From Synechococcus elongatus PCC 11801 (GTDB taxonomy: Bacteria; Cyanobacteriota; Cyanobacteriia; Synechococcales; Synechococcaceae): a stretch of DNA of 64,000 nt. Shown piece after piece: positions 1 to 64,000 of this stretch. The stretch lies in the NCBI RefSeq assembly GCF_003846445.2, contig NZ_CP030139.2, positions 372,001 to 436,000 of the forward strand, read 5' to 3'. Position 1 is the first letter of the stretch; each line of letters opens with the position of its first letter. Made by a program: the position numbers and the translations under genes. A model generated the notes under the pieces. That model was not told where the DNA came from. It saw only the letters and a list, made by a program, of their open reading frames with translations, and ran no database searches.

Positions 1-7
1 ACAGTTG

Positions 8-1027
8 CTAAGCAGGCTCACCATCATCGACGACTTGTAGCTGAATCACCCGTCCACTTTGAATGTCACCGAGGGGCAGGCTGATTAATGTGCCGGAGAG
101 AGTTTGCAGGTGCTGGAGGAGCGATCGCAGATTGGGCGTGCTGGCACCACTTTCGACGTAGAGGCGATCGCTGAGGCTGCTGACGCGCCGCCAACTGGTG
201 TAAAGCTTGGCGATCGCCTGCTCTAGCTGCGCTGACTGGCTCAACAGGTCGGAGACCAAATTGAGAATATCGAGCCGCTGGGCTTCATTCAGCGCCTGCT
301 CCAAATCCAGCGTCGTATTGTTGAGTGTGCGCACCTGCTGTGCCGCTTCGAGGTAGCGCGACAAGTAGCGGGCTGCCGCTGTCATCTCCTTGAGAGTGTT
401 GAGATCGGGCTGCAGCGCCACTTCTTCTTGCAGCGGAGCTTGATGGATTTCTGGCAGTTTTTCCAGCTCGCGGACAAAAGGCGCGATCGCTTTGGCAGGG
501 AGTCGGTTTTCAGCGGCTTTCTGACGCACGGGTTCAGGCAACAGATCCGAGCTAACCGCTGTCCATTCATCTGTCAGTTGGCGCACCTGTTGCCGTGTGA
601 TCCGCTGTCCATTGCGCGCTGCATCGCCAATCAACTGCTGGACTTCGGGTGCCGATTGGGAGGTCTCAACAAAGGCGCGTTTGCTGAAGCGCGAGAGGGT
701 GTCCGTTTCCAAAATGCCTTCATCCACCAAGGCATCGGCACTGTTGGCCAACTCGATCAAGGCATAGGCGCGACTTTTGGTGATCTCGCGATCCTTAAGC
801 CAGTTCAGAAATCCCATGCCGCGACCTTCACCGCCCCGTTTCTCGCGATCGCGCACCACGCGCAAAATTCGCCCGCGCCAAATCTCGGTTTGTAAGTCAA
901 AGCGATCGCAGACCAGCCAAGCCTGATCGACCTGCTGCTGAAAGTCACCTTCTGTTAGCGCTTCATCACTTGGATCCGGCAGTTCCAAATCTAACGAAGC
1001 GTCAGGCGGGGCAGCAAGAACAGTCAT
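8..1027 (-). CDS. Conserved hypothetical protein, possibly DNA-binding
   Basis: Reads as 339 residues from the ATG at 1027. The frame stays open upstream to 1177, but that extension runs into the spacer shared with psaE and looks non-coding. I do not recognise a characterised family. The stretch DREITKSRAYALIELA resembles a helix-turn-helix of the ParB/KorB type, so DNA binding is possible. The second half is Leu/Gln/Ala-rich and probably a long helical or coiled-coil region (repeated LEQALNEAQ-like segments). No signal peptide or membrane segment is visible, so it is likely cytoplasmic. It is transcribed divergently from psaE across a spacer of about 180 bp. Function unknown; the HTH reading is inference only. 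Confidence 0.7.
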   Translation of the reverse strand: MTVLAAPPDASLDLELPDPSDEALTEGDFQQQVDQAWLVCDRFDLQTEIWRGRILRVVRDREKRGGEGRGMGFLNWLKDREITKSRAYALIELANSADALVDEGILETDTLSRFSKRAFVETSQSAPEVQQLIGDAARNGQRITRQQVRQLTDEWTAVSSDLLPEPVRQKAAENRLPAKAIAPFVRELEKLPEIHQAPLQEEVALQPDLNTLKEMTAAARYLSRYLEAAQQVRTLNNTTLDLEQALNEAQRLDILNLVSDLLSQSAQLEQAIAKLYTSWRRVSSLSDRLYVESGASTPNLRSLLQHLQTLSGTLISLPLGDIQSGRVIQLQVVDDGEPA

Positions 1028-1141
1028 GAGCAAGGGCAACAGAGGTAGGCGGTCATTATCGCACTGGGCTGTCGCGGCCAGAGAAACAAAACTTAAAGGC
1101 GAGAAGCCTCGGCAATTGGAACACCGGTAGTAGTCTAGAAA

Positions 1142-1179
1142 CGATGTCTGCAAGCTGATTCCAGCCTTTTGAGACATCG
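1142..1179 (+). promoter_or_regulatory. Stem-loop in the psaE leader
   Basis: A perfect 8-bp inverted repeat (CGATGTCT / AGACATCG) with a 22-nt loop lies 27 bases before the psaE start. It is followed by a strong Shine-Dalgarno GAGGAAG at 1192-1198, 8 nt before the ATG. A role in mRNA stability or translation is inferred. Confidence 0.45.
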
Positions 1180-1206
1180 CAGAAGCTCATCGAGGAAGCA
1201 TCAGTT

Positions 1207-1434
1207 ATGGCCATCGCGCGTGGTGATAAGGTTCGGATCCTCCGCCCAGAGTCTTACTGGTTCAACGAAGTCGGCACGGTGGCTTCGGTCGACCAAAGCG
1301 GCATCAAGTATCCCGTGGTCGTCCGCTTTGAAAAAGTGAACTACAACGGCTTCAGCGGTTCGGATGGCGGTGTCAACACCAACAACTTCGCCGAAGCAGA
1401 ATTGCAAGTGGTTGCCGCCGCTGCCAAAAAATAG
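1207..1434 (+). CDS. psaE: Photosystem I reaction centre subunit IV (PsaE)
   Basis: 75 residues, the normal length for PsaE. It begins with the typical [21 protein letters not shown] segment and continues through the SH3-like fold (VVRFEKVNY, then NNFAEAEL). PsaE is a stromal/cytoplasmic-face subunit of photosystem I that helps dock ferredoxin and flavodoxin and supports cyclic electron flow. The start is fixed by a strong Shine-Dalgarno at 1192-1198. The gene is monocistronic: it has its own leader with a stem-loop and a clear intrinsic terminator at 1464-1493, before mutM. Confidence 0.97.
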
Positions 1435-1463
1435 ACTGCGCCTGTCTTCACAAGAGGTTCCTG

Positions 1464-1493
1464 AAACGGCTACAGCAACTGTGGCCGTTTTTT
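1464..1493 (+). terminator. Intrinsic terminator of psaE
   Basis: Inverted repeat with arms AACGGCTACAG and CTGTGGCCGTT (11 pairs with one G-U), a 3-nt loop CAA and a following run of six T. This is a classic rho-independent terminator, 30 bp past the psaE stop. Confidence 0.85.
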
Positions 1494-1543
1494 GTGACTG
1501 AAGCTCTCGCCGTATACTGCTTCGGTTGCGATCGCTTCCTGTC

Positions 1544-2410
1544 TTGCCTGAGTTACCCGAAGTCGAAACTGTCCGCCGTGGACTGGATCAACAAACCCTG
1601 CAACGCACTTGCATGGGCGGGGAAGTGTTGCTGGATCGCACGATCGCGGCACCTAACTCTGAGCAATTCCTTGCTGCCTTGCAGCAGACTCAGATTCAGG
1701 AATGGCAACGGCGTGGTAAGTACCTGTTAGCGAGCCTTCAGCAGGGCGATCGCCCTGCCGGAACGTGGGGCGTCCACTTGCGGATGACGGGGCAATTCTT
1801 CTGGACAACGCCCGAGACTCCGATCGCTAAACATACGCGAGTGCGATTGCAGTTTGAGGGCGATCGCGAATTGCGCTTCATCGATATCCGCAGCTTTGGG
1901 CAGATGTGGTGGGTGCCGCCCGATCGCCCAGTAGAATCCGTGATCACTGGCCTAGCGAAGTTGGGGCCAGAACCGTTTGCTCCAGAATTTACTGCTCGCT
2001 ATCTGCACAGCAAGTTGCAACGCAGCCAACGCCCGATCAAGACGGCGCTGCTTGATCAAGCTTTGGTGGCAGGTATTGGCAATATTTACGCTGATGAAAG
2101 TTTGTTTCTCAGCGGCATCCATCCGACCATACCCAGCGATCGCCTGACCAAGGTACAGGTAGAAAAACTACGGGAGGCGATCGTGGAAGTGCTGACAGTC
2201 AGCATTGGTGCAGGTGGCACCACTTTTAGTGACTTCCGCAATCTAACAGGGGTGAACGGTAACTATGGCGGTCAGGCTTGGGTCTATGGACGTAAAGATC
2301 AGCTCTGTCGCGTCTGTGGTACTCCGATTCAGAAGCTCAAACTAGCAGGGCGATCGAGTCATTTCTGTCCTAATTGTCAGCCTTGTTCATCAATGCGATC
2401 GCGCAATTAA
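1544..2410 (+). CDS. mutM: Formamidopyrimidine-DNA glycosylase (MutM/Fpg)
   Basis: Base-excision repair glycosylase/AP lyase that removes 8-oxoguanine and formamidopyrimidines. 288 residues from a TTG start at 1544. This start is chosen because the mature enzyme needs an N-terminal proline as nucleophile, and only the TTG at 1544 gives Met-Pro-Glu-Leu-Pro-Glu-Val; another TTG at 1526 would add six residues and bury the proline. Visible motifs: PELPEVET at the N-terminus, the RRGKYLL lysine segment, GIGNIYADE, and the C-terminal zinc finger (CRVC, then CPNC). It starts 50 bp after the psaE terminator, so it is a separate transcript. In a phototroph it guards against photo-oxidative DNA damage. 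Confidence 0.95.
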   Translation: MPELPEVETVRRGLDQQTLQRTCMGGEVLLDRTIAAPNSEQFLAALQQTQIQEWQRRGKYLLASLQQGDRPAGTWGVHLRMTGQFFWTTPETPIAKHTRVRLQFEGDRELRFIDIRSFGQMWWVPPDRPVESVITGLAKLGPEPFAPEFTARYLHSKLQRSQRPIKTALLDQALVAGIGNIYADESLFLSGIHPTIPSDRLTKVQVEKLREAIVEVLTVSIGAGGTTFSDFRNLTGVNGNYGGQAWVYGRKDQLCRVCGTPIQKLKLAGRSSHFCPNCQPCSSMRSRN

Positions 2411-2503
2411 GAATCACTGATGATTTGTGAGCTTGCACGAATTGTGTCGCCCTCGGCTAGAGTGATTCCTCTCTTGTTATCAGCAGCCTTGTGAGCAATT
2501 GAA

Positions 2504-2974
2504 ATGCCTCGTCTCGACACATCACTAGAATCCTCAGGTGCAGAATTCCTTGTTTTGGGCAATCTCTTAATTGAAGGAATTCAAACCTTCAAAGCCTATA
2601 CTAATTTCCCTGGCTATGACTTGATTGCTACGAGCCCCCAGCATCAGACTGCTTGCCGAATTCAAGTAAAAAGCCGCTGGGCAACTGATTTTGATGGCGG
2701 CTTCCCAATCCGTAATTTCGACTGTGACTTTGTTGTATTGGTTGCCCTAAATCGAGGCTATCGGTATCGCCGCAGGGTTACCGCTAAAGATACTGGTCGC
2801 AAAGACCCTCAGTTTTTTATTTGCCCGATTGCTGTGGTTCAGTCTGCTCAACTAATCGATAGTCATTGGGGTAAAGTCTTTCTGAAGCAGATCGATAACA
2901 TCGAACACTATGAAAATCAATGGTCTTTAATCCGCACTTTTCTCGAATCAGCTCATGTCAGCCCAAGCTCCTGA
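2504..2974 (+). CDS. Small PD-(D/E)XK nuclease-like protein
   Basis: 156 residues, start ATG at 2504. The pattern Glu14, then GYDLIAT (Asp39), then RIQVKSR (Gln54-Val-Lys56) fits the core of a PD-(D/E)XK nuclease fold, with Gln in place of the usual acidic residue before the lysine. Such single-domain proteins occur as restriction-like or repair-associated nucleases, but also as inactive members. The coding sequence is visibly more AT-rich than its neighbours and has few GCGATCGC octamers, which may point to acquisition. It stands alone between mutM and the convergent nrdJ, so context gives no function. Fold call is inference from motif spacing. Confidence 0.6.
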   Translation: MPRLDTSLESSGAEFLVLGNLLIEGIQTFKAYTNFPGYDLIATSPQHQTACRIQVKSRWATDFDGGFPIRNFDCDFVVLVALNRGYRYRRRVTAKDTGRKDPQFFICPIAVVQSAQLIDSHWGKVFLKQIDNIEHYENQWSLIRTFLESAHVSPSS

Positions 2975-2978
2975 ACAG

Positions 2979-3010
2979 AAAAAACCCTCCTAAACATTCG
3001 CCTAGAAGGG
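2979..3010 (-). terminator. Intrinsic terminator of nrdJ
   Basis: On the minus strand an 8-pair stem (CCCTTCTA / TAGGAGGG, one G-U) with a 10-nt loop is followed by six T. It lies between the convergent nuclease-like gene and nrdJ and is oriented to end nrdJ transcripts. Confidence 0.75.
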
Positions 3011-3049
3011 GATTGGGTGATTAAAACTTGCGAAAGCAATGAATGATGC

Positions 3050-5353
3050 CTAGCTTGGCTTTTGCTCCGGCATCATGCACTTATCGGAGTCGCAACCGGC
3101 TGGACCTGCTTCCACTTGGAACCCAGAATCGTAGAGCCGTAGTGAAGCCAAGAAATCATCGGTACGACGACGCTGTACCACTTCCGCTTCTAGTCGTTCG
3201 TAGGTGGCCTTATCGATTGGCTCGAAAGGCAAGCGCGGGAAGGTGGCATTGGCATCAAAGCGAGCCAAGAGTGCCGCCGACATATACCCTTGATTGTTGG
3301 CGATCGCTTCATAAATACGATCAGCCAGTGGTTGAATTTCCGGCTCACGGAATTCGATCGTGGCGCTGGTGTTGTGGGTGGTGTAGTGGGTCTGCACCTG
3401 CATGTAGAAGTCGAATTGCGCCAGTGCTGAAAACTGACTGATATCGACTTGATCTGCACCGGGCAAATTCGCCCAACTGACTTCCGTGGGAATTTCCACC
3501 AACCATTCAGTACAGCGCGGATCAAACGGATCATTCAGCAAGTGGCCGTTTTCATCCTTGTCGGATTGCGAGGGGACGATGCTGTAACCGTAATCCAAGC
3601 AAGCCAGAGCAACCGGATCATTCTTGCGGAAGGTAATCCGACGTAGGAAGCGCTGAGCTTTAGGCGGATGCCAGCCCGGCGATGCACCGGTTAGCAGCGA
3701 TTTTGTGCCAGCCGGTTGCACCGTCGTGCAGCGATTTGGACGACGCAGGTTATGGCGATCGCAGTAGTCCCAAACCGCTTCATGAACCACGTCCCGCCAA
3801 CGGTTCAGGTAAGCCGCTTCTTGACGCTTAAATTCCAACCCTTGCAGTGTTTCCGGACGTCCTTCCGTCCACCAGTCCAACCAAGGCGTACCAAAGGCAT
3901 GGACAAAGAAGTCGAACAAACCCGTGAAAGAAACGCCAACAATCGGATCAACTTCGCGACTAAATTGATAGCGTTCTTCAGAGAACTGATGATTCAGAAG
4001 CGCCGCAACTGAAATGGCGCCAGCGCGGAAGGCATCTTCTTGCGTTTTCGTATCCTTAGGATCGATTTGATTGAGGTGAACCTCAGCCAAATTGCAGTGA
4101 AAATCTGCGCCCAAAATTTCACCACATGGGTTCAGACCGTAGCGCTGTAAGCGATGATTCAACTCGCGATCGCTTTGATTCGGCCAATTGGTTTTGAGCC
4201 AGTTTTTGGCTTCGTCTGACCCGAGTTCCAGATAGATTTGAATGAATTCTTGACGCAGTTCTGGTGTTTTTAAGAGGTCAGCATTGGAACGGGCAATCGC
4301 TTCTGGAGCGTACTGAATTGCCCCCTCACCGCTATAGAACTGCTTGGTGACCGCCTCAAGGACTTCCTCACGCGTCGGTTTGTGATGATAAACCCGTGTG
4401 TGGTTTGCCATCCGCAGCGCGTCACGCTCAGGATCAATCCGCCAGTTACCGGCTTCATCTTGTTGCCAGAGGTTTTCCTTAGCACCTGCTGCCTTGGTAT
4501 CCCCGCTGTCGAACTGGCGCATTCCTGCCGATCGCCGCACATTACCGGCAACAACGACAACGGCTGCTTCATCAATCAGCAGACAGCATTCGATCGAGTC
4601 CAGTTGCCGACCGACCGCTTTGTTGAGGATTTTGGCAACGCGATCGTAAAGTTCCGGCAGTTTCACCGGGTTGGCAACACCGCCAAAGCCTCTCAGCCGC
4701 TCACCTGCCGGTCGAACATCCGACAGGTCGATCGCCACTTGAACAGGACCAGTAAAGCGATCGTCGCTACTCAGTTCCAGCAGCGTTTGGTAGGACTTGA
4801 CCCAACCCGCACGGCTGTCACCCACCCGAATCGTGACGCTGTTGCCATCGATTTCAATGCGGGTCTGCTCTTGGCGATCCTCGGCGGGAGTCTGACCCAG
4901 TTCGCCAATCACCGCAACCTGCAGCGAGTTGCGAATTGCGGGCAGTTGATTGATGTATTTCGGCTCAAGGATAGCGCCGGTCCCACAGCCCATCATCGCC
5001 AGATCCATCATCAGGCCGAAGGCGCGCCAGTCAATGACGTTGGTGCTAGTGCAGTTGTAGCCGCCGTTGTAGTTCTCGGGTTTGGCAATCCAGTCGGTGC
5101 CCCCCACCCAGAGCCAACGGCCAGAAGGCAAGGATTGCTGTTTCTCTTGGTAGCGCTGCAGGAGGTCAACTTCTGCTTGAGTCAGCTTGCCAAGTTCCGC
5201 TAGCCCTTGAATCGTGCGATCGCTGACTTCCTGCCAAGACTCGCGCCCTGTTGCTGTCTTACGGCTGTAAGTCCGGTAAAAAACAGGATTGGCCGCAGGA
5301 GCTGTGGCAGGAAAATCACTAATCCTAAGAACCCGAGATAGCTCCTGCACCAT
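3050..5353 (-). CDS. nrdJ: Ribonucleoside-triphosphate reductase, adenosylcobalamin-dependent (class II)
   Basis: 767 residues, close to the ~740 of the monomeric Lactobacillus-type enzyme. It reduces ribonucleoside triphosphates to deoxyribonucleotides using adenosylcobalamin to form a thiyl radical. Visible residues: Cys101 in NYNGGYNCTSTN, the radical-site motif NPCGEI (Asn408, Cys410, Glu412), Cys420 as partner cysteine, and the C-terminal redox pair Cys754/Cys759 in CDSDKC. All key residues are present. It has its own terminator at 2979-3010 and a leader of about 145 bp before the next gene; I see no cobalamin riboswitch there. No intein is evident, as the length is normal. Confidence 0.95.
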   Translation of the reverse strand: MVQELSRVLRISDFPATAPAANPVFYRTYSRKTATGRESWQEVSDRTIQGLAELGKLTQAEVDLLQRYQEKQQSLPSGRWLWVGGTDWIAKPENYNGGYNCTSTNVIDWRAFGLMMDLAMMGCGTGAILEPKYINQLPAIRNSLQVAVIGELGQTPAEDRQEQTRIEIDGNSVTIRVGDSRAGWVKSYQTLLELSSDDRFTGPVQVAIDLSDVRPAGERLRGFGGVANPVKLPELYDRVAKILNKAVGRQLDSIECCLLIDEAAVVVVAGNVRRSAGMRQFDSGDTKAAGAKENLWQQDEAGNWRIDPERDALRMANHTRVYHHKPTREEVLEAVTKQFYSGEGAIQYAPEAIARSNADLLKTPELRQEFIQIYLELGSDEAKNWLKTNWPNQSDRELNHRLQRYGLNPCGEILGADFHCNLAEVHLNQIDPKDTKTQEDAFRAGAISVAALLNHQFSEERYQFSREVDPIVGVSFTGLFDFFVHAFGTPWLDWWTEGRPETLQGLEFKRQEAAYLNRWRDVVHEAVWDYCDRHNLRRPNRCTTVQPAGTKSLLTGASPGWHPPKAQRFLRRITFRKNDPVALACLDYGYSIVPSQSDKDENGHLLNDPFDPRCTEWLVEIPTEVSWANLPGADQVDISQFSALAQFDFYMQVQTHYTTHNTSATIEFREPEIQPLADRIYEAIANNQGYMSAALLARFDANATFPRLPFEPIDKATYERLEAEVVQRRRTDDFLASLRLYDSGFQVEAGPAGCDSDKCMMPEQKPS

Positions 5354-5499
5354 TGTATTTAGCCCCTGCCAACCGGTTTAAGCACTAGGGATAGAGTTTA
5401 GCAGATTGAACGGAGAGCGAAAGAGTATATCAGAGCAAAGACTATAAGGTCTTCTCACCCCTCCCATCATGAACTGGTGTGAAGCCCCAGCAGCAGCCC

Positions 5500-6909
5500 T
5501 TAGCTGCGACCGTAGTGGTCCTCGAAGCGAACAATATCGTCTTCTTCGAGGTAGCTACCGGACTGCACCTCGATCATTTCCAGCGGCACCCGCCCGGGGT
5601 TGCTGAGCCGGTGTTTACAGCCGACGGGAATGTAAGTGGACTGGTTTTCCGTCAGCAGAACTTCTTCGTTGTCGCGAGTGACGAGAGCCGTACCTTTGAC
5701 GACGATCCAGTGCTCAGCTCGGTGGTGATGCATCTGGAGCGAAAGACTTGCGCCAGGATTGACGGTGATCCGCTTGACTTGGAAGCGATCGCCCAAGTCC
5801 AGTGAGTCATAACGACCCCAAGGTCGGTAGATTTTGCGATGGGCGCGGCTCTCGCGACGAGCTTCCCGCTGCAATGCTTCCACCACTTGCTTAACCGTTT
5901 GGGTGCGATCGCGGTGAGCAATCAGTAGCGCATCATCGGTTTCTACTGCAACCACATCTTCTAGGCCAACGCCGACGACAAGGCGACCTTCTGACCGCAG
6001 ATAGACATTTCGGCAGTCGAGGGCCAAGCTGTCGCCAACCGTGACATTGCCAGCACCATCCTGTTCTAGGGCTTGCCAGAGGCTGCTCCACGATCCAACG
6101 TCCGTCCAGCCCGCCTGCAGAGGCAGCACTGCACCCTGTTGGGTGTGCTCCATCACGGCATAGTCAATGGAATCGCTGGGGCATTGAGCAAAGGCGTCGC
6201 GATCGAGACGGATAAAGTCCAAGTCAGTCTGTCGTTTTTGCCAAGCAGCCTCACAGGCTGTGAACATTTCGGGGGCATAGCGAGCCAGTTCACTGAGGTA
6301 AACTGAGGCCCGAATCAGGAACATGCCGCTGTTCCAGTAGTAGCAGCCTGAGGCGACATAATCCTCAGCGGTGGGCAAATCGGGTTTTTCGACGAAGCGA
6401 TCGATTGAGTAGCCACCTAGGTCTAAATCAGACCCCGCTTTGATATAGCCATAACCCGTTTCGGGTGCTTCGGGGACGATGCCAAAAGTGACGAGATGTC
6501 CAGCGGTCGCCAAGGCGATCGCCGTTTGAACAGTGGCGCGAAACGCCTCGGGACTCGCGATCGAATGGTCAGAAGGCAGAACGAGCAACAGCGGATCATC
6601 GCCTTGGGCTTGGGCTTGCAATGCCGCGATCGCCACTGCCGGCGCAGTGTTGCGACCTTCTGGTTCAAGGACAATCGCAGCCGCCGTCTGCCCAACCGCT
6701 CGCAGATGCTCAGCGACGAGAAAGCGATGTTGTTCGTTGCAAATCAGGAGTGGTGATGCAAGCCCAGGCAGCCCTTCTAAGCGCAGCAGCGTCTCTTGCA
6801 GCAAGGAGTAGTCGGACAGCAGCGTATGAAATTGCTTAGGGTAGCTCTCGCGAGACAGGGGCCAGAGGCGACTCCCACTTCCGCCGGAGAGGATGACCGG
6901 AACCAGCAT
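5500..6909 (-). CDS. manC: Mannose-1-phosphate guanylyltransferase, bifunctional type II PMI/GMP family
   Basis: 469 residues from the ATG at 6909; a GTG at 6924 would add five. The N-terminal nucleotidyltransferase domain carries the signature PVILSGGSGSRLWPLSR and the KQF motif; FVEKP follows in the middle. The last ~120 residues are a cupin of the type II phosphomannose isomerase kind (YRPWG, then QMHHHRAEHW, with metal-binding histidines). It makes GDP-mannose for surface polysaccharides and glycoconjugates. It is divergent from the porin gene at 7185; both concern the cell envelope. Whether the isomerase activity is retained cannot be told from sequence alone. Confidence 0.93.
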   Translation of the reverse strand: MLVPVILSGGSGSRLWPLSRESYPKQFHTLLSDYSLLQETLLRLEGLPGLASPLLICNEQHRFLVAEHLRAVGQTAAAIVLEPEGRNTAPAVAIAALQAQAQGDDPLLLVLPSDHSIASPEAFRATVQTAIALATAGHLVTFGIVPEAPETGYGYIKAGSDLDLGGYSIDRFVEKPDLPTAEDYVASGCYYWNSGMFLIRASVYLSELARYAPEMFTACEAAWQKRQTDLDFIRLDRDAFAQCPSDSIDYAVMEHTQQGAVLPLQAGWTDVGSWSSLWQALEQDGAGNVTVGDSLALDCRNVYLRSEGRLVVGVGLEDVVAVETDDALLIAHRDRTQTVKQVVEALQREARRESRAHRKIYRPWGRYDSLDLGDRFQVKRITVNPGASLSLQMHHHRAEHWIVVKGTALVTRDNEEVLLTENQSTYIPVGCKHRLSNPGRVPLEMIEVQSGSYLEEDDIVRFEDHYGRS

Positions 6910-7184
6910 GAGAGGACTTTCCACAGCAATGCGTCGGCTGACCCAAGATACCGCAGGCGGGTTGGTCTCGGTGCTGAGTTGGACAGCGATCGCAGCCGAA
7001 CACCTCTTTGTCTGTAAACCCTAGGCAGTGCTGAAGTCGTCAGCCAGCACACGCTTTGTATAGCGGATCACAAACGTGAATTGGCACACGCCAGCAGCCA
7101 AAAAGCCGGTGGTACGGTCGCCCCAACCTCACCCTTTTGCTCACTTCACTCCTCGCTGCTTGCCAATTATTCAGTTTCGGAATC

Positions 7185-8741
7185 ATGAATTTTCCCGTCA
7201 AAGCAGGCCTGATGGTCACCGGCATCAACCTGCTTGCGATCGCTCCTGGCCAAGCCCTGAGTCTTGACCAGATTCAAAAAATTGACGCAGTCACTCCCGA
7301 GGGCATTACAGCAGGACAAATCACCTCGGTGAATGAACTCAGTGATATTCGGCCCACCGACTGGGCCTATCAAGCTCTGCAGTCCCTCGTTGAGCGGTAT
7401 GGATGCATTGTGGGCTATCCCGATCGCACCTTCCGGGGTAGTCGGCCACTGAGTCGTTATGAATTTGCGGCGGGTCTCAACGCTTGTCTAGAGAAAGTGA
7501 TTGAGTTTGCTGCTTCCAAAGAAGATCTCGACACCCTCAAGCGGCTGACTGAAGAATTTCAGACTGAGTTGGCCACACTGCGGGGTCGGGTAGATGCCTT
7601 AGAAGCGCGCACGACGGAACTCGAAGCCAATCAGTTTTCGACTACGACTAAACTGCGCGGTAACGTCATCTTCGGTCTAGATGCTCTCGCGAACAGCAAT
7701 GGCAATGAGGTCAACAGCAATGATGCTGTCTCCTTTGGTAACAAAGTCGACCTCGATTTAGACACCAGCTTTACCGGCAGTGATCTGCTTAAAACGCGGC
7801 TGCGGGCCCGCAACATTGAACCGATCACGAATCGCCTAGATCCGGGCTTTCGAGCTCCTGGCTCGGTGCTGGACTATGGTGGTAACTCCAATAACACCTT
7901 CTTCATTGACAAGCTCTACTACACCTTTCCGGTTGGCAGCGTTCGCTTTACCGTCGGGACAGTAGGAGTGGGTGTTCAGGAATATGGCATGCGCGACGCC
8001 ACCTTCTCGAGCAGTGCCAATGAAGGTAAAACCTTCCGCAAAGGCCCCGCCAATATTTACGAAAGTAACGGCAAGGCAGGGGTGGGTTTCGACTGGCGCA
8101 TCAATCCAAACTTCAGCTTCCAGCTGGGCTATCTCAATCGGGGTGCCGATCAAGTTGGCGTTGATCAAGGGGGGTTCTTTGGCCAAGGCACCCTAGGCAC
8201 CGGCAAATCGGGCTGGGATGTAGCAACACAGTTGCGGTTTGAAACGGACAATCGCAAGTTTCGAGCTGCTCTGGCTTATAGCCTCCGCAACGATCGCTAC
8301 GTGACTGACTTGGGCACGACTCGGGCTGAACGCCCCTTTGGTGCAGCAAGCTACAGCACCAACAACTTTGCCCTGACGATGGGCTGGGCAGTGAGCGATG
8401 GGTTCACCATTTCGGGATCTTACGGTATCGGCTTTGCCAATGTAGCGGGTGGTTCAGACAGCGCCACGATTCAGACTTGGAATGTGGGCATGACTTTCCC
8501 AGATTTGTTTGCCGAAGGCAATTTGGGCGCGATCACTGTTGGTCAAATGCCTTTTGTCACCAGTGCCAGCCAACAGTCTGCTGAAGATACAGGCTCGCTG
8601 GGTTTAGAGGTGAACTATCAATTCCAAGTGACGGACAATATCTCGATTACGCCCGGGATTTATTTGTTTAACAACACCAATGGTCTCGAGAATGGTGGAA
8701 CTAGTTACGTTCCCTATCTGAGAACGATCTTCCGCTTCTAG
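7185..8741 (+). CDS. Outer-membrane porin, SLH-OprB family (Som type)
   Basis: 518 residues from the ATG at 7185; the frame also opens at a TTG 48 bp upstream, but only the ATG gives a proper signal peptide (hydrophobic segment ending APGQALS). After it comes an S-layer homology domain (SDIRPTDWAYQALQSL, GYPDRTFRG, LSRYEFAAGLN) that anchors to peptidoglycan-linked polysaccharide, a short coiled coil (LATLRGRVDALEARTTELE), and a C-terminal OprB-type beta barrel ending in the typical Phe (IFRF). It forms the abundant cyanobacterial outer-membrane pore for small solutes and ions. S. elongatus has several such paralogues (SomA, SomB); I cannot assign which. A strong hairpin follows at 8775-8806. 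Confidence 0.92.
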   Translation: MNFPVKAGLMVTGINLLAIAPGQALSLDQIQKIDAVTPEGITAGQITSVNELSDIRPTDWAYQALQSLVERYGCIVGYPDRTFRGSRPLSRYEFAAGLNACLEKVIEFAASKEDLDTLKRLTEEFQTELATLRGRVDALEARTTELEANQFSTTTKLRGNVIFGLDALANSNGNEVNSNDAVSFGNKVDLDLDTSFTGSDLLKTRLRARNIEPITNRLDPGFRAPGSVLDYGGNSNNTFFIDKLYYTFPVGSVRFTVGTVGVGVQEYGMRDATFSSSANEGKTFRKGPANIYESNGKAGVGFDWRINPNFSFQLGYLNRGADQVGVDQGGFFGQGTLGTGKSGWDVATQLRFETDNRKFRAALAYSLRNDRYVTDLGTTRAERPFGAASYSTNNFALTMGWAVSDGFTISGSYGIGFANVAGGSDSATIQTWNVGMTFPDLFAEGNLGAITVGQMPFVTSASQQSAEDTGSLGLEVNYQFQVTDNISITPGIYLFNNTNGLENGGTSYVPYLRTIFRF

Positions 8742-8774
8742 TTCCCATCATTTCTTTATCCACACACCAAGATT

Positions 8775-8806
8775 AAAGGTCCTGTCAGGCTACTAACAGG
8801 ACCTTT
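8775..8806. terminator. Bidirectional hairpin between porin and fasciclin genes
   Basis: Perfect 11-bp inverted repeat (AAAGGTCCTGT / ACAGGACCTTT) with a 10-nt loop in the 102-bp gap between two convergent genes. Short T runs follow on each strand, so it may end transcripts from both sides. Confidence 0.8.
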
Positions 8807-8843
8807 CTGAATATCCTAGAAGTAGACGATTGTCGAGCGAGTG

Positions 8844-9401
8844 TTATTGGACTGACGGAATGATAACGCTATCAATAATATGAATGACACCATTTCTGGC
8901 TTTAATATCAGTAGCAATAACAGTGGCTTGATTGACTTTTACTTTGCTATCGACAATTGCTAGCTGTAGACTACGGCCTTCAACTGTCGTGACAGCGCCG
9001 GGCTGAATTTCAGCCGAAGTGACTGTTGCTGGCACGACATGATAAGTCAAGATGCTAATTAACTGATTCTTGTTTTCGGGCTTCAGTAATGCTTCTAACT
9101 GGCCTTCAGAGAGTTTGGCAAATGCTTCATTTGTAGGTACAAAGACAGTAAATTGCCCATCACTAGATAGAACCTTTTCCAGGCCGGCAGCTTGAATGGC
9201 GGCAACAAAGGTGCTGAAGTTTTCATTGCTCTTAGCAATATCTAAAATCGAGGACTGGGCGGGTTGAGAGGTTTGAATCTCTGTTGTAGTCGTTGACTCA
9301 GCTGGCTTACTTATTTCTGCCTGTGCAGGCATTGCACCTAGCAATGGACTCAGAATGAGCGCAGCTGCAAGAGCTCCTTTGAATAGAGAAGAGAAACGCA
9401 T
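8844..9401 (-). CDS. Secreted fasciclin (beta-Ig-H3/FAS1) domain protein
   Basis: 185 residues from the ATG at 9401. A signal peptide (hydrophobic core AALILSPLLG, cleavage after MPAQA) is followed by a Thr/Ser-rich linker and one FAS1 domain of about 135 residues. The two FAS1 signature stretches are present: FTVFVPTNEAFAKL and NGVIHIIDSVIIP. FAS1 domains mediate adhesion or protein interaction outside the cytoplasm; no enzymatic role is expected. It is convergent with the porin gene and shares its hairpin terminator. The leader region 9402-9623 is AT-rich and contains no gene I can support. Confidence 0.9.
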   Translation of the reverse strand: MRFSSLFKGALAAALILSPLLGAMPAQAEISKPAESTTTTEIQTSQPAQSSILDIAKSNENFSTFVAAIQAAGLEKVLSSDGQFTVFVPTNEAFAKLSEGQLEALLKPENKNQLISILTYHVVPATVTSAEIQPGAVTTVEGRSLQLAIVDSKVKVNQATVIATDIKARNGVIHIIDSVIIPSVQ

Positions 9402-9623
9402 TGAGGCTGGTATGAACTCAACAAACACTGCTCTTTGACGGAGAAGTTCATCATGAGTTTCTCATTGACTCAAAGTGGAAGACAGTTTGATCACTGTCAT
9501 GTGGTTATTAAGAATAATGTTAGCCATCACTTAAGACACAATTTTTGAATAACCTGATGCTGAAGAGTTGTCTTGTAGATTCATCGCATTTCTCGGGAAT
9601 CTTGAAATCAGTACATCCTCTGC

Positions 9624-10226
9624 ATGATCCAAAACAGGGCGATCGCAATGCAGAATCAGCAGGGCTTCCAACAGGTCTATTCTCAAAATCTCGACAATGG
9701 TCGCTTTGTCATCGAAATTTCTCTTGACCAATACAGTGATGTTTTTAATGAGTGGGATCCTGCGCCTTTTAAACGCCGCGATCTCGACCCTTATTTGCAG
9801 CAGTATCTCGAAGAAAGCTCAGATGAGATTCCGCTTCGTTATCCCCTTGAAATCTGCTTTCAGCTCCCGCAGGGCTTGCGCGATCGCTCGCTAGAGACAA
9901 AAGTCTGTGACGGCTTTCACAACTGTCTGACCTTTCGCTTGTATCTCCTCAATCAGGAGCAACAACGACTTAATCGCTATGTATTCCTGTTTGTGTTGGC
10001 GGGCTTCAGTCTCATTGGCAGTGCCACACTTTTTCGCGATCGCCTTGGCGAAACTATCCTCGTCTCAACGCTCCTGGAAGGTGTAGTGGTCAGTGGCTGG
10101 GTCTTTCTTTGGGAAGCCGTCTCGCTGATCATTTTCAAAAAGCGAGAGATTCACCATCGTTACCGCAGCTATCAACGACTCCAGCAAGCTCCGATTATCT
10201 TTGCGGAGCTACCACCAGAGTCCTGA
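9624..10226 (+). CDS. Hypothetical protein with two C-terminal membrane segments
   Basis: 200 residues from ATG 9624 (a second ATG lies 24 bp downstream). The first ~115 residues are soluble and acidic (SLDQYSDVFNEWDPAPFKRRDLDPYLQQYLEESSDEIPL). Two hydrophobic segments follow, at about 119-136 and 144-171, then a basic tail (FKKREIHHRYRSYQR). The layout suggests an inner- or thylakoid-membrane protein with a cytoplasmic N-terminal domain. I do not recognise the family and the neighbours do not suggest a role. It converges on the DUF3370 gene with a gap of only 15 bp. Confidence 0.72.
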   Translation: MIQNRAIAMQNQQGFQQVYSQNLDNGRFVIEISLDQYSDVFNEWDPAPFKRRDLDPYLQQYLEESSDEIPLRYPLEICFQLPQGLRDRSLETKVCDGFHNCLTFRLYLLNQEQQRLNRYVFLFVLAGFSLIGSATLFRDRLGETILVSTLLEGVVVSGWVFLWEAVSLIIFKKREIHHRYRSYQRLQQAPIIFAELPPES

Positions 10227-10241
10227 AGCGACGGGTTCAGG

Positions 10242-11591
10242 CTAGGGAGAACTCGCCGTGTCGGTTGTTTGAGTCTTCACCGTCAGCACTTGCGGCGGTG
10301 TCGCATCGGGGGGATAGCGCAGCTGCACCCGTACCGTTCGCTGCTCGCCAGGTTGCAGCGTCAAGGATAAGAGAGGGTCTCCTTGCTGGCCGCGCCGCTG
10401 GACGAGATGGACATCGCGAATGGTGGCTTGACCTTGATCATCGGTGTAACGAAGCCGCACACTGCCTCGGAAAAAGGTGACATTCGGCAGCGTTTGGAAG
10501 AAGCGCAGGCCCCCTTTGCTCAGGCGATCTTCTTTAATCGGTGTTTCTAAAATCAGATCGACGACCCGAGCCTGGCGATCGAGGTTGACCAAAGGCAGCG
10601 TCAGGTCATATTCCAAGCCATAGTTGCCGTGGGCGGAGTAGGCCGTATCCGGATAGCGAACCACGAGGGGGGCAGTCTGAACCTGATCCGTGCCTTGGCG
10701 ACCGCCTTGGAGTGTACTGATGCCATAGGAAAAGGCTTGACCTGGCTGGGGAATTTTCAGGGTTCGCCAGTTGGGGTCGGTCAGTGTTGCCTGCCAGCGG
10801 CTCCCCATCGCAACACCCGCAACACGGCTGTAGATGACAGGCCCTGGGGCATCAGGGGGCGAGGGCGTGCGATCGCGGGGACCAGCGACGGGACTAGTTT
10901 GCAACAGTCGTTGCCACTCACTTAGTGAGGGCGATCGCTCTTGATTGTTGGCATCCAGCTTGGCGTACTGGGCCAAACTAGCGACGTAGACCGGCCCTGT
11001 ACTTTCGAGGCGTAGATAGGCGGAACGGCCATTCAGGGGAGGCGTCAGGCTGGCGACTGGAATCGGTAAATCTGCCAGCAGCCGCGTACTGCGGGGTGGA
11101 ATCGTAATCGTTGGTGGTAGATCAATCGAGCGTCGACCCTGGATCAGGTCGAGCATGACGCGATCGCCAGGACCGGCGTAGACTGCGCCTTCGTTATTGT
11201 CACTACGACTGGGTAGGGGCTTGAACGGAGCATCCGGCTGACTGACGTAGCTAGCGCCATCTAAGACCCGCAGCGTTACGGGTTGATCACTGGGATTGCC
11301 CACCAAAATCCCCAGGTGGAGCGTCCGTAGCGATCGCCCTTCATCGGCACGGGCGATGTGGTGAGCAAACAGATCAAACCGCCCTTGGAAGACATAGTTG
11401 AGATGCGCGTCAGGATGCTGCTTGTCGCTGCCCGGAAACGTCGACAGCAGAATGCCTTCTTGCAACACCAGCTCGGGGCTATTGCTATTGAAGACCGGGA
11501 TGTTGTCCAGTGACCCCGGCAATGGGCGCACCTCTTGGGGACGGACAATTTCAACCGGTGGTGGTGCAGGAGATTGGGCGACAAAAAACAT
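10242..11591 (-). CDS. DUF3370-family protein, probably exported
   Basis: 449 residues. The opening VRPQEVRPLPGSLDNIPVF and VLQEGILLSTFPGSDKQHPDAHLNYVFQGRF match what I recall of the cyanobacterial DUF3370 family; the rest is rich in beta strands (TLRVLDGASYV, SIDLPPTITIPPRSTRLL), as in extracellular proteins. The apparent N-terminus (MFFVAQS) is too short for a normal signal peptide, although it ends in an AxS-like site. The start lies 9 bp after the stop of the upstream beta-lactamase-like gene and in the same reading frame: only the TAG and three sense codons separate the two. The pair is thus an operon, perhaps translationally coupled. Function unknown. Confidence 0.8.
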   Translation of the reverse strand: MFFVAQSPAPPPVEIVRPQEVRPLPGSLDNIPVFNSNSPELVLQEGILLSTFPGSDKQHPDAHLNYVFQGRFDLFAHHIARADEGRSLRTLHLGILVGNPSDQPVTLRVLDGASYVSQPDAPFKPLPSRSDNNEGAVYAGPGDRVMLDLIQGRRSIDLPPTITIPPRSTRLLADLPIPVASLTPPLNGRSAYLRLESTGPVYVASLAQYAKLDANNQERSPSLSEWQRLLQTSPVAGPRDRTPSPPDAPGPVIYSRVAGVAMGSRWQATLTDPNWRTLKIPQPGQAFSYGISTLQGGRQGTDQVQTAPLVVRYPDTAYSAHGNYGLEYDLTLPLVNLDRQARVVDLILETPIKEDRLSKGGLRFFQTLPNVTFFRGSVRLRYTDDQGQATIRDVHLVQRRGQQGDPLLSLTLQPGEQRTVRVQLRYPPDATPPQVLTVKTQTTDTASSP

Positions 11592-11600
11592 AGCAATCAG

Positions 11601-12728
11601 CTAGCTGGGTTGTTGAGTTGAAGCGGTCGAGACCGGCAAGGTGTTGAGGAATTGATAGGTGCGTTGCGACACTTGGCGAATCAATTCATTGGCCTTGAGG
11701 TCATTGTCGGGGCGGCGCACCAGCATGGCCGCGATGTAGCGTTTGCCGTTGGGCATGTCGATCAGGCCGACGTCTCCAACCACCATGGCAATATCACCCG
11801 TTTTGTGGGCGATCGTTGCTTCCTCTCCCAGCCCGCGGCTCAGCAGTGTATTGGTCTCTGTGGTGCGCAGAACTGCAAAAAAGCGATCGCGCGATCGCGG
11901 CTTGAGCAATGAACCGTTCTCAATTTTGGCGAGCAATTCCACCATCTCTTTAGGTGTTGTGCTGTTGGTGCCTTCTAAATCGGGCAGGAGATTCCGCAAA
12001 CGGGTGGTCTCCAGCCCCCAAGCTGCAAAGCGTTGATTAACGGCTTCAATCCCCCCGAGACGGGCAATCAGCAAATTAGTTGCGGTGTTGTCGCTGATCC
12101 GGATCATCTCAATCGCGCTTTCCAGCACCGTGAACTTGCTGCCCACCGGCTGATACTGCATGGCGCCTGCTTCTGAAGCCACAAGCTCTTTGGTCATGGT
12201 CAGCTGTTCATCCAGCTGGACCTTACCCTCCTGCACTGCTTCCATCAGCGCAGTAAGCACTGGAATTTTGATCGTGCTGGCGGCAGGAATGGAGGTTGTG
12301 CCGTTGATATCGACGTAGTTGCCCGTATCGAGATCGGTCAGAAATAGTTCGGCTTTGAGGGTGGGTTGTTGCTGAATCAGCGCCGCTAACTGAGTTTGGA
12401 GTGGCGTGAGTGGAACTTGAAACGCAATTGGCTGGGTTGTGACTGCAGGCTCTGGCGCTGCTGCGGTTGCTGCTTGCGGTGTGGGCGCTAGTTTGAGGTT
12501 GGGTTCCCAAGCAGCAATCAGACTTCCGGCCAGAACTCCCAAGCCAACCCCCAGCACGAGTAAGCGCAAAACATTCTGTAAAAGCGGGGGAATCCGTAGC
12601 GGTTTCGCTGGAGCTGGCGATCGCCGTTGGTTGCGCGGACTATCCACCGCTCGCAGGGGCCGCGTTGCTTGAGAAGCAGGTCGTGCCGTGCGAGAGGGGC
12701 GCCGTGCAGTGCGATCGCGAGGGGGCAT
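11601..12728 (-). CDS. Class A beta-lactamase-like serine hydrolase, membrane-anchored
   Basis: 375 residues from the ATG at 12728, chosen over an ATG 21 bp upstream because AAGGA sits 6 nt before it. A basic, Arg/Pro-rich cytoplasmic tail of ~50 residues is followed by one membrane segment (about 53-73) and a periplasmic catalytic domain. Active-site motifs of the penicillin-binding/class A fold are complete: STIK (Ser151, Lys154), SDN (212-214), an omega-loop-like LPDLEGTN and KTG in AHKTGDI. Such cyanobacterial proteins may be peptidoglycan enzymes or beta-lactamases; sequence alone does not decide. It is the first gene of a pair with the DUF3370 protein. Confidence 0.88.
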   Translation of the reverse strand: MPPRDRTARRPSRTARPASQATRPLRAVDSPRNQRRSPAPAKPLRIPPLLQNVLRLLVLGVGLGVLAGSLIAAWEPNLKLAPTPQAATAAAPEPAVTTQPIAFQVPLTPLQTQLAALIQQQPTLKAELFLTDLDTGNYVDINGTTSIPAASTIKIPVLTALMEAVQEGKVQLDEQLTMTKELVASEAGAMQYQPVGSKFTVLESAIEMIRISDNTATNLLIARLGGIEAVNQRFAAWGLETTRLRNLLPDLEGTNSTTPKEMVELLAKIENGSLLKPRSRDRFFAVLRTTETNTLLSRGLGEEATIAHKTGDIAMVVGDVGLIDMPNGKRYIAAMLVRRPDNDLKANELIRQVSQRTYQFLNTLPVSTASTQQPS

Positions 12729-12827
12729 GGCGGTTCCTTGGAGCAGCATTCAGCCAAAACTGTCGAACAGCCTAGCAGCCTCGGGAGGTTCTGGGCAGGG
12801 GCTAGCGCTGGGTCGCGGACTTGGATT

Positions 12828-13562
12828 TTAGGGGCGATCGCGCTCTTTGTCCTGATCCAGTGCCCAATTCAGCTGACGGACCATGCCCCGCAGCAGCGCC
12901 ACTTCCTCGGTACTCAGGGTTGCTCGCTGGGCGATGGCTCGAATTTTTTCCATGCGACTTGCTGCTGTATGGGGATGCAGGTAACCCACCCGCAGGAGCA
13001 GCGTTTCTAAATCACGGGTATAGCCATGGAGTTGTTCAAATGCTGCGAGTGGTGGCGTCTCGTGAGAACACTCGGAGGCGATCGCTTCGGCACCGTCAGG
13101 CACACAAGCGTAGTGGTAGCAACAGAGCCCCACGGCCTGTGACAAGTTGAGTGAGGGGTAAGCGGCGGTGGTGGGAAAGGTCAGGTAGCGTTGGGCTAAG
13201 CTCAATTCCGATCGCTGTAAGCCGCTGTCTTCGCGTCCAAAGACCAGCGCGGCTGGCCCTTGTCGCAACCAAGGCATCACCTGAGTCGGAGCCTCCAACG
13301 GTAGATCGCTCAGATCCCGTTGTCCTGTGGTGGCAACCACCCGTTCACAGCCCAGCAGAGCGCTGGGTAAATCCTCAACGATCCGCGCTTGGGCCAGCAG
13401 GGCAGCTGCATGCACGGCCATCTGTCGCGCTTCTTCGCCCTGAACCTCGCATCGCGGTCGAACGATCGCCCAATCAGTGAGCCCAAAGTTCATCATCACG
13501 CGGGCGATCGCGCCAACATTCCGTGCCCCAGCAGGTTCGACCAGAACGATGCGCAAACTCAT
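12828..13562 (-). CDS. tRNA/rRNA 2'-O-methyltransferase, TrmH (SPOUT) family, TrmJ-like
   Basis: 244 residues from the ATG at 13562. SPOUT-fold motifs are visible: [24 protein letters not shown] at the N-terminus (motif 1, quoted in part: [13 protein letters not shown]), [10 protein letters not shown] (motif 2) and [17 protein letters not shown] (motif 3, cofactor knot). The order and the C-terminal helical tail (~80 residues ending in a four-helix region with [10 protein letters not shown]) match TrmJ, which methylates the 2'-OH of position 32 of tRNAs. It is divergent from the DUF2256 gene over a 63-bp spacer. Substrate assignment to tRNA position 32 is inference. Confidence 0.88.
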
Positions 13563-13625
13563 GGGTTGAAGGGCCAAGCGACAGAGTTTCTACAATGGCA
13601 GAGCTTGTTCAGTCCTTGGCAACTC

Positions 13626-13793
13626 ATGGCGCAGCGCTACACCAAGTCGAATCTGCCGCAGAAAGATTGTGTGGTCTGTGGGCGTCCGTTTGAGTGGCGC
13701 CGTAAGTGGAAGGATTGCTGGGATGAGGTGCGCTATTGCTCCGATCGCTGCCGCCGTCGTCGGTCTTCAGTGAGCCAGCTGGGTGAGGAGTAG
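13626..13793 (+). CDS. DUF2256 small zinc-ribbon-like protein
   Basis: 55 residues, start ATG at 13626; the open frame extends far upstream but over the divergent methylase gene, so only this part is real. Two CxxC-type pairs (CVVCGRPF and YCSDRC) bracket a Trp/Lys/Arg-rich centre ([11 protein letters not shown]) and suggest one bound zinc. This matches the small DUF2256 family common in cyanobacteria and proteobacteria, often encoded near DNA repair photolyase-like genes. No function is established. It is divergent from the TrmJ-like gene and followed by a 308-bp spacer with strong hairpins. Confidence 0.85.
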
Positions 13794-14101
13794 ATAGCAG
13801 TCTGTGCCTGAGGATATCTAGACCTGCTCATTGGGCTCAGCATCAAAACCCGCTGTTCGTGGGGGTGATTGCGCACCCCCACACCCGCGCACTGGGGGAC
13901 TCGACTCCCCCAGCCCCCCCGCAACAAGATTCTGGCTGAGGCATACCGATTGAGTGGCGATCGCGACCGGTAAAACTTGCTGGCGGCGGCCTTGTGCTTG
14001 AGGCTCACCAGATCCGGTCAATGACCCAAGCTGATCTGCTGAACGCCATACGGGAGCAGGGACTTAGCGGAAGTATCGTCTTCCTGCACTTGTGTTTAGG
14101 G
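13794..14101. other. 308-bp spacer with two G-rich hairpins
   Basis: No protein or tRNA gene is apparent. The first half holds two strong adjacent inverted repeats (listed separately). The rest includes GCGATCGC-type octamer sequence and nothing else I can name. Confidence 0.6.
13859..13913. repeat. Tandem G5/C5 hairpins, candidate dispersed repeat
   Basis: Two perfect inverted repeats stand 9 bp apart: GTGGGGGTG/CACCCCCAC (13859-13882, 6-nt loop) and CTGGGGGA/TCCCCCAG (13892-13913, 6-nt loop), then a run of seven C. No T run follows on the plus strand, so they are not standard terminators. The shape resembles small palindromic intergenic repeats; whether copies exist elsewhere cannot be judged from this window. 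Confidence 0.6.
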
Positions 14102-14944
14102 TCAACAGCCGACAGTTTGCAGGAGTTGAAGCGGCCCTAGATCTTGGAGCTGCTGGAGTTGAGCCTGATCGCGGACGAGCAATGCACCGGCAAATCCCAA
14201 GGCGTTAACACTGATGTGGAGATGGCTTTCACGGCTACGCGGCACAATTAACAGCCACTGACGGGTGAGCAAGAGGTTGTAGGCGGGTGGGCGATCGCCA
14301 TCCACAACAAGATCGAACTGTACCCAGAGCTTTTGATAGGTTTCGAAGAGAATTTCCCCTGCTTGTATGGCCGATAGGCCCAGAAAATTCGGTAGTTCTG
14401 CGATCGCATGCTGAAACGGTAAGGCATTGCGATCGCCACTGAGAGCAGCCTGCCAGCGATCGCTGAGGGGCAGGGGCTGACAACACTCCCGATCGAGGGG
14501 CAACGGAACGAGTTGTAGATGTTTATGGGGCTGACTCGCCCCTGCTAAAGGCCCGCCATTGAAAAAGGCAAAGCCGTCAATCGCCTGTAAACCGGAGGCG
14601 ATCGCTTCAAAATCCGCTAAGTTCAGCCACTGGGTTTGTGGCTCATACTGCCGGGTGATCAGCAATAAGTGCTGATCGATCACCGGAAATTTATTGAGGA
14701 GCCAGAGGTGGCAATCGCCAGCATCCGCAACAAATAAGCGCGGGTCGTAGGGTTGAAAGGGATTGGCAACGGGGCCGTGGGCTTTGAGCGAAGGATGCTT
14801 AGCGCGCCAACCTCGCAACATCCGTACTAAAAAGCGTTGGTCTTGATCCTCGAGCCAGCAAGAGTCTGTCGCGATCGGTTGCAGTGCGCCACTCGCGAGA
14901 GCCGCGGTAGTTTGCGCCTGTGCCAGTTGCAGTAAATTTTGCAT
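14102..14944 (-). CDS. ATP adenylyltransferase / Ap4A phosphorylase-like HIT-family protein
   Basis: 280 residues from ATG 14944; a GTG at 14953 would overlap the upstream stop as GTGA and is an alternative start. The central HIT-type motif is PHKHLQLVPLP, preceded by FAFFNGGPLAGASQ, as in the Apa1/Apa2 family of diadenosine tetraphosphate phosphorylases, and WLLNKFPVIDQHLLLIT in the N-terminal half. These enzymes split Ap4A with phosphate to ADP and ATP; an adenylylsulfate or ADP-glucose substrate is also conceivable. It is the last gene of the minus-strand run starting at 18264. Confidence 0.85.
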   Translation of the reverse strand: MQNLLQLAQAQTTAALASGALQPIATDSCWLEDQDQRFLVRMLRGWRAKHPSLKAHGPVANPFQPYDPRLFVADAGDCHLWLLNKFPVIDQHLLLITRQYEPQTQWLNLADFEAIASGLQAIDGFAFFNGGPLAGASQPHKHLQLVPLPLDRECCQPLPLSDRWQAALSGDRNALPFQHAIAELPNFLGLSAIQAGEILFETYQKLWVQFDLVVDGDRPPAYNLLLTRQWLLIVPRSRESHLHISVNALGFAGALLVRDQAQLQQLQDLGPLQLLQTVGC

Positions 14945-14949
14945 CGGCT

Positions 14950-16038
14950 TCACAGGGAAAGTCGCGCCAGCTGGGCACCCCGATAATAGTTGCCTAAAAT
15001 CCGCGTGAAATCAAAACCCTGCTCGGCCAGCTCTCGGGCTCCGTGCTGGCTCATGCTGGCGCCGAGATGACCATGGGCTTCAGCCACAATTTCGTTGGTG
15101 GCTGCGTACAAACTTTCGACGATACCGCCGCGGTAGCTGAGCAAGAGCCCTGCGGTTTGGCTGACGGCCTGTTCAACCCGTGCTGTTTCACTGCTCATAC
15201 CGCTGTAGGCTTGCCAGCGTGTCGTTGAGCCTAAATCAAAATAGGCGCTGGCTGGCCGGGCCATGTGGGCGATCGCGTAGGAACGGGCTGCTACAGCTTG
15301 GGCTTTGAGGGCTTCTAAGGGCCAACTAGCCGGCATTTCTGAGCCAACAACACTGACGAGATACTGCTCCAGATCAACATAGTTCACAGCAATCAGGCGA
15401 TCGCCTTCCGCAATGAGCTTGAGCTTGCCGCGATAGGGTTTGCCATTGACGAGAACTGCACCGCCCTGTGCCGGTTGTAACCAGAGGGGGCCGCCTGAGG
15501 TCCAACTCGCTAGCCGCAGTCGACCTGCTTGGGCCACGACAGTAGCGGTTTGTCCTGCTGCTAAAGTTCCAAGGATTTGTCCGTCTTCACGGGTGAGATA
15601 GCCAGCGGTTTGGCTGCCCACTGTTGCCTGCGATCCGTCTCGGGCGATCGCCACGCGAATCAACAGTGCTGGCGCAGTTACATCCCCGCCAGGAATGGTC
15701 AGGGCCGGTGCCGATCGTGGATCGGGCAGTGCATTGCTGGCAGCTGAAGCATTAGCTGGAGTCGTAGGGGTTGCCTCTGGACCAGCATTTGGACTTGCTG
15801 TGGGTGAGTTGTTTGTCGGATTGACGCTGAGTAAGCGCTCCAAGGCGCGTTCAGAGTCTTGAATCGCCTGTAACTCAGCAGCATTCGGCTGCGCTTGGCG
15901 TAGGCTGCTGACTCCCCACAGGGTCAACAGGGGGAGAATAACCGCTCCTCCAATCAGCCATCGTTTAGGGTGTTGCCATCCCGTCAGTTGAAGCGATCGC
16001 TCAGCGATGCGCTTCTCAGTTGCCGGTTGACGGCTCAC
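14950..16038 (-). CDS. SpoIID/LytB-domain protein, membrane-anchored
   Basis: 362 residues from a GTG whose bases overlap the TGA of phzF-like (GTGA). One membrane segment at about 27-46 (IGGAVILPLLTLWGVS), then a Pro/Ala/Asn-rich linker (~70-120), then a SpoIID domain: YVDLEQYLVSVVGSEMPASW and LEALKAQAVAARSYA with the conserved Glu of the catalytic region, and a C-terminal SMSQHGARELAEQGF. SpoIID proteins are lytic transglycosylases acting on denuded peptidoglycan glycans in Bacillus; cyanobacterial homologues are thought to act in wall remodelling. The outer part should be periplasmic. Confidence 0.88.
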   Translation of the reverse strand: MSRQPATEKRIAERSLQLTGWQHPKRWLIGGAVILPLLTLWGVSSLRQAQPNAAELQAIQDSERALERLLSVNPTNNSPTASPNAGPEATPTTPANASAASNALPDPRSAPALTIPGGDVTAPALLIRVAIARDGSQATVGSQTAGYLTREDGQILGTLAAGQTATVVAQAGRLRLASWTSGGPLWLQPAQGGAVLVNGKPYRGKLKLIAEGDRLIAVNYVDLEQYLVSVVGSEMPASWPLEALKAQAVAARSYAIAHMARPASAYFDLGSTTRWQAYSGMSSETARVEQAVSQTAGLLLSYRGGIVESLYAATNEIVAEAHGHLGASMSQHGARELAEQGFDFTRILGNYYRGAQLARLSL

Positions 16039-16829
16039 ACCAACTCTCCTCGCAATACTGTCACCGCTTGGCCTCGCAGGATGACGCGATCGCCTTGAAC
16101 TTCCACTTCCAGTTCGCCGCCCCGTGCTGAGAGCTGCCGAGCCTGTAAGCGATCGCTCCCTAATTTAGCCTGCCAATACGGTGCCAGCAGACAATGCGCC
16201 GATCCAGTCACGGGATCCTCAGCCAGGCCGAAGCGCGGTGCAAAAAAGCGTGAAACAAAGTCGCACCCATCCTCTGCCATGCCTGCTGCAGTGACGACAA
16301 CGGCCTGACAGGGCCACTGCTCGATCGCGGCTAGGTCTGGCTGAACCTTCTGCAGTTGTGCTGCCGACTCCACCTCGAGAAGCCAATAGCCCAAATCACT
16401 AGTTCGGCAGTCTAAAACGGGCACCCCGATCGCAGCAGCCAAGTCAAGCGAGACTGACAAGGGCTGAGGTTGCTGCAACGGAAAATCGAGCACAATGCCC
16501 TGTTCCCCCAACTGGGCTTGCAGCAGACCACTGCGCGTTTGAAACTGAAGCGTTTCTCCGGGCTGTGCCTGTCCCCACTCTTGGAGGGCATGGGCGGCAG
16601 CTAAGGTGGCGTGACCACAGAGATCGACCTCGCAAGCGGGCGTAAACCAACGCAATTGCCAAGCACTTCCATCGGCCAGCAGAAATGCTGTCTCCGATAG
16701 ATTCATCTCCGCAGCGATCGCCTGCATCTGTGCATCGGGCAGCGGCTGCGTCAACCAGCAAACCGCCGCCGGATTACCCCGATAGGGCTGCCGCGTGAAA
16801 GCATCAATTTGCAGGAGGGGAATGGCCAT
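16035..16829 (-). CDS. PhzF-family isomerase
   Basis: 264 residues. The N-terminus LLQIDAFTRQPYRGNPAAVC and MNLSETAFLL (with the conserved Glu), FTPACEVDLCGHATLAAAH, and the C-terminal half motif EDPVTGSAHCLLAPYW are diagnostic for the PhzF family with a diaminopimelate-epimerase fold. Substrates in cyanobacteria are unknown; phenazine synthesis is not implied. It starts 7 bp after folE and overlaps the SpoIID-domain gene by 4 bp, so all are one transcript. A link to pteridine chemistry through folE is only suggested by position. Confidence 0.9.
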   Translation of the reverse strand: MAIPLLQIDAFTRQPYRGNPAAVCWLTQPLPDAQMQAIAAEMNLSETAFLLADGSAWQLRWFTPACEVDLCGHATLAAAHALQEWGQAQPGETLQFQTRSGLLQAQLGEQGIVLDFPLQQPQPLSVSLDLAAAIGVPVLDCRTSDLGYWLLEVESAAQLQKVQPDLAAIEQWPCQAVVVTAAGMAEDGCDFVSRFFAPRFGLAEDPVTGSAHCLLAPYWQAKLGSDRLQARQLSARGGELEVEVQGDRVILRGQAVTVLRGELV

Positions 16830-16836
16830 TGCTGGC

Positions 16837-17478
16837 TTAGGCGAATGCGGCAGGCTGATGGCGAATCAAACTCAGGAATTCTTCGCGGGTGCGTTGATCT
16901 TCTTGGAAAACGCCAACCATGGCACTGGTCACGGTCCAAGATCCGGGCTTCTGTACGCCACGCATCACCATGCACATATGGGTGGCTTCCATCACCACGG
17001 CCACACCCTGCGGGTCGAGGATTTCCTGCACTGACTCGGCAATTTGGCGAGTCAAGCGCTCTTGCACCTGCAGACGGCGGCTGTACATCTCGACAATGCG
17101 AGCCAGTTTGCTCAGACCCACCACCTTTTGGTTGGGGATGTAGGCGACGTGAACTTTGCCCATGAACGGCAGCATGTGGTGCTCACAAAGGCTAAAAGCC
17201 GTGATGTCGCGCACCAACACCATTTCGTTATGGCCTTCGTCGAAGATGGCCCCATTGACCAGATCATCCAATGATTGGCTGTAACCACTAGTCAGGAAGC
17301 GATAAGCCTCAGCCACCCGTTTTGGGGTTTTCAGCAGTCCTTCCCGCTCTGGATCTTCTCCAACGCCGAGCAACAGCGTGCGGACAGCCGCTTCCATCTC
17401 CGCTTGCGAGGTGCCATTCTCGTCGGGACGGACGGCGTCAATCAAGCTGTTACTGCCATTCAAAGAGGGAGAAGTCAT
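16837..17478 (-). CDS. folE: GTP cyclohydrolase I
   Basis: 213 residues from the ATG at 17478; a GTG two codons upstream is possible. It opens the imidazole ring of GTP to form 7,8-dihydroneopterin triphosphate, the first step of folate and other pteridines (cyanobacteria also make glycosylated pterins). Zinc ligands are visible in [10 protein letters not shown] (Cys, His) and THMCMVMRG (Cys), and the substrate motif [24 protein letters not shown] is intact. Located 42 bp behind the SDR gene and 7 bp before the PhzF-family gene. Confidence 0.95.
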
Positions 17479-17526
17479 CGTCACAAGAAACCTCGAGGTA
17501 ATTGAGAGGGCGATCGCGATTCCGAT

Positions 17527-18264
17527 CTAGAACGTGCCCGCATTGGGCATCAGGGTCAGCTCATCCACCACTGCCGTCTCCGGCAAGGTTGCGACCTGGA
17601 GCAGCACCTGGGCGACTGTCTCGGGCCGCAACATTGCCTGACGATCGAAGTTAGCGCCCACGCTGGGTTGGTCCCAGAGCGCCGTATCAACCGAGCCGGG
17701 GCAGACTAACGACACGCGGATGCCGTGTGATCGCTCTTCGGCGGCCAGCACCCGTGACCAAGCGGCAAAGGCCGACTTGCTCGCACAGTAAGCTCCCCAG
17801 TCAGGGAAGGCTTGTTGAGCAGCGATCGAAGCGAGATTGAGAATCAAGCCACGCTGCCGCTGCCGCATACCCGGAAGAAGTGCTTGCGCGACCAGCAAGG
17901 GGCTGTAGGTGTTCAGCGCAAAAATACGCTCCAACTCAGCGAGGGGGAGGGTCGCCAGTGGCCCCGTCTGAGCAATGCCTGCGTTATTGATCAGGACGTC
18001 GGGTACACCGAATTGCTCTACCAGTTGGGCGATCGCAGGAGCAATAGCGGGTAGATCGGTCAAATCAAGACTGTAGGTTTCGACAGCCGGCGCACCGTTA
18101 GCGCGAGCAGTCTCAGCAACCGAGTGGAGGCGATCGCGATCGCGCCCCAACAGCAGCAACGACCAGCCTGCTTGTGCGAAGGCTTGTGCAGCCGCTGCAC
18201 CGATGCCACTACTGGCACCCGTAATCAGAACAAAAGGAGAAGGCAGAAAACTCATGCCAGCCAT
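17527..18264 (-). CDS. Short-chain dehydrogenase/reductase
   Basis: 245 residues from ATG 18264 (ATG 18255 also possible). Classical SDR: cofactor motif TGASSGIG near the N-terminus, NNAG in the middle, catalytic Ser in NLASIAA and Tyr/Lys in YCASK. The Arg/Asp pattern after the second strand (LLGRDRDRL) suggests NADP(H). Substrate unknown. Being first in the run leading to folE, a sepiapterin- or dihydropteridine-reductase-like role is conceivable but unproven. A good extended -10 promoter lies about 90 bp upstream. Confidence 0.88.
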   Translation of the reverse strand: MAGMSFLPSPFVLITGASSGIGAAAAQAFAQAGWSLLLLGRDRDRLHSVAETARANGAPAVETYSLDLTDLPAIAPAIAQLVEQFGVPDVLINNAGIAQTGPLATLPLAELERIFALNTYSPLLVAQALLPGMRQRQRGLILNLASIAAQQAFPDWGAYCASKSAFAAWSRVLAAEERSHGIRVSLVCPGSVDTALWDQPSVGANFDRQAMLRPETVAQVLLQVATLPETAVVDELTLMPNAGTF

Positions 18265-18352
18265 CAGGCAGTCAAGCGTGGATGTTTAGCCGAAGACGTG
18301 ACGGCCTGGGAATGCAAGATTCGCCAAGACATGACGAAATGTAACGCATCCA

Positions 18353-18358
18353 ATTATA
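18353..18358 (-). promoter_or_regulatory. Extended -10 promoter element for the SDR-folE-phzF-spoIID-HIT run
   Basis: On the minus strand TATAAT is preceded by TGG (extended -10, TGnTATAAT). It lies just beyond the accA stop and about 90 nt before the SDR start; no good -35 hexamer is seen at 17 bp, as expected for extended -10 promoters. Confidence 0.5.
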
Positions 18359-18381
18359 CCATTTGGGCCGAGTCGCAGGGA

Positions 18382-19365
18382 TCAGGCGTGGGTTTCCAGG
18401 AACACGCCAAGCTGGCGGAATTTCTGGTAGCGCTGCTCACGCAGTTGAGCCGGGCTGAGGGCTTTTAAGTCCTTCAGATGACGCAACAAAACCTGACGCA
18501 AACTCTGGGCCGTTTCCAGGGGTGCAGAATGGGCACCACCCAAAGGCTCGTTGATGATCTCGTCGAGAATGCCCAGTTGCTTGAGATCCCGCGCCGTAAT
18601 CTTGAGGGCTTCCGCCGCTTGAACGGCTTTGCCTGCATCTCGCCAGAGGATCGAAGCACAGGCTTCGGGGCTAGCAACGGTATACACGGAATGCTCAAAC
18701 ATCAGCAGGCGATCGCCCACGCCAATGCCCAAGGCACCACCCGAGCCACCTTCACCAATCACCGTGCAGAGAATTGGCACCGAGAAACGGAACATCTCGC
18801 GCAGGTTGACCGCGATCGCCTCTCCTTGGCCCAGTTCTTCCGCACTGACCCCGGCATAGGCACCAGGCGTATCAATGAAGGTCAGAATCGGCATGCCAAA
18901 GCGATCGGCATGCTCCATCAGCCGCAGGGCTTTGCGATAGCCACCGGGCGAGGCCATGCCAAAGTTACGCAGAACGTTGTCCTTGGTATCGCGCCCTTTT
19001 TGGTGACCTAAAAAGACGACGGGTTGGCCATCAAGAGAACCGACTCCACCGACCAGCGCGAGGTCATCGCTACCGTTGCGATCGCCGTGCAACTCGATCC
19101 ACTCGTCGCTGATCGCTTGGATGTAGTCCAAGGTGCTGGGGCGGCGAGGGTGACGAGCAACCTGAATCCGCTGAGCTGGCGAGAGATTACTAAAAATTTC
19201 TCGCCGTAGTTGAGCCGCGCGGGCTTCTAGCTGCTGAATCTGGCCACTGACATCGACCTGGTTATCGGCTGCAAGGGTGCGAATTTGGGTAATCCGCTCT
19301 TCCAGCTCAACGAGGGGTTTCTCAAACTCCAGCAGGATCGGCTTCTTCGCGACAGGAGCAGCCAT
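18382..19365 (-). CDS. accA: Acetyl-CoA carboxylase carboxyltransferase subunit alpha
   Basis: 327 residues from the ATG at 19365, with GAGG 8 nt before it. The frame continues upstream but over the end of aar, so the longer form is rejected. Carboxyltransferase features: [44 protein letters not shown] and [13 protein letters not shown] (oxyanion and CoA/biotin binding). With AccD it moves CO2 from carboxybiotin to acetyl-CoA, giving malonyl-CoA for fatty acid synthesis. It follows aar by only 10 bp, so supply of malonyl-CoA and use of acyl-ACP for alkanes are likely co-transcribed. Confidence 0.97.
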
Positions 19366-19375
19366 GCAAGGAACC

Positions 19376-20401
19376 TCAGATTGCCAATGCCAAGGGTTGG
19401 AAGCCATGGCGGCGCGAGGCTTCACCGATTGCTTCCATCTTCTCGATCGTGATCTGGTTGCGTCCCCAGGAGAAGTTGGTGTGCCAGCCCTCGAATTCCA
19501 AGAGCATCGCCTCGGCAAAGCAGGCAAACATCTGCCGCTCGGGCCGCGCCATCTCGGCTGCTGACATGATCTGCCAGTCGATGTCGAAGCAATGTTCAAC
19601 AACGCCGCCATTCAGGACGTAAATGCCCTCACCCTGCACTTTGCTGCCGAGATTTTTGGGATAGCCCCCATCGATCAAGACACAGGGTTGCTTCAGCGTG
19701 GTGGGGTCGATCGTCACGCCCTGGGGCATGCTGGCTACCCAGACAATGATGTCGGCTTCGGGCAGCGCTGCTTCCAGGGGCAGGATTTTGCCCCGCCCCA
19801 GTTCAGCTTGGAGATTGTCCAATCGCTCTTGGTTACGAGCCGTCAAAATCAGGTCACCGACACCGAGTTTGCGATCGAGCCAGCGGCAAACCGCACTGCC
19901 AATATCCCCTGTCGCTCCCACGACTGCGATCGTGGCTTGAGTGAGGTCTAGCCCAAGCTGCTGAGCTGAGGTTTCAACCTGCTTACAGATGATGTAGGCC
20001 GTATGGGTGTTGCCGGTGGTGAACCGTTCAAATTCCAGGGTGGTGTCTCGCACTTGCCGCAGACTGGCAAGGTCGAAATTCTCGAAAATAATCGAGGTAA
20101 AACCACCGAGGGCAGAGATGTCAATGCCATGCTTTTGCGCATGGGACATGGCGTTGAGCACTTTGCGGGTTGCTGTTTTGAAACGCCGTGCTGCCAGCAT
20201 TTCTGGCAGAAAACACGATTCGATATAGCGCCCGTGAATCACTTTTCCCGTAGCACTGGTCACCGTGATTTCATCAACGATTTGGGGGGGAGCACTACTC
20301 CAAAATTCCAAACCCTGATCGGCGTATTCTTCGTAGCCCATGCTGCGAGCAACGTCGCAGGCCTGTTCCAAACTGGTGAGATGACCGATGAGACCGAACA
20401 T
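19376..20401 (-). CDS. aar: Long-chain acyl-[acyl-carrier-protein] reductase (AAR)
   Basis: 341 residues, the length of the S. elongatus enzyme known as orf1594 of PCC 7942. It reduces fatty acyl-ACP (or acyl-CoA) to the fatty aldehyde with NADPH. The Rossmann motif [11 protein letters not shown] starts at residue 160, and the catalytic thioester cysteine Cys294 lies in MFACFAEA. A good Shine-Dalgarno (AGGAA) precedes the ATG. It is 14 bp downstream of the ado gene, and the two enzymes are known to form a complex that hands the aldehyde over. All recognised active residues are present. Confidence 0.97.
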
Positions 20402-20415
20402 TCAGATTTCCTGGA

Positions 20416-21111
20416 TCAAACGGCCGCAAGGCCATAGGCGGACATGCGCATAATTTCGCGCGTCGTGAAGCCGATATTTTCCAACGCTTCGCCGTAGGCA
20501 ATCATAAAGTCCTCAACGAGAGACTCGCGCTCCATGCCCAATTCCCGCGCATCGTCAGCCACTTCGTTGAGCATTTGCCAAACCAGCGGTAGGTTCTGAC
20601 GATTGGCGTCCTCGAGTTCAGCTTTCGAAGCTTCGAAGTTAGCCTTCAGCCACTCTTCGCCGAAGTTGCGATGCAGGTATTCATCGCGCACCACACCCTC
20701 GGTGATTTTGCGAGCGAAAGCATCCGCTACCGGGATGTAGATGTTGTAGGCCGCGATCGCAAAGCACTCGATGATCAGTGATTGAATCAGCAAGCAGGTG
20801 ACGACCTTGCCCTCAGCAGCGGCTACCTTGAAGTTCTCGTGCAGCTTGGCAAAGAACTTTTGGGCAAAACCCATGTCAGGAATGACGGAGAGATTTTTGC
20901 CACAGGCCATGAAGCCCTTCATGTGGCGCTGTTCCATTTTGGCTAGCTTGTGAAGCTCATCCCGCTGGTCGGGCAGCATCTCTGCAAGGCGATTGTAGTT
21001 GTCGAACGCCTCTTGTTCGCCTTCAATCACGATCGCGTTGATGCGGCTGTAAGCGTCTTTGTAGGACTCGCTTTGAAAGTCCAGTTCAAGGCTGGCTTCA
21101 AGCTGCGGCAT
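20416..21111 (-). CDS. ado: Aldehyde-deformylating oxygenase (ADO)
   Basis: 231 residues from ATG 21111 ([12 protein letters not shown]), the known start of the S. elongatus enzyme; a longer frame from 21132 is rejected. Ferritin-like di-iron protein that converts Cn fatty aldehydes to Cn-1 alkanes and formate using O2 and a reducing system. Iron ligands are all present: Glu32, Glu60 and His63 (EQRH), Glu115, Glu144 and His147 (EYLH). Heptadecane and pentadecane made here sit in thylakoid and cell membranes. A hairpin occupies the leader (21153-21184) and AGGAGA lies 11 nt before the start. First gene of ado-aar-accA. Confidence 0.97.
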
Positions 21112-21152
21112 GAGTCTGCGGTCTCCTGACACGGATGAAAGGGAGAATTTGG

Positions 21153-21184
21153 GATTGGTGGATCCCAGTGGGTACGCACCAATC
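21153..21184 (-). promoter_or_regulatory. Hairpin in the ado leader
   Basis: Perfect 8-bp inverted repeat (GATTGGTG / CACCAATC) with a 16-nt interior that can pair further (CCCA/TGGG). A -10-like TAGAGT lies directly upstream on the minus strand (21188-21193), so the hairpin would sit at or near the 5' end of the ado-aar mRNA. Confidence 0.45.
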
Positions 21185-21200
21185 TACACTCTAGCGGTAT

Positions 21201-22016
21201 TTACCTAGGTGACAGCGGGGACGATCGCTGCCAGCCTGCGATCGCCGTCAGCACTTGAACCCAACCCTGCACTAATTGCTCAAAGATTTCCGCCCCCTTG
21301 TCGGCAGTTGCCGAGGTCGGATCGCCAATCACACCGCTCTGGCTGAGGTCGTGGGTTAGCCAGGCGATTGGTAGGTTGCCCTCCCAGCTCAGCAAGCCTT
21401 GAGCATCCAGATCCGGTGGATATTCTGCGATCGCCTGATCCATCTGCACCTGTTCCGGCAGCAGATGCAGCATCAAACTCGTTTCGGCATCGCCAGCATG
21501 GAAGCCGAGATCCTGTTCACGGGGTGTCAACAGCTCACCGATCTGGTTCGGCACGTTCCAGACGAAGAGCGGCAGAATCTCGAAGTCGGGAAAGCGTTCC
21601 CGCAGATCGCGGGCAGCCAATTGCACAATCTGGGGCTGGCCGCCATGGCCATTTAGCCAGATCAACCGCCGAAAACCGGCTGCATAGAGACTGGCGGCGC
21701 TATCGGTCAGAACAGCGAGCAGTGTCTCTGTGCGCAGACTGATCGTGCCAGGGAAGCCGTTGTGCTCGTTCGATTTGCCATAGCAGAGCGGCGGCAGGCC
21801 ATAGGCAGCAATCTCAGCGGGCAGGCGGCGTAGGGCTTCACCGGTAACAGCAGTGGCGATCGCAGTATCCACAACCAGCGGCAGATGTGGGCCATGCTGC
21901 TCGATCGCCCCAATCGGTTGAATGATCAGAATGCGATCGCGATCGGGTAGTGCCGCAATTTCTGGCCAGCGCAGGTAAGGAAAGAAGCGATCGGCGGGGA
22001 TGGATCCATGCAACAT
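21201..22016 (-). CDS. Creatininase-family amidohydrolase
   Basis: 271 residues from ATG 22016. Metal-binding motifs of the creatinine amidohydrolase family are clear: PIGAIEQHGPHLPL with Glu, His and then VDT (Asp), LNGHGGQP, and HAGDAETSLML with His and Glu. Family members hydrolyse cyclic amides (creatinine) or act in riboflavin/F420 and mycofactocin routes; the substrate here is unknown. It lies just upstream of ado on the same strand with a 89-bp gap that holds the ado promoter region, so co-transcription is uncertain. It is divergent from the S1-domain gene. Confidence 0.9.
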   Translation of the reverse strand: MLHGSIPADRFFPYLRWPEIAALPDRDRILIIQPIGAIEQHGPHLPLVVDTAIATAVTGEALRRLPAEIAAYGLPPLCYGKSNEHNGFPGTISLRTETLLAVLTDSAASLYAAGFRRLIWLNGHGGQPQIVQLAARDLRERFPDFEILPLFVWNVPNQIGELLTPREQDLGFHAGDAETSLMLHLLPEQVQMDQAIAEYPPDLDAQGLLSWEGNLPIAWLTHDLSQSGVIGDPTSATADKGAEIFEQLVQGWVQVLTAIAGWQRSSPLSPR

Positions 22017-22112
22017 TGCCGTGACTTGTCTCCTTTGGGGCTAGTGAGCGATCGCAATGCAGTGTCAAAGTAAGAAGAACCGCATTCTGCGAAAGTCCAT
22101 CGTCCGAACAGT

Positions 22113-23000
22113 ATGAGTCCTTCTGCCGCCAACACCCCTTCCTACGACGACTTTGCCCAAGCCTTGGAAGCCCAGTCGCTGGATTCCCAAAAAGGCCAAC
22201 TGGTGCGCGGCAAGGTCTACGAATACAGCACCGATGGGGCCTACATCGACATTGGCGGTAAAGCGCCGGCCTTCTTGCCCAAGCGGGAAGCTGCCCTGCA
22301 CGCGGTGCTGGACTTGGAAGCCCATCTGCCCAAGGACGAAGAGCTGGAGTTCCTCGTCATTCGTGACCAAAACGAAGATGGTCAGGTGACGGTATCGCTG
22401 CGGGCGCTGGCGTTGCAACAGGCTTGGACCCGTGTGGCTGAGCTACAGGAAAGTGGCCAGACCGTGCAGGTCAAAGTCACAGGTAGCAATAAAGGCGGCG
22501 TCACGGCGGATCTGGAAGGGCTACGCGCCTTTATTCCGCGATCGCACTTGAATGAAAAAGAAGATTTGGATGGCCTCAAGGGCAAAATCTTGACGGTTGC
22601 TTTCTTGGAAGTGAACCGCGCTGACAAAAAGCTGGTGCTGTCGGAACGGCAAGCTGCTCGTACCGCACTGGTGCGCGAAATCGAAGTGGGTCAACTAGTC
22701 AGCGGCAAGGTGACCGGACTCAAGCCTTTTGGCGTTTTTGTTGACTTGGGTGGTGCCACTGCTCTGTTGCCGATTAACCAAATCAGTCAGCGATTTGTTT
22801 CCGACGTCGGCACAATTTTCAAGGTTGGTGACCCGATTCAAGCCTTGGTCGTCGCGATCGACAACACCAAAGGCCGGATTTCGCTGTCGACCAAAGTTCT
22901 GGAAAATCATCCGGGCGAAATTCTGGAGAATGTTGCTGAACTGCAAGCTTCTGCTGCCGATCGCGCTGAGCGGGCCCGTAAGCAACTGGAGTCGCAGTAG
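22113..23000 (+). CDS. S1 RNA-binding domain protein, ribosomal protein S1-like (three S1 domains)
   Basis: 295 residues. Three S1 repeats are visible at about 25-96 (GQLVRGKVYEYSTDGAYIDIG), 113-180 (GQTVQVKVTGSNKGGVTADL) and 195-262 (GQLVSGKVTGLKPFGVFVDLG). Cyanobacteria and chloroplasts have short S1 proteins with three repeats, and cyanobacteria usually have two paralogues. It may be the ribosomal S1 protein or the second, less essential form; the other copy is not in this window. It binds mRNA near the start site or acts as a general RNA chaperone. The next gene, a Tab2-type RNA-binding protein, begins 3 bp after its stop, implying one operon. Confidence 0.9.
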   Translation: MSPSAANTPSYDDFAQALEAQSLDSQKGQLVRGKVYEYSTDGAYIDIGGKAPAFLPKREAALHAVLDLEAHLPKDEELEFLVIRDQNEDGQVTVSLRALALQQAWTRVAELQESGQTVQVKVTGSNKGGVTADLEGLRAFIPRSHLNEKEDLDGLKGKILTVAFLEVNRADKKLVLSERQAARTALVREIEVGQLVSGKVTGLKPFGVFVDLGGATALLPINQISQRFVSDVGTIFKVGDPIQALVVAIDNTKGRISLSTKVLENHPGEILENVAELQASAADRAERARKQLESQ

Positions 23001-23003
23001 GGC

Positions 23004-23861
23004 ATGACCCGGATTTGGGAACTCGATTTTTACTCGCGGCCGATCCTCGATGAGGCGGGCAAAAAACTCTGGGAAGTCGCGATCGCGGAAACCATCACTA
23101 CGGTCGCTGCACCTGACTCGACCTTTCGCTATGCCAGCTTTGTCACGGGTGATCAGGTCAACTCAGTGACGTTGCAGGACGCCTTGAAAACGGCGATCGC
23201 GGAAGCGGGGGCAACCCCCGATCGGATTCGCTACTTCCGGCGACCGATGAACAACATGATTCGCAAGGCTTGTACCGATTTGGGGCTGCCCTGCCAGCTC
23301 AGCCGCCGCACCGTCAGTCTCCACAACTGGCTGGAAGAACGGCAGCAGCAGGTCTATGCGAGTCATCCGGGCTATAACCCTGGCCCAGTTGCTGGTGTTC
23401 AGATGCCTGACGAAGCGCCCCAGCCCCTGCCTGATGCCCTACGGGGCGATCGCTGGGCTCTTGTCGATTTGCCCTTTGCTGCTTTGGCAGAGCATGGGGA
23501 ATGGGCGATCGATTTTGGCGAAGCCTTTCCCCTGACAGGGCTTGATCTGCCCGACGAGACGCCGATTCCGGGGCTGATCATTTTTGCCAGTCGTGCCATG
23601 CCGATCGCTGCTTGGCTCTCGGGATTGGAACCCGCTTGGCTGACCTACGCCTCGCCCGCCAAACAACTATTGCTGGAAACAGGCGGCAGTGAGCGCTGGA
23701 CCCTAGCAGCGCTGAACGTCCCAGCACTTCAGCAAGAAGCGGCTCAGTTTACGGCGGCGAAGCAGGCGGCGAAGGGACTGCACTTCTTGGCGGTGCAAGC
23801 CGATCCCAACAGCGATCGCTTTGCTGGTTTTTGGTTGCTGCGGGAATTGCCGCTTGGGTAG
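23004..23861 (+). CDS. Tab2/Atab2-family RNA-binding protein
   Basis: 285 residues, beginning with the family hallmark WELDFYSRPILDEAGKKLWE. YFRRPMNNMIRKAC and RRTVSLHNWLEER are further conserved stretches, and the C-terminus ends with FWLLRELPLG. Chlamydomonas Tab2 and Arabidopsis ATAB2 bind the 5' leader of psaB (and other) mRNAs and are needed for photosystem assembly; in cyanobacteria the role is less clear. Positioned 3 bp after an S1-domain RNA-binding gene and 3 bp before the tldE-like gene, in a compact operon. Confidence 0.92.
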   Translation: MTRIWELDFYSRPILDEAGKKLWEVAIAETITTVAAPDSTFRYASFVTGDQVNSVTLQDALKTAIAEAGATPDRIRYFRRPMNNMIRKACTDLGLPCQLSRRTVSLHNWLEERQQQVYASHPGYNPGPVAGVQMPDEAPQPLPDALRGDRWALVDLPFAALAEHGEWAIDFGEAFPLTGLDLPDETPIPGLIIFASRAMPIAAWLSGLEPAWLTYASPAKQLLLETGGSERWTLAALNVPALQQEAAQFTAAKQAAKGLHFLAVQADPNSDRFAGFWLLRELPLG

Positions 23862-23864
23862 CCG

Positions 23865-25154
23865 ATGAGCAACGAGTTGCAGCCGGAACAACTGCTGGAT
23901 TTGGCACGGCGATCGGGTGCGGAGCTGGCCGAGGTCTACTGGAGTAGCAGTGAATCGCGGCCGGTCTACTTCGAAGCCAATGACCTCAAACAGCTGGAAT
24001 CAACGCAGTCGGAGGGCGTAGCCCTGCGGTTGTGGCGGCAGGGGAAACCGGGACTTGCTGTCGCCTATGGCCCTGTCGATCCACAGCAACTAGTCGATCG
24101 CGCCTGTGCTCTCAGCGATCTCAACGATCCGGAAGAGCCGCTGTTGGCTGAGCCATGGCAGGCTCAGTTTCTGGACAAGCGATCGCCCGTTGAGCGAGAA
24201 GCCTTGATCACGGCGGGTCAAGCGGCGATCGCCCAGATCCGCGATCGCTATCCGGCTGTTCTCTGTAGCGGTGAATGGAGCTGCAGTCAGGAAGCCGTGC
24301 GCCTGATCGACAGTCGGGGGCTGGATTTGCAGCAGCAAGATGTCAGCCTTAGCGCCTACTTGCAGGTGGAATGGACGCGGGGTGAAGACTTTCTAGCAGT
24401 CGGTGAAGAAGCCCTAGAGAACGCAATCCTCGACCCAGCCGCACTGACGGCCTCGATTCTGCAGCGGCTGCAATGGGCCGAGCAAAGTGTGTCTGCCCCC
24501 CAAGGTCAACGCCCAGTTGTGATTGCTGCTCGGGCGACGGATCTGCTCTGGGGAACGGTGCAAGCCGCTTTGAATGGTCAGCGGGTGCAGGAAGGGAGTT
24601 CACCGTGGAGTGAGCGGCTAGGCGATCGCGTTCTTAGTCCAGCAGTGACGCTGCGGCAACAGCCTGACTTTGGACCCTATGCCTGTCCCTTTGATGACGC
24701 GGGCGATCGCACCCAGTCTCTAATGCTGATCGAAGCCGGAGTCCTGCGCCAGTTCTACCGCGATCGCCGCTGCGGCCAACAGCCCAGCGAAACGACGGGT
24801 AATGGCTTCCGCCCCGGATTGGGTAGCTATCCGCAACCCGCCTTGGTCAACTGTTGTCTGGAACCCGGTATGGCTTCCCTGCCGGAGTTGATTGCTGCGA
24901 TCGACGATGGCATTCTGCTCGATCAAACCCTGGGCGGCGGCCCCGATCTAGCTGGTGATTTTTCGGTCAATGTCGACTTGGGCTATCGCATCCAAAACGG
25001 TCAAATTACTGGCCGAGTCAAAGACACCATGCTGGCGGGAAATGTCTACACCGCATTACAGGACTGTCAACTGGCTAATGACCTGAGCTGGCAGGGTAAC
25101 TGCTGGACGCCCGCGATCGCGGTGCCGGCCCTCTCGGTGGTCAGTGCGCTCTAG
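23865..25154 (+). CDS. TldD/PmbA-family protein, TldE (PmbA) type
   Basis: 429 residues. N-terminal domain with EVYWSSSESRPVYFEANDLKQ and a conserved GVALRLW; C-terminal part with TLGGGPDLAGDFSVNVDLGYRIQNG and GRVKDTMLAGN, typical of PmbA/TldE. The HExxxH zinc site found in TldD is absent, so this is the non-catalytic partner that normally pairs with TldD to form a metalloprotease degrading unfolded peptides (CcdA antitoxin, microcin maturation in Escherichia coli). No tldD is in this window. Operon with the two preceding RNA-binding genes. Confidence 0.9.
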   Translation: MSNELQPEQLLDLARRSGAELAEVYWSSSESRPVYFEANDLKQLESTQSEGVALRLWRQGKPGLAVAYGPVDPQQLVDRACALSDLNDPEEPLLAEPWQAQFLDKRSPVEREALITAGQAAIAQIRDRYPAVLCSGEWSCSQEAVRLIDSRGLDLQQQDVSLSAYLQVEWTRGEDFLAVGEEALENAILDPAALTASILQRLQWAEQSVSAPQGQRPVVIAARATDLLWGTVQAALNGQRVQEGSSPWSERLGDRVLSPAVTLRQQPDFGPYACPFDDAGDRTQSLMLIEAGVLRQFYRDRRCGQQPSETTGNGFRPGLGSYPQPALVNCCLEPGMASLPELIAAIDDGILLDQTLGGGPDLAGDFSVNVDLGYRIQNGQITGRVKDTMLAGNVYTALQDCQLANDLSWQGNCWTPAIAVPALSVVSAL

Positions 25155-25261
25155 TCTGCTGAGGGAAAGTCGCGATCGCAGTGGGTCGCGGCAAAACATC
25201 ACAGTGGATCGATTCTGAGCTGGCCGCGCTAGGCTACACAAGCGTTTCGCTCAACTGATGC

Positions 25262-27838
25262 GTGTTTCCTCTGCGTTTTCCGCCTCGGTTTGCCAAAGCG
25301 CAGCAGTGGGCTGTGCTGGAAGCCTGCGCGATCGGACTCGTCTCAGGGGCGAGTGCCTTCCTGCTCAAACTGGGTGCAACTGGGGTTCAAGATCTGCGCG
25401 ATCGCCCAGGACTGCCGCTCGGTCTGCAGCTACTCCTGCCACCCATTCTGGGCGCGATCGCCGGTTGGTTGGTACAGCGCTTTGCCCCCGAAGCTGAGGG
25501 CAGCGGCATCAGTCAAGTGCAAGCCGCGCTGTCAGGCAGCCGTATCGCCTTGAACCTGCGGGTCGCGATCGTCAAAATTGCCAGCACGATGCTGGTGTTG
25601 GGCTCGGGGCTCCCTCTAGGGCGCCAAGGACCAACTGTGCAGGTGGGAGCCTCCCTTGCGGGGCAGATGAGCCAGTGGTTTCCCACGTCACCCGACTACC
25701 GACGACAGTTAATTGCTTCAGGGGCAGCAGCAGGACTGGCGGCAGGGTTTAACGCACCTCTGGCTGGCGTGATGTTGGTCCTTGAGCAGCTGCTCCACGA
25801 TGTCTCTAGCTTTACCCTCGGAACCGCAGTTCTTGCTGCCTTCATCGGCGCGGTCGTCTCGGGCATTCTCGGTAGCCAAAGCCTGAGTTTCAGCTCTGAA
25901 ATTGTGGCAGCTCCGGCTGCTTTGACCGTGCCAGAGCTGCCGGTGGTGCTGCTGTTGGGTCTGCTCGCCGGTGGCCTTGGCATTTTGTTTAATCGTGGCT
26001 TGGTGTTCAGTCAACGCTGCTATGAACGCTTGCCGGTCAAGGGTCTGCCGTGGCGAGTCGCGATCGCCAGTGGCATTTCAGCGCTGCTGCTGCTGGCTCT
26101 ACCTGTCGCGATGCGGCAAGGACTCAGCAACCCTTTTACAGTGACGATCCCGGATAGCAGCACGATCGCCCTCGTCATGTTGACGATCAACTTCGGGCTG
26201 ACGCTGGTTGCCGCTGGTTCTGGTGCCTCTGGCGGGATTTTTGCACCGGCCCTTGTGCTCGGCTCCAGTCTGGGGCTAGGCGTGGTGCTCTCCATTCAAG
26301 CGATCTTTCTACAGATTGGGATTCCTCTACGGATCGATGCGCCAGCAACCTATGCACTGGCGGGCATGGGCGCGATGTTTAGCGCCGTTACGCAAGGGCC
26401 CATCACCGCGATCGTGATTGTGTTTGAGATGACCCGCGATTTCAACGCGGTGCTGCCGCTGATGGTGGCCTCGATCACCGCCTATGGAATCGCTAGCCTC
26501 GGGCGATCGCCTAGCCAAACACCGGCACCTGAGTCCTTACCGACGCTCAATAGCAGCTTGGGGCTGACGGCGGCCCAAGTCATGGCCAGTCCTGTGGAAA
26601 CTCTGGAGGCGAACCAGCTCCTAACTGAGGTAATCCAGCACTTCAACCGTACGCACCATCGAGGTTTTCCTGTTACTCAGCAAGGCGTTCTGGTGGGCAT
26701 TGTCACCAGTTCTGACTTGGATGAGCACACCCTCAAAGGTCAGGACGACACAGTGCGGCTCCAAGATGTCATGACGCCCCATCCCTTGACCGTAACGCCG
26801 CAGGACAGCTTGGCCCATGTGCTCTACGTGCTGAATCGTTACCAGATCAGTCGCGTGCCCGTGGTCGATGGCCGCAAACTGGTGGGTATCATCACGCGGG
26901 CTGACATCATCCGAGCAGAGTCGGAGCTGTTGAGCGGTCAAGATATTGCAGCTGCCCCGATCGCACCTTCCTATGTTGCCTACGAAACGCGATCGCCCGC
27001 AACAGGTCAGGGACGACTGCTGGTGCTCTTAGCCAACCCCCGCACTGCTCAAGCACTCTTGCAATTTGCGGCGGGGCTCGCCAGTCTGCGCAACTACGAG
27101 TTGGAATGTCTGCATCTCATCCCCGTCTCTCGGGAAGCAGATCCATCGGAAACGGCTGTTTCCACACTCGGTGCTCGGCGGATGCTACAGCAGGCCGAGC
27201 GCTTAGGACGCCGCTGGCATATTCCTGTTCATACGCAAATCCGGGTTTGTCACGACCTGTCAGCGGCCATTCTGGAGACGATTAGTGATCGCCACATCAA
27301 CGAATTGGTGATGGGTTGGGGCGGCGGTGCATCACTGGCCCAGCGCCTGTTCCGCGAAGGTGTCGACCAGATTTTGCAGCAGGCGCCCTGCCGAGTGGTA
27401 TTGATCAAGCCTGGATCGACCTTCTTGGCGGCCGCCCCACTAGTCCAAGGCGATCACCCGACTCTCCCTCTGCGCCATTGGTTGATTCCTCTCAGTGCTC
27501 AAGTGCCCCAGACGGGGTTGGCAGAATCCTTGGAACAGCTCCTGCAGTTGATCCCCGATCCCGATCTCTCGCTCTGTCAGATTGACCTTCCTCGGCAAAC
27601 CGTTTCTGCCAAACGACTCCATCAGTTGCAGCGACGTTTAGAGAGCCGCCTCCGGCAACCGATTCAAGCCGATTTAATCTGTGCGCGATCGGTCACTTCA
27701 GCTCTGCTGGACTTGATGCGGAGTCGAGGCATTGAAGCCGTGATGTTGTCACTGACCTTAGAACAACTGCCAACGACCACCCTCTGGAAGGAACTCTTGG
27801 CGCAGGCACCGCAAACAGTGATTGTGCAAAGACGTTAA
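25262..27838 (+). CDS. ClC-type chloride channel/transporter with CBS and universal-stress domains
   Basis: 858 residues. The only possible upstream start is the GTG at 25262, since an in-frame TGA precedes it. Domains: ClC membrane domain (~1-420, about ten hydrophobic segments; motifs GSGLPLGRQGPT at 114-125 and FNAPLAGV at 163-170), two CBS domains (~435-560, adenosine-nucleotide sensors), then two universal-stress-like domains (~575-720 and 730-858). In the usual GREGP motif the gating Glu is Gln122, and the internal proton Glu of helix H is Gln176 (LEQL). Both suggest passive anion flow rather than H+/Cl- exchange. Long C-terminal USP domains on a ClC protein occur in cyanobacteria. Role in anion or osmotic homeostasis is inferred. 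Confidence 0.92.
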   Translation: MFPLRFPPRFAKAQQWAVLEACAIGLVSGASAFLLKLGATGVQDLRDRPGLPLGLQLLLPPILGAIAGWLVQRFAPEAEGSGISQVQAALSGSRIALNLRVAIVKIASTMLVLGSGLPLGRQGPTVQVGASLAGQMSQWFPTSPDYRRQLIASGAAAGLAAGFNAPLAGVMLVLEQLLHDVSSFTLGTAVLAAFIGAVVSGILGSQSLSFSSEIVAAPAALTVPELPVVLLLGLLAGGLGILFNRGLVFSQRCYERLPVKGLPWRVAIASGISALLLLALPVAMRQGLSNPFTVTIPDSSTIALVMLTINFGLTLVAAGSGASGGIFAPALVLGSSLGLGVVLSIQAIFLQIGIPLRIDAPATYALAGMGAMFSAVTQGPITAIVIVFEMTRDFNAVLPLMVASITAYGIASLGRSPSQTPAPESLPTLNSSLGLTAAQVMASPVETLEANQLLTEVIQHFNRTHHRGFPVTQQGVLVGIVTSSDLDEHTLKGQDDTVRLQDVMTPHPLTVTPQDSLAHVLYVLNRYQISRVPVVDGRKLVGIITRADIIRAESELLSGQDIAAAPIAPSYVAYETRSPATGQGRLLVLLANPRTAQALLQFAAGLASLRNYELECLHLIPVSREADPSETAVSTLGARRMLQQAERLGRRWHIPVHTQIRVCHDLSAAILETISDRHINELVMGWGGGASLAQRLFREGVDQILQQAPCRVVLIKPGSTFLAAAPLVQGDHPTLPLRHWLIPLSAQVPQTGLAESLEQLLQLIPDPDLSLCQIDLPRQTVSAKRLHQLQRRLESRLRQPIQADLICARSVTSALLDLMRSRGIEAVMLSLTLEQLPTTTLWKELLAQAPQTVIVQRR

Positions 27839-27920
27839 CACTGGGCAAAAATGATGTTCTTGCAGTTGTCAGTCCGGCATTGATCCTCGACACTGAAGGC
27901 AAACTGTTCGGCTGATTGGA

Positions 27921-28361
27921 ATGAAGCAGTTATTTTCGGGTATCCGTCAGGTTTGTTCACTGGCAGCCGTCTCGACCGTTGCTTGGCTCGGGTTTGCCAG
28001 CTTTGCAGAACCTGCCAGCGCGGAGCTGGTGATCTGCAATAAAACGCGTAAGGCTGTCAACCTTGCCGTTGGTTATAAAGAAGGCGACTCCTGGCGATCG
28101 CGGGGGTGGTATACCATCTCACCCCGAGGCTGTGAAACGGTTGTCGGTGGCCGACTCAGGCTGCGTTATTACTACTACTACGCAGAAAATACGGATGCCT
28201 CGCTGCTCTGGGAAGGTGACTACGAATTCTGTATTCGTGATCCTGAAGAGTTCTCAATTCTTGGCGATGAAAACTGCGAACGTCGCGGTTATATCACCCA
28301 AGGATTTGCAGAAATTGATACTAAAAATGCCAACGCTTTCACTCTTGACTTGACCGATTAG
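27921..28361 (+). CDS. Secreted DUF1036 protein
   Basis: 146 residues. Signal peptide with hydrophobic core and cleavage after EPASA, then one DUF1036 domain: ELVICNKTRKAVNLAVGYKEG, SRGWYTISPRGCETVVGG, and four cysteines that could make disulfides (CNK, GCE, FCIRD, NCERRG). The domain occurs in periplasmic or exported proteins of unknown function. It is 82 bp downstream of the ClC gene and convergent with the histidine kinase; an inverted repeat made of GCGATCGC-containing arms lies in the gap. Confidence 0.88.
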   Translation: MKQLFSGIRQVCSLAAVSTVAWLGFASFAEPASAELVICNKTRKAVNLAVGYKEGDSWRSRGWYTISPRGCETVVGGRLRLRYYYYYAENTDASLLWEGDYEFCIRDPEEFSILGDENCERRGYITQGFAEIDTKNANAFTLDLTD

Positions 28362-28380
28362 ACTTTGGCTGAAATCATGA

Positions 28381-28422
28381 CTGCGATCGCCGAGGATTCA
28401 TCATCTAATCAGGCGATCGCAG
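28381..28422. repeat. Inverted repeat built from two HIP1 octamers
   Basis: Perfect 11-bp arms (CTGCGATCGCC / GGCGATCGCAG) with a 20-nt interior, located in the 76-bp gap between two convergent genes. Each arm contains a whole HIP1 octamer, with matching flanks. May work as a transcript-end hairpin; no T run follows. Confidence 0.55.
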
Positions 28423-28437
28423 GTTCAATCCGCTCAT

Positions 28438-29733
28438 TCAATCCGGTTGCTGGAGCGGCAACCAAACGATGGCAGTCGTTCCCTGTCCCAGCTGACTGCG
28501 CAACTGAATTTTGCCGTGGTGTTGCTCAACGATGGCCTTAGCGATCGCCAGCCCCAGCCCTGAACCGCCGCGATCGCGGGGTCGGCGGGCTGGATCAGCT
28601 CGGTAGAACCGTTCGAAGACGTGGGGTAGTGTCTCGGGGCTGATGCCAATGCCGCTGTCGCGAACTTCCACCTGTAAACCCTGATTCTGGGGTTGAACCT
28701 GCACCGTTACCTGCCCAGGAGCGAGGGTATATTGCAGGGCATTGGCAATCAAATTAGTAAACAAGCGCGCCAATTGTTCCCGTATGCCCGTCAGTTGCAG
28801 GGGTTGATCCGTATCGGGCAGTTGCAGATCCAAGCTCACACCCTGGTCTTGGGCCGTGAGGCTTTGCTCTTCCACAACTTCGAGCAGCAACGCATCGAGG
28901 TCTAAGTTCTGAACCGGCGCTGGTTGCTGAAGGCCACTGTCTTGGCGGGCGAGAAACAGTAAGTCATCCACGAGGCTGCCCAGGCGGCGCGTCAGGCGTT
29001 CGACTACCTGCAAGACCTGTTGTTGCTCGGGTGCCAAGCTCTGCGGCTCGGTCAGCGCTGCCTGCACATTGGCCTGAATCGTGGCGATTGGATTGCGCAG
29101 CTCATGGGAGGCATCAGCCGTGAACTGCTTGAGCTGCCCGTAGGATTCGTAGACCGGTCGCATTGCCAAACCCGAGAGAAACCAGCCTGTCGCTGCCACC
29201 GCCACCAACATCAGCGCACTGCCAAAGCTCAGATCGATCAGCAGTTGCTGGGTGGGGGCGCTGACCTCAAACCAAGGATGGCTGACGCGCAGGTAACCCA
29301 ACAATTGGCGATCGAAAATGACCGGTTCGGTCAGCTGACGGACCAAGGCGGGTTCATCGTAGGGGCTGGGATAACTGACCGTTTCAGCCCGACGACTGGG
29401 AGCGAGGGGCACAGACAAGGGGGCATCCAAAGTGCTCCACAGCCGATCGCCGCTTGGACTGAACCATTCCAGGTCAATGCGATCGGCTTCGGCACTGGCC
29501 TCGCGGCTACGAAAGCTAATCTCGAGGTTGACCTGAGGGGCTCGATCTGGGCCTGTGGGTTCAATGACCAGCGATCGCTCGATCACCTCGACGACATGGT
29601 TCAAGGTGTCATCCACCCGATCGATGAGGGTGCCGCGCACATAGACATAGGCACTGACGGCAAAAGCAAAGAGGAGAATGGCGGTCAGGAGGGTGTACCA
29701 AAGTGCAAGGCGGCGGCGCGTCGCAGAAAACAT
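28438..29733 (-). CDS. Sensor histidine kinase
   Basis: 431 residues from ATG 29733; the frame also opens at 29778. Two membrane segments (about 10-33 and a second near 150-175) enclose a periplasmic sensor region of ~115 residues. No obvious HAMP domain: the phosphoacceptor box FTADASHELRNPIATI follows the second segment closely (AMRPVYESYGQLKQ). The ATPase domain has N, G1 and G2 boxes (LIANALQYT, DSGIGI, GGSGLGLAIAKAI). Organisation resembles cyanobacterial metal/redox kinases RppB or NrsS, but this is only likeness. There is no response regulator next to it, so it is an orphan. Confidence 0.93.
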   Translation of the reverse strand: MFSATRRRLALWYTLLTAILLFAFAVSAYVYVRGTLIDRVDDTLNHVVEVIERSLVIEPTGPDRAPQVNLEISFRSREASAEADRIDLEWFSPSGDRLWSTLDAPLSVPLAPSRRAETVSYPSPYDEPALVRQLTEPVIFDRQLLGYLRVSHPWFEVSAPTQQLLIDLSFGSALMLVAVAATGWFLSGLAMRPVYESYGQLKQFTADASHELRNPIATIQANVQAALTEPQSLAPEQQQVLQVVERLTRRLGSLVDDLLFLARQDSGLQQPAPVQNLDLDALLLEVVEEQSLTAQDQGVSLDLQLPDTDQPLQLTGIREQLARLFTNLIANALQYTLAPGQVTVQVQPQNQGLQVEVRDSGIGISPETLPHVFERFYRADPARRPRDRGGSGLGLAIAKAIVEQHHGKIQLRSQLGQGTTAIVWLPLQQPD

Positions 29734-30097
29734 GGCGCAACAGCAGGGAGCGATCGCCTTTGATCGTGGCATGCTCACTCAGCCAGCAACGGCAGCACTG
29801 TTGCAGCCGAGCCGCTAGTCTAGGGGCTGCGCTGCCAGGGGTTCCATGATGCCCGATGATTGATTGCCCTTTTTGGCTGGAATTGCCGTGCAGGTGATCT
29901 CTCTCTGCTGGTCGGCAGCCACCGAGATGGGGACACGCTGACCGGGGCAGCGATCGCAGGATCGCCGTCCTCCAGAGTCGAACTTGGGCAGCCACTGAGT
30001 CCTGAAAACCTGAAATTGCTAGGCTTGTGCTGGATTTGACAGACAGGTCCTGAGCAGATCTCGCAGAGTCGTGCCGATCCTTGAGGAGCGATCGCCT
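29734..30097. other. Spacer between histidine kinase and amidase genes
   Basis: 364 bp between divergent genes. A TTGACA hexamer lies at 30036-30041, about 60 bp before the amidase start, but no good -10 follows at the right distance. No gene seen. Confidence 0.4.
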
Positions 30098-30880
30098 GTG
30101 TCCAGGCTCATGGCAGCGTTATCCAAGCGCCGATTCTGGCAACGGCTGGGGTGTCTACTGCTGTTCTTAGGGGTGCTGATAACGGGCGTCCTGTTGCACG
30201 ACGGACAGCAGTCGCAATCGATCGTGACCTTGCCAACAGCGATCGCGTTTCAACAGTTTTTCCTACGCCCAGCTCCCGAATTAGCTGATCTCACACCTAA
30301 ATTTGAAATCGCTTGGGCCCATCCCAACAACTACGGCGATCGCCTCCGCTTCAACGCTGATGGCAGCCTAGTCGATAACGAGCCTTTGATTGTCCTGCAT
30401 GAAACGGTTTACTCGGCGGAGTCAGCGGTCGACTGGTTCCGACAAGGAGATTTAGGGGCCGAAGCGGCCAGTTACCACGCCATCATTCGCCGCAATGGCA
30501 CGATCATTTCCATCGTCCCTGCTCAAGACAAAGCTTATGGCGCGGCAGAGTCGGGTTTTCCCACAGCAGAAGGGATTGAAACCCTCTATGGTGACCCGCA
30601 GGAACCCCCGTCTGTGAACAGTTTTGCCTACCACATCTCCCTGGAAACGCCGCTGGACGGCCAGGATGCCGAACTGACTCACAGCGGCTACACCGCAGCG
30701 CAGTATCGTAGCCTCGCTTGGTTGATTGCCCAGACAGAAGTGCCCGCTGAGCGGATCACGACCCACCGAGAGGTGGATCTATCTGGAGAACGAATTGACC
30801 CCCGTAGTTTCGAACGCGATCGCCTGCTTGCCCAACTCAGCCAATTGCGCGATCGCCTGGCGAGCGTGCCCCCTGCCTGA
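30098..30880 (+). CDS. N-acetylmuramoyl-L-alanine amidase (amidase_2/PGRP type), membrane-anchored
   Basis: 260 residues from a GTG at 30098; this start is chosen because GAGGAG lies 9 nt before it, while the GTG at 30071 has no ribosome-binding site. One N-terminal membrane segment (LGCLLLFLGVLITGVLLH) then a periplasmic amidase_2 domain. Zinc ligand candidates: LIVLHET (His), ASYHAIIRRNG (His) and TTHREVDLSGERIDP (His and Asp). It would cut the amide between MurNAc and L-Ala in peptidoglycan during growth or division. Located 46 bp before selO. Confidence 0.88.
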   Translation: MSRLMAALSKRRFWQRLGCLLLFLGVLITGVLLHDGQQSQSIVTLPTAIAFQQFFLRPAPELADLTPKFEIAWAHPNNYGDRLRFNADGSLVDNEPLIVLHETVYSAESAVDWFRQGDLGAEAASYHAIIRRNGTIISIVPAQDKAYGAAESGFPTAEGIETLYGDPQEPPSVNSFAYHISLETPLDGQDAELTHSGYTAAQYRSLAWLIAQTEVPAERITTHREVDLSGERIDPRSFERDRLLAQLSQLRDRLASVPPA

Positions 30881-30926
30881 TTGAGTCATTCGTGATTCAG
30901 CTGGCTGGAAACGCTCTAATAGAGGA

Positions 30927-32405
30927 ATGCCTAGCACTAATCCCTTCCTGACCCTGCCCTACGAACCCGCTTTTGCCAGCTTGGGCAGTGAGTTCTCCGA
31001 TCCCGTGGAAGCCGCCACTTTTCCACTGCATCAACTGCGATTCCGTAACGATCGCCTGCTTCCCACCCTTGGGTTAGACCCCGCAGCGGTGACAGATGAA
31101 CACTTCATTGAGGCATTTGGCCGCTTTGAAGGGCGATCGCCTTTGCTGGCGATGCGTTACCACGGCTATCAATTCGGGATCTACAACCCAGACTTGGGCG
31201 ATGGCCGGGGCTTTCTCTATGGCCAAGTGCGGGGACGCGATGGCTGGCTCTACGACTTGGGAACCAAGGGATCTGGACGGACGCCCTACTCGCGGGGGGG
31301 CGATGGTCGTCTGACCCTGAAAGGTGGTGTGCGCGAGGTCTTGGCCTCAGAATTTCTGCAGCGCCTCGGGGTGCGGACGGGGCGTTGCTTCAGTCTGATC
31401 GAGACGGGAGAGCAACTCTGGCGCGGCGATGAACCCTCGCCCACACGATCGTCGGTGATGGTGCGCTTCAATCGCACCCATATCCGCTTTGGCACCTTCG
31501 AGCGCCTGCACTACTTCCAGCGCAAGGACCTGGTGCGGCAACTGCTCGATCATGTGATCGCGACCTACTATCCCCACCTGCTCGGTGATCCGGAGGCTGA
31601 TGCCAAGTTCTACGCAGAACTGACGGAGCGAACCGCAGACTTGGCAGCGCAGTGGATGGCCGCAGGTTTCTGCCACGCGGTCTTAAACACTGACAACCTT
31701 TCGATTGTGGGCGAGAGCTTCGACTATGGCCCCTGGGCGTTTCTCGATCGCTTCGACCCGAAATTCACCGCTGCCTACTTCGATCACAGTGGCCGCTATC
31801 GCTACGAGAACCAGCCCGGCATCTGCCAGCTCAACCTGGAGTTACTGCAAGTGCCCTTGGGCATGGTGATGTCGGCGGCCGATCTGGAAGCTGGAATCGC
31901 CGGTTTTGGCGATCGCTACCAAGCAACCTACAGCCGTTTGATACTGCGGCGTCTGGGCTTTGAAGCCGATCAGCTCCATTCAGCGATCGCGGATGACTTG
32001 ATCATTGCCACCCTGCAACTGCTGCTGCAGGCTCCGATTGGTTACAACGAGTTTTTTGCACAGCTTCGGACTCACTTCCAACCCGGTTGGCGCGGCGATC
32101 TCAGTGCGATCGTGCCCGACTGGATCGCAACTAATCGCGAGACATTGCCAGAAGCCCAGTGGCAAGCTTGGCGCGATCGCTACCACCAAGTACTAACGCA
32201 TCTACCCGAGTCGCAACTGCCGCTCATTCAGCAGCAGCTCGCCCAAGCCAATCCAGAGATTGCACCCATCCGGCCGGTGGTTGAATCCGTTTGGGACCCG
32301 ATCGCAATCGATGACAACTGGGAGCCATTAGAAGCGCTGCTCAATCGCTGGCGGCACGACGTAACCGTCGCCGATGATGATGCCGGCGTGCCAAGTTCAA
32401 GCTGA
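30927..32405 (+). CDS. selO: SelO/YdiU family protein adenylyltransferase
   Basis: 492 residues, the normal length. The pseudokinase fold transfers AMP from ATP to Ser/Thr/Tyr of proteins (AMPylation), as shown for SelO in bacteria and mitochondria. Typical segments: [20 protein letters not shown] (ATP-binding lysine and loop), [30 protein letters not shown] (catalytic-loop Asn/Asp) and [12 protein letters not shown]. Homologues usually carry Cys or Sec near the C-terminus; this one ends in Gly-Val-Pro-Ser-Ser-Ser without cysteine. Its last 65 bp overlap the convergent DUF2062 gene. Confidence 0.95.
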
Positions 32406-32847
32406 TCCAGTAGGCCGCAAAGCCTAGGGCGATTGCCACCAGCACACTCCCCAGCATGAGGGCGTGCAGGAAATCGCTGCCCAATTCCTGTAGGGATTGC
32501 CAAGAGCTCAGTTTTTCCAGAGTCAGCAGGCGGTTATCCGTGGGCAGAAACAATCGTCCCAGCTGGAAATTGAAGCTGAACAGCGGCAGATAGGTGAAGG
32601 GATTGCTAATCCAGGTGGCGGCGGCAGCCAGAACTTTGTTGCCCCGCAGCAAGGTGGCGAGACTGACCCCGATCAAAATTTGTAGTCCAAACAGCGGGAA
32701 ACAGCCTGCAAACACGCCAAGGCCAATGCCTCGCGCCAGAGCTTTTGGGCAAGCTTCAAGGCGCAACGCTCGATAATACCAATAGCGGCAGCGGCGTTGC
32801 CAACGTTGCTGCCAAGTGTATCGACGCTGGCGGGCGGATAATAACAC
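32341..32847 (-). CDS. DUF2062 membrane protein
   Basis: 168 residues, GTG start at 32847 (the only usable start). Basic N-terminus ([21 protein letters not shown]), then the DUF2062 hallmarks [17 protein letters not shown] and [17 protein letters not shown], and about three hydrophobic segments with a His/Arg-rich tail ([11 protein letters not shown]). An integral membrane protein of unknown function; some members stand next to glycosyltransferases. Its 3' end overlaps selO on the other strand by 65 bp and its start is only 28 bp from that of the divergent mnmE, so the two promoters must overlap the coding regions. Confidence 0.85.
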
Positions 32848-32875
32848 CGGAACCGTTGCTCCTCATTCAGCTCGC

Positions 32876-34264
32876 ATGGTCGGTTTTTCGGGCGATACTA
32901 TAGCCGCGATCGCCACTGCCATTGTTCCCCAACAGGGAAGCGTTGGCATTGTGCGGCTTTCGGGTGCAGCTGCGACCAGCATCGCTCGCCAGATTTTCCA
33001 GATTGCGGGCCAACAGCCCTGGGAAAGCCACCGCATTCTCTACGGTTATATCCGCGATCCCGAGTCGGGGGCGCTGATTGATGAAGCGCTGTTATTGCCA
33101 ATGCTGACACCCCGCTCCTACACGCGGGAAGACGTGGTCGAGTTGCACTGCCACGGCGGTTTGATGCCAGTTCAGCAGACGCTGCAACTCTGTATTCGCG
33201 CTGGCGCAAGACTAGCGGAGCCAGGGGAATTTACCCTGCGAGCCTTTTTGAATGGCCGCTTGGATCTCAGTCAGGCCGAGAGCATTGCTGATTTGATCGC
33301 TGCCCAGTCGCCTCAAGCGGCACAGGCTGCACTGGGGAGCTTGCAGGGCAAGTTGGGGCACCCAATTCGCCAGCTCCGCGATCGCTGCTTGGACATTTTG
33401 GCGGAAGTCGAAGCCCGCATCGATTTCGAAGACGATCTACCACCCTTGGACTTGGAGGCGATCGCGGATCAATTAACGGCAGCAGGGGCTGAACTCCAAG
33501 CAATTCTGGCCACTGCCGATCGCGGGGAGCTACTGCGCACTGGCCTAAAGGTCGCGATCGTAGGACGGCCCAATGTCGGTAAATCCAGCTTGCTTAATGC
33601 TTGGAGTCGCTGCGATCGCGCCATCGTCACGGATCTGCCGGGTACTACCCGTGATTTGGTGGAATCGCAGCTGGTTGTCGGTGGGATTCCGGTGCAAGTC
33701 CTTGATACCGCTGGTATCCGCGAAACCAGCGATCAGGTCGAGCAAATTGGGGTCGAGCGATCGCGCCGAGCCGCTCAGTCAGCTGACCTAGTACTGCTGA
33801 CGATCGATGCCAGCGTCGGTTGGACAGCAGCGGATCAAGTCATTCTCGAGGCTGTCGGCGATCGCCCCATCCTGTTAGTGATCAACAAACGCGATCGCCT
33901 TTCAGAAGCAGAACGCAACGCGATCGCCCTGCCACAGCAGGAGTTTAAAGCGATCGTTTGGACGGCAGCTGCTCAGCAACAAGGCATTGAGGATTTGGAA
34001 GCAGCGATTCTGGCAGCAGTCGGCACCGGCGACTTAACCAGCGCCAATTGGGATTGGGCCTTGAATCAACGGCAAGTTGCCGCCCTGACAGCTGCTCAAA
34101 CTGCCCTGCGACGTGTTGAAGAAACTCTGCAAGCGCAGCTTCCCCTCGACTTTTGGACGATTGATCTCCGAGAAGCGATCGCGGCACTCGGTTCAATCAC
34201 AGGCGAAGAGATCGCCGAATCGATGTTGGATTTAATCTTCAGCCGCTTTTGTATCGGCAAATAA
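32876..34264 (+). CDS. mnmE: tRNA uridine-5-carboxymethylaminomethyl modification GTPase MnmE
   Basis: 462 residues from ATG 32876 ([22 protein letters not shown] is the conserved N-terminus; a longer frame from 32816 covers the divergent gene's start and is rejected). Domains: N-terminal tetrahydrofolate-binding dimerisation domain, helical domain, and inserted G domain ([31 protein letters not shown]), ending in the invariant FCIGK, which contains the catalytic cysteine. With MnmG it makes the cmnm5U34 modification of tRNA wobble uridines. Downstream gene is convergent, 7 bp away. Confidence 0.97.
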
Positions 34265-34271
34265 GCGGAGG

Positions 34272-35954
34272 TCAGGGCAAAGTCAGCGATCGCTGCAGCT
34301 TACCAGCACGCGGATGACGGGCTTCCAGCGTGATCCCTTGACCACGATCGCCCCGAATAATCCACTCCGCCTTGGCGCGATCGCTGGTGGGATCAGCCTC
34401 AGGCATCACTCCTTTCTGCGCTCGCCCTTCCAACTGCCCCAACTCTTGCCGCGCTTTGCCCTGACAGAGTTCACTACCCTCCGGCAACTGTAATTCCGCC
34501 ACCAGTGGATCAACCAAATGCCGCTCTAGGGCCTTTTGGCTGATGTAGGTCGGCAACCAACCACTATTTTGTAAGACCAATTTGACTTTATAGAGGCGAT
34601 CGCCCAAGGCTTGAACCTCTGCGCTAATGACTTCGAGCTGCGGGGCAATTTGTAGCTGCCAAAGTAGCCACTGCGGGAAGCGATCGAGTTCTGCTTGCAG
34701 GAATTTTTGGGGTGGATTCCGCCAGGTATGTAAGTCATCCCAGCCGCCCAGTTCCACAGGCCCCAACTGCGGATGCTCAAAGGGATACCAATCAATAAAA
34801 CCCTTACCCTCTAACTCGCGATCGTTCCAGTCAAGGAACTTCAAATCATCTTCAACCGGATGCTCTCGGAACCAATCAATCCAGTCATATTTCTCGATGC
34901 CGGCTGCTTTCTGCGGGCTCCAAATTTCAACGGTCCAAGCAAATAGCCCGAGATGGTCATAGGCCCAGTCATCAAAGACACCCGTTGTAATCTCTTTGGG
35001 GTCATAGCGAAAGTGATGATAAACCCCGATCGCTGGATAGCCCGTTTGCTCCTCACCCGCTTTTCCAATCACTTCATAGGTCCGCAGGTCTGCAACGGGG
35101 AACGTTTCATCCGGTTTGTGACTGTAGGGACGCAGCAAGACGCCACTAAACGTATGGAAGGAAATGGCTGCAAACAGATTGGTGCGATCGCTTAAAAATT
35201 TGACAATGGCTTGTACTTCTGGTTCAGAGGCCGGGAAGGGGCCTGCTCCCAATTGCTCATGCTCCGGTCGCCAGTCGATGGGATAGTTACGATTGAGATC
35301 TAAGCCTTGCTGGCGGGGTTGCAGCGGAATCAAATCACCGTCGTAGTCTTGAATTAATCCTTCTGGTAGCACTCGATAATACTGGCCACCGCTTTCAACG
35401 GGGTCACGGCGCACCAGCAGGCGCGGTTCTTGGGGGTGAACTTTCCAAGCGCCGTGCGGATCAGGAATTCGCATCAAGAGAATACGACCATCACCATCAA
35501 TATCGGCTTCTTGCAAACCACTCGAATCGCGATCGCGTAAGGGATAGGGGCGCGTGCTCGATCGCACAAACTGAGGCTGATCAGCAAGGGCTAACTCAGC
35601 GCCATCTGGGTTTTGACGCGGACATAAATAGATGGTGCAGCGCTGTAGACAGCGTTGAATGACTGGATCACCCTGCTCAAATCCCTGCAACAGCACCTGC
35701 AAAAATCGTAGACAGGCACTGGAAGCTGCCAACTCCGTGGCATGAATGTTGCCATCAATCCAGAGTGCCGGTTTCTCGGTATCATCACCGCTGCTATAGT
35801 CCGTGATCCGCAGCAACCAAATCTCACGTCCTTCGTGACTTTTGCCCAAAGACTCTAATCGCAGGAGCTGAGGATAAGCAGCTGCACAATCCTGCAGAAG
35901 TTGAGTCAGCTCGGCATAGTGATAGAAGCGATCGCAGGCAAAGTTAAGCTGCAT
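34272..35954 (-). CDS. M14-family zinc carboxypeptidase
   Basis: 560 residues from ATG 35954. Zinc site HATE in DGNIHATELAAS (His, Glu) and a second His in SFHTFSG; substrate motifs DLNRNYP and catalytic Glu in FAWTVEIWSP. The N-terminal ~380 residues are the carboxypeptidase domain; the rest, rich in Trp and Pro, is likely a beta-sandwich tail. No signal peptide is visible, so the enzyme may be cytoplasmic or released by lysis. M14 enzymes remove C-terminal residues from peptides. Role not indicated by the neighbours; it is convergent with mnmE. Confidence 0.9.
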   Translation of the reverse strand: MQLNFACDRFYHYAELTQLLQDCAAAYPQLLRLESLGKSHEGREIWLLRITDYSSGDDTEKPALWIDGNIHATELAASSACLRFLQVLLQGFEQGDPVIQRCLQRCTIYLCPRQNPDGAELALADQPQFVRSSTRPYPLRDRDSSGLQEADIDGDGRILLMRIPDPHGAWKVHPQEPRLLVRRDPVESGGQYYRVLPEGLIQDYDGDLIPLQPRQQGLDLNRNYPIDWRPEHEQLGAGPFPASEPEVQAIVKFLSDRTNLFAAISFHTFSGVLLRPYSHKPDETFPVADLRTYEVIGKAGEEQTGYPAIGVYHHFRYDPKEITTGVFDDWAYDHLGLFAWTVEIWSPQKAAGIEKYDWIDWFREHPVEDDLKFLDWNDRELEGKGFIDWYPFEHPQLGPVELGGWDDLHTWRNPPQKFLQAELDRFPQWLLWQLQIAPQLEVISAEVQALGDRLYKVKLVLQNSGWLPTYISQKALERHLVDPLVAELQLPEGSELCQGKARQELGQLEGRAQKGVMPEADPTSDRAKAEWIIRGDRGQGITLEARHPRAGKLQRSLTLP

Positions 35955-38658
<2,704 letters not shown>

Positions 38659-38677
38659 GCCTTAATTCTCTAACTCC

Positions 38678-38715
38678 ATCCCCACGCTGTTAATCTCTAC
38701 GGTGTGGGGATTTTT
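38678..38715 (+). terminator. Intrinsic terminator of katG
   Basis: Perfect 8-bp stem ATCCCCAC / GTGGGGAT with an 18-nt loop and a T run (five T), 19 bp past the katG stop. Confidence 0.85.
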
Positions 38716-38793
38716 GGGGAAGTTTACTTTTCTAATAGATGAATGAAATCGATAAAAACTTATCTCAATATTAGGTTGATCAAACTTGTTTAC

Positions 38794-39326
38794 ATGAAAA
38801 ATTCCCAACTCACCTTCATGAGGCTTCTTTTTGGGAAAGTCTAGGGCGGGCTGTTGCGACCTTCGGATTTCTAGAAGAAGTCTTAGGAAAGGCAATTTTT
38901 GCACTAACAGCAACAAAAGTGTATGAGGAGCACGAAGTTCAACAGGCCTATGATGAATGGCTACCAAAACTAGAGCACGCACTGAAGGACTCTCTATCAA
39001 ATCTCATAGATTCCTATGAGAAATCAGTAAAAGATCATCCAGATGTTTTGATGGAGAATCTTCAAGAGCTTCTAGATAATTTGAGAGAAGCCTCAAAAAT
39101 GAGAAATGTTCTTTGTCATGGCTCATGGAGACCACCGGACTCAAATGGTGCCTCCATACCATTCTTTGTTAATCGTCAGATGATGATTTTTGACACTCCA
39201 ATAGACTGCCAATATCTCGATCAAATTCAACAACATACAGTTGAGTTAATATGTGCTGTCATTAATACTGTTGCTGGAATGAGCTGGCAATTTCCTGGGT
39301 CAACTGGCCCCGGAAAACCAATCTAG
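38794..39326 (+). pseudogene. Hypothetical gene apparently broken by a frameshift
   Basis: The 3' part (38919-39326, first start codon GTG 38919) codes for 135 residues ending GSTGPGKPI. Its frame stays open upstream and reads as plausible protein (ESLGRAVATFGFLEEVLGKA, then IFALTATK) with no usable start codon. An ATG at 38794 opens a different frame, MKNSQLTFMRLLFGK, which meets a TAG at 38842 just where the other frame takes over (about 38838). Joining the two by a -1 shift gives a coherent protein of about 177 residues. The segment RNVLCHGSWRPP (R-x-x-L-C-H) is reminiscent of HEPN-like RNase folds, weakly. I do not recognise the family. AT-rich, low in HIP1 octamers, so possibly acquired. 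Confidence 0.55.
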
Positions 39327-39357
39327 CAAACATGCTCCAGCTTTTTTGCGTGAGCTA

Positions 39358-39735
39358 ATGAGTTTAAAACTGTTGTCAGGCATTGTGTATTTCGCTTCTT
39401 TTCAGATGTTGGCGATCGCGCAAAATGCGGCGAGCTACACCATCCCGCTAGGTAAAACCATCACCGCCACTCCTAGCCAGCTCACGATTCAATACCGATC
39501 GCTCGTGGCCGATTCCCGCTGTCCCACTGGGGCACGATGTGTTTGGCAGGGTGATGCACAGGTGGTTTTAGCGATCGCGGGTCAGGATTACACCTTTCAC
39601 ACAACACTAGAACCTCAGAGTCATGTCATCGGACGGTATCGCGTTCGATTAACCCAAGTCGAACCCTATCCCAGCATCAAGCCCCAATCGACCTCAAAAC
39701 CGGCTTCTGTAACTGTGGCGATTGAGCCTCAATAA
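39358..39735 (+). CDS. Small secreted hypothetical protein
   Basis: 125 residues from the ATG at 39358 (a TTG four codons earlier is possible). Signal peptide with cleavage near LAIAQN. The mature part has a conserved-looking core DSRCPTGARCVWQGDAQVVL with two cysteines likely forming a disulfide, followed by beta strands (YRVRLTQVEPYP). Similar short exported proteins with an SRCP..C-W-x-G motif occur in many bacteria without a known role. Stands alone between the broken gene and the GldA-like gene. Confidence 0.75.
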   Translation: MSLKLLSGIVYFASFQMLAIAQNAASYTIPLGKTITATPSQLTIQYRSLVADSRCPTGARCVWQGDAQVVLAIAGQDYTFHTTLEPQSHVIGRYRVRLTQVEPYPSIKPQSTSKPASVTVAIEPQ

Positions 39736-39911
39736 AACCAACAAAATCGATCCTGATAATGAATGGGATTGATAGGTTTTCATTCAACAGAATGTATCGA
39801 AATGTGCATCTGAAATTAAATGATTTACAGGGTTTACTCCCGCCAAATGAATAGGGCAACTAAGCTCCGCAATTGAGCCCTCACCCTTGGTCAGCCAAGC
39901 GGAGCCCAGTC

Positions 39912-41108
39912 ATGGAAGTCTCTTCGTCCTATCTCCCGCAAGCCGTCTTCGCACCGCAAGACCAAGATTTTCCTGCCCCGCGCGTCTTCATTTCGCCCCA
40001 GCGCTACATCCAAGGTCGCGGCGTAATCCACAGCGTTGGCCGCTACCTCTCCCTCATGCAAGCAAGGCGAGCCGGCGTGCTGATGTCACAACGCAGCAGT
40101 CGCAACGAAGGAGAGCCGTTACTGGCAGGACTGCGATCAGCCGGTGTTGATGCTGTCGTCAGCACCTTTCAGGGCGAATGTACGAGCGATGAAATCACGA
40201 CTCACACCACCGCTTTTTCAGAAGAGCGAATCGACTGCGTGATTGCTGCAGGCGGTGGGAAGTGTATCGACACCGGTAAGGCGATCGCCTTTCGGTTGGG
40301 GATTCCTGTCGTCGTTGTCCCGACCCTTGCGTCCAACGATGCCCCCTGCTCTGCACTCTCTGTTCTCTATTCTCCGGAGGGGATTTCAGAGGGAGTCGAG
40401 TTCTATCCGAACAGCCCTGCCCTAGTGGTTGTCGATACCGACATCATTGCCGCAGCACCCGAGCGCTACCTCGTGGCAGGGATGGGTGACGCCATGGCTA
40501 CTTGGTACGAGGCGCGTATCTGTCTGCTCAATCCAGCCGCCGTCACAGCTGTGGGTGCTCGTCCCACCTTGGCTTCTTGTGCGATCGGAGAAGTCTGTGC
40601 CCACACCCTCTTTCAGGAAGGCTGTGCTGCCGCTGCCGCCGTGTCCGCCAAAACGGTCAATGAAGCGCTGGAGTCAGTGGTGGAAGCGAATACCCTGCTC
40701 AGTGGGCTGGGCTTTGAGAGTGGTGGGTTGGCGGGGGCCCATGCCGTCGCCCAGAGCTATACGGCTATCTCCCATGTGCGCGACAACTACCTACACGGCG
40801 AGATGGTGGCCATGGGGACTCTTGCCCAACTGATGATGGAGTCGCGTCCTGAAGAAGCCATTCGAGTCGCCGAGTTCTTTGCCACAGTCGGCCTGCCGGT
40901 TCATCTCGGTCAACTGTCGCTTGCTGCCAGCGATACGGATGCGATCGATCTCGTCAGTGAAGCTGCGCTGGGCTTCCCCTTTGTCAGCAACATGCCGATG
41001 CCAGTGACGACAGAATTCGTGCGATCGGCAATTCTTAAAGCTCACCACTTGGGCCTGAGCGTATCCGAGCGGGTCGGAGACAGCGCTTATCGTCGTCTAC
41101 AGGGCTGA
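39912..41108 (+). CDS. Iron-containing alcohol dehydrogenase, glycerol dehydrogenase (GldA)-like
   Basis: 398 residues from ATG 39912 (MEVSSSYLPQAV); an upstream extension is unlikely. NAD-binding GGGKCIDTGKAIA, PTLASNDAPCSA and metal ligands Asp in AGMGDAMATWYEA plus His in LAGAHAVAQ and YLHGEMVAMG. The pattern fits glycerol dehydrogenase within the type III metal-dependent group; typical GldA has ~365 residues, so the ~30-residue N-terminal extension is unusual. Substrate could be glycerol, hydroxyacetone or another polyol. Isolated gene; a weak hairpin terminator follows. Confidence 0.88.
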   Translation: MEVSSSYLPQAVFAPQDQDFPAPRVFISPQRYIQGRGVIHSVGRYLSLMQARRAGVLMSQRSSRNEGEPLLAGLRSAGVDAVVSTFQGECTSDEITTHTTAFSEERIDCVIAAGGGKCIDTGKAIAFRLGIPVVVVPTLASNDAPCSALSVLYSPEGISEGVEFYPNSPALVVVDTDIIAAAPERYLVAGMGDAMATWYEARICLLNPAAVTAVGARPTLASCAIGEVCAHTLFQEGCAAAAAVSAKTVNEALESVVEANTLLSGLGFESGGLAGAHAVAQSYTAISHVRDNYLHGEMVAMGTLAQLMMESRPEEAIRVAEFFATVGLPVHLGQLSLAASDTDAIDLVSEAALGFPFVSNMPMPVTTEFVRSAILKAHHLGLSVSERVGDSAYRRLQG

Positions 41109-41145
41109 GTCCCAATTCCTATGAGATAAGGGTGATGTGAGGATC

Positions 41146-41166
41146 ACTCAATACTGAGTTTGTTTT
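41146..41166 (+). terminator. Possible weak terminator after the GldA-like gene
   Basis: Short stem ACTCA / TGAGT with a 4-nt loop followed by TTGTTTT, 38 bp past the stop. Confidence 0.4.
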
Positions 41167-41216
41167 AGGCAAAGCGTATGAAGTTGTCCTGAATGACTGC
41201 AACGAGGCTCGCTTAC

Positions 41217-42857
41217 TTATTTGGATCCGACCCCAGCAGTTGCGATCGCCAGGGCTTGTTGGCGGTGTTTGCGCAGGGTTTCGACTGGCAGGGGGCCACG
41301 CAAATGTTGCCAAGGCAGCGCTGCTTCAGGATCCCAATCTTGGAAAACGTAGAAATCCAGCGGCGGCAATGTTCCCTTCAATTCTTTGAAAGCGCGGCGG
41401 TAACTGCCCAGCGATTCGCCATAGTGTCGAACGCGCTCCAACAGTCCGCTAATGCGGCGATCGCCTCTGGAGATCAGCGCTTGAATCACAGACCAGCTAT
41501 AGCTTTCTGGGCGAAATTCGATCCCCTGCGGCCGTAACTGCTTCTGCAAAAATTGCAGCCGCTTCTCCGCTTTCGGCGACACGCCCTGCCATTGGAAGGG
41601 TGTCTGGGCTTTCGGGACAAAGGTGCTGCAACCATAGCTCAACCGGAGTCCTGGTGCTGCTTTCTTCAGCCCTTTCAGCATGTCTGCCGTTGCCAGCAGA
41701 TCGTCTTCCGTTTCAGTTGGGACTCCTGCCATGCCATAGAGCTTCAGTCCTTGCAGTCCACCGGCCTTGGCATTGACTGCCGCTTCAGCAATCTCAGACT
41801 GCGCCAACTTCTTGTTGATCACTTGGCGGAGCCGTTCTGAGCCGCTTTCGACTGCGATCGTGAGTGACTTGGTGCCACGCTGCGCCAGAATGCTAGCGAA
41901 TTTTTCAGTGACCGTATTCGTGCGAACCGAGGCCACACTGAGGCGGACATCGGCAAACTCTGGTTGCCCGAGCCAATCCAATAAGGCAGGAAACTCGGGG
42001 TGTTGTGTCACGGAAGCACCGAGTAAGCCAATCCGTTGCGTTGCCGTCAATCCTCGGGCGATCGCGGGTTGCAGCGATTCCTCAATGCTGGCCGTGCGGA
42101 AAGGCAGGGTCAGATAACTGGCGAGGCAAAAGCGGCACATCTCGGGGCAGCTGCGCACCACCTCCACCATGTAGATGCTTTCCCAAGCCGCGCGGGGCGT
42201 TACGACCGTTGAAGCCGAAAGTACATTGCCGCGATAGGTCTGCTTCTCAATCTGGGCAGGAATGTCGCTATCGATCGGCTGGATGGCTGCGATCGCCCCA
42301 TCTTCAGCCTCATAAATTGGCTCGTAAAGCGCAGGGATATACAGTCCCGGTACCTGTGCGAGTTGCCGCAACTGTTGCGATCGCGGGCGATCGCGCACCG
42401 TTTGATAGGCGTCGATGAAAGCGTCGAGCAAGACCTCACCGTCACCAACCAAAATCACGTCAAAGAAATCGGCAAAGGGTTCAGGATTGGCAGTTAGCGT
42501 TGGGCCACCCCCAAACACCAGCGGATGCTCATCCCCACGATCGCGCGATCGCAATGGCACGCCCAACTGCTCCAGCATCGCCAGAATATTGACGTAATCC
42601 AGTTCCCACGACAGCGAAAAGCCGAGGAGTTCCGGCTGGCGCGGTAGGGATTCTGCAATGTCCGTAAACAGGCGACTAACCTGCAGATCCGATCGCGCGG
42701 CCAGAGTTGCCCAAACGACCTGAAAACCGAGGCTGGTAATCCCGACGCTGTACTCATTCGGGAAAGCAAAAATTAGCGGCACCGCATTAGCGATCGGTGT
42801 GGCTGGCTCAAACAGCAGCGTTTCGTCAGCAAAGACGCTGCTCGCAGTTGAACTCAT
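41217..42857 (-). CDS. Radical SAM protein with N-terminal B12-binding-like domain
   Basis: 546 residues from ATG 42857, which overlaps the TGA of the upstream gene (ATGA); a longer frame from 43001 is rejected. N-terminal Rossmann-like half (LGFQVVWATLAAR, LGFSLSWELDYVNI, VFGGGPTLTANPEPFADFFD) resembles the B12-binding region of radical SAM proteins. The radical SAM 4Fe-4S motif CxxxCxxC is CPEMCRFC. Then ESGSERLR and KLYGMAGVPTETEDD. Family members are methyltransferases or ring-forming enzymes; the substrate is unknown. Coupled to a WecG-type glycosyltransferase gene. Confidence 0.9.
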   Translation of the reverse strand: MSSTASSVFADETLLFEPATPIANAVPLIFAFPNEYSVGITSLGFQVVWATLAARSDLQVSRLFTDIAESLPRQPELLGFSLSWELDYVNILAMLEQLGVPLRSRDRGDEHPLVFGGGPTLTANPEPFADFFDVILVGDGEVLLDAFIDAYQTVRDRPRSQQLRQLAQVPGLYIPALYEPIYEAEDGAIAAIQPIDSDIPAQIEKQTYRGNVLSASTVVTPRAAWESIYMVEVVRSCPEMCRFCLASYLTLPFRTASIEESLQPAIARGLTATQRIGLLGASVTQHPEFPALLDWLGQPEFADVRLSVASVRTNTVTEKFASILAQRGTKSLTIAVESGSERLRQVINKKLAQSEIAEAAVNAKAGGLQGLKLYGMAGVPTETEDDLLATADMLKGLKKAAPGLRLSYGCSTFVPKAQTPFQWQGVSPKAEKRLQFLQKQLRPQGIEFRPESYSWSVIQALISRGDRRISGLLERVRHYGESLGSYRRAFKELKGTLPPLDFYVFQDWDPEAALPWQHLRGPLPVETLRKHRQQALAIATAGVGSK

Positions 42858-43600
42858 GACCAATCCGTGACGGCGCGCCAAGCAAAGCGAGGCAAGGCCA
42901 GCATTCGCCGCCAGCGCCATGGCTCTTGGATCAGCCGCCAAGTCCATTCCAAGTTGAGCTGCTGCAACAGGCGCGGAGCGCGTTGCTTTTGCCCCGACCA
43001 AACATCAAAACTGCCGCCAATGCCCATCCAAATCGACTGGGGTGAGAGGTGGCGATGTTCACGAATCCAAAACTCTTGGCGGGGTACACCCAGACCGACC
43101 AGAATCAGTTGCGGTTGCTGGGTTTCGAGGTCGCGCAGCAGCTGCGATCGCTCTTCATCGCTGAGGAAGCCATGCTGCACACCCGCCACACGCAGGTTGG
43201 GATATTGCTGTTGCCAGACTTGGGCGGCAGCCGCCGCTACACTCGGCGCACCGCCAAAGAAAAAGACCTGCCAGCCTAAATCTGCTGCTTGGCGAATGAG
43301 ATCCGCTGCCAATTCAATGCCGGGACTACGCCGTACTTTCTTGCCCCGTAGCCGCAGATACCAAACCACCCCAGCCCCGTCAGGGATGACAAGATCGGCT
43401 TCGCAAATCGCCCGCCGTAGTTCGGGATCCTGCTCTGCCTGCATCGCCATTTCAGCGTTGATCGTCACCACATGGGCGCCCTGACCTTGGCTGAGGCGAT
43501 CGCCCAACCAAGTTGGATAGTCCGCGCAGAGATCGACGGGTAATTTCAGAACGCTGTGACGCTGGCGATCGGGCACGGAAACCAAAGGCATGAAGGCCAT
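42854..43600 (-). CDS. WecG/TagA/CpsF-family glycosyltransferase
   Basis: 248 residues (ATG 43600 or 43591). Diagnostic family motifs: HVVTINAEMAM, DLVIPDGAGVVW, VFFFGGAP and GLGVPRQEFW. The family transfers N-acetylmannosaminuronic acid or ManNAc to lipid-linked sugars, as in enterobacterial common antigen, teichoic acid or exopolysaccharide synthesis. Acts at the cytoplasmic face of the membrane. The stop overlaps the start of the radical SAM gene by 4 bp. It is divergent from the large GH15-like gene with ~100 bp between. Confidence 0.92.
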   Translation of the reverse strand: MAFMPLVSVPDRQRHSVLKLPVDLCADYPTWLGDRLSQGQGAHVVTINAEMAMQAEQDPELRRAICEADLVIPDGAGVVWYLRLRGKKVRRSPGIELAADLIRQAADLGWQVFFFGGAPSVAAAAAQVWQQQYPNLRVAGVQHGFLSDEERSQLLRDLETQQPQLILVGLGVPRQEFWIREHRHLSPQSIWMGIGGSFDVWSGQKQRAPRLLQQLNLEWTWRLIQEPWRWRRMLALPRFAWRAVTDWS

Positions 43601-43701
43601 CCTGACAAGGGCTGTTCGCTCCGGACAGATTTTGGGAGGATCAGACCATTACACGTTAATTCTAGGGAGTGAAGCGATCGCTTCGCTGCCACTGGAGAGC
43701 C

Positions 43702-46700
43702 ATGACCCCCGCCACCTCGCTTTCGGTTGAAGCCCAACTCGACCGCTACTATCAGCAAATTCAAGCGGTCATCCTAGAGCGTCAGCATCCCGTGTCGGGG
43801 CTGATGCCAGCGAGTACAGCGGTCAATAATCACGGCAACTATCAAGATGCTTGGGTGCGGGATAACGTCTATAGCATCCTCGCGGTTTGGGGCTTGGCGA
43901 TCGCTTACCGCAAGCATGGCTTGCAACCAACGCGGGCCTACCAGCTCGAGCACAGCGTCATTAAGCTGATGCGCGGTTTGCTGTTTTCGATGATGCAGCA
44001 GGCCGACAAAGTTGAGCGCTTTAAAAATACGCAGGATCCCCTCGACGCCCTCCACGCCAAGTACGACACGCCCACCGGCAGCACAATCGTCGGCGATAGC
44101 GAATGGGGGCATCTGCAACTGGATGCCACCTCGCTGTTTCTGCTGATGCTGGCACAGATGACCAGCTCTGGGCTGCGGATTATCTACAGCTTGGATGAGG
44201 TCAACTTTGTTCAAAATCTGGTCTGGTACATCGGCCGTACCTACCGCACACCGGACTACGGCATCTGGGAGCGCGGCAACAAAATCAACCATGGCAAGGC
44301 GGAGCTGAATGCCAGCTCGATCGGCATGGCCAAGGCCGCTCTGGAAGCAATGAGCGGCTTCAATCTCTTTGGCATCGAAGGCGATCAGTCCTCGGTGATC
44401 CATGTGATGCCGGATGAGATTGCACGGACAAGGCTGACGCTGCGATCGCTGCTGCCCCGAGAATCCGCATCCAAGGAGGTCGATGCGGCGACCTTGAGTG
44501 TGATCGGCTTCCCAGCTTTTGCGGTCGAAGATGCGGAGTTGATTGAGCGGACGCGCCACAAAATCGTTGAAAAGCTCGAAGGCCGCTACGGCTGCAAGCG
44601 CTTCCTGCGCGATGGCCACCAAACGGCGATCGAAGACACTAGCCGCCTTCACTACGAGCCGTGGGAATTGCAGCAGTTTGAGCACATTGAGTGCGAGTGG
44701 CCGCTGTTTTTCACCTACCTGCTACTGGATGGCCTGTTTGCCGGCGATCGCGATCGGGCTCAGCACTACCGCGATCGCTTGGACTTTTTGCAAGTGCGGC
44801 AGGGCGAGTTTGGGTTGCTGCCAGAGCTGTACTATGTGCCCCTCGAACGCATTGACGCCGAACGGGCGAATCCCCGCAGTCAGGCCCGCCTCCCGAACGA
44901 CAACATCCCCTTAGTCTGGGCCCAGAGCCTCTATCTCCTCGGGCAAATGCTCGCGGATGACCTCATTGCGCCGGGTGATATCGATCCGCTGGGTCGTCAT
45001 CTGCGATCGCAGCGACCACAATCGCAACCGCTCGTACAAATTGCTCTGATTGCGGAGGATGAGCGGTTACAAGCCGAGCTAGCCGTCCGGGGTATCGCTA
45101 GCCAAACCCCCAGTCAGGTTGCCCCCATTCAGATTCGTAGCGCTGCCGATCTGGCGCAGGTCTATGGCCAAGTGGGCCGCAATGCCAAGCTGCGGTTGAC
45201 CGGTCGTCCGATTCGCCGACTCCGCAGCCTCAGCACGGCGAAGGTCTACCGACTGGCCGGTGAACGGGTTGTTTTTCTGCCGACGTTTCTCGATCAGCGG
45301 CAGTCCTATTTGCCCTTGGACTACACCCTGCTGATCGACCAATTCAAGAGCGAATTGCGCTACATCCAACGCAACTGGGATGCCTTGGGTCGGCCGACCC
45401 TGACGCTATTGATCACCCACACCATGCTGGAAACCGGTCAGGAAGCCCTACTCGATTTAATGGCGGAACTCCAGCAAGGAGAATGCTACGGGGTCGCAAT
45501 TAAGCTGGGGCCGCTTCAACAGCTGTTGCGGACGGCCTCGACGGAACGGATCGATGATCTGCACGACTTTCGCTTCGTTGAAGCCGCCGTTCAAGACGGC
45601 CAACAGCAACAGCAATACTGGCTCAAGCATGATCCAGCCAGCGATCGCCCCCTCAGTCGCCGCCAGGAATTTGATTTGGAGGTTGAGGCCGATATTGAGG
45701 TGCTGATTCAGCAACTGCGCGACAGTGCCAACCTCTACGAACAAGTGGAGCTGCTGCAGGATCTACAGGCGATCGCGGGCGAAGCCGCCGAGATTCAGCT
45801 GTATGGCGATCGCCCACCCGTTAGTCTGACCACCTTGCTGGAAGAGGTCTACGAACGCGGCGCGCAACTGCGACTCTGGGGCGTGTTGCGACGGGCGGCA
45901 GGGTTGCTGGGTCGAGTTGATATCAGCTTGGCGGATGCGGTCACAGATCTGCTGGTGCGGCAAAAGCAAATTGCTGTGGGCAAAGCCTATAGCCGCGATT
46001 CCTTGATTGTGGAGCCGCTAACGACACCGGAGCTGCAGGAAAAGATCAACCTTTACTGTCGGGAAGACATCCGCGAACGGGTCTTAACGCAAGAGATCTT
46101 GGTGCATCTCAATGTCTTGGTGAAGAGCGATCCTGATCAATTCCGAGGCTTCTTAACCCTGCGCGTAGGCTATTTGATTCTGTTGCTGACCAGTGATCTC
46201 GCGCAGGAACGACAACTGACCCAGGATGAAGCCTATGAGCAGTTGATGCAGCTCAGCCCCCATGAGGTCAAGCAGCGGCTGCGATCGGTGATCTTTGGTT
46301 TTGACACCGTCAATCAACTCCTCCGTCAGCAAGAGAGTTTGCACCTCAACACGGCAGTCTCCAACATCGTTTGGCAGATTCCTGAAACCAACGGTCAATC
46401 TGAAGAATCCACTCAGAAAAACTGGCATCTGCAACGGCAGCGGGAAGGAGCTCTCAACCGCGTTCCAACCCGCTTTTATCCCTGTGTTTGGGAAGTGATG
46501 TGTCACTGTCGGGGCTTGGTGATTGGCGATAAATTAGAGCGCCGCAATCGCCTTGACAGCGATCCGTTGTTGGCCGAAATGACGCCGGGCGAAAAGAATT
46601 TCGCACTCTACATTGAGCACCTGCTCAACAAAATCGATGCGCCGGAGTATCGGCAGATCACGATCGAAGCGCTGATGAGCCTGCACAGCTTCTTCGCAGA

Positions 46701-46941
46701 TAATCCCAGCCTGCGACTGGAGGATTACATCGTGTTGGATGTCCTGGTGGGCCACGCAGTCCGTCTGGCTTGGCTTGCGGATCACGCCGATCGCCGCGAT
46801 CGCTACGACGAAGATAAGGCCGCTGCTTGGCAGCAGTTCTATCAGCGATCGCCGGAGCAATGTCGTCGCTTTGTTCTCGAAGCCGTGCGCTTCCTCAGCG
46901 AAGAGAAGCAGCCGGTTCCTGCCGCTGAGCTGCCACGCTAA
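43702..46941 (+). CDS. Large GH15/phosphorylase-kinase alpha/beta-like protein
   Basis: 1079 residues from ATG 43702, which has GGAGAG just upstream. The first ~460 residues form an (alpha/alpha)6-barrel like glucoamylase (GH15): [43 protein letters not shown] and [27 protein letters not shown], here quoted only in parts such as QDAWVRDN and ECEWPLFF. Eukaryotic phosphorylase kinase alpha/beta subunits share this arrangement plus a long C-terminal region. Cyanobacteria encode such proteins without a known phosphorylase kinase gamma. Whether it hydrolyses glucans or regulates glycogen breakdown is open. Confidence 0.88.
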   Translation: [1079 protein letters not shown]

Positions 46942-46991
46942 CGTTCACCGAACGCTTGAAGACTCGGCAGGAGCAAACTTTGTCGAATCCC

Positions 46992-47044
46992 AAAATCCCA
47001 TCCTGCAGGAACATCTCGTTGGTGAGACATCTTGCAAGATGGGA
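46992..47044 (-). terminator. Terminator of the rubrerythrin gene
   Basis: On the minus strand a 12-pair stem (TCCCATCTTGCA / TGCAGGATGGGA, one G-U) with a long interior loop is followed by TTTT. It lies 30 bp past the stop in the convergent gap. Confidence 0.65.
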
Positions 47045-47074
47045 CAGGTTAAGCGCTGTTGGGATCAGCAAGGA

Positions 47075-47791
47075 TTACGCGGCGATCGCGGGTTCTTGGT
47101 AAGGAACGAAGGTCTTCTTCGTGGCTCCACAGATGGGACAGAACCAATCGTCTGGAATCTCAGCGAAAGGTGTGCCCGGAGCAATCCCTGAATCAGCATC
47201 GCCCACGGCGGGGTCATAGATCATCGAGCACTGCAGACAAATCCATTTCTGGGTTGCTGGATTGGTATCCGCAGGTGCCTTGCTGGCGGCTCCACCGGCC
47301 AAGGCTTGCAGCGCAACACCATACTGCTTGGCGTGGTACTCCTCGATCGGGGTCAAGAGACCAAAGTTTTTAGCGGCTGTCTTGAAGATGCCGGCATGCT
47401 CACGGGATTCTTCCTCCTGTTCTTTGAACTCAGCGGCAGCGATCGCATCTTTCTCCGCCACGGCTTGAGCGTGGAACTCGGGGTACATCGTCGTGTACTC
47501 GTAAGTCTCGCCTTCGATCGCCAGTTCTAAGCAGCGAGCAGCGATTTGCTTCTTCTCCTCCTCGCTGAGGCTGGACGGATCATCGACGACTAATTCGGGA
47601 TGCAGCAATCGGAAATGCGCAAAAGCATGCTCGGTCTCTTGATTGGCCGTCTCCCGAAACAGTTTCGCTAAATCCGCGAGGCCGAGTTTTTTGCAAACGT
47701 CTGCAAAGAAGAGGTATTTGCGGTTGGCCATTGATTCACCCCCGAATGCTGCTTCGAGGTTGGCCAAGGTGACGGGGTTAGAGAGATCCAT
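47075..47791 (-). CDS. Rubrerythrin
   Basis: 238 residues from ATG 47791 ([16 protein letters not shown]); a frame start at 47809 is less likely. N-terminal ferritin-like di-iron domain ([40 protein letters not shown]) followed by a C-terminal rubredoxin domain with CLQC and CPIC cysteine pairs. Rubrerythrins reduce H2O2 to water with electrons through the rubredoxin iron. In cyanobacteria they protect against peroxide. The gene is divergent from a PerR-type regulator and has a promoter overlapped by a perfect palindrome. Confidence 0.95.
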
Positions 47792-47810
47792 ACCTGTGAC
47801 AGAAAACAAC

Positions 47811-47846
47811 TTATCTAAGAATAAGTCTTAGATAAAAATTCGTCAA
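47811..47846 (-). promoter_or_regulatory. Promoter of rubrerythrin with PerR-type operator palindrome
   Basis: -35 TTGACG (47841-47846) and -10 TATTCT (47818-47823) with a 17-bp spacer on the minus strand. A perfect inverted repeat TTATCTAAGA, 5-nt spacer, TCTTAGATAA (47811-47835) overlaps the -10 and spacer, where a bound repressor would block RNA polymerase. Binding by the divergent PerR-like protein is inferred. Confidence 0.7.
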
Positions 47847-47934
47847 ACTCAAGAGCAATCTTCTTTCAGTTCCGAGTCCGATTTAGGAAAAAGGCTAGGA
47901 TAAGGGCAACTGAGTGATTCTTGCCCTAGGCACC

Positions 47935-48378
47935 ATGACCGCTACTCCTGTGCTTTCAGCCGATATCCGCGATCGCCTGCAGCAAGCCGGATTGCGGGTG
48001 ACCCCACAACGCTATGCGGTCTATGCCAATTTGCTGAGTCGTCACGATCACCCCACCGTCGAGACCATCCTGCAGGACATCAACCAAGCCTTACCAATGG
48101 CGTCGAAAGCCGCTGTTTATGGTGCACTTTCAGTGCTGCGCGAAGTGGGTCTGATTCGTGAGGTGCTCTTGGAAGAAGGGGTGACCCGCTACGATGCCCG
48201 CACAGAGCCACACCATCATTGCCGCTGCCAAGTCTGTGGCAGTATTCAAGACCTCGACTGGGACGCGATCGCCCCGATCGATCTGAGTCTTTTACCTCCG
48301 GGCTTTCGTCCAGAGCGCTATGAGGTGACTATTTGGGGTCAATGCGAGTCCTGTTCAGCAACAAACGCGATCGCCTGA
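47935..48378 (+). CDS. perR: PerR-type Fur-family peroxide-sensing repressor
   Basis: 147 residues from ATG 47935. Winged-helix N-terminal domain (RVTPQRYAVYANLL) and C-terminal dimer/metal domain. Zinc site: CxxC pairs Cys98/Cys101 and Cys137/Cys140. Regulatory metal ligands line up with Bacillus PerR at a constant +2 offset: Asp87, His93, His95 and Asp106, with His39 (or His37) as the fifth; Asp106 is where Fur proteins have Glu. The same site is oxidised by H2O2 in PerR. It is divergent from rubrerythrin, and the shared spacer carries a palindromic operator, so self- and rbr-regulation is likely. Confidence 0.88.
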   Translation: MTATPVLSADIRDRLQQAGLRVTPQRYAVYANLLSRHDHPTVETILQDINQALPMASKAAVYGALSVLREVGLIREVLLEEGVTRYDARTEPHHHCRCQVCGSIQDLDWDAIAPIDLSLLPPGFRPERYEVTIWGQCESCSATNAIA

Positions 48379-48388
48379 AGCCTGACGA

Positions 48389-49300
48389 TTACAGTTGTTG
48401 AAGAAACGCAGCCAGTGCTGCATCGTCCAGCCAGCCGGTATAGGCCGCGTAGCGACAGCGATCGCGCCCTGTGAGTGGATCGAAGCTGCTGACAAAGACA
48501 TGTCGCACTCGTAATCCGCTTAACCACTGCCAAATTTTGAGGCCCTCGGGTTGGGTCTTGAGCAATCTGGCCTTGCTGAAATAACGATGGTTGCACTCGG
48601 TGAGATTGAGGCTGCGGAGCTTGGCAACTAGGTCTGCCACGCGATCGCTAGGAGAGGGAGCTACAACAGGCCGTTGCCAAAATTGAGCGATCGCCTCAGC
48701 CACTCGCGAATCGGATTTAAGGCGAGCGTGGGTAATGCCCTGCAGTGTCACCAAGGTCGCTCGGGCAAACTCCGAGCTGTTCACGGGCACAAGGCCATCA
48801 CTATAGTCGCCAAGGTCGCTAACAATCGAGGCGGTCGGAATTTGTGCAGCGATCGCTTCCGCGATTGGCCGACGATTCCGTCCTAAGTCCTTGGCAATGG
48901 TTGGCAAATAACCCAAGGGATCGAGGAAGCGACAGACATCCGATCCACCCACTGGCGAGCCAATCAGCACGAGGCTATGAACGCGACTCCACCACTCGCG
49001 ATGGCGATCGAGGACTTCCAGCCACAGGAGTCCCCCCATAGAGTGACCGATCAATCGCAGAGGCCGGTCGGGATACTGCGCGATCGCTTGGGCCGCGATC
49101 GTCTCCACAGTTTGAATCAGAGGGTCAATCGCAATCCAAGTTCGGAATCGTCCCAAATCCGGCGCATAGATGCGAGCCTGCTGGGGCGCGATGCTCTGAA
49201 CTAACTGCTGAATTTGGTAAGCGCGATCGTCCCAACCATGCTGCGCAAATAAGAGACAGGGAGCTTGACTAGCCTGCGCATTCATCGCCATCATTCCCAT
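48389..49300 (-). CDS. Alpha/beta-hydrolase
   Basis: 303 residues from the ATG at 49300; other ATGs follow within the next 15 bp. Catalytic motifs: GHSMGG nucleophile elbow (Ser), GDYSDGLVPV (acid) and GITHARLKSD (His). Fits lipases, esterases or thioesterases of the fold; the substrate is unknown. No signal peptide. It converges on perR with a 10-bp gap. Confidence 0.85.
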   Translation of the reverse strand: MGMMAMNAQASQAPCLLFAQHGWDDRAYQIQQLVQSIAPQQARIYAPDLGRFRTWIAIDPLIQTVETIAAQAIAQYPDRPLRLIGHSMGGLLWLEVLDRHREWWSRVHSLVLIGSPVGGSDVCRFLDPLGYLPTIAKDLGRNRRPIAEAIAAQIPTASIVSDLGDYSDGLVPVNSSEFARATLVTLQGITHARLKSDSRVAEAIAQFWQRPVVAPSPSDRVADLVAKLRSLNLTECNHRYFSKARLLKTQPEGLKIWQWLSGLRVRHVFVSSFDPLTGRDRCRYAAYTGWLDDAALAAFLQQL

Positions 49301-49441
49301 TTGCTGCAATGCAAGTTGAGGCCAAGCGTCTGGATTGCTTGAACCATTGGCACACGATTCCTATTCATCCAGAGATTTATAGAGACTAAAACGTGTCTGC
49401 GATCGCAACAAAAGCAATTAGTATATTCGTCGGATTAAAAC

Positions 49442-50122
49442 TTAAAAGTTGGAAAAAGCAACTTGACAAGCAGCATTCATCAGCTCAGCATCCGCAGGGG
49501 TGTTGGGCGGCTGACCATTGAGCCAACCTTGCTGACAATCTGCTAGAGCTTGATAGGTCTGTCCTTGGTAGCCAAAGGCAAATTGAACTTGGCTGTTATC
49601 CAGTGGCAAGACCGTTCCATAGTAGAGATTGTAGGCACTATTGGGGACTGAAACATACGTCACATCATTACTGATCGCATTATTGATAGAGTTGCCAATA
49701 ATAGCTGCACTCGTGAGTGATGTAATTCCCCATAAAGCAGCATTAGCGCCCCACCACCCCCATGGAGGATTAGACCAGCCGCCATACCAGCCGTAGCCGC
49801 CCCAAGGTCGTGAACCACCCCAATTGGGGTTAACCCAGTTCGGACGAGTATTGATGTTATTAATGTTGACAGGACGGTTGTTAATAATCGTGTTATTCGA
49901 GTCAATGGGTCGGTTATTAATCGGCTGATTGATGACCGGGCGATCGAAATTATCACGTTGCCAGTTTTGCTGATCAATGGGGCGATCGGGAAAATCAGCG
50001 GGACGTTCAATCGGTCGATCAAAATCAGGTCTTCCAAAACCAGCAGGACGCGCTGAGGCTGGCAGTGCTAGCCCCGTGTTGGCAATTAGCACAAGGCCAA
50101 ACCAGACTAGAGTTTTTTTCAT
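49442..50122 (-). CDS. Secreted Asn/Pro-rich repeat protein
   Basis: 226 residues from ATG 50122; the frame extends upstream without a good start. A signal peptide ending LALPASA leads into a low-complexity region with repeats of Arg-Pro-(Ile/Val) spaced every 7-10 residues (RPIERP, RPID, RPVIN, NRPID, NRPVNIN), then a Gly/Trp-rich stretch (GGSRPWGGYGWYGGWSNPPW), a hydrophobic patch (AAIIGNSI) and a C-terminal globular part with two cysteines. I do not recognise the family. It may sit in or on the cell envelope. The gene is AT-rich compared with neighbours. Confidence 0.75.
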   Translation of the reverse strand: MKKTLVWFGLVLIANTGLALPASARPAGFGRPDFDRPIERPADFPDRPIDQQNWQRDNFDRPVINQPINNRPIDSNNTIINNRPVNINNINTRPNWVNPNWGGSRPWGGYGWYGGWSNPPWGWWGANAALWGITSLTSAAIIGNSINNAISNDVTYVSVPNSAYNLYYGTVLPLDNSQVQFAFGYQGQTYQALADCQQGWLNGQPPNTPADAELMNAACQVAFSNF

Positions 50123-50398
50123 TGCTATTGCCTGTGCTTCATCTAGTAACGGGCTCAAGCAATCGCCTATCAGGTCGATCAGCCCGGATGATTTCACTCT
50201 AATTTCTTTACTGCCAAGCCATTCATTTCTTATGAGTTCTTTAACTTGAGTTGCAGTGGCTAAAGAGCTTCAAAAATAACGATTTGTTAAAAACTCGACG
50301 ATGAGAATTAGTCCTATTCAGTCGCTAGAAATCAAACACTCTTTTTGTGCTGGCGATCGCCTCATCCTAGTTGTGGGCTGGACGGTTGAGGCTGAGGC

Positions 50399-51142
50399 TC
50401 AACGCTCAGCATTGGTCAGGGCTAAAGCCGTGCAAGCGACTTGGGCTGCAGCTTGCTGAGCTGCTTTGATCGATCGCCCAACCCCACTGCCCAATTTCTC
50501 GCCTCGGAACCAGACCTCAGCCGCAAAGGCTTCTGGATCGCCACAGGCGTCACTGCGCTGCTCGGTGCGGTATTCCGGTAACTCTTGGTAGCGTTGCAAG
50601 GTCCATTCCTGCAGAGCCGCTTTGTAATTACCTCGAGTTGGATCCTGCAACATGGCCGTCGCTCGTTGCTGTAATAGCGGATCCAGCCAAGGACGGATGG
50701 GATCGAGGGTACGTTGACTGAGGTACAGCGCTCCGAGTAAGGCTTCAAAAGCTTCGGCGAGGCGACTCTGTTGACCAGCATGATCATTCACTGCTGTTTT
50801 GCCGACCCGCAGCACCCGCTCTAAGCCATAGCTAGCGGCGATCGCGGCTAAGGTGCGATCGCTCCCTAATTCCGACCGTAGAGCAGAACAATCCCCAACC
50901 GAGAGATCGGGGTAGTGACGATCCAGAAAGTCGGCGACCGCAAGGCGCAGCACTGCATCGCCCAAAAACTCCAAGCGATCGTAGTGGTCTTCTGCTGCGC
51001 TGGGATGCGTCAGGGCGCGATCGATCTGCTGCCAATCCAAATCGGGTGTGATCGCCAGCGGCAACTTCGCCAGCAGTCGCTGCAGTTGCTTAAGGCGCTG
51101 AGGTTCTAGCGCGATCGCTGGCTGAGCAGAGGAAGCAGTCAT
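50399..51142 (-). CDS. rnc: Ribonuclease III
   Basis: 247 residues from ATG 51142. Catalytic RNase III domain with the signature DRLEFLGDAVL and the downstream acidic AEAFEALLGALYLS, then a C-terminal double-strand RNA-binding domain (NYKAALQEWTLQRY, EVWFRGEKLGSGVGRSIKAA). It cleaves double-stranded RNA in rRNA precursors and some mRNAs. S. elongatus and relatives have additional Mini-III or RNase III copies elsewhere. The start is only about 18 bp behind the 3' end of rnpB on the same strand, so rnpB read-through could supply rnc mRNA. Confidence 0.95.
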   Translation of the reverse strand: MTASSAQPAIALEPQRLKQLQRLLAKLPLAITPDLDWQQIDRALTHPSAAEDHYDRLEFLGDAVLRLAVADFLDRHYPDLSVGDCSALRSELGSDRTLAAIAASYGLERVLRVGKTAVNDHAGQQSRLAEAFEALLGALYLSQRTLDPIRPWLDPLLQQRATAMLQDPTRGNYKAALQEWTLQRYQELPEYRTEQRSDACGDPEAFAAEVWFRGEKLGSGVGRSIKAAQQAAAQVACTALALTNAER

Positions 51143-51159
51143 AACCGATCCAGACAAAG

Positions 51160-51536
51160 AAAGGGAAAAGCAGGACGTAAGCCGGGTTCTGTTCTCTGCC
51201 AGAGACAGAGGGCAGTTATCTCTCTGGGATGACTATTACTAGTCACCTCTAGCGGTCCAAAGACGGAACCGGTAAAAGACCAACCGTTGTTCCTCCACCT
51301 TGCTCCCAACCGGGGTTTACCGAGCCAACACCTCTCGATGTTGCTGGTGCGCTCTTACCGCACCCTTGCACCCTTACCTGTGCCTGCATGCAGGCCATCG
51401 GCGGTATGTTTCTGTGGCACTATCCTCACGGTCACCCGCACTGGGCGTTACCCAGCAAGTCTGGTCTTTCGGGAGCCCGGACTTTCCTCAGCTTAGGACC
51501 GAAGCCCTAGCCGCAACTGCCTCGCCTCCTTTCCCC
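51160..51536 (-). ncRNA. rnpB: RNase P RNA (rnpB)
   Basis: About 377 nt on the minus strand. Recognisable conserved parts in RNA order: the 5' end GGGGAAAGGAGGCGAGGC, the core CTGAGGAAAGTCCGGGCTCC, GCGGGTGACCGTGAGG, CCACAGAAACATACCGCC, GGTAAGAGCGCACCAGC, GGTAAACCCCGG, and the 3' end GAACCCGGCTTACGTCCTGC. It is the catalytic RNA that matures tRNA 5' ends. Ends are placed by comparison with cyanobacterial type A RNAs, to a few bases. A -10-like TAAACT lies just before the 5' end. Confidence 0.95.
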
Positions 51537-51668
51537 GCTTCTAGTTTACCTTTTGAGCTGAAAGCCTCAGCCATTGAACTGATTTTCAAGAGCCGTATCT
51601 TGGCAAAGAAATTGATTAATTTTCCAGGTTAAGCAACAAGAAATTTCTGATCAGCAGGAGCAAAAGTA

Positions 51669-52205
51669 TCACAATTTCTGAGTCTTATATTCCTGTGCGA
51701 TCGCCCTCACACACTGGTTGACTTGCTTTGCAGAACTAAGGTGATAGACCGTTCTTGTTTCACGAGCAGCTTGAATATAGTCCCGATATTTAGGGGTCAA
51801 GCGGCGATGGCAAAGCCAGAGGACTTGATAACTACTCATGGAACTTTTGAAGAGAGGACTTCCTTCTGGCCAGCCCATCGGTGGGTAAAAGTAGCCAGTA
51901 ATCCAGCGTTTGGTGACCCACCAGAAGTGCAGGGCGATCGGCAGATCAACGTAGATGAGTGTATCTGCCTGATCTAAGCGAGGCCAAAGAGTGTCGAGCG
52001 AACCAAACCCATCAATAATCCATTGGTCTGCTTCGAGGATCTGTTGGTGAGCTTGCTGATATTCTTCTAATGAGACTGCCACCCCTCCCGGTCGATATTT
52101 AATTTTGTCGAGGGTATAGAGTGGTAATCCTGTGATTTCAGCTAATTGGCGACTTAGAGTTGACTTGCCACCACCTGCATTTCCAAAGATTGCAACTTTT
52201 TTCAT
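51669..52205 (-). CDS. Small P-loop kinase, adenylate-kinase-like
   Basis: 178 residues. Walker A GNAGGGKS (8-15) at the N-terminus (KKVAIFGNAGGGKSTLSRQLAE, quoted in part), then IDGFGSLDTLWPRLDQADTLIYVD, typical of the topology-modulation/FlaR-like family of adenylate-kinase relatives (domain without the usual lid). Function unknown: nucleoside or other small-molecule phosphorylation is possible. The gene is more AT-rich than its surroundings, as is the methyltransferase gene next to it; they may have arrived together. Confidence 0.75.
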   Translation of the reverse strand: MKKVAIFGNAGGGKSTLSRQLAEITGLPLYTLDKIKYRPGGVAVSLEEYQQAHQQILEADQWIIDGFGSLDTLWPRLDQADTLIYVDLPIALHFWWVTKRWITGYFYPPMGWPEGSPLFKSSMSSYQVLWLCHRRLTPKYRDYIQAARETRTVYHLSSAKQVNQCVRAIAQEYKTQKL

Positions 52206-52251
52206 CTTGCTCGATTCTGAGGGCTGGTAGAACTAAGTGAGATAGCAATTG

Positions 52252-52902
52252 TTACTCGCGATTATTCTCAGCGACTTTGACTGCTTGGACTGTCATCAAC
52301 CCCCAAAACCAATTAATTCGATACTGTTCAATGGATAGAGATTGAAATCCTTCACGATCAAGCAGATCCTTGAGTTCACGAATTGAATAGGTTTTGAAGT
52401 GAGCACGATCAGTTAGTTTTAGCCAAAGATCCAAGCCAGCCATCGTCCAATAATCACGGCACCAGTCTGTTAAAAGTAATCGACCGTTGAGTTTTAAGAC
52501 TCTAGCCATCTCTCGGATCGCTTGCGAGGGATTACGGAAATAGTGAAAAGCGCTCGTGGAGATAATACAGTCAAACTGATGAGCTGGAAATGGCAATTGC
52601 TCAACTGAACTCAGCTGTAACTCAACAGACGGAGGTAGTTTTTTACGAGCAGCCTCCAACATGGCTGCTGAGGTGTCGAGGCCAATCAGCGTTACTGTTG
52701 GATACTGATTGATGAGTTGTTGGAGTAGGACACCAGTTCCACAGCCAAGGTCGAGAACAGTTGCATTAGAGCTCAGATCTAGTCGCTGAAGTGTCGCCTG
52801 AATTGTTGCACCAATATAAAATGCCCACCGATGATCATACGTTGGCGCTAAGCGCGCGTATTCTGCTTGAACTGAATTATCGTCTATCATCTCAGTCACC
52901 AT
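52252..52902 (-). CDS. Class I SAM-dependent methyltransferase
   Basis: 216 residues from ATG 52902 (ATG 52890 possible). Rossmann motif I VLDLGCGTG (49-57), motif II LIGLDTSAAML, and SSVEQLPFPAHQFDCIIS for motif IV; ARVLKLNGRLLLTD is the post-motif strand. Pattern of UbiE/COQ5-like or generic small-molecule methylases; substrate cannot be read. Located 46 bp before the P-loop kinase gene on the same strand. Confidence 0.85.
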   Translation of the reverse strand: MVTEMIDDNSVQAEYARLAPTYDHRWAFYIGATIQATLQRLDLSSNATVLDLGCGTGVLLQQLINQYPTVTLIGLDTSAAMLEAARKKLPPSVELQLSSVEQLPFPAHQFDCIISTSAFHYFRNPSQAIREMARVLKLNGRLLLTDWCRDYWTMAGLDLWLKLTDRAHFKTYSIRELKDLLDREGFQSLSIEQYRINWFWGLMTVQAVKVAENNRE

Positions 52903-53030
52903 CGGGCGATCGCCTTTCTAGTCAGATGTCTAAGCTGCAAAAATAAGGCTCTTATGTGTGCCGTTTGGATCGAGTGATCCGGACTAAAAGATCTATTGAC
53001 TCCTGAAGAGCTACTTGCTCAAACTGCTCA

Positions 53031-54272
53031 TTAATAGCCTGTCGCTTGCAAGTTTTGGAGAAAATCACCGAGTAAATAGAGGGATCCGCAAAAGACGATC
53101 GCTTGCGGATAGGATTGCGCGATCGCGAGTCCCTCGGCCCAATCAGCAGCGGTTGCTGTAATTGCTCCAAGACCTTCTGCCCAAGTTTGCAGTTCTTGGG
53201 GGGCCCAGCAATCATGTTCTGGCACAGGAATGGCAATACAGCGATCGCCCGACCGAATGAGTGTTGCTAGAACCGCTTGCGCATCTTTCGCTCGCAGCAT
53301 TCCCAGCAACCAAGTCACAGACTGATCAGGGAAAAGCTGATCAACGGCCTGACGCAATGCGATCGCAGCCTCTAGGTTGTGCGCTCCATCGATCAGCAGT
53401 TTTCGGCCTTGATAGTCCAGCCATTGCAGGCGACCGGGCCAGCTCGTATTCGCTAAGCCTTGAGCGATCGCTTCATCTTGCAAAATCCAGCCCTGTTGCT
53501 GAAGTTGCCGCAAAATGGCGATCCCGATCGCAGAATTGATGCGCTGCACGTCGCCAATCAGCCCCGACTGGTAGGTTAGCCCTTGACTCTGCCACAGTCC
53601 CGATTCGATGACAGTTGCCGGTTCGATCGCAGTGATGGGTGCTTGTAGGCGATCGGCTTGAGCACGGATCACGGTTTCCGCTTCCGATGGCAGGACGCCC
53701 AAAACAACCGGACAATTTGCCTTCAAAATCCCTGCTTTTTCGGCTGCGATCGCACCCAACGTCGATCCCAAAACCGCTTGATGGTCGTGACCAATGCTGG
53801 TGATCGCCGTGACGAGAGGTTGTGCAACAACATTCGTGGCATCGAGGCGGCCACCGAGCCCGACTTCAATGACAGCGATCTCGAGATCGCTGTCAGCGAG
53901 CACCAGCCAGACGGCAGCTGTTAGCAGCTCAAATGGTGTCAGATCGATGCCATCGGCGGCAGTCAATACGGTCTGGACGGCTTGCAGCAGGCGATCGCTA
54001 CTGACTGGCTGCCCATTGAGTTGCAGGCGTTCGCACCAACTGATCAAGTGCGGCGAGGTGTAGCGCCCGACTCGATAGCCATTCGCCCGCAAGGCTGCAT
54101 CAACAAAAGCGCAGGTCGAACCTTTGCCATTGGTGCCAGCGATATGGACGATCGGTACCTGATTCTGCGGATTCCCCAGCCGCTCCAGCACGTTCAGACT
54201 GCGATCGAGCCCAAGATCAACACCCCGCTGAGCAAATGAACCCAGCAGGCGATCGAGTTCCGCGAGACTCAT
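53031..54272 (-). CDS. folC: Folylpolyglutamate synthase / dihydrofolate synthase
   Basis: 413 residues from ATG 54272, overlapping the TGA of argD (ATGA). P-loop GTNGKGST (46-53), the adjacent GRYTSPHLISWCER omega loop, VGLGGRLDATN and GHDHQAVLGSTLGAIAAEKAGI for metal binding; HNLEAAIA in the C-terminal ligase domain. It adds glutamate to dihydropteroate and to folates. Most residues of the family are visible. It shares the folate route with folE at 17 kb, though the two are far apart. Stop at 53031; the last ~130 bp before the next gene have no other feature. Confidence 0.95.
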   Translation of the reverse strand: MSLAELDRLLGSFAQRGVDLGLDRSLNVLERLGNPQNQVPIVHIAGTNGKGSTCAFVDAALRANGYRVGRYTSPHLISWCERLQLNGQPVSSDRLLQAVQTVLTAADGIDLTPFELLTAAVWLVLADSDLEIAVIEVGLGGRLDATNVVAQPLVTAITSIGHDHQAVLGSTLGAIAAEKAGILKANCPVVLGVLPSEAETVIRAQADRLQAPITAIEPATVIESGLWQSQGLTYQSGLIGDVQRINSAIGIAILRQLQQQGWILQDEAIAQGLANTSWPGRLQWLDYQGRKLLIDGAHNLEAAIALRQAVDQLFPDQSVTWLLGMLRAKDAQAVLATLIRSGDRCIAIPVPEHDCWAPQELQTWAEGLGAITATAADWAEGLAIAQSYPQAIVFCGSLYLLGDFLQNLQATGY

Positions 54273-55540
54273 GCGCCAGCGATCGCCAACAAAGCCCGTT
54301 CGGTCATCGCCAGCGCTTCGTCAATTTCAGCTGCGCTGACGATCAGCGGCGGTACAAAACGCACTACTTCTGCACCGGCAGGGACCAACAGCAGACCTTG
54401 CTCGATCGCAGCTTTGACTAATGCGATCGGCGTCACGGTTGGATCATTGCGCAGCACCAAGCCATTGATCAGACCCCAGCCGCGCACGCCAGCCAACAAA
54501 TTCGGATAGCGATCGACGAGTTCTTGCAATCCAGACCGGAGCTGTTCGCCCCGTGCCTGCACATTCGCCAGCAGTTGATCGCGATCCATTACTTGTGCGA
54601 TCGCCAGCCCAGCTCGACAAGCCAGCGGATTGCCGCCAAAGGTGCTGGCATGTTCGCCCGCCTGCAGGATGTTGCAAGATTCTTTTACGAGCAGGGCACC
54701 GATCGGGATGCCGCCACCCAAGCCTTTAGCAACCGTGAAAGCATCAGGTTCAATGCCGAGGTTTTCGTAACCCCAGAGCTTGCCCGATCGCCCCATGCCG
54801 ACTTGGACTTCATCCAGAATCAGCAGCATCCGCCGCTGATCGCAAAGCTGGCGCACCGCCTGGAAGTAGGCGCGATCGCCGGGATTCACCCCGCCTTCAC
54901 CTTGCAGCGGTTCCAGCAAAATGGCTGCGGGCGTTTCGCCTGCTGCATCCAGCTCTGCCAAGGTCGCTTCCAGCGCTGCTAAATCGTTGTAGGGCACGTA
55001 GCGGAAGCCTTGCACCAACGGCTGGAAGCCTTTGTGGTATTTCGGCTGACCCGTCGCAGTCACTGCCGCGAGTGTCCGACCGTGGAAGCTGGCCTGAGCC
55101 GTCAAAATAATCGGATTTTCGACCCCCAGCACCGTATTGCCGTACTTGCGCGCCAGCTTGATCGCTGCTTCGTTGGCTTCCGCGCCGGAATTACAGAAGA
55201 AGACGCGATCGGCGCATGAGTTAGCCGTTAGCCAAGCCGCCAGTTGGCCTTGCTCAGGAATGTAATAGAGATTAGAGACGTGATGAAGCTTGCGAATCTG
55301 ATCACTGATCGCGTCGATCAGATCTGGGTGGGCATGGCCCAAGGTACAGGTGGCAATCCCAGCCACAAAGTCTAGATAGCTGCGCCCCTCTGTATCCCAA
55401 ACACGGCAGCCTTCACCCCGTTCCAAGGCGATCGGAAAACGCCCGTAGGTCTGCATGACGCAAGCATCGAAGGCGTCAGTGCTGAAGGATGGCGATGCGA
55501 TCGCGGCATCAGTTGCCGCCAAGACGGTTTCGGGGCTCAC
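54269..55540 (-). CDS. argD: Acetylornithine aminotransferase
   Basis: 423 residues from a GTG start at 55540. Class III PLP aminotransferase: GIATCTLGHAHP, FFCNSGAEANEAAIKLAR, LLILDEVQVGMGRSGKLWGY (Asp binding PLP nitrogen) and FTVAKGLGGGIPIGALL with the Schiff-base lysine. It makes N-acetylornithine from N-acetylglutamate semialdehyde in arginine synthesis; some family members also act on succinyl-diaminopimelate. Coupled with folC by a 4-bp overlap. The N-terminal ~20 residues before QTYGRFPIA are variable. Confidence 0.95.
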   Translation of the reverse strand: MSPETVLAATDAAIASPSFSTDAFDACVMQTYGRFPIALERGEGCRVWDTEGRSYLDFVAGIATCTLGHAHPDLIDAISDQIRKLHHVSNLYYIPEQGQLAAWLTANSCADRVFFCNSGAEANEAAIKLARKYGNTVLGVENPIILTAQASFHGRTLAAVTATGQPKYHKGFQPLVQGFRYVPYNDLAALEATLAELDAAGETPAAILLEPLQGEGGVNPGDRAYFQAVRQLCDQRRMLLILDEVQVGMGRSGKLWGYENLGIEPDAFTVAKGLGGGIPIGALLVKESCNILQAGEHASTFGGNPLACRAGLAIAQVMDRDQLLANVQARGEQLRSGLQELVDRYPNLLAGVRGWGLINGLVLRNDPTVTPIALVKAAIEQGLLLVPAGAEVVRFVPPLIVSAAEIDEALAMTERALLAIAGA

Positions 55541-55909
55541 GCGATTAACTCCTCTGTCAGCGGCTTACAGAGCGATTGGATGATCCACTGATTATAAGGT
55601 CGGCATCCGAGAGGATGTAGAGTGCCATTCCGGAAAGCGTCTCTGGCGATCGCTCGTCGTGAAAAGCGAGCCAAGCCTTGGCTAGAACCGCATCATTTTC
55701 GGGCTTGGCAGTCCTCGGCTGAACAGGGCGACTGTCAGACGCCAGCACAGCAGCCATGGCTGTTTTCCCCTGCCAAAGCAAAATCTGAGCGATATGCTGA
55801 AACCGCTGGAGAGGTTGTCAACGCAGACTTTGCAACAATACGTTAAATTTGGTTAAGAGATTTTCTCAGAATTCTCCGGCCCTATCGGACTCTTTAAGGA
55901 TCGACGCCC
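55541..55909. other. Spacer between argD and ftsH
   Basis: 369 bp between divergent genes. Short open frames here on both strands lack recognisable protein features. The ftsH promoter probably lies near 55830-55865: a TTGCAA with TTAAGA 17 bp downstream (55832-55860) is one weak candidate. Confidence 0.4.
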
Positions 55910-57802
55910 ATGAAATGGAACTGGCGCACCTTGGCACTGTGGACCCTGCCGATCCTGGTCATCGGCTTTTTCGTATGGCAGGGGGGCTTTGGCACCAACC
56001 TACAGACCAACAGCACCATTAATGCGGCTAGTACCCGCATGACCTACGGCCGGTTCTTGGAGTACCTCGATGCAGGCCGAGTTACTGCCGTCGATTTCTA
56101 TGAAGGTGGCCGGACAGCGATCGTTGAAGCTGTGGATCCTGATTTAGATAACCGGTTGCAACGCCTCCGCGTCGATTTGCCCGGCACGTCCCCTGATTTG
56201 ATCACGCGCCTGCGCGACAGCAACATTAACTTCGACGTGCACCCACCGCGCAACGATGGCGCGATTTGGGGCTTGCTGAGCAACCTGATTTTCCCAATCC
56301 TGCTGATCGTCGGTCTGTTCTTCCTGTTCCGTCGCTCCGGCAACGTTCCGGGCGGCCCGGGTCAAGCGATGCAGTTCGGCAAATCGAAAGCCCGCTTCCA
56401 AATGGACGCCAAAACCGGTGTCTTGTTTGACGATGTCGCTGGCATCGAAGAAGCGAAGGAAGAGCTGCAAGAAGTGGTTACCTTCCTGAAAAATTCTGAG
56501 CGCTTCACGGCTGTTGGTGCCCGAATTCCTAAAGGTGTCTTGCTGGTTGGCCCTCCGGGTACTGGTAAAACCCTGCTGGCGAAAGCGATCGCCGGTGAAG
56601 CAGGTGTTCCCTTCTTCAGCATCTCCGGTTCTGAATTCGTTGAAATGTTTGTGGGTGTTGGTGCCAGCCGCGTCCGCGACCTGTTCAAGAAAGCCAAAGA
56701 AAACGCACCTTGCATCGTCTTCATCGACGAGATTGACGCCGTCGGTCGTCAGCGTGGCGCTGGCATTGGTGGTGGCAACGATGAGCGGGAGCAAACCCTC
56801 AACCAGTTGCTGACCGAAATGGACGGCTTTGAGGGCAACACCGGCATCATCATCATCGCGGCCACCAACCGCCCCGATGTCTTGGATGCAGCGCTGACCC
56901 GCCCTGGCCGTTTCGATCGCCAGATCATCGTCGATGCGCCGGACATCAAAGGCCGTCTAGAAATCCTCAAGGTTCATGCCCGCAACAAGAAGCTGGCTGA
57001 AGATGTCTCCTTGGATGTAATTGCCCGCCGTACGCCTGGTTTCGCTGGGGCAGACTTGGCAAACCTGCTGAACGAAGCGGCTATCCTGACGGCTCGTCGT
57101 CGCAAAGATGCGATCACGCTCACGGAAATCGACGACGCAGTCGATCGCGTTGTGGCCGGTATGGAAGGCACACCGCTGGTCGATGGCAAGAGCAAGCGCT
57201 TGATTGCTTACCACGAGGTTGGTCACGCGATCGTCGGCACCTTGGTCAAAGACCACGACCCAGTTCAAAAAGTGACGCTGATTCCCCGTGGCCAAGCCCA
57301 AGGCCTGACTTGGTTTGCCCCGGATGAAGAGCAAGGCTTGACCTCGCGGGCGCAAATCCTGGCTCGGATCAAAGGTGCACTGGGTGGCCGTGCTGCAGAA
57401 GACGTGATCTTCGGCCATGACGAAGTGACCACGGGTGCAGGCAATGACTTGCAACAGGTGACGGGCATGGCGCGTCAGATGGTGACTCGCTTCGGCATGT
57501 CGGATCTGGGGCCGCTGTCGCTGGAAGGTCAAAGTCAAGAAGTGTTCTTGGGTCGTGACCTGATGACGCGATCGGAATACTCAGAGCGGATTGCAACTCG
57601 CATTGATGCTCAAGTGCATAACATCGTTGCCCAGTGTTACGAAGAAACGCTGCAGATCATCCGCAACAACCGCGTTGTGATCGATCGCTTGGTTGATCTA
57701 CTGATCGAGAAGGAAACGATCGATGGCGATGAGTTCCGCCAGATCGTGGCTGAGTACTGTCAAGTTCCTGAAAAAGAACGCTTTGTACCGCAGCTGACAT
57801 AA
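55910..57802 (+). CDS. ftsH: ATP-dependent zinc metalloprotease FtsH
   Basis: 630 residues. Two membrane segments: one at 10-25 ([12 protein letters not shown]) and one around 125-143 ([15 protein letters not shown]). Lumenal domain between them. AAA+ domain with Walker A GPPGTGKT (214-221), Walker B VFIDEID and second region of homology ATNRPDVLD; zinc motif HEVGH (435-439) with AxxN-free Val in place of the usual Ala. Cyanobacteria have four FtsH; they act as hexamers in membrane protein quality control, including D1 turnover of photosystem II. Which of the four this is cannot be fixed here. Terminator at 57827-57859. Confidence 0.96.
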
Positions 57803-57826
57803 ACCATCCCGTCAGGGCCAAACCGA

Positions 57827-57859
57827 CCGCTGTCTTGATTGCTCAGGGCAGCGTTTTTT
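57827..57859 (+). terminator. Intrinsic terminator of ftsH
   Basis: Stem CGCTGTC / GGCAGCG (one G-U) with a 12-nt loop, then six T, 25 bp past the ftsH stop. Confidence 0.75.
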
Positions 57860-57970
57860 CTTTGGCTGCACGCAGCAGAAGCTGTCTGTCGCGGCTAGCA
57901 AGCTCCAGCAAACAGCCTCGAGCAGCCTGATGCCACGTCTTGGCAAGGGATGAGGAGTCCTGCAATTTGC

Positions 57971-57987
57971 CTGCAATTAAGTTGCAG
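57971..57987. promoter_or_regulatory. Palindrome upstream of the FutA-type gene
   Basis: Perfect inverted repeat CTGCAA, 5-nt TTAAG, TTGCAG, 115 bp before the futA start. It may be an operator; it does not match the usual 19-bp Fur box well. A function is unproven. Confidence 0.35.
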
Positions 57988-58102
57988 TAAGCAGGACTTA
58001 TTGAGACCGCTAGTGTCCTCAGCAATGAGCACTACCTTGCCGAAATAGGGATAAAGACCGTACTCTCTTATTTAGAAATAGTTGCAATAAGGAAGCAAGT
58101 CA

Positions 58103-59125
58103 TTGTCTCGCCTACGTCTCTGGTCAACTGGTTTTGCAGCCCTGTTCCTCAGTGCGGGTTTAGCAGCCTGCGGCAGTAGTGACAATAAAGTCGTCAATGT
58201 CTACTCGTCACGGCACTACAACCAAGACGACCAGCTCTACAAAGCCTTTACCGACAAAACGGGCATACAGGTCAACGTCATTGAAGGCAAGGATGCCGAG
58301 CTGATTGAACGCATCCAAAGCGAAGGAGCCAACAGTCCTGCTGATGTCCTGATTACAGTTGATGCGGGACGTCTGTGGCAGGCAGAATCCAAAGGGCTAT
58401 TCCAACCTGTGCAATCGACAGTGCTCACCACGGAACTCCCTGCCGATCTGCGCGATCCGGATGGGCGTTGGTTTGGCTTTGCCCGCCGTGCCCGCGTCAT
58501 TATCTACAACAAGTCCAAGGTGCAACCCAGTCAGCTCTCCACCTATCAAGCCCTCGCCAACCCTGAGTGGAAAGGGAAGCTGTGTATGCGCAGTTCAGAC
58601 AACATCTATAACCAGTCTCTTGTAGCTGCTGCGATCGCGACTGATGGCGAAGCCAAAACGGAAGAGTGGATCAAGGGAATCACGGCGAATTTTGCCCGTC
58701 CTCCCCAAGGGAACGACACCGCCCAAATCAAAGCGGTTGCCGAAGGCGTGTGCGATGTGGCCGTTGTGAACCACTACTACTTGGCACGTCTCATGGAATC
58801 GAAAGAGGCTGGCGATCGCGAAATCGCTGCTAAAGTCGGTGTCTTCTTCCCACAACCGACCCATATCAATGTCAGCGGTGCTGGGGTTGCAACCAATGCT
58901 CCGCACAAAGACAATGCAATTGCATTTCTGGAATTCTTAGCGAGCCCTGAAGGTCAGCGCTACTTTACCCAAGGCACCTACGAATATCCAGCCAAGGCCA
59001 ATACCGCTGAAGATGCAGTTGTCCAAAGCTTCGGCACCTTTGAAGCAGCGCCCGTCAATGTCGATATCTATGGAGCAAATAACGCTGAAGCTGTGAAAAT
59101 CATGGATCGGGCAGGCTGGCGCTAG
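58103..59125 (+). CDS. Iron(III) ABC-transporter substrate-binding lipoprotein, FutA type
   Basis: 340 residues. TTG start at 58103 is supported by the ribosome-binding site AAGGAAG 7 nt upstream. Lipobox LAAC gives acylated Cys23 after a hydrophobic signal peptide, so it is membrane-tethered on the periplasmic side. Mature part: VNVYSSRHYNQDDQLYKAFTDKTGI and tyrosine motif NHYYLARL for Fe(III) binding, as in FutA1/FutA2/IdiA. It collects ferric iron for import. No permease or ATPase gene is adjacent, as is common in cyanobacteria. Iron regulation is likely but no clear Fur box was found. Confidence 0.9.
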   Translation: MSRLRLWSTGFAALFLSAGLAACGSSDNKVVNVYSSRHYNQDDQLYKAFTDKTGIQVNVIEGKDAELIERIQSEGANSPADVLITVDAGRLWQAESKGLFQPVQSTVLTTELPADLRDPDGRWFGFARRARVIIYNKSKVQPSQLSTYQALANPEWKGKLCMRSSDNIYNQSLVAAAIATDGEAKTEEWIKGITANFARPPQGNDTAQIKAVAEGVCDVAVVNHYYLARLMESKEAGDREIAAKVGVFFPQPTHINVSGAGVATNAPHKDNAIAFLEFLASPEGQRYFTQGTYEYPAKANTAEDAVVQSFGTFEAAPVNVDIYGANNAEAVKIMDRAGWR

Positions 59126-59365
59126 CTCTCAAATCAGTCCCTGACAGCTTGGTATGGCCAGCCCTTAGCCCTTCTAGCTGGATAGTTCAACTACGCAGAG
59201 ACGTCGCCGGTTCGTGGCAAGCGGAGGGGCTTCAGACCGTGGCACGGAGGCTGCGACCAACTCAAACCTGTCGTGCCTCCAGCAAAATGGATCAACCCAC
59301 CCGTCGCCCATTTTGCGAGCGGCGGGAGTGTGTCACGATCGGTACGCTCGTCTGCTGAGGCAGTC

Positions 59366-60730
59366 ATGGTTCAGGAACTCCGCTTTGATATCCTTCCCGA
59401 TCGCCATGAGCCGCCCCAAAATGTCGAAGCTGAGGAAGCAATTCTGGGTAGCATCCTGCTCGATCCCGAGGCGATCGGGCGGATTGCCGATGTACTCTCA
59501 CCGGAAGCCTTCTACAACTCCAACCACCGCGATATTTATCGGGCGGCAGTCCGGCTGCATAGCCAAGGTCAGCCAACGGATCTGACCAGTCTGACGACCT
59601 GCCTGCAAGATGCGGGTCAGCTCGACAAGGTCGGCGGTCAATCTCGACTGGCAAAGCTGGTCGATCGCGTGGTGACGACGGCTAACGTCGAGCAATACGC
59701 TCAGTTAGTAATCGACAAGTTTCTGCGGCGGCAACTGATTCAAGCCGGTAATTCCGTCATTCAACTGGGCTACGACACGACCAAGCCGCTGGAAGCCGTT
59801 CTTGATCAGGCGGAGCAAAAGGTCTTTGGCATTACCCAAGAACGCCCGACTATGGGCTTGCTACCGGCCTCCGAAATCCTGACGAGTACCTTTGCAGAAA
59901 TCGAGAGTCGTTCCATGGGAACGGCGCTCTCGGGCATCTCTTGTAATTACTACGATCTGGATGCCATGACTCAGGGCTTCCAGCGATCGGATTTGATTAT
60001 TGTGGCGGGACGACCGGCCATGGGAAAAACCAGTATTGTCCTCAACATTGCTCGCAATATTACCGTTGCTCATAAGCTGCCGGTTTGTGTCTTCAGTTTG
60101 GAGATGTCGAAGGAGCAATTGATCTATCGCCTGCTGTCGATGGAAATTGGCATCGAGAGTAGCCGCTTGCGATCGGGCCGGATTGGCGATCATGAGTGGG
60201 AAATGCTTGGCAAAGGGATTATGCAACTTTCCCAACTTCCCGTTTTTATTGACGATACGCCCGGATTGACTGTTTCGGAGATGCGATCGAAGGCTCGACG
60301 ATTGATGTCTGAACAAGGAGGGCAACTCGGGCTAATTCTGATTGACTATCTGCAGCTTATGGAAGGTAGTTCCAGCGATAACCGGGTTCAAGAAATTTCT
60401 AAGATTACGCGATCGCTGAAAGGTTTGGCACGGGAGTTAAACGTTCCGGTAATTGCGCTTTCGCAGCTCAGTCGTGGTGTGGAATCACGAACCAATAAGC
60501 GACCGATGATGTCGGATTTGCGGGAAAGCGGTTCGATTGAGCAAGATGCTGATTTAGTGATGATGATCTATCGGGATGAATACTACAATCCTGACACTCC
60601 CGATCGCGGCATTACCGAAATTATTGTTGCCAAGCATCGGAATGGGCCGGTCGGCACCGTCAAGCTCCTGTTTGAGCCGCAGTTCACCCGTTTCCGCAAC
60701 CTGGCGGGCAGTAGCGCTCCTGCGGTTTGA
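59366..60730 (+). CDS. dnaB: Replicative DNA helicase DnaB
   Basis: 454 residues from ATG 59366 (MVQELRFDILPDRHEPP); the frame from 59273 is longer but lacks support. N-terminal primase-binding domain (PPQNVEAEEAILGSILLDPEAI), then the RecA-like helicase: GRPAMGKTS Walker A, VCVFSLEMSKEQL, LILIDYLQLMEG Walker B, LSQLSRGVESR, and DLRESGSIEQDADLVMMIYRDEYY. It unwinds DNA at the replication fork as a hexamer. Many cyanobacterial dnaB genes contain inteins; this one has normal length, so none is present. Confidence 0.97.
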   Translation: MVQELRFDILPDRHEPPQNVEAEEAILGSILLDPEAIGRIADVLSPEAFYNSNHRDIYRAAVRLHSQGQPTDLTSLTTCLQDAGQLDKVGGQSRLAKLVDRVVTTANVEQYAQLVIDKFLRRQLIQAGNSVIQLGYDTTKPLEAVLDQAEQKVFGITQERPTMGLLPASEILTSTFAEIESRSMGTALSGISCNYYDLDAMTQGFQRSDLIIVAGRPAMGKTSIVLNIARNITVAHKLPVCVFSLEMSKEQLIYRLLSMEIGIESSRLRSGRIGDHEWEMLGKGIMQLSQLPVFIDDTPGLTVSEMRSKARRLMSEQGGQLGLILIDYLQLMEGSSSDNRVQEISKITRSLKGLARELNVPVIALSQLSRGVESRTNKRPMMSDLRESGSIEQDADLVMMIYRDEYYNPDTPDRGITEIIVAKHRNGPVGTVKLLFEPQFTRFRNLAGSSAPAV

Positions 60731-60810
60731 GGCGGCGCGATCGCCCAAACGGCACAATGGATCGACAAATTCTTCCTTGACTTTATCTCTGACGCACCGG
60801 TCATCTATCC

Positions 60811-63800
60811 ATGACTTTTTCAGCACTGATTCGCACCTTGGCGCGATCGCCCCTCAGCCAAGATCTGCTGACGAAGTTAGAGAAGCAATCGGGCCTGCGT
60901 CTGATTGGAGCCGGTCGCTTAGCGCAGGGGTTGGTGACCTCAGCCCTTGTCCAAGCCCAATCGCGATCGCTGCTGGTGATTTGCGCCACCCTCGAAGAAG
61001 CCGGTCGCTGGGCCGCGCAACTGGAAGGCATGGGCTGGCCGACGCTGCACTTTTACCCCACCTCGGAATCCTCACCCTACGAAGCCTTTGACCCCGAGTC
61101 CGAGATGGTTTGGGGGCAGTTGCAGGTGCTGGCCGATCTGCTGGAACAGAGTCAGCCTGTGGCGATCGTGGCAACCGAGCGATCGCTGCAACCCCATCTG
61201 CCGCCCGTGGAAGTGCTGCGTCCCTTTTGCCAAACGCTGCAGCGGGGTCAGGAGATCAATCTTGGGGAATTGGGCGATCGCCTTGCCCAGTTTGGTTACG
61301 AGCGGGTACAGACCGTTGAAGCAGAAGGCCAGTGGAGTCGTCGTGGCGACATCATCGACTTGTTTCCAGTTTCAGCGGAGTTACCGGTTCGACTGGAGTT
61401 GTTTGGCGATGAATTGGAGCGCTTGCGGGAATTCGATCCGGCAACCCAGCGATCGCTGGATGAGATCGAAATCCTACGACTGACCCCAACCAGCTATGCG
61501 CCGGTGATTGCAGCTGCTTTAGAGGGGCGATCGCTGGATGACTGGCTGACCGAGGCCGAACAGGAAGCCTGGCAAGAAGGGCAACCACCGGAAGGGATGC
61601 GCCGCTTTTTAGGGGTGGCCTTCAAACAGCCTGCTTCCCTGCTGGACTATCTACCGGCGGGCACGGTGATTGCGATCGATGAGCCGCTGCAGTGTCGCGC
61701 CCATAGCGATCGCTGGCTGGAGCATGTTCAAGATCACTGGCAGGAACAGGAGCAAGTTTGGCCAGCCATTCATCGCGATTTTCAAGCCGCTTGGGAGGAA
61801 ATCAGCTGCTTTCAGCGGATCGAGCTGTCACAGCTGCAAACCGGCGGCGAGAGTGAGTTGCCCGTGCTCGATCTGGCGGCGCGATCGCTTCCTGTTCTGC
61901 CGCATCAGTTCGGCAAGCTGGCGGACTTCATCCGCACTGAGCGCGATCGCCACAGCATTTGGTTGGTCTCTGCTCAGCCCTCGCGGATGGTGGCACTGCT
62001 ACAAGAACACGACTGCCCGGCGCAGTTTATCCCCAACCCCCGCGACTATCCGGCGATCGATCGCCTTAGTGAAAAACGTTTCCCGATCGCACTCAAGCAT
62101 TCCAGTCTGGCGGAGCTAGAAGGCTTCAGCCTGCCCACTTTCCGGCTGACCTTGATCACCGATCGCGAATGCTTTGGTCAGCACGTCCTCGCCTCACCGA
62201 CCTACGTCCGCAAACGGCGACGGGCAGCCTCTAAGCAAGTTGACCTCGATCGCCTCAAGCCCGGCGACTACGTCGTCCACCGAAACCATGGCATCGGTCG
62301 CTTTACCAAGCTGGAAAGCCTCAGTCTTGGCGGCGAAATGCGCGAGTATCTGGTGCTGCAATATGCCGATGGTCTGCTGCGAGTTGCCGCCGATCAACTT
62401 GGCAGCCTCAGCCGCTATCGCGGTATGGGCGGTGAGCGCCCTGAACTGAGCAGCATGACCAGTAAGGCTTGGGAGAAGACCAAAGCCAAAGCCCGCAAAG
62501 CCGTTCGGAAAGTCGCGGTCGATTTGCTCAAGCTCTACGCCCAGCGATCGCAGCAGGAGGGTCATGCCTACCCACCGGATCAGCCTTGGCAGCAAGAGCT
62601 GGAAGATTCCTTCCCCTACCAGCCGACAGCGGATCAGCTCAAGGCGGTAGAAGCAGTCAAGCGCGATATGGAAAGTCCGCAACCGATGGATCGCTTAGTC
62701 TGCGGGGACGTGGGTTTTGGCAAAACGGAAGTCGCGGTTCGCGCCATCTTTAAGGCAGTGACCGCCGGAAAGCAGGTGGCTTTACTTGCTCCGACAACGA
62801 TCCTGACCCAGCAGCACTACCACACCCTCAAGGAACGCTTCGCGCCCTATCCAATTCAAATTGGCTTGCTCAACCGCTTCCGAACGGCGAGTGAACGGCA
62901 GCAGATTTTGCAGCGCCTCGCGACTGGTGAACTTGATGTCGTGGTTGGCACCCACCAGCTCCTGGGCAAAAACACGCAGTTTCGCGATCTTGGCCTGCTA
63001 GTCGTCGATGAAGAGCAGCGCTTTGGCGTTAACCAGAAGGAAAAAATCAAAGCCCTCAAAACCCAGGTCGATGTTCTGACCCTGAGTGCCACACCGATTC
63101 CGCGCACGCTCTACATGGCGCTCTCAGGTGTGCGGGAAATGAGCCTGATCACTACCCCGCCCCCTTCCCGTCGCCCGATTAAAACCCACCTAATGCCCTA
63201 CGACTTGGAGGCGGTGCGGACGGCAATTTCCCAGGAGATCGATCGCGGTGGACAAGTCTTCTATGTCGTCCCTCGTGTCGAAGGAATTGAGGCGATCGCG
63301 ACTCGCTTGCAGGAAATGTTGCCCAGCTTGCGCCTTGCCGTTGCCCATGGTCAGATGCCAGAAGGCGAATTGGAGGCAACGATGCTGGCCTTCAATAACG
63401 GCGAAGCCGACGCGATGATCTGCACCACGATCATCGAGTCTGGCTTGGATATTCCCCGCGTCAACACGATTTTGATCGAAGACGCCCAGCGCTTTGGCCT
63501 TTCGCAGCTCTACCAGTTGCGCGGTCGCGTCGGTCGGGCTGGAATTCAAGCCCACGCTTGGCTGTTCTATCCCGGTGAAACGGTGCTCTCCGATCAGGCA
63601 CGACAACGCTTGCGGGCTATTCAGGAGTTCACACAGCTGGGATCGGGCTATCAGCTCGCCATGCGGGACTTAGAGATTCGTGGCGTTGGCAACCTGCTGG
63701 GAGTCGAGCAATCCGGTCAGATGGAGGCGATCGGCTTCGACCTCTACATGGAAATGCTGCAGGAATCGCTGCAGGAAATTCGCGGTCAAGATATTCCCCA

Positions 63801-64000
63801 GGTTGATGACACCCAGATCGACCTCAATCTCACGGCCTTCATCCCTGCTGACTACATTCCCGACCTCGATGCCAAGATGAGCGCCTATCGGGCTGTAGCC
63901 TCGGCGCGTACCCCCGCTGATCTGCTGCAAATCGCAGCGGACTGGAGCGATCGCTATGGCCCGTTGCCCAAAGCGGCTCAGCAATTGCTGCGGGTAATGG
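60811..64000 (+). CDS. mfd: Transcription-repair coupling factor Mfd (3' end cut)
   Basis: Open from ATG 60811 to the window end, 1063 codons with no stop (full length is usually ~1150). N-terminal UvrB-like domain ([40 protein letters not shown], quoted in part), RNA-polymerase-binding domain ([20 protein letters not shown]), then SF2 translocase: Walker [10 protein letters not shown] around residues 632-640, DEEQ box at 733-736, and [17 protein letters not shown] with [10 protein letters not shown]. It removes RNA polymerase stalled at lesions and recruits UvrA for nucleotide excision repair. Starts 80 bp after dnaB. The C-terminal TRCF domain is incomplete here. Confidence 0.97.

Follow-up and report, generated by a model that had tools for sequence, protein, structure and literature searches.

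The rbr–perR locus

The window, by which we mean the whole 64,000-nucleotide stretch of the Synechococcus elongatus PCC 11801 genome that was analyzed, contains two divergent genes separated by a 143 bp intergenic region. The first, rbr (47075..47791, minus strand), encodes a 238 amino acid protein with a rubrerythrin diiron domain followed by a C-terminal rubredoxin domain (Pfam PF02915 and PF00301), a combination that identifies it as a rubrerythrin; its score against the NCBIfam rubrerythrin equivalog model is below the cut-off. In one transcriptome of nitrogen-starved S. elongatus PCC 7942 a rubrerythrin gene was among the most down-regulated (PMC4973221), which shows strong regulation of such a gene and does not indicate the regulator. 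A literature search returned no paper on the present rbr–perR pair, including binding, footprint or expression data.

The second gene, perR (47935..48378, plus strand), encodes a regulator that belongs to the Fur family and is of the Slr1738 type; counted from the ATG, it has 147 amino acids (Pfam PF01475). Its FUR domain scores 74.9 bits against a cut-off of 23.1, which places it in the Fur superfamily, and its closest solved relative is Bacillus subtilis PerR (2fe3, E=1.6e-22). The preliminary description of this DNA had pointed to the PerR-type ligands Asp87, His93, His95 and Asp106 and to two CxxC pairs, and the alignment to B. subtilis PerR bears this out. All the regulatory ligands align (H39, D87, H93, H95 and D106 with H37, D85, H91, H93 and D104), including the Asp, and not Glu, that PerR proteins carry at the last of these positions, and so does the Cys4 structural zinc site, formed here by C98xxC101 and C137xxC140. 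The five regulatory ligands and four cysteines are invariant among the 30 cyanobacterial PerRs of the alignment. In the DNA-binding helix H4, the protein has Gly63 at the discriminating position, which is Asn61 in B. subtilis PerR. The aligned cyanobacterial PerRs vary at this position (Ser in 14, Ala in 9, Asn in 5 and Gly in 2), so that the Asn marker does not define the clade. The NCBIfam PerR equivalog cut-off is not reached (best model NF052545, 93.4 bits against 180); these models appear to be lineage-specific.

Four other Fur-family genes accompany perR in this genome. In our tree, a quick one that carries a long-branch warning between its large groups, the regulators of the perR–peroxiredoxin type separate from Fur, Zur and FurC with an SH-aLRT of 99; the window PerR belongs to this clade, and the four other Fur-family proteins fall outside the group of PerRs with a divergent peroxidase gene. 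Slr1738 itself is absent from the tree, and the Slr1738 type is assigned by the divergent peroxiredoxin gene.

A single-copy palindrome over the rbr promoter

Between the two genes lies a 25-nucleotide palindrome, a predicted PerR-type operator without strand (47811..47835; TTATCTAAGA-ATAAG-TCTTAGATAA). It is a perfect 10-5-10 inverted repeat and is centered on A47823, about which 11 of 12 symmetric pairs are formed, the only broken one being the pair at +/-2 (A47821/G47825). A repeat with arms of at least 10 and a gap of up to 10 nucleotides arose by chance in 9 of 3000 sequences simulated with a first-order Markov model of the perR–rbr intergenic composition. The preliminary description had proposed a motif search of the whole genome; run over its 2.80 Mb in 7 contigs, this search finds the palindrome once, even when 3 mismatches are allowed. 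In the one congener compared (G001), the palindrome is identical in 25 of 25 positions and lies within a 34-nucleotide identical run, while the remaining intergenic alignment is identical in 73 of 124 columns (~59%).

Other repeats were seen in the same DNA. The genome carries HIP1-type GCGATCGC repeats, and the window contains a perfect gapless inverted repeat with arms of 13 nucleotides at 53870-53895 (TGACAGCGATCTCGAGATCGCTGTCA) and a perfect inverted repeat at 8776-8805 (AAGGTCCTGT-N10-ACAGGACCTT).

The rbr promoter, on the minus strand, has a TTGACG −35 element (47841..47846) and a TATTCT −10 element (47818..47823) separated by 17 bp. The palindrome spans the entire −10 element and 12 of the 17 spacer bases. 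Both the repeat and the promoter beneath it thus lie where they had been described before, the repeat exactly at 47811-47835 and the promoter elements at 47846-47841 and 47823-47818. The −10 element and the spacing match those of the mapped promoter of Synechocystis sll1621, which has a −35 of TTGACt, 17 bp and a −10 of TAttcT (PMC3293774). On the other side, a possible −10 element of perR (TAGGAT, 47896..47901, plus strand) lies in a 12-nucleotide block common to the congener; it is weak and has no clear −35.

Since a perfect inverted repeat could also form a hairpin, one may ask whether, instead of serving as a DNA operator, the palindrome works at the RNA level by attenuating or terminating transcription in the rbr leader. 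However, given the conserved −10 element at 47823-47818, the palindrome lies at about −24 to +1 and is therefore mostly not transcribed. It is followed by no T run, and the conservation across genomes described below fits a protein box and not symmetry alone. We consider a role as RNA extremely unlikely.

A conserved box at cyanobacterial perR loci

This PerR is matched at E <= 1e-25 in 175 of 390 genomes of the class, and the upstream DNA of 70 such genes was examined. A box within one mismatch of TNAGAATANTTCTNA is present upstream of perR in 65 of the 70 loci (51 exact, 14 with one mismatch), compared to exact matches in 2 of 1400 shuffled upstream regions. The pattern was derived from about 30 of the 70 loci and the exact counts are therefore partly descriptive; the 40 loci fetched after its definition behave like the first ~30. 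The resulting consensus, TNAGAATA(A/G)TTCTNA, can be read as TNAGAAT-A-(A/G)TTCTNA, a plain 7-1-7 box, and it sits over a constant TTGAC-N17-TATTCT promoter. Among its best-conserved columns are those from −5 to 0 (AGAATA, which is the −10 TATTCT on the other strand, with 64-67 of 67 conserved) and the GTCAA columns of the −35, which in the aligned perR loci keep the same distance with a fixed 17-nucleotide spacing.

The window site is this consensus box with one substitution, a T to G at +2, two bases to the right of the center. Its 7-1-7 core (47816-47830, TAAGAATAAGTCTTA) reads TAAGAAT-A-AGTCTTA, and it differs from the B. subtilis PerR box core, TTATAATnATTATAA. The G at +2 breaks one symmetric pair and thereby creates the apparent 5-nucleotide spacer, so the earlier claim of a spacing unlike the 7-1-7 Fur/PerR box has to be rejected. 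The same claim had implied a truly different 10-5-10 architecture, read by PerR in a new geometry. The fixation of the +2 substitution in both S. elongatus-group genomes would agree with such an architecture, yet in center, core and outer arms the site matches the 7-1-7 and 11-1-11 boxes found in the relatives, and over 23 nucleotides a single base separates the window site (TATCTAAGAATAAGTCTTAGATA) from that of locus L031 (TATCTAAGAATAATTCTTAGATA). A new geometry is thus very improbable. Three other loci (L086, L108 and L113) have a C at +2 and break the same symmetric pair. In our R1 model the window site reaches a modest 14.8 bits, owing to the +2 change.

The box follows the peroxidase gene

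The gene divergent from perR encodes a type-II peroxiredoxin of one family in 62 of the 70 loci, arranged like slr1738/sll1621. It encodes a rubrerythrin in four loci (the window, G001, G343 and G370) and neither peroxidase in the other four. A box is present in 65 of the 66 loci with a divergent peroxidase gene and, within one mismatch, in none of the four without (Fisher p 5e-6, uncorrected for relatedness; two of the box-less loci, L026 and L030, come from one genus). These counts tie the box to the peroxidase gene and not to perR. The operator in the window likewise seems to serve rbr and not perR itself: it is located a good distance upstream of the likely perR promoter, and loci that lack the divergent peroxidase gene also lack the box.

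The four rbr-linked PerRs form one group (SH-aLRT 99) together with those of L026 (G237) and L030 (G163), two loci that lack both a box and a divergent peroxidase gene. This single group is consistent with an rbr linkage that arose once; the rubrerythrin tree, with its poor resolution, speaks neither for nor against this. Searches for the type-II peroxiredoxin family gave no relative at E <= 0.001 in either S. elongatus-group genome. G343 combines a rubrerythrin in the perR-divergent slot with a type-II peroxiredoxin elsewhere (L120, G343:C109:7415), the latter with its own box, TCAGAATAATTCTTA, under TTGACA-17-TATTCT. One possible course of events is that rbr entered the perR-divergent slot, whose box and promoter were kept, whilst the peroxiredoxin gene first moved away with a box of its own, as in G343, and was then lost in the S. 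elongatus group. In an oxygenic phototroph, PerR would thus have been left with one operator and with rubrerythrin as its only target. The chances that this took place appear to us about even.

A proposed peroxide switch for rubrerythrin

We suggest that the palindrome is very probably the operator through which the divergent PerR represses rbr until peroxide releases it, that is, the cyanobacterial perR–peroxiredoxin switch with rubrerythrin in the slot of the peroxiredoxin. The palindrome, its overlap with the promoter, its conservation, the metal ligands and the co-occurrence with a peroxidase gene can all be read directly from the DNA; PerR binding, repression, release by peroxide and the function of the rubrerythrin are inferred. 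A local peroxide switch of PerR and rbr had been supposed from the start; the comparative evidence supports it well, with PerR binding and the peroxide response as its presumed steps. In such a mechanism, a metal-loaded PerR dimer, with structural zinc in its Cys4 site and regulatory iron or manganese on H39, D87, H93, H95 and D106, would sit on the 7-1-7 core, cover the −10 element and spacer of rbr and keep RNA polymerase off. Hydrogen peroxide would oxidize an iron-ligating histidine and PerR would leave the DNA, after which rubrerythrin would be made and the peroxide reduced. The geometry of the rbr promoter, being the same as that of the sll1621 promoter, supports steric repression by metal-bound PerR and release upon oxidation by peroxide. 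Counting against the switch are Gly63 at the H4 position that discriminates PerR from Fur, although cyanobacterial PerRs vary there, the modest R1 score and a box in the genome G020.

The box in G020 raises the option that such sites are read by another protein. There, an rbr promoter of the form TTGACT-17-TATTCT (L194) carries a near-PerR box, TCAGAATAACTCCGA, although the genome encodes no close Slr1738-type PerR; boxes of this kind may therefore be recognized by a different member of the Fur family. With five Fur-family genes in the present genome, the main reader could be one other than the neighboring PerR, most likely the FurC-like protein encoded at G000:C1:763822-764172; in Anabaena, FurC is named PerR (PMC10406281). 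However, the box is tied to loci with a Slr1738-type perR, and it does not resemble the consensus published for FurC of Anabaena, CAAAATCATAACGACTTTG (PMC10406281). In the other three paralogues (Fur, a Zur-like protein and one more) the H4 position is occupied by Arg, a marker of Fur-type proteins (PMC8638967). A main reader other than the neighboring PerR is therefore unlikely.

A different palindrome, AACTCATA-N5-TATGAGTT, was seen upstream of rbr in six genomes of family f2 (L183-L188, in G261, G247, G365, G131, G186 and G320), which are probably Cyanobiaceae-like. Five of these genomes have a single copy, and G261 has a second site with 2 mismatches. Each of the four family-f2 genomes checked has three Fur-family proteins and no close Slr1738-type PerR.

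Comparison with known PerR systems

The closest parallel is the slr1738/sll1621 pair of Synechocystis PCC 6803, which has a Slr1738-type PerR, a divergent peroxidase gene, a TTGAC-17-TATTCT promoter and, between the two genes, an AT-rich motif that responds to PerR (PMC3293774); the same set of features is seen or predicted here. Deletion of slr1738 makes the sll1621 promoter more active, an effect mediated by the AT-rich motif, and the same 2012 study found no consensus among the Slr1738-regulated genes (PMC3293774). The target there is an AhpC/type-II peroxiredoxin whereas here it would be rubrerythrin, and Synechocystis PerR also represses its own promoter (PMC3293774); in the window, the site lies far from the likely promoter of perR. 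In Synechococcus sp. PCC 7002, PerR (SYNPCC7002_A1836) likewise has a very small regulon around a peroxidase gene (PMC4628125, PMC9952342), and its loss derepresses only the peroxiredoxin and thioredoxin reductase genes, viral genes aside (PMC4628125). Its targets are prxI and trxR and not rubrerythrin, and its zinc site also enables it to sense sulfane sulfur (PMC4628125, PMC9952342). In the rbr1-perR-rbo operon of Clostridioides difficile, rubrerythrin is repressed by PerR and released by H2O2 (PMC8546684), as we propose for the window; there the genes form one operon in an anaerobe, whereas here they are a divergent pair in an oxygenic phototroph.

A small regulon in PCC 7002 (PMC4628125) agrees with the small PerR regulon suggested in this genome. 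A box model built without the group of the window gives a single match in G001, the perR–rbr site, and two matches in this genome, the perR–rbr site and one inside an ORF. With E ~0.12 for both perR–rbr sites the whole-genome scan alone is weak, and these matches gain weight only together with their position. A site at C1:2688809 was considered as a further PerR site and rejected: its R1 score is above that of the window box, but it falls within an ORF, and the congener has no counterpart of it. A wider regulon was also rejected, as a loose TNAGAATANTTCTNA search with 2 mismatches gave 58/51 matches against 51/58 for the reversed control, which is no excess. The remaining one-mismatch sites that were inspected fall mostly within ORFs, with L043 as a clear exception and L042 located between large ORFs. 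PADLOC gave no match.

Implications for the S. elongatus group

Control of rubrerythrin by PerR is already known from anaerobes such as C. difficile (PMC8546684), and so is control of a divergent peroxidase gene by PerR in cyanobacteria. What is unusual here is not the spacing of the site but the presence of rubrerythrin in a place that a peroxiredoxin holds in nearly all other cyanobacteria. The comparison allows the PerR box of cyanobacteria, over its TTGAC-N17-TATTCT promoter, to be defined cleanly by sequence. It also predicts that PerR in the S. elongatus group, the model strains included, controls rubrerythrin and little else, and the locus may serve as a tractable example of how an enzyme is exchanged for another while the switch stays the same.
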